From the NCBI GenBank assembly GCA_005877205.1, contig VBPL01000010.1:1-34674 (forward strand): a DNA stretch of 34,674 bases, read 5' to 3'. This document shows, one piece after another, positions 1 to 34,674 of the stretch (positions are counted from its first letter, which is position 1; the number at the start of each line of letters is the position of its first letter). This DNA is from Nitrososphaerota archaeon. GTDB lineage: Archaea; Thermoproteota; Nitrososphaeria; Nitrososphaerales; Nitrosopumilaceae. The translations under genes were made by a program, and so were the position numbers. Under the pieces are notes generated by a model, which worked only from the letters and a program-made list of their open reading frames with translations, had not been told where the DNA came from and ran no database searches.

Positions 1-1
1 A

Positions 2-442
2 TACCCTCAACCATTACTTAGAAAAGTGCAAAACATTACTGGACTAAAGCAGCCATCGTTTGAGCAAATTCATTATACGTTAAGTAAAGAAGGTGTTTTC
101 AATTATACAGGCAAAAAAATTGATTCATACGGTACAGTAAATATCATAGTTAGCAGCAATATCAAAAAGCCTGACGGTAGAATGCTAACAACTGATGACA
201 TAATGCCAAATGCTAGGTTCTATTATGCACCAATGACATCCGCTACTTTGGTTCTCAGCGAGACTGGAAAGTACTACGTTTTGAGTGAAGACGCAAACTC
301 TGCATATGGACTGGACAAAAGCAATCTCATAACTGTAATTATCTTGCCTGTTGATTCGTCGGATGCAATTAAGATTAATTCTCATTATGATCAAGTAAGG
401 GAAACAATAGAATCGTACAATCCATCTGTAAATCATAACTAA
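2..442 (+). CDS. Hypothetical protein, 5' end cut by window edge
   Basis: The reading frame is open from base 2 to the TAA at 440-442, so this is probably the last 146 codons of a longer gene. A GTG at 26 could start a 138-residue protein, but no TATA element or ribosome site can be seen because too little upstream DNA is present. The product looks like a mixed beta-strand domain, rich in Ser, Asn, Tyr and Ile/Val, with no membrane segment or cysteines in the visible part. I recognise no family. Its transcription probably ends at the weak stem-loop and T6 tract just downstream. Confidence 0.6.
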   Translation, partial: YPQPLLRKVQNITGLKQPSFEQIHYTLSKEGVFNYTGKKIDSYGTVNIIVSSNIKKPDGRMLTTDDIMPNARFYYAPMTSATLVLSETGKYYVLSEDANSAYGLDKSNLITVIILPVDSSDAIKINSHYDQVRETIESYNPSVNHN

Positions 443-466
443 TTACCAAAATAAAAAACTTGGAAA

Positions 467-508
467 GGAGTTTTGTAGCTACTCCAATGAGCTTACTGCG
501 CATTTTTT
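467..508 (+). terminator. Possible transcription terminator
   Basis: GGAGT (467-471) and ACTCC (481-485) can pair around a 9-nt loop, and a T6 tract follows at 503-508. Archaeal termination depends mainly on T-tracts, so the T run is the stronger part. It lies 25-66 bases after the stop of the upstream gene. Confidence 0.3.
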
Positions 509-876
509 GTCAAACCGTTTTCACAAATTTTCGAGTTCTCGTACCCACTGTCAGTTCAAAAACCATCGGGCCCGCCATATCTGTTCTTGTGCCTAATCCG
601 TTTGTCTCTCAATAATACATACCTGACCTATTGTTCAAGTATTTGCTAGGTAACTGATGAGCTGTTATCCACTAAGAATGAAGCTTCTTCTGACCGAAAA
701 AGAACAATCAAAACCAGATTCTGAAAATCTTTCGCAAGAATAATTCAAGTCATAACACTAGATATTATCTGGACTAAGGAGAGTCTGACGTTTTAGCTCC
801 TTCTTATCTTTGAGAATCATCCCACAGAGTTTAATCGCTACTACCTGATAGAAATTTGGCCCGTATCTTTATTGGT
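509..876. other. Intergenic stretch without a supported gene
   Basis: No convincing ORF is present. A short G+C-rich pocket around 561-600 gives short open frames on both strands (for example 556-627 on the minus strand), but neither has a promoter or a plausible product. The pocket contains a tRNA-3'-end-like string ending in GCCA without the rest of a tRNA. The remainder is A+T-rich and featureless. Confidence 0.5.
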
Positions 877-885
877 CTTAAAATA
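877..885 (+). promoter_or_regulatory. TATA element of the TPR gene
   Basis: CTTAAAATA is centred 28 bp before the ATG at 909, the spacing expected for a leaderless archaeal transcript. It favours the ATG at 909 over the in-frame TTG at 894. Confidence 0.5.
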
Positions 886-908
886 GACCAACTTTGTATA
901 CTGTCGAC

Positions 909-1304
909 ATGGAAATAGACGGTCCTGATAAATGGTATAAGGAAGGTAATGAACTGATTAGGAATGGTAAGAACGAAGATGCAATAGCTGCTTACGATAA
1001 GGCAACCCAAATAAATCCAGACCATGTCAGTGCTTGGAATAACAAAGGTATTGCAATGTTCAGATTGAAAAGGTTCGAAGATGCAATTAGTTGTTATGAC
1101 CAAGTCATTGGGAGAGATCCTAATTATGCTAATGCTTGGTACAATAAGGCAAAAGCAATCAGAGGTCTAGCTCAGTCGTACCTTGACAAAGCTAATAATG
1201 ATCGTACTAGTGCTGCAAAATTGATTAACAAGGCACTTGGCCTGTTTGATTCTGCAAATGAATGTTATAGCAAAGCAGAATCTCTTTCAGACCAAGGAGC
1301 ATAA
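909..1304 (+). CDS. Tetratricopeptide-repeat protein
   Basis: A 131-residue soluble protein. Two clear TPR units occupy about residues 7-75: helices of the W-x-x-x-G-N/K-x-x..A-I-x-x-Y/F type separated by N-P-D/N-x-x-x-A-W. A third, less regular helical pair (about 76-125) contains an insertion before a final A-N-E-C-Y-x-K-A helix. TPRs are protein-protein docking scaffolds; the partner cannot be told from the sequence. No signal peptide or membrane helix is present, so it should be cytosolic. The ATG at 909 is preferred because of the TATA element 28 bp upstream; TTG 894 would add five residues. It is a single-gene unit converging on the next gene with a 14-bp gap. Confidence 0.85.
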   Translation: MEIDGPDKWYKEGNELIRNGKNEDAIAAYDKATQINPDHVSAWNNKGIAMFRLKRFEDAISCYDQVIGRDPNYANAWYNKAKAIRGLAQSYLDKANNDRTSAAKLINKALGLFDSANECYSKAESLSDQGA

Positions 1305-1318
1305 TCATGTAATGTTGT

Positions 1319-1582
1319 TCAATCCAGTTCTTCTGTTTTCTCTAATTGTGAACACAATTTCTTGTAACCCTCAATCACTTCATTGAAAGCCGCAAATGTT
1401 GTAATAACTGTCTTCTGTGCTAGTTCGAATCGCATAGTCTTTTCTATAAGATAAGATGGATCGTTTGAATCCAAACCGGTGTCTTCCCAAATTCGATTAG
1501 TGTCATCGATCAATTTTTGAAGGCGAAGTCCATCTTGACTAATTTTTTCTCTAATCTTTTTGACTTGTAGCGGATCGGTCAT
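1319..1582 (-). CDS. Small helical hypothetical protein
   Basis: An 87-residue protein from the ATG at 1582; a TTG at 1606 would add eight residues. It is charged and almost entirely helical, with regularly spaced Leu/Ile/Val that suggest a short coiled-coil or helical bundle (about residues 5-30 and 50-82). It has no signal peptide, membrane segment or metal motif. I do not recognise a family. It converges on the TPR gene and appears monocistronic. Confidence 0.65.
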   Translation of the reverse strand: MTDPLQVKKIREKISQDGLRLQKLIDDTNRIWEDTGLDSNDPSYLIEKTMRFELAQKTVITTFAAFNEVIEGYKKLCSQLEKTEELD

Positions 1583-1667
1583 AACGCTTTTCAGTGAAAC
1601 TATCAAAAATACCCTTTGTTAATTATGAAATTTTTGACCCAAACTAGTAAGACTCGTGAATCTTCTG

Positions 1668-1675
1668 TTTAAATA
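1668..1675 (+). promoter_or_regulatory. TATA element before a 25-aa ORF
   Basis: TTTAAATA is centred 27 bp before the ATG at 1699. No other plus-strand gene follows nearby, so the element would serve only the mini-gene or an untranslated RNA. Confidence 0.45.
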
Positions 1676-1698
1676 GAAATTTTGAAACAGTTGCTGAA

Positions 1699-1776
1699 AT
1701 GCCATATGAAGAAATCTATTTTCAAAGATTAAAAGAGGAAGATCCCGAGGAATATGAGAAAATCTGTCTTGACTAG
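1699..1776 (+). CDS. Putative 25-residue acidic small protein
   Basis: An ATG-to-TAG frame encoding a 25-residue acidic, helical peptide (it starts MPYEEIYFQRLKEEDPEE) with one Cys near the end. A TATA element sits at leaderless spacing, and a T7 tract on the plus strand at 1811-1817 could end a short transcript. The composition looks protein-like rather than random, but so short a frame can arise by chance. It could instead mark the promoter of a small RNA. No function is assigned. Confidence 0.4.
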   Translation: MPYEEIYFQRLKEEDPEEYEKICLD

Positions 1777-1807
1777 ATCAATTCCTGATATCGAGTATAT
1801 GCCGTAT

Positions 1808-2731
1808 CTATTTTTTTGATTTTCTAGTTTTCCTTTTGTTTTTCAAATGCCAGACAAATATTAGAAAACCTATCACACTTGATACAATGGTACCGACTCC
1901 AACAACTGGTGCAATGAAAAAGTTGCCAAACCATATTCCATTTGCATCACCTATCTCGAGCATACCTCGTTGTCTTGCAAAGATACTAAGAGAATTGTCA
2001 ACATGATAGGTCTTTGCCTCGTCAGAGTACGTGCCATTGATGTGTATAGTTGCATGCGTTGGGGCTCCAAGCTCCTTTTGAGTTTGTACTATAAACTCAA
2101 AGTCAGACATTCTTCCTGAATCTAAATTAGTAAGTGAAAATGATTTCTTACCATCTAACTCGATTTCTGATGAGACAAGTGTGAGTTGTATGTTCTGAGC
2201 ATTGGCTCCCTGGTTTCTTACTGTGCCTTTGATAGAAAACAGTTCACCAGCAAAGACATCACCAGGTGCTTGGATATCAACTAGTAGAATCGGCTTTGAC
2301 TCAGCATTTAGCTGAATCGCTTTTGTAAGGCTATTTTTCACTGGCTGCGCGTCAAAATAACCCTTTACATAATAATTTACTTCTATATTAGCAAGAAAAG
2401 TTCCATCGGGAGTCTCTTGCTTTACTTTTGCATTAAAGTTGTTTCCAAGAGTAGAGTCCTTTACTAGCTTCTCTACATGAAAGCTGTTCTGAGAAAATTC
2501 TATTTCTGGAGATGATATCGTAAGGGTAATATTTGATACTTGGTCTGCCGTAGCTTTTACTATCGATGATAAAACAAACTCCTTTCCTTGTTTTACTATA
2601 TCTGGATAGTCTAGAGTTATCTGTACGTTAGAATCTGATATGACATTTTGGGCTGCAAAAGCAGGAACAAAAGAAAATATCGTAATAATCATCAGAAAAT
2701 AAGATTTTGCCAATTTGTACCAGACTTTCAA
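1808..2731 (-). CDS. Exported, C-terminally membrane-anchored beta-sandwich protein
   Basis: A 307-residue protein. Residues 1-27 form a signal peptide (basic start, hydrophobic core, A-F-A-A cleavage-like site). Two beta-sandwich domains follow (about 30-145 and 148-250), the second resembling CARDB/NEW3-type domains with the pattern 'G..F.I.GTVRNQGANAQNI'. A transmembrane helix (about 272-293) and a strongly basic tail of Lys/Arg end the protein, so the bulk should lie outside the cell membrane. The start is TTG, supported by a TATA element about 25 bp upstream. There is no PEFG motif, so the helix rather than sortase-like processing should anchor it. Substrate and partners are unknown. Confidence 0.75.
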   Translation of the reverse strand: MKVWYKLAKSYFLMIITIFSFVPAFAAQNVISDSNVQITLDYPDIVKQGKEFVLSSIVKATADQVSNITLTISSPEIEFSQNSFHVEKLVKDSTLGNNFNAKVKQETPDGTFLANIEVNYYVKGYFDAQPVKNSLTKAIQLNAESKPILLVDIQAPGDVFAGELFSIKGTVRNQGANAQNIQLTLVSSEIELDGKKSFSLTNLDSGRMSDFEFIVQTQKELGAPTHATIHINGTYSDEAKTYHVDNSLSIFARQRGMLEIGDANGIWFGNFFIAPVVGVGTIVSSVIGFLIFVWHLKNKRKTRKSKK

Positions 2732-2747
2732 TTATACTGGAAATATC

Positions 2748-2760
2748 CCTTTATTATTTT
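2748..2760 (-). promoter_or_regulatory. TATA element of the exported-protein gene
   Basis: An A+T block reading AAAATAATAAAGG on the minus strand is centred about 25 bp before the TTG at 2731. It supports that start and a leaderless transcript. Confidence 0.4.
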
Positions 2761-2813
2761 GGTAAGCTCGTCTATGAAAATGTAGTAGTTTGGTAGAATT
2801 TTGTGGTCTAAAA

Positions 2814-3251
2814 TCAGGCGTTATTCTCTTCCACACTTATTTTCATATACTTACCAGAACCGGAAGGCGCCTTCTCATTCTCTATGAAGCTATGTCTGTA
2901 TTTGGAATACAAACCCCTCTCCAAATCCTTTCTTACTTGATCGCTACTGCTCTTTACATATCTAAAAAATGATTTTTTTTCCTTTAAAAACTGTCTGAGT
3001 TTCTCGTTTGATTCTCCAGTTGAAAGATGTTTAGCATATGCCTGTCTTAAATTATCGCTTGTACCAACATATCTTCTGGTATATCCGCCATCTGTTTTTT
3101 TTCGTCCTTGAATTTCGTACACTCCGCCACTAGCCGGGACAACATCAGCATTTTTGGTCACATATTCGACCTTTTCCGACCAAGTTATTTTTAGTGTAGC
3201 GTTTACCACGCTTGATTGGGCTGCCCATATAATAAAAGGGCTTGCATTCAA
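2814..3251 (-). CDS. GIY-YIG-like nuclease-fold protein
   Basis: Up to 145 residues. The core looks like a GIY-YIG domain: G-V-Y-E-I (about 43-47) for GIY, R-Y-V-G-T (about 60-64) for YIG, then a helix with conserved-looking residues, E-R-G-L-Y (about 108-112) for the metal-binding Glu, and an Asn at about 121. Families with this fold cut DNA in repair, restriction and homing; a free-standing one here cannot be assigned to any of them. The listed start is TTG at 3251. An A+T box at 3225-3237 could instead drive a leaderless GTG at 3209, removing 14 residues that carry no motif. It is a single gene on the minus strand, divergent from the zinc-finger gene. Confidence 0.6.
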   Translation of the reverse strand: MNASPFIIWAAQSSVVNATLKITWSEKVEYVTKNADVVPASGGVYEIQGRKKTDGGYTRRYVGTSDNLRQAYAKHLSTGESNEKLRQFLKEKKSFFRYVKSSSDQVRKDLERGLYSKYRHSFIENEKAPSGSGKYMKISVEENNA

Positions 3252-3283
3252 CTTGAAAAAATTATGATCTCCAAGATTTCATA

Positions 3284-3295
3284 GTTTATGTATAT
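3284..3295 (+). promoter_or_regulatory. TATA element of the 43-aa zinc-finger gene
   Basis: GTTTATGTATAT lies about 25 bp before the ATG at 3314, which fits a leaderless start. Confidence 0.4.
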
Positions 3296-3313
3296 GCAAC
3301 TACTTTGAAGATC

Positions 3314-3445
3314 ATGAGAGCAAAGTTCAAAACTACATGTTCTGAATGCAATGCGACAATCAATGTGGGTGCAGAAATAGCAAAAGCACCATCAGGAAAA
3401 TGGGTTCACAAACACTGTGCTCCTGATTCGAAAGAATTTCCGTGA
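3314..3445 (+). CDS. 43-residue zinc-finger protein
   Basis: ATG to TGA encodes 43 residues. Cys9-x2-Cys12 near the start and W-V-H-K-H-C (His32, His34, Cys35) near the end form a plausible C2HC zinc site around a small loop. The protein is basic at its start. Such single-knuckle proteins often bind nucleic acid or a partner protein; the target is unknown. A TATA element at leaderless spacing supports expression. It lies between two nuclease-like genes but on the opposite strand, so no operon is implied. Confidence 0.65.
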   Translation: MRAKFKTTCSECNATINVGAEIAKAPSGKWVHKHCAPDSKEFP

Positions 3446-3479
3446 TCTGTGATAACGTAGCAGTTTAGGGATTTAAAAT

Positions 3480-3486
3480 AAAAAAA
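3480..3486 (-). terminator. T7 terminator tract after the 49-aa membrane gene
   Basis: Seven As on the plus strand form a T7 run on the minus strand, starting 11 bases after the stop codon at 3497-3499. It supports real transcription of the small membrane gene. Confidence 0.4.
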
Positions 3487-3496
3487 TTCGGCAACC

Positions 3497-3646
3497 CTAG
3501 TGGACTAGGATTGCAGTTATAATGCCAGCGCCTATCACCATACCAAGACCCAAAAACAAAAGGTCAAAGCTGATGACTTTTTTAAATGAAGCACGAACTT
3601 CGCCTTTCCATACGCTTGGTTTTTTTATCTCTAGCGTTTTGCTCAT
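3497..3646 (-). CDS. 49-residue single-pass membrane protein
   Basis: ATG to TAG encodes 49 residues: a basic cytoplasmic part (about 1-26, several Lys/Arg and one Trp) followed by a glycine-rich transmembrane helix (about 27-48) ending in V-H. Topology should be N-in. A T7 tract follows the stop. No family is recognised, but archaeal genomes carry many such small membrane subunits. A plus-strand frame at 3522-3710 covers the same DNA and is its shadow. No clear TATA element stands at 27 bp; an A+T box about 55 bp upstream is a weaker candidate. Confidence 0.55.
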   Translation of the reverse strand: MSKTLEIKKPSVWKGEVRASFKKVISFDLLFLGLGMVIGAGIITAILVH

Positions 3647-3790
3647 GCATTACAATGTGCATATGATATTGATAGAGTCTCTTCAGCTAAGACCTTTAGT
3701 TATAAGCTAAGTTGTTGAATTGGTCTAGTATGGAATACACGTGATGAGAATCCTAGAGATTAATTCGTGAGTCCTACCTTGCCTTTAGAT

Positions 3791-4378
3791 TCAACTTCGC
3801 TCAAATTCATGCCATATGGAATCTATCTTATCCCTTAAGATCTTGACATCTATTTTTTCCATAAACTCCCTTTCTATACGGTACCCAGCTACGTTTTCGC
3901 TATATGCAGGGTCGGTAAGCGAACCTTCAACATGAGGTATGTTTCCTAATCTCCATTGATTCATTTCAAATAACCATACAGGGTCATCCAAATTAGTAAA
4001 ATCACTGTCGTCATGACCTATGAAAAGAATACGACATTTTGGCAGATTATCGTATAATCTCATATAAGCAGACATCTGGGCCTTTGAAATCACTATTCTA
4101 TCATCATAAAATGTCTTTAGCTCGAATATCATAAAACCGCCATTATGTTCAATTAACCAATCAACGTCAGTACCCCCTGAGGTCTTCATGCGTTTTGATA
4201 TTAGGTTTCCGAGGATCTCTCTGCCCTTGGCAAATAGTTCTGGATTTGCAATCTTGTGTTTTGGTTCATCTAATTCGTCTTTGGTATAGGAAGCTTTCTC
4301 TTTTGATTTTCTCACTAGTTTTTGATTATTGCGGTATACGATATCTGCCAAGCCACCAGGTTTGTCATTTTTTGTCAT
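3791..4378 (-). CDS. PD-(D/E)xK-type nuclease domain protein
   Basis: A 195-residue protein. The core holds the signature of the PD-(D/E)xK superfamily: G-T-D-V-D (Asp71, Asp73), a beta hairpin, then F-E-L-K (Glu87, Lys89) and a helix with Q-M-S-A-Y (Gln101, Tyr105). The last matches the QxxxY motif seen in RecB/Cas4-like nucleases. The N-terminal 45 residues are highly charged and may bind DNA; the C-terminal part (about 115-195) is unassigned. It should be a metal-dependent deoxyribonuclease in repair or defence. It is too short for RecB or a helicase fusion, has no Cys cluster (so it is not Cas4), and has no methylase neighbour. The start is ATG, with a TATA element 27 bp upstream. Confidence 0.65.
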   Translation of the reverse strand: MTKNDKPGGLADIVYRNNQKLVRKSKEKASYTKDELDEPKHKIANPELFAKGREILGNLISKRMKTSGGTDVDWLIEHNGGFMIFELKTFYDDRIVISKAQMSAYMRLYDNLPKCRILFIGHDDSDFTNLDDPVWLFEMNQWRLGNIPHVEGSLTDPAYSENVAGYRIEREFMEKIDVKILRDKIDSIWHEFERS

Positions 4379-4401
4379 AGTAACAGAAGAGTTTTGCGTA
4401 G

Positions 4402-4410
4402 CTTATAGAT
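4402..4410 (-). promoter_or_regulatory. TATA element of the PD-(D/E)xK gene
   Basis: ATCTATAAG on the minus strand is centred about 28 bp before the ATG at 4378. Confidence 0.4.
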
Positions 4411-4534
4411 CCATAAAATCAATTTTTAGGAACAAATCAGTCCAAAGTTCAACAAGATTCCAGAATTAAATTTGGATATGATTTGGATATTACTTGGAAA
4501 AATTGTTTTAATGTACAAAAACAAGCATGTTTCG

Positions 4535-5050
4535 ATGAACAAAAAGGCATTGATCGCTATTATCCTCGTAATTGTTCTTGTGCCAACTGGAGTGTATGCA
4601 CTTTCGCCGCTCTTTTTCAACACAATGATTGACGAACCAGCTCCAACCATGAAAGATTCCAAAATGCCGATACAAGAGAAGGAAGGTACTAGTAAACCTC
4701 TAGGCACGATGAACCAAGATTCTATAGGAAAAATGTTGTCATCTGGAGGCTTTGTTGGTAGAGGAGACCAGATACATGATGTTACAGGCGTTGCAAAAAT
4801 TCTCAAAGACGAATCTGGTTTAAAGTATCTAAGACTGGAGAATTTCAAGTCGACCAATGGCCCTGACCTGCACGTATATCTGGCAACAGATGAGAAGGCA
4901 TCTGACTATGTTATCTTGGGTAAACTCAAGGCCAACATAGGCAATCAGAACTATGAAATTCCTGATGGAGTGGATCTTGCCAAGTACCATGAGGTCTTAA
5001 TCTGGTGCAAACAATTCTCTGTTCTGTTTGGAAGCGCAGAACTAGCATAA
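4535..5050 (+). CDS. Exported DM13-domain protein
   Basis: A 171-residue protein from the ATG at 4535; in-frame ATGs at 4478 and 4511 would only lengthen the region before the hydrophobic core. Residues 1-23 are a signal peptide or anchor (M-N-K-K then a long Ile/Val/Leu core ending V-Y-A). A Pro/Lys-rich linker leads to a DM13 domain (about 78-171): G-D-x-x-H-D-V-T-G, L-R-L-E-N-F, G-P-D-L-H-V-Y-L, and the hallmark W-C-K-Q-F-S-V-L-F-G near the end. DM13 domains carry a conserved Cys and are thought to act in redox or electron transfer at the cell surface. A TTTTAATG box about 27 bp before 4535 supports that start. It is monocistronic. Confidence 0.8.
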   Translation: MNKKALIAIILVIVLVPTGVYALSPLFFNTMIDEPAPTMKDSKMPIQEKEGTSKPLGTMNQDSIGKMLSSGGFVGRGDQIHDVTGVAKILKDESGLKYLRLENFKSTNGPDLHVYLATDEKASDYVILGKLKANIGNQNYEIPDGVDLAKYHEVLIWCKQFSVLFGSAELA

Positions 5051-5065
5051 ACCTTCCATCTCATA

Positions 5066-5084
5066 TTTTTTCGAGACTATTTTT
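5066..5084 (+). terminator. T-tract terminator after the DM13 gene
   Basis: T6 (5066-5071) and T5 (5080-5084) follow the stop at 5050 by 16-34 bases, in the 58-bp gap between converging genes. Confidence 0.4.
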
Positions 5085-5108
5085 CACAGAAATAACAAAG
5101 TAAATATC

Positions 5109-5687
5109 TTAACCCAAAGCTCTTGAATGCTTGTGGGTGTGAGGTCTTTCTCCTGGGAATTTCCTTCTCATATGACCTGATGGTCTAGAGTACAATAGCT
5201 CTAAGAACCAAGCCTCATGTTCTATCTCTTCTCTTAGTATATCCTTTGCTACGTCATATGTAGCAGGGTCTTTACCATGTGTCATCTTACATACCCTGTT
5301 CCAGTTTACAATTGCACCCTGTTCTGCTTTTAGACACTTTTCTAAGATCGCCTTTGTATCAGTTAGTTTTGGTGGGAGCTGTAGAAATTCACAACCTGAC
5401 ATCTTGATAAAGTCAAGAGCATCTATTGGCAACTTTCCTCCTAACTCATAAATTCTTGAAAGCGAAGATTCAAAGTGACTAAGATCCTCAAGCCTTGCAT
5501 CTTCAATTACTCCCTTAAGTGCCTCGCCTTCCATTCCAGTACAGTGAGCTCTGAGGTTTGTAAAGTAGTAGTAGGCCGTAAATTCAACTGATGCGTTGTA
5601 AACAAGAGCCTTTACGAGCTCCTTGACATTGAGGCCATTTTGCTCAAGAACTTTGATGCCTATGACAGTGGGCTCTTTTTTTGTCAT
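5109..5687 (-). CDS. Dps-like (DPSL/thioferritin) iron-storage protein
   Basis: A 192-residue ferritin-like four-helix protein that matches the archaeal DPSL family: V-E-F-T-A-Y-Y (Glu35), E-D-A-R-L-E-D-L-S-H-F-E (about 62-73), K-A-E-Q (Glu122) and E-E-I-E-H-E-A-W-F-L-E-L-L (Glu154, His157). These residues form the di-iron ferroxidase site. Twelve DPSL subunits form a cage that stores iron and uses peroxide, protecting DNA. DPSL proteins usually carry a Cys pair next to the site; here Cys99 is kept, the second position reads Gly124, and another Cys sits at 118. The tail is His-rich (R-P-H-T-H-K-H). The start is ATG with a TATA element 29 bp upstream. It is divergent from the MarR-MFS operon. 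Confidence 0.88.
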   Translation of the reverse strand: MTKKEPTVIGIKVLEQNGLNVKELVKALVYNASVEFTAYYYFTNLRAHCTGMEGEALKGVIEDARLEDLSHFESSLSRIYELGGKLPIDALDFIKMSGCEFLQLPPKLTDTKAILEKCLKAEQGAIVNWNRVCKMTHGKDPATYDVAKDILREEIEHEAWFLELLYSRPSGHMRRKFPGERPHTHKHSRALG

Positions 5688-5710
5688 GAATACGAATCAC
5701 GTATTCTCAA

Positions 5711-5720
5711 TAATATAAAG
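5711..5720 (-). promoter_or_regulatory. TATA element of the DPSL gene
   Basis: CTTTATATTA on the minus strand is centred about 29 bp before the ATG at 5687, a leaderless arrangement. Confidence 0.5.
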
Positions 5721-5740
5721 AGATCGTCCGTGTAATACAA

Positions 5741-5783
5741 AACTTATAATAGTTAGGAACCTAATGATTAGTCATCTAACTAT
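5741..5783 (+). promoter_or_regulatory. Promoter and nested palindromic operator of the MarR-MFS operon
   Basis: A TATA-like AACTTATAAT (5741-5750) is followed by stacked dyads: ATAGTTAG (5749-5756) pairs with CTAACTAT (5776-5783); TTAGG-AA-CCTAA lies at 5753-5764; and CTAAT-G-ATTAG at 5761-5771. Repeated TTAG/CTAA half-sites covering the start region are typical of a MarR dimer repressing its own gene. The dyads also end about 30 bp from the DPSL TATA element, so shared control of both directions is possible. Confidence 0.6.
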
Positions 5784-6267
5784 GACAAAATATGATTTTG
5801 AAAATAGTGTCGGATTTGTAGTAAACGTCACTGCAAAAGCATTTCAAAAGGCTCTAGATGCTGAACTTAGAAAGAATTTCGGCGTTACATTATCCCAGTG
5901 GCGTGTCATTGGCATTCTTGTATTACAACCTGGTTTGACACAAAAAGAGATAGCAGATAAAGTTGGGATTGAAGGTGCCACACTGGTTCCAGTAATTGAC
6001 AAGATGGAAGGGGAAGGTTTTCTTAAAAGAAAACCAGATTCAAAGGACAGACGAGTAAACAGAATCTATCTCACGCCAAAAGCAGATTCACTGTGGAATT
6101 CTATGATTGAATCTGCTTTACGCATAAGAAAAATTTCTACCAAGGACATCCCAGAAGATCAGATCAAGAATACTTTGGACACTCTTCGCAAGATATCAAA
6201 AAATCTAGCAACACATTTTGAGCTGGATACAAGTTTATTGACAATTCAAAGGAAATCAAAAAACTGA
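5782..6267 (+). CDS. MarR-family transcriptional regulator
   Basis: A 161-residue winged-helix protein from the ATG at 5782; ATG 5764 would add six residues and place the dyads inside the gene. The MarR core is plain: L-S-Q-W-R-V-I-G-I-L, then Q-K-E-I-A-D-K-V-G-I-E (recognition helix region, about 58-85), and the wing K-R-K-P-D-S-K-D-R-R-V-N-R-I-Y-L-T (about 91-107) with the signature D-x-R. Flanking helices form the dimer interface and ligand pocket. It stands 12 bases ahead of an MFS exporter, the usual EmrR-EmrB layout, so it probably represses that pump until a toxic ligand binds. The palindromes at its start codon are the likely operator. Confidence 0.88.
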   Translation: MTKYDFENSVGFVVNVTAKAFQKALDAELRKNFGVTLSQWRVIGILVLQPGLTQKEIADKVGIEGATLVPVIDKMEGEGFLKRKPDSKDRRVNRIYLTPKADSLWNSMIESALRIRKISTKDIPEDQIKNTLDTLRKISKNLATHFELDTSLLTIQRKSKN

Positions 6268-6279
6268 GGTCGCAACGAA

Positions 6280-7764
6280 ATGGTAATGTCAAAATCTTCA
6301 CAAGGAATCTCATCTGACAAGATACCACGAGCTGCATGGAAGACACTTGTAATTCTTAGCTTGATTGCCACCATGGCCATGTATGCTGAAACAATGTTGG
6401 TTCCGGCAATACCTGATCTTATTAGGGATTTTCATATTTCGTACAGTCTATCGTCATGGATTCTTACAACATATCTGATAGCTGGTGCAATTATGACTCC
6501 AATCGCTGGAAAACTTTCTGACATTTATGGTAAGAAGAAGATGCTACTGATAATCATGGCAATTTACGCTGTTGGAGTCTCAGCAGGCGGTTTTGTCACA
6601 AATATTTATGAAATGCTTGCAGTGCGTGTCCTCCAAGGAATAGGAATGTCAATGTTTCCTATTGCCTTTGGCATTATTAGGGAGCAATTCCCGCTTAGTA
6701 AGCTGGCTATAGGGCAAGGAATAATCTCGTCGATGTTTGCAGCAGGGGCAGTTATTGGCCTTGTTGCAGGCGGTCATCTCATCCAGCACTATGGTTGGCA
6801 GGCGACCTTTTTTTCGATCATTCCAATAGTGATTTCATTGCTTGTCGTAATTCAGAGGTTTATACACGTAGGACAACCACATCCACATTGGAAAGGGCAA
6901 GGAACACAAAGTGTGGGAAATAGCTCAAAAAATGGACTTGATATTATAGGTGCAGTAACATTGGCGGTGTCTGTTACGGCTTTTTTGCTTGCTTTGACTT
7001 TTGTTGAAAATGGAGATTCTGTGGGGTCTTTTACTATGTTTGGACTTTTGGTAATCGGTGCAGTGTATCTGGCACTTTTTGTAATTGTTGAAAGGAAGGC
7101 AAAGTCGCCTCTTGTAGATATGAAGATATTAATGCATAAAACTATTCTACCATCCAATCTGTTGATAATGATTGTAGGCCTGTCAATGTTTATGGTCTTT
7201 CAAACAATACCAGTACTAGTTAGAAGTCCTTTGCCGCTAGGATTTGGTGGGGATCCGATGTCTTTTGCAAACGTTCAGCTTCCATTCGCACTTGTGCTTT
7301 TGATATTTGGCCCAACTTCTGGTTTTATAATATCAAAGCTTGGTTCCACAAAGCCAATCATAGCAGGTAGCATAATAAGCACAGTTGGATTTGCAAGTCT
7401 TTTCATGTATCATTCTACAGAACTTTTCGTTTCAGTAAATCTTGCCATACTATCCACAGGTCTTTCACTTACAAATGTTGGAGCAATGAATCTGATAATG
7501 CTGTTAACACCAAAACAAAACATGGGAGTATCTTTAGGAATGAGCACTTTGATCAGAATAATTGGAGCATCAATAGGGCCTGCTATGGCTGGCATGTATA
7601 TGCAAATCAATAAGACTTCGGTGCCTGGTATTGCCGGTACATTTCCTACGCCTGATTCTTACAACCTCATTTTTCTGACTGCCACTATCATCTCAATTGT
7701 ATCAATAGGACTTGCTATCGTTCTAAGAAAAACAATCCCAAAAGGCGTCATACACGCAAGTTAG
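6280..7764 (+). CDS. MFS drug exporter, DHA2 (14-TMS) family
   Basis: A 494-residue polytopic membrane protein with about 14 hydrophobic helices. Motif A between helices 2 and 3 reads G-K-L-S-D-I-Y-G-K-K-K (about 77-87). The first helices resemble the EmrB/QacA group (L-V-P-A-I-P-D-L, W-I-L-T-T-Y-L-I). The R-V-L-Q-G-I-G motif lies near residue 113. Such proteins expel drugs or toxic lipophiles in exchange for protons. It follows the MarR gene with a 12-bp gap and should share its transcript. The start is the ATG at 6280; ATG 6286 is an alternative. The exact substrate cannot be read from the sequence. Confidence 0.88.
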   Translation: MVMSKSSQGISSDKIPRAAWKTLVILSLIATMAMYAETMLVPAIPDLIRDFHISYSLSSWILTTYLIAGAIMTPIAGKLSDIYGKKKMLLIIMAIYAVGVSAGGFVTNIYEMLAVRVLQGIGMSMFPIAFGIIREQFPLSKLAIGQGIISSMFAAGAVIGLVAGGHLIQHYGWQATFFSIIPIVISLLVVIQRFIHVGQPHPHWKGQGTQSVGNSSKNGLDIIGAVTLAVSVTAFLLALTFVENGDSVGSFTMFGLLVIGAVYLALFVIVERKAKSPLVDMKILMHKTILPSNLLIMIVGLSMFMVFQTIPVLVRSPLPLGFGGDPMSFANVQLPFALVLLIFGPTSGFIISKLGSTKPIIAGSIISTVGFASLFMYHSTELFVSVNLAILSTGLSLTNVGAMNLIMLLTPKQNMGVSLGMSTLIRIIGASIGPAMAGMYMQINKTSVPGIAGTFPTPDSYNLIFLTATIISIVSIGLAIVLRKTIPKGVIHAS

Positions 7765-7810
7765 ACAATATGCATTTAATTGCTTCGTGGATTCGGACCG
7801 TATAGTCTGA

Positions 7811-8236
7811 ACACGAAAGTTTATTCTGAACAGTTGGCTAGATAAGATTAATTGGACCGTTTTATTCTATGATCAGCTTACAGGGAAACCAGTGCAAAGC
7901 GATGTTAACTATGATCTGAAAATATTGGATGTTAGTGGAGGCACTATTATCTCAAAATCAAACCTAGTTGCAAAGGGCGGGACAGATGTTCAGTCAATTG
8001 ATATGCCAAGTAACGGAATTTATGTCATAAAAGCAGCTGTAACGTCCTTTATCAATAATGACATTTTAGATACAAGTAGGCCTGGTACAGCTAGGGGCAA
8101 CATAGTGATTCCAGAATTTGGTGCAATAGTAACATGGGTGTTGGCAGTTGCGTTAATATCAATAATCGTAGTATCTGCTAGGTCAGGACTAAGATTTACG
8201 TCAAAAAATTCCAGGATGCTATTCTATAACAAATAA
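7811..8236 (+). pseudogene. Truncated PEFG-CTERM surface protein
   Basis: The frame opens after a TGA at 7808 and has no ATG until deep inside; the first usable start is GTG 7892, giving 114 residues. The translation resembles the C-terminal end of thaumarchaeal PEFG-CTERM proteins: a beta domain (F-Y-D-Q-L-T-G-K-P before the GTG, N-G-I-Y-V-I-K-A after), then N-I-V-I-P-E-F-G, a transmembrane helix and a basic tail. PEFG-CTERM is a sorting signal for exported, anchored proteins, yet no signal peptide is present. The domain similarity continues upstream of the GTG, which argues that the 5' part was lost. It may be a remnant, or a short protein using GTG 7892. Confidence 0.6.
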
Positions 8237-8258
8237 AAAATTGGAAGGGATTTAAAGA

Positions 8259-8288
8259 TTTTTTGACGTTTAGTTCTTTAGAATTTTT
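8259..8288 (+). terminator. T-rich terminator after the PEFG gene
   Basis: T6 (8259-8264) and T5 (8284-8288) tracts follow the stop at 8236, in the gap between converging genes. Confidence 0.35.
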
Positions 8289-8340
8289 CACATTTTGTTT
8301 AGTATGACATTTTATAACTAGAACGAAATTGTGCCAAAAC

Positions 8341-9315
8341 CTAGTAGTGAAATACTGAATCTCCAATGGTCTTCTTCCAATCCGCCCTGATGCCTGGACG
8401 ACCCTTCAACTTTTCTATGTAGTTAAAGGCAGACAAACCTGCCGCTGCCCCATCACCGCATGCAGCCACAATTTGCTTGTATGGAATACTAGTAGCATCC
8501 CCTGCAGCAAATATAGCAGGATGTGCAGTTTTGCCACCCTCGGAAACCTCAATCTCGCCCTTTGTATTGATTTTTACCAAATGTTTTACAAAATCAAGAT
8601 TTATTTTTGAACCCATTTCTATGAACAGTCCGTCTACTTGAACCGTTCTTTCTTTTCCTGAATTATCTAATATCGTAATAGACTGAAGACTGTTGTTTCC
8701 AGATATAGACTTGATACTAGACTGCGGCACCAGCTCAACATTTTCCTTTTTTTCAATAGAGGCAATCATATCTTTGTCACCACCCAAGGCGCCACCTTTG
8801 TAAATCAAATATACCTTCGAAGCCATTCTTGAAAGCAATATTCCAGATTCCAAAAGATATCCGCCAACACCAACCGTGGCAGTTACCCTACCTTGATAAA
8901 ATGGCGCATCGCATTTAGTACAATAATGTACACCTTTGTTTGCAAATGCAGATTCATTTTGGACTCCCAAATTATTTGGGACCTTGCCGGGTGCAAGAAC
9001 TATTGCTTTTGCGATGTATTCAGAACGATTTGTCTTCACTCTTAAACCAGTTTCTATCTCATCAATTTTCTCTATCGTATCGTAAATCATTTCGCCCCCG
9101 AATGCGAGATACTGGCTTTCTAACGTTTTTGCCAATAGGGGGCCACTTGACATTAGTGTTCCAGGATAATTCTCAAGCTTAGGAATTAGATTCAATTGAC
9201 CTCCAAGATCTTTAGATATTATAAGACATGAGGCCTTTTGTCTGGCAACAAATATGCCAGCTGACAAGCCGGCAGGCCCTGCGCCAACTATTATAACTTC
9301 GTATTCTTGAACCAA
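8341..9315 (-). CDS. trxB: Thioredoxin reductase-like flavoprotein
   Basis: A 324-residue protein of normal TrxR length. FAD-binding G-A-G-P-A-G is at 11-16, the redox-active C-T-K-C at 132-135, and the second FAD motif G-D-A-T near 271. The enzyme passes electrons from a nicotinamide or deazaflavin cofactor through FAD and the Cys pair to thioredoxin. In the second dinucleotide domain the usual G-G-G-N-S-A is G-V-G-G-Y-L (149-154), and the arginine-rich H-R-R-x-x-x-R that grips NADPH is absent (the region reads Y-K-G-G-A-L-G-G-D). NADPH use is therefore doubtful. The start is TTG 9315, one base after the stop of the broken RAM gene, so the two form a transcription unit. Confidence 0.88.
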   Translation of the reverse strand: MVQEYEVIIVGAGPAGLSAGIFVARQKASCLIISKDLGGQLNLIPKLENYPGTLMSSGPLLAKTLESQYLAFGGEMIYDTIEKIDEIETGLRVKTNRSEYIAKAIVLAPGKVPNNLGVQNESAFANKGVHYCTKCDAPFYQGRVTATVGVGGYLLESGILLSRMASKVYLIYKGGALGGDKDMIASIEKKENVELVPQSSIKSISGNNSLQSITILDNSGKERTVQVDGLFIEMGSKINLDFVKHLVKINTKGEIEVSEGGKTAHPAIFAAGDATSIPYKQIVAACGDGAAAGLSAFNYIEKLKGRPGIRADWKKTIGDSVFHY

Positions 9316-9316
9316 C

Positions 9317-9549
9317 TTAGTTTACAGAAATAAGTGAAGTAAGATTGTTTATGCCGTCAATATTATGCAAGTCCACGTCTATTGCACGCTTAATTTCTTG
9401 CATGTTGTCTGATTCTAGTATAATTAAGATATCGTATATGCCATATGTAGTCTTTTGACAGACTTGACACTGGGTATTTTTTTTGCTTGTTCAATTATAT
9501 TTTTTTGATGTTTATAATCGACATTTAATAATACATATGCTTGATTCAC
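9317..9549 (-). pseudogene. Frameshifted stand-alone RAM (Lrp ligand-binding) protein
   Basis: From GTG 9549 the frame reads V-N-Q-A-Y-V-L-L-N-V-D, the first strand of an Lrp/AsnC ligand-binding domain, through K-K-I-P-S-V-K-S-V. The continuation T-T-Y-G-I-Y-D-I-L-I-I-L-E-S-D lies in another frame and runs to the TAA at 9317-9319. One extra A in the A4 run at 9452-9458 would restore a protein of about 77 residues with the same layout as the intact RAM genes at 14008 and 15779. The promoter is intact and trxB follows directly. Either the gene is newly broken or the sequence has a homopolymer error. Intact, it would be an effector-binding regulator without its own DNA-binding domain. Confidence 0.7.
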
Positions 9550-9570
9550 AGGGTCATGTCAAGACTCATC

Positions 9571-9580
9571 TTTTAAAAAC
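9571..9580 (-). promoter_or_regulatory. TATA element of the RAM-trxB unit
   Basis: GTTTTTAAAA on the minus strand is centred 26-27 bp before GTG 9549, which fits a leaderless mRNA carrying the broken RAM gene and trxB. Confidence 0.5.
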
Positions 9581-9651
9581 GTTCTCCAAATAAGCAGTTC
9601 CGGTAAATCTTTCCACTGAATTTCTGGTGGGTAAGTGGTTGACACACTGGG

Positions 9652-10449
9652 TCAAGACTCTTTGGTAATACTTTCAGATCCAAATTCAGCTTTGAGCGAG
9701 TCAAGTTCTTTTCTTGTTTTCTCGTATTCATCTTTTGTCTGTGTGAGGGCGGTCTTCACTGCTTCTAATTCCTTTCGTGTAGCTTCATATTTTGCATTAA
9801 TGGCTGCTGCGACAGCACCCGCCGCTTCTACAATTTTTTGTGTATCCATAGTTTTACCCACTTCGAGTTCTTTTTTACCCACCGTTGCTAGTTCCTTTTC
9901 TATAAATTCAAGCTCTTTCTTTGCAATCGATATTTCCTTGTGTTTTGCTTCTTGTTGAGATTCCAATGATTCAAGCTCAGATATTGCAGAGCTTATTTTT
10001 GATTGTAATTCATGAATCTCGGATGTTTTCTTTTCCTTTTCCGAATTAATGGAGGATAGCTCTTGTCTTACCTGCTCGATTTGATTTTTGATTTGTCTAA
10101 TCTCCTGTGGGCTATATTGTGATATTACCATTTCAAGCTCGGCTTTTGCTGATCTGATCTGTTCTCTACTTGAATCTCGTTCATCTCTAACGGATGAAAT
10201 TTCAGATTTGAGCAAGGCGAGCTCTTCCTTTGCGATATTGGTTTGTCGTGTAACATCTTCCAGCTCTGATTTTACTTGATCGAGTTCACTTGAATATGAG
10301 TCAAGTGTTAATGCACTGTCTTGGATCTCCTTTCTTAGATCTTCAAGCTCGGTCTGATATTCTTCTCTTTCTGTATGTCTAGATGTTTGTGATTTGTCGA
10401 TCTCATCTGATTTCCCAGGTTCCTTTTTTGAGCGTCCAAAAAGACCCAT
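9652..10449 (-). CDS. Long coiled-coil protein
   Basis: A 265-residue protein from the ATG at 10449; a TTG just upstream would add one residue. After a short start (M-G-L-F-G-R-S-K-K) and a charged linker, residues about 30-190 form an almost unbroken heptad coiled coil rich in Glu, Lys, Ser and Gln. An Ala-rich helix (about 205-225, A-A-G-A-V-A-A-A-I) and a second coiled coil of about 35 residues follow. No signal peptide, membrane segment or ATP-binding motif is present, so it is not a full SMC/Rad50 protein. It may be a structural or scaffold factor. It follows the small membrane gene on the same strand by 71 bp, so co-transcription is possible. Confidence 0.8.
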   Translation of the reverse strand: MGLFGRSKKEPGKSDEIDKSQTSRHTEREEYQTELEDLRKEIQDSALTLDSYSSELDQVKSELEDVTRQTNIAKEELALLKSEISSVRDERDSSREQIRSAKAELEMVISQYSPQEIRQIKNQIEQVRQELSSINSEKEKKTSEIHELQSKISSAISELESLESQQEAKHKEISIAKKELEFIEKELATVGKKELEVGKTMDTQKIVEAAGAVAAAINAKYEATRKELEAVKTALTQTKDEYEKTRKELDSLKAEFGSESITKES

Positions 10450-10520
10450 CAATATGGTTGTGTTGCTTATGGTAACAAAAGTATTCCTGTTAGTTTATTC
10501 GTAAGATAAAGCAAAATGAA

Positions 10521-10709
10521 TCATCTTCTTTTCTTCAAAAAGCTGATGTAAAAGCCGATTCCCCCTAGAACAAATCCCAATATGATGATAGCTAAACCGC
10601 CTGTAGTGTCCTGCTTAAAGTATCCAGGTGCAAAAATAAAAATCAAAATTCCGATGGCAATTAACACTATGCCACTTCCCTTGGGTTTATTGTGCTCGCT
10701 GTGAGCCAT
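10521..10709 (-). CDS. Small two-helix membrane protein
   Basis: A 62-residue protein with a soluble His/Lys-rich start (M-A-H-S-E-H-N-K-P-K), two hydrophobic helices (about 12-29 and 37-57) joined by a short G-Y-F-K-Q-D loop, and a basic end L-K-K-R-R. Both ends should face the cytoplasm. It starts three bases after the lysS stop, so it belongs to the elp3-lysS operon. No named family is recognised. Confidence 0.75.
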   Translation of the reverse strand: MAHSEHNKPKGSGIVLIAIGILIFIFAPGYFKQDTTGGLAIIILGFVLGGIGFYISFLKKRR

Positions 10710-10712
10710 GCC

Positions 10713-12299
10713 TTATAGATATTCTGAGATTGTGAGGGATACTTTCTTTCTTCCTATATCAAGGATAAATGGACCCAGTTTTGGTCCACGATCTGATGCC
10801 AAAATAATTTGGTATAATATCTTGAAGAAGTCCTTTGGCTGAATTCCATTACTCTTTGCGATTTGATATATGTCGTTTTGAAGATCAGATGGCTCATTTT
10901 CAGAAGATAGCAGATTTGACAATTGTGATAATGCCTTCTTTGAGACGCTATCTATTTGGAGCTCAACCTTTGTTGGTTTGTCAAAGTCGTCAGCATAATT
11001 GCCAGCTAGTGTGATGAGCTCTTCTACTTCAGGAGATGATTCTTTTATGGTACCATATTCTATAAGCTTCTTTGTGACCTTTGGTATTCTATCTTCTCTA
11101 AATATCTTGGATAGCTGAATCAACAATCTGTAGTTAACATACGGTTTTGGACTTTTTGGTGGGTTTAGAAGATTGACATATTCGTACAGGCCCTTTGCCT
11201 TGACCGTTTTCATCTCGTTATCTAGTTTTATTTTTCCAAAGTAAATGTTCTCAAGCTCATTGTATTCGTCCACCAAAGCTGGAATGTCCTCAAAACCAAC
11301 CTCCCGAGTTCCGGTAATTCTTTTGTATAGTAATAGTAGAATTGATTTTGGTGTACCGTATCTTAGCCAGGTTTGTGATGTAACAACATTTCCAAGAGAT
11401 TTTGAGATCTTCTTACCGCCTTTATCTAGAAACATTTCATATTTTACATGGGTAGGATGAGGAAATCCCAATATCTCATCGGATACCCAGTCGTTTACCT
11501 TAACTGAATCCATAATGTCTTTACCATATGCTTCAAATCGTACGTCAAAAGCCTGCCACCTGGCAGCAAATTCTACCTTCCATGCAAGCTTACCGAGATC
11601 CTTTGTAATGTCAGCTATTCCGTCGTATCCACATCCTTGTAGAATCTTCGAACCAATTGTAGTACCAGTACACCTGTACTTGATCTTCCTTTCGTCAGGC
11701 AAGTATTCGTAGGCTATAGCGGTATACAATCTTCCACAGTTTGTACAGACGGGGAAGTAAGGTAGGGCCTCTCGATATTTTTCCTGACCTACCATCTCAG
11801 CAATTTTTTCACCAATTTTTTTGCTGTTAACTAATATGTTGTGGATCTGTTCTTTCAACAACCCATTACGATAGGTGTCTATTCCCCGTTGAAATCTGTA
11901 CTTTATTTCAAGCTTATCAAGTCCATCAAGAAGGAGACTGCTCATATGAAGTCCGTATGAATCATGGCAACCAAAGGGATCAGGGATAAAAGAAACAGGT
12001 TTTGATATGTGATCGTTTAACCAATCTGGTAATCCCTCCGGAATTTTGCGAAGGCCATCGACATCGTCTGAATATGCAACAAGTTCTGATTTGTATCCAA
12101 AGTTTTCAAGAGCAAGTTTTACTCCATAAGCTCTCACGGCATCGCCCAAACTCCCGATATGAGGGATTCCTGATGCCCCAAGGCCACTTTCTACTCTGAT
12201 AAGGCTGGTATTCCTACCAAGTGCTTTTTCTCTCTCTAACAGCTCGTCAGCTAGTTTGTCTATCCAGGTTCCTTTTCCAATGATTTGTTGCTCTTCCAT
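10713..12299 (-). CDS. lysS: Class I lysyl-tRNA synthetase (LysK)
   Basis: A 528-residue cytosolic enzyme that charges tRNA-Lys with lysine using ATP. It is the archaeal class I form, not the class II form of most bacteria and eukaryotes. The HIGH motif reads G-I-P-H-I-G-S (44-50) and the KMSKS motif K-I-S-K-S (297-301). A zinc-like Cys set lies at C185-x2-C188 and C210/C223. The C-terminal helical part (about 360-520) is the anticodon-binding domain. The length is normal. Its ATG shares one base with the elp3 stop (TAATG), so the two are translationally coupled, and a small membrane protein follows three bases after its own stop. Confidence 0.95.
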   Translation of the reverse strand: MEEQQIIGKGTWIDKLADELLEREKALGRNTSLIRVESGLGASGIPHIGSLGDAVRAYGVKLALENFGYKSELVAYSDDVDGLRKIPEGLPDWLNDHISKPVSFIPDPFGCHDSYGLHMSSLLLDGLDKLEIKYRFQRGIDTYRNGLLKEQIHNILVNSKKIGEKIAEMVGQEKYREALPYFPVCTNCGRLYTAIAYEYLPDERKIKYRCTGTTIGSKILQGCGYDGIADITKDLGKLAWKVEFAARWQAFDVRFEAYGKDIMDSVKVNDWVSDEILGFPHPTHVKYEMFLDKGGKKISKSLGNVVTSQTWLRYGTPKSILLLLYKRITGTREVGFEDIPALVDEYNELENIYFGKIKLDNEMKTVKAKGLYEYVNLLNPPKSPKPYVNYRLLIQLSKIFREDRIPKVTKKLIEYGTIKESSPEVEELITLAGNYADDFDKPTKVELQIDSVSKKALSQLSNLLSSENEPSDLQNDIYQIAKSNGIQPKDFFKILYQIILASDRGPKLGPFILDIGRKKVSLTISEYL

Positions 12300-13885
12300 T
12301 ATGCCAATTCCTTTGACATGTATGGACCAAGAAGCGAGTATCCAAGTTTTCTATAATACTCTCTTGTCCCAACGGCGCTTATTACTAATAGTCGCTTTGT
12401 GTCAAATTCTTCTCTAGAAATTTTCTCTGCCTCCCTCATCAAGCTCTTACCGATACCAAGATGTTGTATGCTATCTCTACCGCGCTCCCCTAGTCTGAGA
12501 GACTTGCCGTAAACGTGAAGTTCTCTAACAATGGAGGTGTTTGTGGTAATCTCTTCTCTATGAGCATTAACACTTGGTTTTCGTAGTCTTAGAAATCCGA
12601 ACACTCTGTCCTTTGAATCATCGTATGATAAGAAAACTTCGTGACCTCCAGATGATTCGTAATCATCTCTGTGTAGACTGATATCATAAATATTAATTGA
12701 ATCTTCTGATAACCCTGCCTCCCTACATCTAATACATTTGCAGGACAAATTCTGCTTTTTCAGATTCTGCTGAACTATTTGACGTAAGTTTCCAAGCTTT
12801 GGGCCTGCAATTATCTGGTCAGATGATATTTCTCGTTGTAGTCTCATCATTCTTATCCATCTTGGGATAATTTTCTTAATTTCTGTTAGGACCTTTACCA
12901 TATCTTCTTCGGAATATGGCACGAATTTATGATCTTTGTATGATTGGTAAAGTTTGGTATTCTCTAGTATGAGAGTGGGATAAATCTTGAGCATATCAGG
13001 CCGAAGGGAAGGATCAGAAAAGAGTCTTCTAAAATCTTCCATGTCTTCCTCTGGAGTTATAGTTGGTAGTCCTGGCATCATATGTGCGACGATTTTATAA
13101 CCAGAGTCCTTTGATATTTGAAAAGATTCGACCACATCGTTGAAGGAATGTCCTCTATTCACGATCTCATAGACTTTCTCATGAAGAGTCTGAACGCCGA
13201 TCTCAACTCTTGTTACTCCATAGTCTAACATCCAGTCAACATGTTGTTTCTTACAATAATCGGGCTTTGTCTCTACGGTAAATCCAACGTTTCGTATTTT
13301 GGCAGTTTCATTATTTTTCTTTGCAGATTCCAAATCTGGTGAATCAAATCCATTTAACGCATCAAAACACGATTTAATGAAATTAATCTGATAGTCACGA
13401 GGCATGAAAAGAAATGTGCCACCTACAATTACCAATTCAAGCTTTGTACTGTCATGCCCATAGGTTATTAGGTGTTCGAGTTTGTCATGAATCTGTTTTT
13501 TTGGATCGTAATTATTTGCTATCGCATTCTGTGTAGAGGGTTCTTTGCCTGTATAGCTATTTGGGGTATTGAACTCAATTCCACCCGGACAGTAAGTGCA
13601 TCTTCCATGGGGGCATGCGTATGGTTTTGGCATAAGAGCAATTACGGCTACCCCTGAAGCTGTCTTAACAGGTTTTCTTACCAGAACCTTCTGAAGTTTT
13701 TCAAAATCAGAACCGCTAACTGATGCAAGTATCTCATAATTTCTGGGTATTCGCTCTAAAGAGTATTTGATACAGATTCGTTTAACCTCTTTCTTGACGT
13801 CCTTGCTTGTAGGACTGCCAATGGCAAGAAGATTTTGGGAAATCTCTCTACACGCATCTTCGAAACTTATCTCAGCACGCTGCAC
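12299..13885 (-). CDS. elp3: Archaeal Elp3, tRNA U34 carboxymethylation enzyme
   Basis: A 528-residue radical-SAM plus acetyltransferase protein. The Fe-S cluster motif is C91-x4-C96-x2-C99 in A-C-P-H-G-R-C-T-Y-C-P-G-G, the exact Elp3 form. The radical-SAM barrel continues to about 390, with a second Cys group C-K-C-I-R-C. A GNAT domain ends the protein (H-L-G-I-G-K-S-L-M near 475, Y-Y-R-K-L-G-Y near 513). It uses acetyl-CoA and SAM to install a carboxymethyl-type group on the wobble uridine of tRNAs, including tRNA-Lys(UUU), and in archaea acts without the other Elongator subunits. The start is GTG 13885 with a TATA element 26 bp upstream. It heads the operon with lysS. Confidence 0.95.
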   Translation of the reverse strand: MQRAEISFEDACREISQNLLAIGSPTSKDVKKEVKRICIKYSLERIPRNYEILASVSGSDFEKLQKVLVRKPVKTASGVAVIALMPKPYACPHGRCTYCPGGIEFNTPNSYTGKEPSTQNAIANNYDPKKQIHDKLEHLITYGHDSTKLELVIVGGTFLFMPRDYQINFIKSCFDALNGFDSPDLESAKKNNETAKIRNVGFTVETKPDYCKKQHVDWMLDYGVTRVEIGVQTLHEKVYEIVNRGHSFNDVVESFQISKDSGYKIVAHMMPGLPTITPEEDMEDFRRLFSDPSLRPDMLKIYPTLILENTKLYQSYKDHKFVPYSEEDMVKVLTEIKKIIPRWIRMMRLQREISSDQIIAGPKLGNLRQIVQQNLKKQNLSCKCIRCREAGLSEDSINIYDISLHRDDYESSGGHEVFLSYDDSKDRVFGFLRLRKPSVNAHREEITTNTSIVRELHVYGKSLRLGERGRDSIQHLGIGKSLMREAEKISREEFDTKRLLVISAVGTREYYRKLGYSLLGPYMSKELA

Positions 13886-13906
13886 GACTTGTTAGAACAA
13901 ATTTGG

Positions 13907-13955
13907 GTATTAAATCCTAATCTGATAACAAGATTGAACCCATTAACTATGTTAA
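13907..13955 (-). promoter_or_regulatory. elp3 promoter and adjacent dyad
   Basis: TTTAATAC on the minus strand (13907-13914) is centred 26 bp before the elp3 GTG. Farther upstream TTAAC-TAT-GTTAA (13943-13955) is a perfect 5+5 bp dyad between elp3 and the divergent RAM gene, a candidate regulator site. Confidence 0.4.
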
Positions 13956-14007
13956 GCAAGGTATTTTGTCAACAATCATACCTCTAAAGTCTACGAGATA
14001 TGATAAA

Positions 14008-14232
14008 ATGGCAGTAGGATACGTGGCGGTTCACTGTGACACTGGGAAGGAATTGCATGTATTTGAGCGCATAAACGATATTAGTAAAGTCAAAGAAGTG
14101 CAAATCGTGATGGGGCTTTATGATATCATATGTAAACTAGAAACAGATAACACAAAAGAACTAGAAGATGCAGTTATGAGGATAAGAAAGATTCCACATG
14201 TTCAAACCACGATGACTCTGCTGGTTATCTGA
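14008..14232 (+). CDS. Stand-alone RAM-domain (Lrp/AsnC C-terminal) protein
   Basis: A 74-residue protein from the ATG at 14008; TTG 13966 would add 14 residues without similarity. It consists only of the Lrp/AsnC ligand-binding fold: G-Y-V-A-V-H-C-D-T-G-K-E, helix, V-K-E-V-Q-I-V-M-G-L-Y-D-I-I-C-K-L-E-T-D, helix, T-M-T-L-L-V. The G-x-Y-D turn is the family signature. Full Lrp proteins carry an N-terminal helix-turn-helix, absent here, so this should bind an amino acid or other small ligand and act by assembling with a DNA-binding partner. It stands four bases from the purM stop in convergent orientation. Confidence 0.85.
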   Translation: MAVGYVAVHCDTGKELHVFERINDISKVKEVQIVMGLYDIICKLETDNTKELEDAVMRIRKIPHVQTTMTLLVI

Positions 14233-14236
14233 TTGT

Positions 14237-15259
14237 TTATGCTATCCTAAGAGAATCAATGTAAACGCCATTTTTTTCTATAATTTCACCTACCTGTCTG
14301 CTGTGCATGCCGTATTTTTTGAAAATTTTATCTATTTGCTCCTCTTCTTCTTCTGGTACGATTAGACAAAAGCCAACACCCATGTTAAACGTCTTGTACA
14401 TTTCTTCTTTTTCAACATCCTCGTTTTCTATTATTTGGAATATCTCAGGCGGCTCAGGCAAATTATCAAGCAGGTATCCTATCTTTTTTAGACGTAAAAG
14501 TTTCGTAAAGGAACCTCCCGTTATGTGCGCAAGACCATGTATGTCGCATTCCCTTAAAGCTTCAAGGACTGGCTGAACGTAAATTTCAGTTGGTGCAAGA
14601 AGTGCATCTCCAAGTGTGCCAAGTCCTTTTATCTTGTGTCGTAACGAGTATTTTGATAACAAAACTTTTCGGGCAAGTGAGTATCCATTAGAGTGCAAAC
14701 CACTACTTTTTACACCAATTATTATGTCGCCAGGAGTTATCATATCTCCAAGTATCATATCCTGCTTGTTGAGAATGCCAACTACCATTCCAGCCAAATC
14801 AAATGAAAAATTCTTTCCTGATATAAGATCAGGCAGGATGGCAGTTTCTCCTCCAACTATAGGTACTTGGGCTTTTTTGGCACCTTTTACCAAACCCCTT
14901 ACTATTTGCTTGAAGATTTCTTGATCATTTCTGTTTGCAGCAATGTAATCAACAAAGGATACCGGCGTGGCTCCAATACATATGATATCATTAACATTCA
15001 TAGCAACACAATCGATTCCTACAGTGTCATACTTTTTCATCATCTGAGATATGATCACCTTGGTACCAACACCATCCGTATGAGTAGCTAGTAGCCTGCC
15101 TCCAGGAATCTCTACAATACCAGCATAATGCCCAAACCCAGACATTGTCCTAATTTTCTTCTGGATTTTATGAGTAGATGATATAAGTCGTCCTATAGTA
15201 GCTTGGCTTTGCTTTATCTTCTTGATATCTATCCCGGTATCCTTGTAGGTAATTCCCAA
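14237..15259 (-). CDS. purM: Phosphoribosylformylglycinamidine cyclo-ligase (AIR synthetase)
   Basis: A 340-residue enzyme of normal family length that closes the imidazole ring in purine synthesis (FGAM + ATP to AIR). The ATP/phosphate signature T-D-G-V-G-T-K-V is at 61-68, with G-E-T-A near 140, the S-S-G-L-H-S-N-G-Y motif near 185 and H-I-T-G-G-S near 245. It is cytosolic and dimeric in the family. No other purine gene is next to it, so it is a dispersed pathway gene. The start is TTG 15259: a stop lies seven codons upstream, and a TATA element sits 26 bp ahead, so the mRNA should be leaderless. Confidence 0.95.
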   Translation of the reverse strand: MGITYKDTGIDIKKIKQSQATIGRLISSTHKIQKKIRTMSGFGHYAGIVEIPGGRLLATHTDGVGTKVIISQMMKKYDTVGIDCVAMNVNDIICIGATPVSFVDYIAANRNDQEIFKQIVRGLVKGAKKAQVPIVGGETAILPDLISGKNFSFDLAGMVVGILNKQDMILGDMITPGDIIIGVKSSGLHSNGYSLARKVLLSKYSLRHKIKGLGTLGDALLAPTEIYVQPVLEALRECDIHGLAHITGGSFTKLLRLKKIGYLLDNLPEPPEIFQIIENEDVEKEEMYKTFNMGVGFCLIVPEEEEEQIDKIFKKYGMHSRQVGEIIEKNGVYIDSLRIA

Positions 15260-15280
15260 TGACTCTGCTGCTTTTGCTCA

Positions 15281-15290
15281 AGATAAAAGA
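15281..15290 (-). promoter_or_regulatory. TATA element of purM
   Basis: TCTTTTATCT on the minus strand is centred about 26 bp before TTG 15259. Confidence 0.45.
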
Positions 15291-15313
15291 ATTTTGTGTT
15301 GTTGTAAGGTACA

Positions 15314-15658
15314 CTAATTGCCCTTCTGCGTAAAAAGATCTAGCATGGTTCTTCCCTTGTCAGTTATGAAATAAACCATATTTGATCCAATTGGTTCCTT
15401 GCGTACAAAATTATATGTCATGCATAGATGCAGGTAGTTCAGGAATGACCTCTTCATTCGAATATTAGATTTTACGTACAGATCTGAGAACGTCATTGAG
15501 CTACATTTTAACTGATACAATAACTTGAGGATAGATATTGTACTAAAATCGCGAGCTTTGGCTTTGACGGCATCTAGTATCTGTTCATCTCTTTTTATGA
15601 TAAAGTTAGAAAATTGCTCTGCTACCTCAACTGGTATGTAAGTCATTCTTGTTTTCAT
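15314..15658 (-). CDS. Winged-helix DNA-binding protein
   Basis: A 114-residue basic protein. The centre (about 42-105) has the helix-helix-wing pattern of small archaeal winged-helix regulators: I-L-K-L-L-Y-Q-L, M-T-F-S-D-L, a recognition-type helix M-K-R-S-F-L-N-Y-L-H-L, and a wing ending V-Y-F-I-T-D-K-G-R. A helical N-terminus probably mediates dimerisation. No ligand domain is present. It is transcribed away from a stand-alone RAM gene (15779), and TACGGTA repeats lie directly upstream of its ATG, so autoregulation is likely. The exact family (PadR, ArsR or ArnR-like) cannot be fixed by eye. Confidence 0.75.
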   Translation of the reverse strand: MKTRMTYIPVEVAEQFSNFIIKRDEQILDAVKAKARDFSTISILKLLYQLKCSSMTFSDLYVKSNIRMKRSFLNYLHLCMTYNFVRKEPIGSNMVYFITDKGRTMLDLFTQKGN

Positions 15659-15660
15659 AT

Positions 15661-15694
15661 TACGGTAATGGTACGGTACTATACCTTATTAATT
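15661..15694 (-). promoter_or_regulatory. Promoter with paired TACGGTA repeats before the winged-helix gene
   Basis: TACGGTA occurs at 15661-15667 and 15672-15678, spaced 11 bp apart (one helical turn), and GGTA-CTA-TACC forms a dyad at 15675-15685. An A+T block (15684-15694) about 30 bp before the ATG at 15658 could be the TATA element. The repeats would then cover the transcription start, a repressor position. Confidence 0.45.
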
Positions 15695-15746
15695 CTAATG
15701 GATGAATTTTTTGAGCTAAGCAATAGCTTTTTTGGACAAATGCAAT

Positions 15747-15756
15747 TTGTTTTTAT
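15747..15756 (+). promoter_or_regulatory. TATA element of the RAM gene at 15779
   Basis: TTTGTTTTTA is part of an A+T block centred 26-28 bp before the ATG at 15779. It favours that start over ATG 15698. Confidence 0.4.
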
Positions 15757-15778
15757 GCAGGATCCCCTCAATTCCATC

Positions 15779-16015
15779 ATGCACAGCGCTTTTGTTCTTA
15801 TGAATGCAGAGCTTGGCAAAGAAGCCCAGATTGTAAATGAACTCAAAAAAGTCCCACACGTAAAGGAAGTTTACCCAGTGTACGGAGTTTATGATGTCTT
15901 GATGGTGATCGAGTCCGATTCAATGGAGGCATTGCGTGAAACCATCACAACCAAAGTTAGAAAATTAGACGGAATTAAATCCACCCTAACTATGATAATA
16001 GTAAAAGATCAGTAA
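15779..16015 (+). CDS. Stand-alone RAM-domain (Lrp/AsnC C-terminal) protein
   Basis: A 78-residue protein from the ATG at 15779. It starts directly at the first RAM strand (H-S-A-F-V-L-M-N-A-E-L-G-K-E), followed by V-K-E-V-Y-P-V-Y-G-V-Y-D-V-L-M-V-I-E-S and I-K-S-T-L-T-M-I-I-V. The layout is that of the gene at 14008 and of the broken copy at 9317. An in-frame ATG at 15698 would add 27 residues with no domain. It has no helix-turn-helix of its own; the divergent winged-helix gene 40-120 bp away is an obvious candidate partner. Ligand unknown. Confidence 0.85.
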   Translation: MHSAFVLMNAELGKEAQIVNELKKVPHVKEVYPVYGVYDVLMVIESDSMEALRETITTKVRKLDGIKSTLTMIIVKDQ

Positions 16016-16138
16016 TACGTTTTATTGGGAGATTAGACTGTTGTGTAATTTGTCTAAAATCTCTGTTTATACATACCCATTTCGTAAATTTAGCTGATCG
16101 TCACAAATAATAGAATATGATTTGGCAAAGATAAGAGA

Positions 16139-17146
16139 TTGGCAGATAGCGGACTTCTTCTATTAGGTTGGCTGGGAGAGCTTGTCTTTGCTAGCTGGCT
16201 CCTATCTGATGGAGCAGAACACCTCTCGGAAAGATGGGGAGGAAGATTCGTAGGTAGAACTCTGCTCAGTATAGCTACTACACTACCTGAAATTGGTATC
16301 GTAGTAGCTGCTGCAAAAGACGGTTCATACGACATAGCTATAGGGTCAGCTCTTGGTAGCAATTTGTTCATGATGACATTAGGATTATCAATAATGTTGA
16401 TTATCGCAACGACGCGACTTTCCAAGGCGCCACAGAAATTCATTGACGTAAAAGAATTCAAACTAGACAAAATTCTTCTTGTCGTCACAGCCATTGTGGG
16501 TGCAATTATGTTCATTGATGGTTACGATGTTGTGGATGGTATTATATTTACAGGATTGTTTGTAGCGTACTTGATCTTTGCTTTCCGAGAAATGAAAAAA
16601 GAAAAATCATCAGAACCACTTGAATCTGAACTTCACGAGAATCATGTTCAAAAGAAATCAAAGAAACACTTTGTACGTTCGATGACACTCTTTGTTGCAG
16701 GTACAGTTGGAATTTTTGTTGGAGCAGAACCATTCGTTCATTCACTTGAAGGAATGTCATTAGATGTAGGAGTTTCTGTTGTAATGTTGGCGGTAATAAT
16801 TAGTCCAATAGCTGGGGAAATGCCTGAAAAAATATCAATGATTCTTTTGGCAAGAAAGGGAGTGAGAGGAGCTTCAATTGCAGTCGCAAATGTTCTGGGT
16901 TCAAAAATCTTAAACAATACTTTGCTACTTTCTGTAGCAGTTTTTGCTGCTATGAGCTACAAGGGATTTGCCGCAAAGATTCCAAATACAGCTCTCTTAG
17001 AAGATCAGATGATACTTGTCACTGTAATCACTATTATAGCATTGATACCAATGTTTAAAAATAAACTCGATTTAAAATCCGGAATACTGCTTCTCGCTCT
17101 TTACGCAGTTGGAATCGGATTCCAGTTTGTTCTCTCTTCTTTTTAG
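16139..17146 (+). CDS. Ca2+/cation antiporter (CaCA family)
   Basis: A 335-residue membrane protein with about ten hydrophobic helices. The two alpha-repeats that form the ion pathway are visible: A-T-T-L-P-E (46-51) followed by G-S-A-L-G-S-N-L-F (69-77), and S-P-I-A-G-E-M-P-E (222-230) followed by A-N-V-L-G-S-K-I-L-N-N (250-260). Glu51 and Glu230 are the expected ion ligands. A charged loop (about 150-180) separates the halves. Such exchangers extrude Ca2+ against Na+ or H+. The start is TTG 16139, because a stop lies seven codons upstream in frame. Its end overlaps the end of the tldE-like gene by four bases, tail to tail. Confidence 0.88.
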   Translation: MADSGLLLLGWLGELVFASWLLSDGAEHLSERWGGRFVGRTLLSIATTLPEIGIVVAAAKDGSYDIAIGSALGSNLFMMTLGLSIMLIIATTRLSKAPQKFIDVKEFKLDKILLVVTAIVGAIMFIDGYDVVDGIIFTGLFVAYLIFAFREMKKEKSSEPLESELHENHVQKKSKKHFVRSMTLFVAGTVGIFVGAEPFVHSLEGMSLDVGVSVVMLAVIISPIAGEMPEKISMILLARKGVRGASIAVANVLGSKILNNTLLLSVAVFAAMSYKGFAAKIPNTALLEDQMILVTVITIIALIPMFKNKLDLKSGILLLALYAVGIGFQFVLSSF

Positions 17147-18501
17147 ATTGAAGTTATTTTAATAGAATCAACCATTACAGATGGAGTTATGCATGGAAGC
17201 GAGTTCCATTGAAGAATATTTCGTGAATCGTTCCCTATCGCTGATATATTCCAAAGTAACATTGGCAGATTGTGCACTATCCTTACAGATTTACCAGGGC
17301 TCTTTATCTTGCCATTTTCTATTATTTTTATTCCGCTTCTTGCAGTACAAGAAAAATCACCGCGTTCTGGATTCACTGGATAAGTATACCACAATCTTCC
17401 AACAAGTATGCCTTTTTTTGTTTCTTGAATCATCCCTTCCTTATTCATGTGGCCTTCTTTTATTCTCAAATTGTGGGGAAGTGGCATTGGTATGGGATGC
17501 GCATCTCTTCCCATGGGAGAACCCATTCTTGCAGCATTACCTGTAGACTGAATACCTTCTTTGAAAGCGTAGAAGGAGTCTGAGAAAGTATTAGAGAAGA
17601 TCCCTGATTCTATGAGGTGTCTAGGTTTAGTAGGTGTTCCTTCGTCATCAAACGGTTTACTTCCTATTCCTTCTGGACTGTGAGGATCATCAATTAAGCT
17701 GAAATCATCAGAAGCAATTTTTTTTCCTAACTTACCTGTGAAACAACTCCTCTTCTCAGAATAAGTCTTGAGATTGAAGTTTGAAGCAAAAACGAAGGCT
17801 AACATCTCACCAATCGCATATGGCTCAAAAATTATACTGTAAACGTCAGATTCGCAGCTTGCGGGATTCACTGAATTTATGCACATGTCAGAAGCTTCTC
17901 TACCAACAGTTTCTGGAGAAAATGCATCAAGGGTTCTTGAACAAACTGACCCGATGCCGCTTATATTATTAGTACCGTTATCAGAATCTGCATTTATAAT
18001 GCCAGCAATGTATGTTGATTTTTCTGAACAATTCAATCCATGTGTATTCATAATCTCAAACTCTTCTGAAACTATGTTTAACGAGCCAGAAATTCTTGTT
18101 ATCTGTTTGTGAACTGCTGAATTTATCATAGTGTTTGCAATATCAATTACTTGAGACCAAGAAATGCCCTCAAGTCTTTTATCATAGGTTTTTGCTATTT
18201 TTTCATACTTGGAAGGGAAAGGGAGAGACTTCCAAAATGTTTTTGGTTGAACAAAAGACCTTATCTTCAAAGATTTCTCAAAAATAATGTTATCGTCATC
18301 CGATACACTTGCTCTTGCTGACAATATCTTTTTCTTGTCGATTATACGTATGGCAAGACCTCTCTCCTCGTTTTGTTTTGTCTCGGCTATCTCAGAGTCT
18401 GTTATTCTTACTGTGATAACTTTTTTTTGAATGAGAACGGCTTCGCATTCTTCTAATTGTAAGCCCTTTGCTTTCTGAAGTATGCTTTCGCATCTTGACA
18501 A
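17143..18501 (-). CDS. TldE/PmbA-type subunit of the TldD-TldE protease family
   Basis: A 452-residue protein of the TldD/PmbA (U62) family. The N-terminal domain has the usual V-R-I-T-D-S-E-I; the C-terminal part contains D-D-E-G-T-P-T (about 291-297) and S-T-G-N-A-A-R near 330. The HExxxH zinc site of TldD is absent, so it should be the non-catalytic E subunit that pairs with TldD to cut or process peptides. No tldD is in the window. The start TTG directly follows the cofH stop (TAG-TTG), so it is the third gene of the F420 operon. A role linked to F420 is suggested by position only. Confidence 0.85.
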   Translation of the reverse strand: MSRCESILQKAKGLQLEECEAVLIQKKVITVRITDSEIAETKQNEERGLAIRIIDKKKILSARASVSDDDNIIFEKSLKIRSFVQPKTFWKSLPFPSKYEKIAKTYDKRLEGISWSQVIDIANTMINSAVHKQITRISGSLNIVSEEFEIMNTHGLNCSEKSTYIAGIINADSDNGTNNISGIGSVCSRTLDAFSPETVGREASDMCINSVNPASCESDVYSIIFEPYAIGEMLAFVFASNFNLKTYSEKRSCFTGKLGKKIASDDFSLIDDPHSPEGIGSKPFDDEGTPTKPRHLIESGIFSNTFSDSFYAFKEGIQSTGNAARMGSPMGRDAHPIPMPLPHNLRIKEGHMNKEGMIQETKKGILVGRLWYTYPVNPERGDFSCTARSGIKIIENGKIKSPGKSVRIVHNLPMLLWNISAIGNDSRNILQWNSLPCITPSVMVDSIKITSI

Positions 18502-19767
18502 CTAGTTTCTCCTAATGCTTTTGTATCTGTATCTATCTAATTTAATTAATTCATGATACGACCCAAACTGAGACGTGTCCTGAATCTCGTCTAGTGGATC
18601 TTCGTATTGATCTGAACTAAAAGTCTTGATAATTTTGTAGGAAGTTGTACGCTGTGCGGGAATCCTGCCTACTTGCCTAATAAATCTTCTAATCTCTCTT
18701 GGTTTTAGCAGTTGACCATGTTTTGCACCTGCAGCAGTCGAAATGCTTTCATTGATAAGCGTTCCACCGAAATCATTTACTCCCCACGTAAGCAAGTGTT
18801 GTGCCATGTTTGAACCCTCCTTGACCCAAGAGGTTTGAATATTGTTTATGTGGTTATTCAACATAATGCGTGATATCGCGTGCATTAGTAGCACATCTTG
18901 CCCATCTGCACCACTTTTCAAACCTTGGTGCAAGTTCTCCTTGTACATTGGTGCCTCAGAATGGATGAAGTTCAATGGTACAAATTCAGTAAAACCGCCA
19001 GTCTCTTTTTGTATATCACGGATAAGAGCTATGTGTTTTGCTCTATCTTCGGGTGTTTCAAGATGACCAAACATTATTGTAGACGTAGACGGTATGCCTA
19101 TTTTGTGTGCAGTCTTGATTACCTCAATCCATTTCTTAACACTAATTCTTCCGGGCGAAATCTTATCACGCAGAGTCTGATCTAGGATTTCAGCAGCAGT
19201 ACCGGGAAGAGAATTCACACCGGAGTCTTTTAATCGTGTCAAGTATTCTTTTACTGAAAGATTTGATTGCGTAGCTCCGTAATTTACCTCCTCTGGAGAA
19301 AAGCCATGAATGTGAATGTCACCCACTTCCTTTTTGATTGCAAGACAGATGTTCTCGTACATGTGGCCATCCATATCTGGTGGAAGACCTGCCTGAACAC
19401 AGACCTCGGTGGCACCAAGGGCCCTTGCCTCTTTTGCCCGTCTCACTATCTCGTCGATAGGTAGGAAGTATCCATCCTCTTCACGAAAATCTCTGCTAAA
19501 TGCACAGAACCCACATTGCTTTATACACACGTTGGTAAAGTTGATGTTTCGGTTTACCACGTAAGTTACAATGTCTCCAACTCTTCGTTTACGAATCTCG
19601 TCGGACGCCATTCCAATTAAATGAAAATCAATCCCTTTTGCGTAAAACAATCTGGAGGCTTCGCTTGCAGAAATCTCCTTTTCAGACAAAGATCTATCCA
19701 ATGTTTCTGCTATCAGAGGGTCTGCCTGTCTTAGCAGTGAATCAAATTGTGCGGTTTGTATGTTCAT
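18502..19767 (-). CDS. cofH: FO synthase subunit 2 (CofH), 5-amino-6-ribitylaminouracil-tyrosine lyase
   Basis: A 421-residue radical-SAM enzyme. The cluster motif is C81-x3-C85-x2-C88 in N-V-C-I-K-Q-C-G-F-C-A-F. The signatures Q-A-G-L-P-P-D-M-D-G (about 125-134), H-G-F-S-P-E-E-V and H-S-E-A-P-M-Y are those of CofH rather than of the related menaquinone enzymes MqnC/MqnE. It joins the side chain of tyrosine to the flavin precursor; CofG then completes FO, the chromophore of coenzyme F420. It overlaps cofG by four bases (ATGA). The family usually runs about 360-420 residues, so the gene is intact. Confidence 0.93.
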   Translation of the reverse strand: MNIQTAQFDSLLRQADPLIAETLDRSLSEKEISASEASRLFYAKGIDFHLIGMASDEIRKRRVGDIVTYVVNRNINFTNVCIKQCGFCAFSRDFREEDGYFLPIDEIVRRAKEARALGATEVCVQAGLPPDMDGHMYENICLAIKKEVGDIHIHGFSPEEVNYGATQSNLSVKEYLTRLKDSGVNSLPGTAAEILDQTLRDKISPGRISVKKWIEVIKTAHKIGIPSTSTIMFGHLETPEDRAKHIALIRDIQKETGGFTEFVPLNFIHSEAPMYKENLHQGLKSGADGQDVLLMHAISRIMLNNHINNIQTSWVKEGSNMAQHLLTWGVNDFGGTLINESISTAAGAKHGQLLKPREIRRFIRQVGRIPAQRTTSYKIIKTFSSDQYEDPLDEIQDTSQFGSYHELIKLDRYRYKSIRRN

Positions 19768-20933
19768 TTAAGATGTTCTCCTCTGACAAGTCCATCGAAA
19801 TCAGCCATTTCCATCATCTTAGATTTCAAATCAGAATTAACAAATGACAAAAATTCCGGATAAACAGGAAATCTTGTTCTTGGCTCAAAGCCTGCGTTAG
19901 CACAATTCTTATTCAAAGCCTCAATTGAAGGCCAAGGAAATTCTGGATTTACATAATCAGGAGTAATTGGAGAAATACCCCCCCAGTCATTTATGCCGAC
20001 TGCAAGAAAATCAGAATAAGAAATCGGAGAAAGGTTTGGAGGTATCTGAATATTCATTTCTGGCATAATTATTCTCGTTAGTGCAACAAGCGTCTTGAAA
20101 TATTTTTCGTGTGGACTGTGCATTTTCTTCATGGCAGTATCAGGTTTGGGCTGAAAGTTCTGCAAGATTACTTCTTGAATATGGCCAAATTTTTTGTGAA
20201 TGTCTTTTACAGTATAAAGTGAATCAATCAGTTCAAACGGACTTTCTCCAATGCCTATTAGAAGTCCAGTGGTTATGGGTATTCTTAGTTCTCCGGCATT
20301 TTCTAATACTTTGATTCTTGCTTTGGGATTCTTGCTTGGGGCAAATTCATGTGGCATGCCCTTCTCAGAAAGTCTTTCACTAGAGTTCTCAAGCATCAGA
20401 CCTAGGCTCGCGTTCGTGTTTTTTAGTTCTTTCATCTCCGCTTTTGTTAGGTTGCCAGCATTAGTGTGCGGGAAAAGTCCAGCAGCAAGTACCATTTCAG
20501 AGGCATGTATCAAGTACTCAGCCGTACTGACAAATCCGTTTTGTTTCAGCCAAGTTCTGGCTTCTTGATATTTCTGTTCTGGCCTCTCGCCTGTAACAAA
20601 AAGGGCTTCAGTACACTTGTACTTCTTACCTAGTGCAATTAAATTTTGTATGTCGTGTTTTGACATCATAGAAATCTTTGTTTGTCCTGGCTCTGATTTG
20701 TAGGTACAATACGAACAGGTGTCGCGACAGAGGTTAATCAAATTAAAAAATACTTTTCTTGAATAGGTAACTATACGTCCTTTGTTTTTATTTCTTAAAA
20801 ACTGAGCCACTTTGTACAGCTCTGTAGGATCTTTTTCTGCGTCTTGATAAATCTGATACGCTTCATCCTTGGATGACTCTGTTCCGTCAACTAACCTGTT
20901 TAACAGTTCAGAATTTAGGACGAGGTTACTCAA
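19764..20933 (-). CDS. cofG: FO synthase subunit 1 (CofG)
   Basis: A 389-residue radical-SAM enzyme with C69-x3-C73-x2-C76 (N-L-C-R-D-T-C-S-Y-C-T-Y). Further CofG signatures are F-V-T-G-E-R-P-E (about 113-120), H-T-N-A-G (about 155-159), L-L-I-G-I-G-E (about 222-228) and G-I-N-D-W-G-G-I-S-P (about 323-332). It carries out the second radical step that yields FO. It is first in the operon cofG-cofH-tldE. The start is TTG 20933: a TAG immediately precedes it in frame and a TATA element lies 28 bp upstream. The HtrA operon ends 39 bp upstream on the same strand, so some read-through is possible. Confidence 0.93.
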   Translation of the reverse strand: MSNLVLNSELLNRLVDGTESSKDEAYQIYQDAEKDPTELYKVAQFLRNKNKGRIVTYSRKVFFNLINLCRDTCSYCTYKSEPGQTKISMMSKHDIQNLIALGKKYKCTEALFVTGERPEQKYQEARTWLKQNGFVSTAEYLIHASEMVLAAGLFPHTNAGNLTKAEMKELKNTNASLGLMLENSSERLSEKGMPHEFAPSKNPKARIKVLENAGELRIPITTGLLIGIGESPFELIDSLYTVKDIHKKFGHIQEVILQNFQPKPDTAMKKMHSPHEKYFKTLVALTRIIMPEMNIQIPPNLSPISYSDFLAVGINDWGGISPITPDYVNPEFPWPSIEALNKNCANAGFEPRTRFPVYPEFLSFVNSDLKSKMMEMADFDGLVRGEHLK

Positions 20934-20956
20934 CTAGTCAATGTAGCTAAGGCAGT

Positions 20957-20966
20957 TGTATTTATG
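20957..20966 (-). promoter_or_regulatory. TATA element of the cofG operon
   Basis: CATAAATACA on the minus strand is centred 28 bp before TTG 20933. Confidence 0.5.
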
Positions 20967-20972
20967 CTTGTG

Positions 20973-22112
20973 CTACTGAGCTCGATTAGGTCTTTCCTGC
21001 AAGGTTAGGCTCAGTTCCACTGTCTTGCCTTCTCGAATTATCTTAAGTGTAATTGTATCGCCAACAGATCTTTGCTCTTGTAAGTAATTGAGAATGTCTT
21101 CAATTTTCTCGACGGGATTTCCATCTACTCCAACAATTATGTCGCCGCCTATCTTGTACTTGGTTCCATCAATTGTTTTGTTTTCTTTATATCCTTGTAG
21201 ACCAGCTTCTGAGGCAGGGCTGTCAGGAACTACATTTTGAATTAGAAACCCGCTTTGTACAGGAAGCTCTAGAGTACTTGACAAATCAGGATCGATGCTG
21301 ATACCGGATATCCCAAGCCAAGGATGTTTGTAATGCCCATCATGTATGAGGGCAGGAATTATTCTTTTCATAGTGTTTGAGGGAATTGCAAAACCTATAC
21401 CTGAAAACTCTCCTGTACTTGATTGAATAGCAGTATTGATCCCAATCACCTCGCCTTGCATGTTAAGCAGTGGGCCACCGGAATTACCCGGATTTATTGC
21501 AGCATCAGTTTGAATCACATTCGGTATTGAAAATGAACTGGCGTCAGGCGGTGTTAACAGTCTACCTAACTGACTAATTATTCCAGACGTCATGGAACCT
21601 GTTAATCCAAAAGGACTTCCTATTGCGGCCACTTCGTCCCCTATTCGAAGCTTAGACGAGTCTCCAAGTTGTAAAGGATGCAAAACTTCGGGGTCTGCAT
21701 CTACTCTGACAACGGCAAGATCGGCAAATGGATCTGTGCCAATAACTTTGCCTGTATAAGATTGTCCATCATGAAATACAACTCTAATCTTCTGTGCATC
21801 AGCTACCACGTGGTTGTTCGTTATAACATGACCACTAATGTCGTAAACAATCCCAGAACCTATGTCCCTTTCAATTGAAGAATCGTTTGATTTTCGAACT
21901 ATTATCTGAACTACTCCTTCATCAGATTTAGCAAACAGATCAGCAAGATTTAATGAGCCTTTCAAATTCGGATTAAACTGATTGACTCCACCATTTACTG
22001 TGTCTAACTGATGTGAAGCATCGGTCTTTGCGGGTGCTAGTACAAATATGAGTACTAGTGACATTATAATCACACCATACACTCCACCCAAGATAGCAGT
22101 CGTCTTGTCCAA
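20973..22112 (-). CDS. Membrane-anchored HtrA/Deg serine protease
   Basis: A 379-residue protein. One N-terminal transmembrane helix (about 8-26) anchors it, with the protease outside. The trypsin-like triad is complete: His101 (T-N-N-H-V-V), Asp131 (D-L-A-V-V) and Ser211 (G-N-S-G-G-P-L). A single PDZ domain follows (about 270-375, S-P-A-S-E-A-G-L-Q-G). Such enzymes degrade or refold damaged exported proteins. The start is TTG 22112, 39 bp after the glycosyltransferase stop, so it is the last gene of the operon SRPBCC-GT2-HtrA. The length and one PDZ are like DegS/HtrA rather than two-PDZ DegP. Confidence 0.92.
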   Translation of the reverse strand: MDKTTAILGGVYGVIIMSLVLIFVLAPAKTDASHQLDTVNGGVNQFNPNLKGSLNLADLFAKSDEGVVQIIVRKSNDSSIERDIGSGIVYDISGHVITNNHVVADAQKIRVVFHDGQSYTGKVIGTDPFADLAVVRVDADPEVLHPLQLGDSSKLRIGDEVAAIGSPFGLTGSMTSGIISQLGRLLTPPDASSFSIPNVIQTDAAINPGNSGGPLLNMQGEVIGINTAIQSSTGEFSGIGFAIPSNTMKRIIPALIHDGHYKHPWLGISGISIDPDLSSTLELPVQSGFLIQNVVPDSPASEAGLQGYKENKTIDGTKYKIGGDIIVGVDGNPVEKIEDILNYLQEQRSVGDTITLKIIREGKTVELSLTLQERPNRAQ

Positions 22113-22151
22113 GAAGCTTAAGGGTAAAGGAGGTGGCTGTATAATTCTTAC

Positions 22152-23360
22152 TCACACGCTGATAGAATTCTGAATTGTGTCTATCATTGAATACGTCCTT
22201 CCTCTCCAAGTTACGGCGTCATTTCTTTTTGCATGTAAGATTCCACTCGCAAATCCAGCTATGATGATAGAGCTTCCGATAGGAGCCATCAAGGCATACC
22301 TTATGGTAAGAGAAAGCCCTTTCTTAGCATCAATAACACTTGCTACGAAGACAAGAATTGTGGTTATAATTGATATTGCAAAGAGAGTGGTAAAGGAAGT
22401 AGAAAGGCTCGCAAAACTAGCAGAATAAATCAACATTGGAAATGGCATAAACACCAAGAAAAGAACCGCAAAGAAAATAGCTACGGCAACTGATCTGGCC
22501 TGCAGATACAATGGAATCATTAGTCGTTTCAATGCGTTCCAGAGGGTGGACCAATCTCTTGCCCATACTGCTTCAACTAGGTGTTCTCCACGTACCATCT
22601 TCATCTTGAAACCGGCCTCTTTTACTTTCTTGCCTAACGCTCCGTCTTCAACTATCTCGCCTTTTACGCCCTCATGAGTTCCAACCAATTCGTACGTTTT
22701 TCTTTTGATAATGAAGAAACTACCAAAGAAATATCCAGTTTTCTTAGAAGAATCGTTCACTCTAAGAGCTGAGAATCTGGTATGCAAGAATGTCGACAAT
22801 ACAGGTAGAGTTATCTTAGTCCAATTGTCAAGGCAAATCATTTTGGGAATTACAGTGAGAGCATCCAGCTCCTCGCTCATCATATGATCTACTGCTAAAG
22901 AAATCGTTCTTTTTGAATGAAATGTGTCGGCGTCAGTGAAAAGTAACAATTCACCTGTAGCCTTCTTGAAGCCCTCCATGCATGCCCAATTCTTGCCCAT
23001 CCATTTTTCGGGCTTAAGATCTGCAAGGGCATATAATAGATTGGGAATTTTTTGCGTAATTTTTTTTATGATCTCTCCTGTTCTGTCATCTGATCTATCA
23101 TCTATTGCAATTATCTCGTAATTCTCATAGTCTTGTTCTGCCAGGGACTTGAGACATCTTTCAATGAATCTCTCCTCGTTTCTAGCGGGTAAGATAACAG
23201 AGACTTTTGGTTTTACGTGAGGTTTCGAATTGAATTGATCCAAAAACGGAGAATCTCTAAATGTAATCCACATTGACCTAATCAAGAAAATCCATGTCAA
23301 TGCAACGCCAACTAAAATGGCTGATAAAACATAGTTTAAAACATCAAAAACAAAATGCAA
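22152..23360 (-). CDS. Membrane-bound family 2 glycosyltransferase
   Basis: A 402-residue protein. An N-terminal transmembrane helix (about 8-28) precedes a GT2 domain: V-S-V-I-L-P-A-R-N-E-E (53-63), I-A-I-D-D-R-S-D-D-R-T (85-94), F-T-D-A-D (141-145, the metal-binding DxD). Three or four hydrophobic helices (about 285-385) follow. It resembles the HpnB/CrtQ-like group that glycosylates lipid carriers or isoprenoids, using a nucleotide sugar on the cytoplasmic face. The acceptor is unknown. The start is TTG 23360, with a GAGGT ribosome-binding sequence a few bases ahead, in the gap after the SRPBCC gene. Confidence 0.85.
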   Translation of the reverse strand: MHFVFDVLNYVLSAILVGVALTWIFLIRSMWITFRDSPFLDQFNSKPHVKPKVSVILPARNEERFIERCLKSLAEQDYENYEIIAIDDRSDDRTGEIIKKITQKIPNLLYALADLKPEKWMGKNWACMEGFKKATGELLLFTDADTFHSKRTISLAVDHMMSEELDALTVIPKMICLDNWTKITLPVLSTFLHTRFSALRVNDSSKKTGYFFGSFFIIKRKTYELVGTHEGVKGEIVEDGALGKKVKEAGFKMKMVRGEHLVEAVWARDWSTLWNALKRLMIPLYLQARSVAVAIFFAVLFLVFMPFPMLIYSASFASLSTSFTTLFAISIITTILVFVASVIDAKKGLSLTIRYALMAPIGSSIIIAGFASGILHAKRNDAVTWRGRTYSMIDTIQNSISV

Positions 23361-23364
23361 TGAA

Positions 23365-23781
23365 TTACCTCTCAGCTTCTTGTTTTATACTTCGGAGAGC
23401 CTGCTCTGTACCATTCTGGATATGTTTCTTAACCATTCCGGTAAACATACCCATCATACCAGAAAGTTTAATGTCCCAACCAGCATCTATTCTAGTCTTA
23501 TCGCCTGAGCGGATAACAGTGATTGTCTTTGTTCCGTTGATAATCCCCTTTGTAAATTCAGCGTGAATTTTTTCCTTCGGATAAACTGTTACCGTTTGCA
23601 TACATTTGGAATCCTTGAAGGCTATAGTAATTTCTCGGTTAACGATGTTTCCTTCTCTTGATATATTCCTTATTTCTTTGGTGCCTTTCCAAAATTTTGG
23701 TTCTGAGTCAAGATCAGATATTATATTCCAGACCTTATCTAGAGGAGCATTGATTTCAACAGAAGCCTGAATCTGAACCAT
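23365..23781 (-). CDS. SRPBCC (START-like) lipid/ligand-binding protein
   Basis: A 138-residue protein from the ATG at 23781; TTG 23790 is in frame but too near the TATA element. The fold signature is clear: a first strand V-E-I-N-A-P-L-D-K-V-W, helix I-I-S-D-L, then F-W-K-G-T, alternating strands, and a long C-terminal helix M-V-K-K-H-I-Q-N. This is the helix-grip pocket of the polyketide cyclase/START-like superfamily that binds hydrophobic ligands. It heads the operon with GT2 and HtrA, which suggests it could carry or sense the lipid acceptor of the glycosyltransferase (inference from position). Confidence 0.82.
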   Translation of the reverse strand: MVQIQASVEINAPLDKVWNIISDLDSEPKFWKGTKEIRNISREGNIVNREITIAFKDSKCMQTVTVYPKEKIHAEFTKGIINGTKTITVIRSGDKTRIDAGWDIKLSGMMGMFTGMVKKHIQNGTEQALRSIKQEAER

Positions 23782-23799
23782 ACGTAACAATTTTTGTTT

Positions 23800-23811
23800 G
23801 CATATTTATAT
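23800..23811 (-). promoter_or_regulatory. TATA element of the SRPBCC-GT2-HtrA operon
   Basis: A minus-strand block reading AATATAAATATG is centred about 25 bp before the ATG at 23781. Confidence 0.5.
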
Positions 23812-23840
23812 TGTAACTAGCGTAGTAAAATTCCGAAATC

Positions 23841-23850
23841 AATTTTAATG
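23841..23850 (+). promoter_or_regulatory. TATA element of the tRNA-binding-protein gene
   Basis: AATTTTAATG is centred 25 bp before GTG 23870 and supports the GTG start. Confidence 0.45.
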
Positions 23851-23869
23851 TCAGATAGTCAAATCTCTT

Positions 23870-24196
23870 GTGACTCAACTAAAATACGATGATTTTGCAA
23901 AACTAGATCTGCGGCTGGCCAAGATAACGCAAGTCGAAAAAATTCCAGGAAAATCCAAGATTGTAAAGGGTGTTATTGATTTAGGGGAAGAAAAGAGAGA
24001 GGTCATAATTGGCGGTGCGGAATACTATAAGCCAGAAGAATTGATAGGTAGAAAGGTTATTGTAATTGCAAATCTGGAACCAAGAAAAATTGCTGGAATT
24101 GAATCAAATGCAATGCTCTTGGCAGCCGATCTTAACGACAAGCCTTATTGGCTTACAGTTAATGAAGATGTGCCGCTTGGTACCAAAATAAGATAG
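23870..24196 (+). CDS. Free-standing tRNA-binding (EMAPII/MetRS-C/CsaA-like) domain protein
   Basis: A 108-residue OB-fold protein. The pattern F-A-K-L-D-L-R-L-A-K-I-T-Q-V-E (9-23), V-I-I-G-G-A-E-Y-Y (about 45-53), G-R-K-V-I-V-I-A-N-L-E-P-R-K-I-A-G-I-E-S-N-A-M-L-L-A-A has the signature of the tRNA-binding domain appended to MetRS, EMAPII/Arc1p and CsaA. Alone, it may strengthen the hold of a synthetase on tRNA or act as a chaperone. In archaea it is sometimes annotated as MetRS beta subunit. The GTG start is supported by a TATA element. It is divergent from the SRPBCC operon and converges on the FAD-oxidase gene. Confidence 0.88.
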   Translation: MTQLKYDDFAKLDLRLAKITQVEKIPGKSKIVKGVIDLGEEKREVIIGGAEYYKPEELIGRKVIVIANLEPRKIAGIESNAMLLAADLNDKPYWLTVNEDVPLGTKIR

Positions 24197-24233
24197 CTAA
24201 ACAACACAAAATTCTGTTCCATTACATCTCTAA

Positions 24234-25685
24234 CTAGATTTTGAGATTTTTTGTTACACTACTTTTGTGAGAGATAATTTTGCCTGGATTGAGAATATTT
24301 GCAGGATCAAAGATGTGCTTTACCTGTTTAAAAATAGAGTAGATATCGTTTCCATATTGCAATTTCACAAATTCAGATCTTGCAAGACCATCCCCATGCT
24401 CTCCTGTTATGGACCCGCCCATATTCACCACGCCAGTAAAGAATTCAGACGCAATTTTCTGAATTATCCTTTTGTCCTTGCGTTTCAAGACAGGTCGTAT
24501 GTGTAGATTACCATTCCCTGCGTGGCCGTAGATAATTAATCGCAAATCATACTCTAACGCAATCTTGTCAATCAATTCTAATAAGTCTGGAAGTTTTTCA
24601 ACAGGAACCGTTGCATCCTCAATTAGGGTAGGCATGGTCTCTTTCTCAGAAATGCTTCTCAGACTGTGTGATAATGCTGAACTTCTAAAATCCCACCATT
24701 TTTTTATCATTTGTGGATGGGTTATTATTTTAATTATTCTTCCAGATATAGTCCCTCTAATACTCTCCTTATTTCTTGCTAGATTATCATCAAATTCGAC
24801 AAATAGCATACAACCAACACCTTCAGGTATCTTCGTTTTGATGTGTCTTACTATGTTCTTATCTGTTAACTCAACAGCAGACGGCTTAAGCTCAATAATA
24901 CTAGGAACATCCAGAACAGCTTGCATAAGTTTCTTGTATGATATTATGATAAGCATAGTATTTCTGGGGATTCGAAATGTCCTTAATTTAGCTGAAATCA
25001 CAACTCCTAACGTACCTTCGGAACCAGCGATTATTTTTTGAAAATCATTTTTAGAGTTTATTTTGTCAATTCTGTAACCACAAGAATTTTTTGAAACATT
25101 AGGAAATCGGTTCCTTACCTCTGGTTTTGTCAATTTGAGAATCTTTTTTGAAATGCCATTATGAGCAGGCAGTGTTATCGGCTTGCCAGAAGATGTTATT
25201 ATTCGGACTTCAAGAAGATTATCTATGATGCTACCATATCTCAATGAATGTATCCCACTTGCGTTAGTTCCTATCATGCCGCCCACGGTGCAGAATGGTC
25301 CAATTGAAGGGTCAGGTCCCAAACATCTTCCACGCTTTTCTAGCTTTGCATCTAACTGTCCCTTGAAAACACCGCTTCCAGCTTCGACATAGCCCTGGCC
25401 AACCCTGATCTTATTTATGTATCTCATGTCTAGAACTATGTCCTTTCCAAGTGCACTTCCGACTAGTCCTGTGCCAGCACCGCGCGGAGTTACCTGGATT
25501 CTGTTTCTTGTTGCGAATCTTATAATTTTAATGACATCGCTCTCCTCTTCGGGAAATGCAATTACTGATGGCTTGAGACTGTACGAGCTGGCATCAACGG
25601 AGTAAAGGGATCTACTCTCATTATCCCACAAAATTCTGCAATCTACAATCTTAGACAGTCTCTTACCGATTTCATATACTCGCAT
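24234..25685 (-). CDS. FAD-linked oxidase (GlcD / D-lactate dehydrogenase type)
   Basis: A 483-residue flavoprotein. The N-terminal FAD domain has the PCMH signature P-R-G-A-G-T-G-L-V-G-S-A (67-78) and G-G-M-I-G-T-N-A-S-G (about 124-133); the C-terminal substrate domain has G-H-A-G-N-G-N-L-H (about 386-394) and G-E-H-G-D-G (about 430-435), the metal/substrate His residues of this family. It oxidises a 2-hydroxy acid such as D-lactate or glycolate. No Fe-S GlcF partner is adjacent and there is no C-terminal Cys domain, so the electron acceptor is unknown. The start is ATG 25685 with a TATA element 25 bp upstream. It is monocistronic. Confidence 0.9.
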   Translation of the reverse strand: MRVYEIGKRLSKIVDCRILWDNESRSLYSVDASSYSLKPSVIAFPEEESDVIKIIRFATRNRIQVTPRGAGTGLVGSALGKDIVLDMRYINKIRVGQGYVEAGSGVFKGQLDAKLEKRGRCLGPDPSIGPFCTVGGMIGTNASGIHSLRYGSIIDNLLEVRIITSSGKPITLPAHNGISKKILKLTKPEVRNRFPNVSKNSCGYRIDKINSKNDFQKIIAGSEGTLGVVISAKLRTFRIPRNTMLIIISYKKLMQAVLDVPSIIELKPSAVELTDKNIVRHIKTKIPEGVGCMLFVEFDDNLARNKESIRGTISGRIIKIITHPQMIKKWWDFRSSALSHSLRSISEKETMPTLIEDATVPVEKLPDLLELIDKIALEYDLRLIIYGHAGNGNLHIRPVLKRKDKRIIQKIASEFFTGVVNMGGSITGEHGDGLARSEFVKLQYGNDIYSIFKQVKHIFDPANILNPGKIISHKSSVTKNLKI

Positions 25686-25702
25686 ATGTTATCTTGGTTG
25701 TG

Positions 25703-25713
25703 AAGGTTAAAAA
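25703..25713 (-). promoter_or_regulatory. TATA element of the FAD-oxidase gene
   Basis: GTTTTTAACCT on the minus strand is centred about 24 bp before the ATG at 25685. Confidence 0.4.
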
Positions 25714-25732
25714 CGATTTAATCTACGACAAA

Positions 25733-25743
25733 GATTTAATTTA
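25733..25743 (+). promoter_or_regulatory. TATA element of the DUF1512 operon
   Basis: GATTTAATTTA is centred 28 bp before TTG 25766 and supports that start. Confidence 0.45.
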
Positions 25744-25765
25744 GCACTGAGGAATTTTTTTCATA

Positions 25766-26887
25766 TTGGATTTTCTGGGTATAAACATAGACAAGCTTCT
25801 GAACTCTAATGATAATTCGAATCCATTGATGTGGTTAGTATGGATCATACCAATATTCATTTTCATGCTTTATGGGCAAAGAATCCAGCTACAAGTGACC
25901 TCGTCTGAAATTAACAAATCATTAGAAAAACTCAAAATATACCGTGATGAAACAAGGAAAGAATTAATTGATTACGTAAAAAATACATTAAAACTAACAG
26001 AGGATCCTTCCACAAAACTTGACCAATATTTTGAGTACTTTACAATTATGCCAGCTGATATGGATCCAAATGGAATAGTGCCAAAGATAAGACATATCAT
26101 GAGAACACGGGAAGATTTCACAAGAGAGCAAGTTAAGACACTTTCCTCAAGTATGAGTCACTTGGAGACAAGTAAGATAACAAATATTCTTGAAGCAGTC
26201 ACAACATTAAACCTTCTTTACAAAACCGTTCGGCATATCTTTCTTACCGCAAAAAAACAGAACAACTTTCCACTCATCTTGCCACTCCAAATGATGATGC
26301 CATTTATCATGGAGGAAGCTGAGGCTCTGAAAGCAGCAGTTTCCGCATTCAAACAAGGGCAGCCAATAGGTGATGGAATAGGTCCAATGATTGTTGGTAA
26401 GATGATGCTTAATACAGAAAAGAGAGCTGTTGCACTAGAAACAGTATTGAGCGAAAAAGATTTTGAAGGTCGTAAACTCTACATGATGAAAGCAGAAGGA
26501 CCTGATGCTACTGTTGGCAGACCAGGAGAGGCGCTTGAAAAAATGATAGAAGAAAGGAAACCTGACATCATAGTAATGGTTGATGCTGCCTTGAAACTTG
26601 AAGGTGAAGATACGGGTTCTATAGCTCATGGATTTGGTGCAGCTATCGGAGGTATAGGGACGGAAAGATTTCAAATAGAAGAGGTTGCGACCAAACACAA
26701 AATTCCAATATACGCAATTGTAATCAAACAATCGATAAAGGAAGCAATAACATTGATGAAAAAGGAAATTGCCGATGCTGCTGACAAAGTTGCGTCACAA
26801 GTCTATGATATAATAAAGGAGAATGTAAAGACTGGCCAATCTGCCCTAGTGATCGGAGTTGGAAATACTTTGGGGGTATCTCAATGA
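25766..26887 (+). CDS. DUF1512 archaeal membrane protein
   Basis: A 373-residue protein that I recognise as the archaeal DUF1512 family; its function is not established. A single N-terminal transmembrane helix (about 20-39, W-L-V-W-I-I-P-I-F-I-F) leads to a helical region (40-200) and an alpha/beta domain. That domain carries G-P-D-A-T-V-G-R-P-G (about 246-255), a D-I-I-V-M-V-D-A strand, and glycine-rich S-I-A-H-G-F-G-A-A-I-G-G-I-G (about 287-300). The layout recalls enzymes that bind a nucleotide or cut a peptide, but no catalytic set can be named. The start is TTG with a TATA element 28 bp ahead. Its stop overlaps the next gene's ATG (ATGA), so both are translated together. Confidence 0.8.
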   Translation: MDFLGINIDKLLNSNDNSNPLMWLVWIIPIFIFMLYGQRIQLQVTSSEINKSLEKLKIYRDETRKELIDYVKNTLKLTEDPSTKLDQYFEYFTIMPADMDPNGIVPKIRHIMRTREDFTREQVKTLSSSMSHLETSKITNILEAVTTLNLLYKTVRHIFLTAKKQNNFPLILPLQMMMPFIMEEAEALKAAVSAFKQGQPIGDGIGPMIVGKMMLNTEKRAVALETVLSEKDFEGRKLYMMKAEGPDATVGRPGEALEKMIEERKPDIIVMVDAALKLEGEDTGSIAHGFGAAIGGIGTERFQIEEVATKHKIPIYAIVIKQSIKEAITLMKKEIADAADKVASQVYDIIKENVKTGQSALVIGVGNTLGVSQ

Positions 26888-27069
26888 TATTTTCTAAGAA
26901 GAAAGAAATAATCAATCCGTACACACTAGAAGAATGTAATTCCTGTCATGCAATCACCAAAAGAAAATTCAAGGATGGAGATTATGTTTTTAAGGGAACC
27001 GATAAGTGTGGTTCCTGCGGCGCTGATAAAATGATGGTAACAAAGATTTTCGGTGAGGTAATCAAATAG
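26884..27069 (+). CDS. Small zinc-ribbon protein coupled to DUF1512
   Basis: A 61-residue protein. Two CxxC knuckles, C18-N-S-C21 and C42-G-S-C45, should bind one zinc; between them lies a basic beta hairpin. It overlaps the DUF1512 stop by four bases, so it probably works with that membrane protein. Its last eight bases overlap the end of map on the opposite strand. Confidence 0.78.
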   Translation: MIFSKKKEIINPYTLEECNSCHAITKRKFKDGDYVFKGTDKCGSCGADKMMVTKIFGEVIK

Positions 27070-27952
27070 TAGTTATCCTGACGCCGTTTTCCTGGGGTAT
27101 GAAAGTATGCTCAGCCTGCGCTACTTTCTTGCTATTTGCTTCAACCAATATCGGATATGACCTTACAATTTTATTTTGAATTAATTTCTCGAGAAGCCTT
27201 CGTACAGTTTTTTCATCCCAGTCTGGTATGAGCCATCTTAACGCAAATGGTAGCATGTTGAACTTACTCCATATGAAATCGGCAAGTTTGTTTGCATCAT
27301 CGTCTTTAACCCTCTTTCTTGTAGCAAGTGAGAAGATATTTCTTATTTTTCCCTCCCGGACTAAGCCAAGGCCTTCTTGAGTTGTAACAAATGGTTCACA
27401 TGCATACGCTTCGGTTGCTTGAAAAGAAAACGAGCCAATTGACCATATGTTTGGAACGGATTTACCAGCATGAATCGTGTATTGCTCTAGGGAGTGCCCA
27501 CTCAGATTAGCAATTGGCGTGCCTCCCATCTGCTTTACGGTATTTTCTATTATTTTTCCAACATCACTTGATTTTGTACCTACATGTATAATCGAAATTG
27601 CCTCTCTAAGAGCTGCTTCTGCAGCCTGGACTAGATAATCGTATTTAGGATCATAGCAAACTGTGACAGCAGTGTCTGCGATGTATCCGTTTATCTGTAC
27701 TCCTAGGTCAATTTTTAGAAGGTCGGTGTCTTTGACAACTATGTCATCGTTGGGTTCTGCGGTGTAGTGGGCTGCGATTTCGTTTAGACTTGTATTTACA
27801 GGGAACGCACACTTACCTGTCTTTTGTTCTATTTCCTTTTCAATTGATTCACATATCTCTAAGAGCGTTGAACCCACATAGTATTTTTTTCTAGCATTCT
27901 CTCTTACCTCGGATGCTATTTTTCCTGCGCTTATGTAATCTTGAATCTGCAT
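27062..27952 (-). CDS. map: Methionine aminopeptidase, type II
   Basis: A 296-residue cytosolic enzyme that removes the first Met from new proteins. The two-metal site is complete: Asp82 (I-D-L-G), Asp93 (I-A-D-T-A), His153 (S-G-H-S-L), Glu186 (A-C-E-P) and Glu281 (A-E-H-T). His62 (A-H-Y-T-A) is the usual substrate-binding His. An inserted helical segment (about 200-265) between the last two metal ligands marks it as the type II form of archaea and eukaryotes. The start is ATG 27952 with a TATA element about 27 bp upstream. It converges with the zinc-ribbon gene with an 8-bp overlap. Confidence 0.95.
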   Translation of the reverse strand: MQIQDYISAGKIASEVRENARKKYYVGSTLLEICESIEKEIEQKTGKCAFPVNTSLNEIAAHYTAEPNDDIVVKDTDLLKIDLGVQINGYIADTAVTVCYDPKYDYLVQAAEAALREAISIIHVGTKSSDVGKIIENTVKQMGGTPIANLSGHSLEQYTIHAGKSVPNIWSIGSFSFQATEAYACEPFVTTQEGLGLVREGKIRNIFSLATRKRVKDDDANKLADFIWSKFNMLPFALRWLIPDWDEKTVRRLLEKLIQNKIVRSYPILVEANSKKVAQAEHTFIPQENGVRITTI

Positions 27953-27972
27953 TCGACTTTCTCTTGATTTGG

Positions 27973-27984
27973 TTTATTATTTAA
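27973..27984 (-). promoter_or_regulatory. TATA element of map
   Basis: A minus-strand block reading TTAAATAATAAA is centred 27 bp before the ATG at 27952. Confidence 0.5.
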
Positions 27985-28006
27985 GATCATCATATGATGT
28001 GAGAAG

Positions 28007-28014
28007 CTTAAATT
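28007..28014 (+). promoter_or_regulatory. Box A (TATA) of the tRNA-Pro gene
   Basis: CTTAAATT is centred about 29 bp before the 5' base of the tRNA at 28040. Confidence 0.4.
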
Positions 28015-28039
28015 GGGGATGTTTTTGTGCATTCACATC

Positions 28040-28113
28040 GGGATCGTGGTCTAGCTTGGTATGATTCGGGTTTTGGGTACCTGAGGTCGTCGGTTCAAAT
28101 CCGGCCGATCCCA
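28040..28113 (+). tRNA. tRNA-Pro (anticodon UGG)
   Basis: A full cloverleaf can be folded. Acceptor GGGATCG pairs with CGATCCC (28106-28112). The D stem is short (GTC/GAT). The anticodon stem CGGGT/ACCTG encloses the loop TTTGGGT, whose middle triplet TGG decodes proline. The T stem GTCGG/CCGGC encloses TTCAAAT. The discriminator is A. CCA is not encoded and no intron is present. Confidence 0.95.
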
Positions 28114-28141
28114 CTTGATATTTTCTTGTAGCAAACAATCT

Positions 28142-28219
28142 ATGAAAGCAAAAATGAATCAATTGGTTATTATCTTGCTCGCACTGATTGTGATAGGCCA
28201 GACGATGAAGAAGAGTTAG
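28142..28219 (+). CDS. Putative 25-residue hydrophobic peptide
   Basis: ATG to TAG encodes 25 residues: M-K-A-K-M-N-Q, a 12-residue Leu/Ile/Val stretch, and a K-K-S end, so basic at both ends with a membrane-length core. It lies 28 bases after tRNA-Pro and could be read from the same transcript. A weak A+T box is seen about 20-27 bp upstream. A chance ORF is possible; no function is assigned. Confidence 0.3.
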   Translation: MKAKMNQLVIILLALIVIGQTMKKS

Positions 28220-28270
28220 AGACATGATGAAAAGATGAATGCTAATTCAGTGACTCTGAGTTCTGGCATA

Positions 28271-28280
28271 TCTATTTATT
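28271..28280 (+). promoter_or_regulatory. TATA element of the membrane/zinc-ribbon gene
   Basis: TCTATTTATT is centred about 28 bp before TTG 28304. Confidence 0.45.
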
Positions 28281-28303
28281 GAAACATTCAAGTCTTACAG
28301 TAA

Positions 28304-28543
28304 TTGGCGTTTGAGAAACGAGAAATAATGTTGATTTTGGGTGTGTTTTTCTTAATGATAGGAATGATGGCTGTCCTAGCTCCAATATATGCAGCGATAA
28401 TTGCAATTCTAGTATATTTTGGGATACGAGTATTTGTAGGTAGAAGGAAAAAACAAATGGAAATGACAATAGGTAAGGGAGTATGTGCTAGCTGTGGTGA
28501 AAAGATTATTGAGGACAAGTGTCCGAACTGTGATAAGCCTTAA
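28304..28543 (+). CDS. Small membrane protein with C-terminal zinc ribbon
   Basis: A 79-residue protein. Two closely spaced transmembrane helices (about 7-25 and 27-44) are followed by a basic stretch G-R-R-K-K-Q and a zinc ribbon C61-A-S-C64 ... C73-P-N-C76 on the cytoplasmic side. The start TTG fits a TATA element 28 bp upstream. Proteins with this layout are common in archaea but their roles are unknown. Two minus-strand frames over the same DNA (28272-28518) are shadows. Confidence 0.75.
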   Translation: MAFEKREIMLILGVFFLMIGMMAVLAPIYAAIIAILVYFGIRVFVGRRKKQMEMTIGKGVCASCGEKIIEDKCPNCDKP

Positions 28544-28606
28544 GTTAAAGGGACTCAACTCACCATCAAAAATGTAATTTAGGATGAATTATGCGCACAA
28601 CTTATA

Positions 28607-28720
28607 ATGAAACTAGGAGTATTTTTTCTCATGCAAGCTGAGGCATATTGGGCATTAACAACTAGCTCAACTTTTCCACAATCAACACCTAAAATTGTAA
28701 ATCCTCAGATGAAATGGTAG
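28607..28720 (+). CDS. Putative 37-residue ORF overlapping the surface-protein start
   Basis: ATG to TAG encodes 37 residues with a hydrophobic start and a Ser/Thr/Pro-rich remainder. The last seven bases overlap the ATG at 28714 of the following gene, which would allow coupled translation. The TATA support is weak, and the frame may be chance or just the leader of the surface-protein mRNA. Confidence 0.25.
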   Translation: MKLGVFFLMQAEAYWALTTSSTFPQSTPKIVNPQMKW

Positions 28721-31700
28721 TACAAATGAGATACTGGAAAACATACTTTATTGCAAGCTTTTTGGTACTAGTCCTAATTGGACAAAGCTATACGGTTATG
28801 GGTCAGACAATCTCTATAGCAGATCATGTAATCATAAACGAGGTTGAAACAAATCCGCCAGGCGATGATTCAAAGCTTATCAGCCAGTGGGTCGAACTGT
28901 ATAACCCAACGAGCAATCCAGTAAACATTGGTGGTTGGTCAATTGGTGCAACTACTGGGCTTCGACACTATTACACAATTCCCAGTGGTACAATAATTCA
29001 AAGTCAACAATTTCTTCTTTATACGTATGGTCCGCTATGGTTTCCTTACACAGGCGCAGTTGTACAACTAAAGGATTCAAATGCAACAATAGTTGATGAA
29101 ACGCCTCCTCTAACCGATCAAACTGATGATACTAATTCTTGGCAACGAATGTACGATGGTTATGATACTGGTTCTCAAACTGATTGGGTTTTCAAAGTGG
29201 GAAGTCCTGGTTCATCAAATGGAAAGCCATCTGGAGCGACGACCTCTGGCCAAGTAGATATCTCTGTAGCTACAGATAAAACAAGCTACAATTTTGGTGA
29301 CACTGTAAATATAAGCGGCCAAGTCTCAAACCTTGTTAATTCAGTTAATGGCTATCCTCAACAAGTAAACCTTGTAGTATCAGAACCAAATGGATTTCAT
29401 AAAACATTCACTTTGTATCCAACGAATAATTTGCAATTTTCTGCTACTATAAAACTCGATGAAGTCTTGGGATTCCAAGAGGGTACATACAGTATATCTG
29501 CTACTTATGGCGATGTACACACGTCGACGGTCTTTTCACTTGGTGCAGTACAATTTGTACCTCCTGAACAAAATGCGCCAGTTACAATCAGTGTAGCTAC
29601 AGATAAGCCAACTTATACAATCTCGCAGCCAATCACGCTGCAAGGAAACGTTTCAAAGATAATTCCACTCAAAGCTGTTACCTATAAGGTATATGATCCA
29701 AACAAAAGTCTAATCTCTCAAGGCAGTATATTTCCTGATTCTCAAGGGAAATTTTCTTCTTTCAATCCTTACCAACAGCACCTAAGCAATTCAGGAATAA
29801 CAATTAATAGCGTAAACCCAACTTATGGTATTTACACTCTAGTTGCTAAGTATGGTGACACGACAACCACTACATCCTTTTCAGTGTTTCCGGAAGCCAT
29901 ACAAAATTCTGCAATCTCCTTATCTACAGATAAACAAGTATATGCTCCGGGCGATACAGTGGTAATTAGTGGCAGTACTACCGTTCATGGATTGCAAAAT
30001 GTGGGATTATCTCCAAGTATGCAAATTGTGCAAACATTTACGCCGGTCATTAGCCAATGTGGTTTGAAATGTGGTGGTATATCAGTAAATACGATGGACA
30101 TCAAAACTTTCGTAAATCTTGACGCTGATAATACATTTACGTACAAATTGTCATTGGCAGCCACTTCTGGCAGTTTAGGTAATTATCGAGTTACCGTATC
30201 AATACCAACTGGTAAAGCAGAGACTAATTTTGTTGTGGTCGAAAATCCTTCGAACTATAATGCCACCACCTCAAATCTGCCATTTAGTATCAAGACTGAT
30301 AAAACGTTGTATAGTCTAGGTGATCCTATAATTATTTCTGGCCAAATACTGAATCCAACCTCAATTGCTACTCAAAACGCTGGACTGAATGTAAAGATCG
30401 ACGTATTCAATTCGACAGGTGGCTATTTGATTTCTGGAGGTAGTTTTATCAATAATATTTTTGTCCCAAAATCTGCGCCACTGTACTACTACGCATTTCC
30501 AAATAGCAACGGACAATTTCAGACAAGTCAAACCCTTCAGCGTGGAATATATCATCCTGGAAGTTATACATTGAAGGCCACATACGGTGAACTTGCTGCA
30601 AGAACACAATTCAGTGTTTATGACTCTCTTGGTACGGCCTCCCAAGGAACCATAATAACAAGTACAGATAAAAAAGTCTACGGCGTGGGAGAAGCGGTAA
30701 ATCTTAATGGAACGATCTCTGGACTTACTGGTACTTCTTCATATACGCTAACTCTTACAAAACCAGACGGTGGTATAATCAGCACTCCTCTTCAGATAAA
30801 CAACGGATTCTTTTCTTGGAGTTGGACTATACCAAGTACTGCCACAGCTGGCAGCTCTCAAATAATAGGTACCGATAGAAAATCTGTTGTCACAATAAAC
30901 CCATCAGCAAATCTCTATGGCATCTATAGAATAACAATAAGTTCAGAGTATGCTAGAGCTGAATTATTCTTCCAAGTTTCTCAGAACCCGCAGCAGACAA
31001 CTGAGATATCACCTATTGCTGTGCAAAGCGATAAGACGGAGTACATGTCAACAGATGTCGTCAAAGTCTCAGGCCAAGTCAGCAAACACTATGGTGCAAA
31101 TCATAATCTTTTCTGACACAGGTCAGCAAGCCTATAGAGCAGATGCAAGTGTTAATGCCGGTGGGCAATTCCATATTTCTGTTCCATTACAACCAGGTGT
31201 CTGGAAAACCGGAACTTACAAGATATATTCACAGTATCTTGCTGCAAATACCAGAACAGATTTTAAAGTAACAAATCCGTTTACAACCAGCTCTGGAAAG
31301 CTCCAAGTTTTCATGACAACAGATCATGACAAGTACCTCCCGGGCCAGACCGTCCTGATAACCGGAAGGACAAGCTACATAATATCAATAGATAACGTGG
31401 ATATTGCTATCGGAAAAGCAAATGATGTTATTGTTAGCGAAGGGCAAATTATGTCAAAGAAGGGTAATGTACTCCCACACGTAAACGTGCCTTTTGATCA
31501 AACAGGATCATTTACTTATGATTATACAATCCCAAACACTGCTTCTCTTGGAAACTATACGGTAGTAGCTCAAGTGCCATTTGGAGTTTACAACACTCTT
31601 TTTGAGGTTGTTAACCAGCTACCAGCCGAGAATGTTCCACCGCAAGAAAATGCTACTCTAACAAATCCTACATCTAATGCAACGCAGAACCCACCACCAT

Positions 31701-32179
31701 TAACAATCGTTCCAGATAGTATAGGACCTAGCCAGAAACGAATCAGTACATCGATGATAGTAGAAAAGACTGGCAAGATATCTACTCCCCTTATCCCAAT
31801 TACACTGAGTGAAAAATCAATTGGAAATAAAACATACTCACCACGGGAACTTGATGGACTTCTCAGAGTAAATCCTGGTGATGAAAACAGCGTAAACATT
31901 AAGGTGAGTTTAGAAGATGGTACTTGCATAATAGGACAAGATTCTAGCTGCAAGGTGACCAAATCAACGGTGCAAGGCAGTGTATTGTATAAATTCATAA
32001 AGATAGGAAATCAAGACTTCTTTATAGGATATTCAGGTACGGGTGAAAGGATAGAACAGTTTAGTATTCTACCGGCAAATGTAAATGACGTGATTCCGGA
32101 TGGGCAATGGGATGTTGAGATAATCAAAAAGGACCAAACCTCAAGATTCTATTATCAAGTTAGCTACATAGCCCAATGA
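28714..32179 (+). pseudogene. Large exported surface protein, LTD plus seven Ig-like repeats, with a +1 frameshift
   Basis: The first frame (28714-31116, 800 residues) has a signal peptide (about 1-31; ATG 28726 may be the true start). A lamin-tail domain follows (about 37-165: I-I-N-E-V-E-T-N-P-P-G, W-V-E-L-Y-N-P-T, G-G-W-S-I), then six repeats that begin like T-D-K-x-x-Y-x-x-G-D-x-V-x-I-S-G. The sixth is cut by TGA 31114-31116. The same repeat continues in the +1 frame from about 31090 (V-Q-I-I-I-F-S-D) to a stop at 32179, adding the rest of repeat six, a seventh repeat and a unique C-terminal domain. Removing one base near 31083-31090 restores about 1,154 residues. No membrane anchor or PEFG signal is seen. 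It is probably extracellular adhesive or structural; broken gene or sequencing error. Confidence 0.75.
29254..31614 (+). repeat. Seven tandem Ig-like domain repeats
   Basis: At protein level, units start at about 29254, 29580, 29915, 30280, 30655, 31014 and 31303, each opening with S/T-D-K/H-x-x-Y and then G-x-x-V-x-I-S/T-G. Spacing is 290-375 bp. DNA identity between units is low, so they are old duplications rather than recent copies. Confidence 0.65.
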
Positions 32180-32212
32180 TTTTACCCTCTCAAATATAGG
32201 CATCAAATCTGA

Positions 32213-32224
32213 ACCAATTTATTC
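32213..32224 (+). promoter_or_regulatory. TATA element of tsr3
   Basis: AACCAATTTATT overlaps a box centred about 27 bp before the ATG at 32246 and favours that start over TTG 32225. Confidence 0.4.
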
Positions 32225-32245
32225 TTGGTTGACTTAGAGACAAAG

Positions 32246-32740
32246 ATGCGAGTTCAAGTCTTCATGTTTAATCAAGACGATCCAACTAAATGCACAGCTG
32301 CTAAACTGGTAAAATTTGGAATCGCCAAGAAAATTAATCGAACCTCAGCAAGAACCATGGTTTTAGATCCTTTCGCTGAAAAAATTGTTCTAAGAACAGA
32401 CAGAGATTACATAGATTCCATTACTGCAATTGATTGTTCTTGGGAATTGGCCCAGAAAACATTTCTAAAGAAATTCGGCGGATTGTCAAGAAGATTGCCC
32501 CCACTTTTGGCCGGTAACCCAGTGAATTATTCTAAAATTGGCAAACTTACCACAGCTGAGGCAATTGCAGGGGTACTTTACATTATGAATTTTACCAATC
32601 TTGCAGATTCTATATTAAACAAATTCAAATGGGGTCATACATTTCTTGAGCTTAATCAAGATCTCTTAACAGAATATTCGGATGCTAAGACAGATGACAA
32701 AGTGTTTGAAATTTCAAAAGAGTACGGCTTGGCAGCATGA
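32246..32740 (+). CDS. tsr3: Tsr3-type rRNA aminocarboxypropyltransferase
   Basis: A 164-residue protein from the ATG at 32246; TTG 32225 would add seven residues. Family hallmarks are in place: D-C-S-W near residue 64, R-R-L-P-P-L-L-A-G-N-P-V-N-Y-S-K (about 83-98), L-T-T-A-E-A-I-A-G-V-L-Y (about 102-113) and F-K-W-G-H-T-F-L-E-L-N (about 127-137). Tsr3 (RLI-associated, DUF367) transfers the aminocarboxypropyl group of SAM to a hypermodified base of small-subunit rRNA late in ribosome assembly. The enzyme is cytosolic and monocistronic here. The length is typical of archaeal members. Confidence 0.92.
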   Translation: MRVQVFMFNQDDPTKCTAAKLVKFGIAKKINRTSARTMVLDPFAEKIVLRTDRDYIDSITAIDCSWELAQKTFLKKFGGLSRRLPPLLAGNPVNYSKIGKLTTAEAIAGVLYIMNFTNLADSILNKFKWGHTFLELNQDLLTEYSDAKTDDKVFEISKEYGLAA

Positions 32741-32991
32741 TTTTGTGGTAGATTTTATTGAAAGTACGCCTTGCAATATGTAGCTTTTAGTTTCTTACCA
32801 GTATTCATAATGCATATTGGCGTAGATTCGCTGAATCCTACGGGATGGTAAGGGAGGCCGGCGCGAAATATCCAGACCACATCGCTCTCGCGCTGGCCAA
32901 CTATTTTTACTAGATATGGGAATTCGAGAAAAAAGATGTAGTTAATACGCGTTTCTACAAATGTGTAATCTATTCATATTCAATGAAACAT
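32741..32991. other. Intergenic region with a G+C-rich relic patch
   Basis: Most of it is A+T-rich, but 32821-32900 is about 59% G+C by hand count, far above its surroundings. A plus-strand frame without a start codon (32812-32913) reads W-R-R-F-A-E-S-Y-G-M-V-R-E-A-G-A-K-Y-P-D, which has a coding look and resembles phage or glucosaminidase-type wall hydrolases only faintly. The minus strand is also open over 32755-32982, again without a good start. I regard it as a remnant of transferred DNA rather than a gene. Confidence 0.4.
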
Positions 32992-33032
32992 ACGGGTAGA
33001 GATTTATTCGACCATTCTTTCCTCACGGGTAG
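32992..33032 (+). promoter_or_regulatory. Promoter of the APC permease with flanking direct repeats
   Basis: ACGGGTAG occurs at 32992-32999 and 33025-33032, 33 bp apart (about three helical turns). Between them GATTTATTCG (33001-33010) can serve as a TATA element, placing transcription near 33033 and leaving a leader of about six bases before the ATG at 33039. Paired sites around a TATA box suggest a specific regulator. Confidence 0.45.
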
Positions 33033-33038
33033 GTCTAC

Positions 33039-34674
33039 ATGACAACAGAACAACCAACAGGACAACCAGCAGGATTAGTTCGTAGTCTTTCTCTTTTAGA
33101 TATAACCATGGTTGGAATTGCAGCAATGATAGCTGGCTCAATCTTTAACCTAATCGGGCCTGCCATGCATGAGGCAGGATCTTCGCTGTTAGTTGCGTTT
33201 GCAATTAGTGGTATAATCAGCTTCTTTACTGCGTTAACCTATGCAGAGCTTGGCTCAGCATTTCCTGAAGCAGGGGGGGGATACAGATGGGTAAAAGAGG
33301 GGTTACCACGACCAAACGCGTTTATCAGCGGCTGGATAGCGTGGTTTGCTCATATGATTGCAGGAAGTTTGTATGCGATATCCTTTGGTTCATTTTTTGG
33401 AAGTTTGCTTACAAGCGTAGGGGTATCATCACACTATGGAGGCATTCCGCTTGAGACTATTATCGGTGCGATTGTGGTAATAATTTTCACATATGTGAAT
33501 TACCGAGGAGTTTCACTTACAGGAAAGGTTGGAAATGTGCTTACATTTACCCAACTTGCGATAATAGTTTCTTTTATCGTTGCAGGCATTTTCGCCTGGG
33601 GCATTATAAATCACAACTGGGCAGTAAACTTTCAGAATTTTATCCCAAAGGGCTTTGTAGGTATGATGCTGGGACTGGGAATAACCTTCATAGCGTTTGA
33701 AGGATATGAAATAATTGTACAGACTGGAGAAGAAGTAAAAAACCCAAAGAAAAACATTCCAAGAGCAATTTTCATAACACTTGGCGTTGTCACGACTATT
33801 TACATAATCTTCACTTTTTCATTCCTAGTAGGACTGGACCCATCAAAACTAGGAAGCGAGGCGTGGAAATTCATAGGAGATCATCAGGAACTTGGGATCC
33901 CGCTGGCCGCACAGTTTCTTCTGCCATTTGGAACTATAGTGGCTTTGATTGGTGGCATGGTGTCCACAGTTGCTGGCCTGAGTGCCACCACCTTTTCCTC
34001 CAGTAGGGTCTCATTTGCAATGGGCAGACAGTACAATCTTCCCTACATTTTCAGCTCTGTGCACGCCAAATATCACACACCTCATTTCGCAATAATTGCG
34101 TCTGGCTTCATCATGCTAGTCATGGCTGTTTGGCTTCCAATTGAGCAGCTTGCGATCGCAGCTGGTGTAATGTTCCTATTTCTGTTTACACAAGTAAATT
34201 GGGCAGGAATCCAAATCAGGAGACTTTATGGCCACAAACTAGATTATGGTTTTAAAATTCCATTTTTTCCTCTAATGCCAGTTATTGGAATATGTGCTAA
34301 AGCAGGCCTTGCTGTTTTTCTCTTAATTTACAATCCACTGAGCTGGGCAATTGCGATTGTCTGGATATTGATCGGATTCTCAATTTACAAACTGTATATT
34401 GCCAAAAAGGAGATTGAACACTATGCTCCACTAATAGCAAATGAAGGACCACCTCAGCGAAAAGATTACCGAATAATGGTTGTCTTCAATAAAAAAACCG
34501 TTGAAAAGCTAGTAAAGATTGCATCGGCAATTGCAAAAGACAAAGCTGGTGAGATCTCTCTTCTTAGTATAGTGACAATACCAATTCAAATTCCACTGTC
34601 TATGGCACAAGGATTTGCAGACCCTACAGTACGGTCCGTTGGTGAAATAAAGAAATCCTTGGCTGATTCTTCAG
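33039..34674 (+). CDS. APC-family amino-acid/polyamine permease with UspA-like tail (3' end outside window)
   Basis: The frame is open from the ATG at 33039 to the window end (545 codons). About twelve hydrophobic helices fill residues 20-455. The first helix has the APC glycine motif form M-V-G-I-A-A-M-I-A-G, with F-P-E-A-G-G-G-Y-R-W in the helix 2-3 region and F-E-G-Y-E near the sixth helix. After a linker (P-P-Q-R-K-D-Y-R-I-M-V-V-F-N) a soluble alpha/beta domain begins that looks like universal-stress-protein: strand, long helix, then E-I-S-L-L-S-I-V-T-I-P. APC-Usp fusions import amino acids or amines and sense adenylate state. A G8 run at 33273-33280 lies in the coding frame. Confidence 0.88.
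   Translation, partial: MTTEQPTGQPAGLVRSLSLLDITMVGIAAMIAGSIFNLIGPAMHEAGSSLLVAFAISGIISFFTALTYAELGSAFPEAGGGYRWVKEGLPRPNAFISGWIAWFAHMIAGSLYAISFGSFFGSLLTSVGVSSHYGGIPLETIIGAIVVIIFTYVNYRGVSLTGKVGNVLTFTQLAIIVSFIVAGIFAWGIINHNWAVNFQNFIPKGFVGMMLGLGITFIAFEGYEIIVQTGEEVKNPKKNIPRAIFITLGVVTTIYIIFTFSFLVGLDPSKLGSEAWKFIGDHQELGIPLAAQFLLPFGTIVALIGGMVSTVAGLSATTFSSSRVSFAMGRQYNLPYIFSSVHAKYHTPHFAIIASGFIMLVMAVWLPIEQLAIAAGVMFLFLFTQVNWAGIQIRRLYGHKLDYGFKIPFFPLMPVIGICAKAGLAVFLLIYNPLSWAIAIVWILIGFSIYKLYIAKKEIEHYAPLIANEGPPQRKDYRIMVVFNKKTVEKLVKIASAIAKDKAGEISLLSIVTIPIQIPLSMAQGFADPTVRSVGEIKKSLADSS

Follow-up and report, generated by a model that had tools for sequence, protein, structure and literature searches.

A thaumarchaeal surface-protein gene split by a 29-nt deletion, most likely an artefact of a draft assembly

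The comparisons described here reveal that a gene for a large surface protein, split between two reading frames in the window (the whole stretch of DNA analysed, a single 34,674-bp contig from a draft assembly of 98 contigs and 1.56 Mb), is probably intact in the organism, the split being a local assembly error that lost 29 nt. The window copy lacks 29 nt with respect to all relatives, its downstream frame is unrelaxed, the frames elsewhere are uninterrupted, and the assembly contains one or more impossible lesions of the same class; from these observations we infer that the deletion in the surface gene is likewise an assembly fault. In the predicted course of events, the draft assembly would have lost the 29 nt at short imperfect direct repeats, thereby shifting the frame, and the unbroken gene would encode a single exported protein of about 1,165 aa, in which a lamin tail domain (LTD) is combined with some seven Ig-like repeats of the MG2 type and a conserved C-terminal domain. 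The finding is thus an ordinary one, most likely not a feature of the organism but an assembly artefact.

The first open frame of the window gene, in the ORF listing, runs on the plus strand from 28714 to 31116 (800 codons, frame 1), and the second, in frame 2 of the same strand, follows from the junction onward (Table 1). Comparison with the orthologues joins the two by homology as parts of one protein, so that the split into an 800-codon frame and a continuation in the next frame to 32179, as put forward in a preliminary description of this DNA, agrees with both the ORFs and the homology. The junction falls inside the sixth Ig-like repeat, also as described there: the repeats start, in order, with TDKTSY, TDKPTY, TDKQVY, TDKTLY, TDKKVY, and SDKTEY, and then, in the second frame, with TDHDKY. 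The continuation, given earlier as open for about 360 codons in the same repeat style, comprises 364 codons without a stop and contains an MG2 match (6.4e-12).

Table 1 Features of the split surface-protein gene (positions are those of the window).
Feature	Position	Strand	Basis or remark
First part of split gene: signal peptide-like N-terminus, LTD, MG2-type repeats 1–5 and first half of repeat 6, frame 1	28714..31080	+	ORFs; Pfam; orthologue identity
Lamin tail domain (LTD)	28822..29097	+	PF00932, 52.5 bits, single match in whole assembly
GGCCAAGTCA, stretch retained at deletion point	31072..31081	+	G-Q-V in frame 1, A-K-S in frame 2
Deletion junction, 29 nt absent relative to 33 orthologues	31081..31084	+	Between V codon (31078–31080) and N codon (31085–31087)
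Second part of split gene: rest of repeat 6, repeat 7, C-terminal domain, frame 2	31085..32179	+	364 codons without stop; MG2; orthologue identity
TGA closing frame 1	31114..31116	+	11 codons beyond last conserved frame-1 codon

The comparison with orthologues in related genomes, which the preliminary description had itself proposed, was made with 33 of them, 32 from the same genus and one from the same family. In every one, the conserved motifs (S/W)G(Q/E)V and VQI are separated by 63 nt (21 codons), with no break at the junction, whereas in the window they are separated by 34 nt; the protein is encoded as a single open frame of 1,152–1,178 codons in 28 relatives. Nucleotide alignment with the nearest relative (G005) places the gap between window positions 31080 and 31085. 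As read from these alignments, the lesion is a 29-nt deletion (3n + 2), whose net effect on the frame equals that of one added base, and it was for this reason that the lesion had been taken for a single +1 frameshift caused by one extra base (A3 or an added C), a claim that has to be replaced. In a model of an intact orthologue, that of G025, the missing residues correspond to a loop between two strands (residues 782–789 and 803–810), in a stretch of low confidence. The retained decamer GGCCAAGTCA matches the nearest relative at two places 29 nt apart, in nine of ten bases at the left place and in seven of ten at the right, a match of seven of ten being reached at about 0.35% of random places in the relative's gene; its readings in the two frames fit the G-Q-V and A-K-Y of the relative. 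These matches point to joining across a short imperfect repeat, and the repeat itself does not discriminate between a join made by the cell and one made during assembly. Search of the assembly gave no second, intact copy of the gene elsewhere in the genome.

The domain composition and the genomic context of the gene are those of its relatives. The first part, beginning with an N-terminal hydrophobic stretch, contains matches to the Pfam families LTD (7.7e-13) and MG2 (4.7e-15), and the scores of LTD (PF00932, 49.2 bits) and of MG2 (PF01835, 56.2 and 46.1 bits in the two parts) lie above the curated cut-offs of 34.3 and 32.8 bits, respectively; a profile search of the whole assembly found no other lamin tail domain. 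The first part is 50–61% identical to intact orthologues, and the second part is 77% identical to the G005 orthologue (locus L064). Searches of genomes of the family found a match to the gene in most of them, and the order DUF1512, M24 peptidase, surface gene, Tsr3-like gene, and permease is kept across the relatives, so that their genes can be regarded as orthologues. The window comes from a thaumarchaeon that shares its genus with G005. The LTD/MG2-repeat surface proteins of this genus and family share domains and gene order with the window gene and reach about 1,165 aa when intact; unlike them, the window copy is split by the 29-nt deletion. The epithet "giant" used earlier is accordingly a relative one, since the genus has other surface ORFs of 2,000–2,900 aa. 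These features are naturally read as those of a putative exported surface protein with an Ig-like build and a structural or adhesive role. The predicted structure consists mostly of β strands, with macroglobulin/complement and Ig-chain folds as its nearest neighbors at low global confidence; this AlphaFold model (mean pLDDT 60.5, pTM 0.29) served solely to place strands. Foldseek with this low-confidence model listed one S-layer chain among many Ig-chain folds, and the PDB contained no sequence match to any S-layer protein, the search of solved structures giving weak matches alone. No paper on lamin tail domains in Thaumarchaeota emerged from a literature search.

Further evidence for the assembly-error reading comes from other genes of the same assembly. 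In a survey covering about 476 kb of this genome, 3 of 134 compared genes are split, namely, the surface gene and, among the 133 others, one gene broken at a run of N (a 12-N gap) and a class I tRNA synthetase broken without Ns; in 800 kb of the single-contig relative G002, none of the 68 genes checked is split. The broken synthetase (1,065 aa, with tRNA-synt_1, anticodon, and DUF5915 domains) is, in our reading of its domain architecture, isoleucyl-tRNA synthetase (IleRS), and its gene is interrupted by a 19-nt deletion (G000 contig C23, 29175–32350; L155 about 11390–11415). The whole assembly contains no other IleRS copy, the other synthetases matching at 25–37%, and the relatives with a complete gene nearly all encode it in one frame of 1,065 codons, the exception being the noisy assembly G008. 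To our knowledge, no free-living cell can lack isoleucyl-tRNA synthetase. Because the only copy of an indispensable enzyme is affected, the IleRS lesion must be an assembly error, and the assembly consequently includes local deletions made in error, of the same type as the lesion in the surface gene, which is itself missing from all relatives. Weighing against this reading, the single other break without Ns among 133 genes indicates that such errors are not dense; furthermore, replication slippage in living cells likewise removes DNA between short repeats, and a cell can dispense with a surface protein more readily than with a tRNA synthetase. Local assembly errors yielding incorrect protein-coding genes are a recognized fault of metagenome-assembled genomes (PMC7111523), and the present case shares with them the loss of a short stretch without Ns in a coding region, in an assembly that breaks its only IleRS as well. 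In the large survey by Antonov et al. (PMC3711429), singleton frameshifted genes were read as indel mutations or sequencing errors; those singletons likewise show a frame break in one genome only, although they occur in complete genomes, whereas the window belongs to a draft. Short frame-breaking deletions in draft metagenome assemblies mimic pseudogenes or recoding, and this case serves mainly as a warning.

A genuine and very recent 29-bp deletion in the organism, fixed or present in part of the population, and generated by slippage between short direct repeats, is a doubtful alternative, though one with an appreciable chance of being correct. It would make the gene a young pseudogene or a strain variant, with the protein truncated after 800 residues and deprived of its last repeats and C-terminal domain, and would mean that a surface protein retained by the rest of the genus had been lost very recently. 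The retained decamer resembles the nearest relative on either side of the deletion, as slippage predicts, and the lesion is a single one with no further stops. However, the genus as a whole and most of the family retain the gene without interruption, errors of this class can be demonstrated elsewhere in the assembly, and the 364 downstream codons show no relaxation. In comparison with G005, dN/dS is 0.15 both downstream and upstream of the junction (approximate values, as dS is high), and relative-rate tests of the downstream part against nine outgroups give even counts (e.g., 20 versus 22 changes, or about 20 against 23; not significant). About 4% of the possible single-base changes downstream would give a stop, and none has occurred. 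Neither dN/dS nor the relative-rate tests thus detect relaxed selection after the break, a result that a very young pseudogene would also give; with equal dN/dS on both sides, no stop, and no excess of changes, the break is either very young or absent from the organism. By a rough estimate, a real break would have to date from no more than about the final tenth of the interval since divergence from G005.

Programmed +1 ribosomal frameshifting, supposed to yield two forms of the protein, a short one of 800 aa and a long one of about 1,154 aa, is highly improbable. The second frame is indeed open and under purifying selection, but the frame is broken at the junction in none of the 33 orthologues, the break being unique to this genome. 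The junction was read against the generally known +1 motifs: its frame-1 codons (GTC AGC AAA CAC TAT GGT GCA AAT CAT AAT CTT TTC TGA) contain no classic slippery site, as had been noted before, and the frame ends in CTT TTC TGA, not in a stop context of the CTT-TGA or TCC-TGA type. The surrounding RNA shows no unusual folding (z −0.69), with 51 of 200 shuffled sequences folding as well. Moreover, a fused product would still be short of about ten residues whose number is constant in all relatives, so that a slip cannot rescue a protein in which residues are deleted and not merely out of frame. The expression of 800- and 1,154-residue forms by frameshifting, suggested in the preliminary description, accordingly finds no support in conservation, motif, or RNA structure; of the three readings offered there, recent breakage and an assembly fault stand, with the latter favored. 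In archaea, a −1 programmed frameshift alone has been shown, that of the α-l-fucosidase of Saccharolobus solfataricus (PMC8211752), which likewise comprises two overlapping frames; it differs in being a −1 event that has an A-rich slippery sequence together with a putative stem-loop, whereas the window shows a net +1 change by deletion and no motif. That a +1 programmed frameshift, new for archaea, was born of a 29-bp deletion in one species and sets the ratio of short to long surface protein would be a far-fetched conclusion. Internal re-initiation at the ATG at 31091, possible in principle, was considered and rejected; its product would have no signal peptide, and no Shine-Dalgarno-like stretch precedes this codon. 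Least credible of all, and refuted by the comparison of lengths, is a single extra base at A3 or C, introduced by sequencing or homopolymer error, which would account for the net frame change of +1 but not for a window 29 nt shorter than every relative at the junction.

Several further observations were made in the course of these comparisons. Across the genus there are further large surface ORFs, of up to about 2,900 aa, in which the C-terminal domain (window 31900–32160; L002 1501–1761) recurs at 30–41% identity. The gene split at the 12-N scaffold gap encodes a small exported protein (L158 5429–5440; G000 C66). The G009 orthologue (L066, contig C24) is interrupted by single Ns flanked by duplicated sequence, which marks a scaffolding fault, and in G008 (L065; C4:70352–73549) the surface gene contains frame changes and the IleRS gene several stops, the whole assembly looking error-rich; we considered these two broken copies as a sign of a labile gene and dismissed the idea, since both look like assembly noise. 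Finally, in G005, the nearest relative and also a metagenome assembly, the adjoining Tsr3-like gene has a 23-nt frame-breaking deletion (L064 2628–3099), which counts in favor of the assembly-error reading, and a second apparent frame change lies at L145 13010–13308 (C40) in a short ORF that is perhaps not a gene; the Tsr3-like gene of the window is whole (32225–32740).
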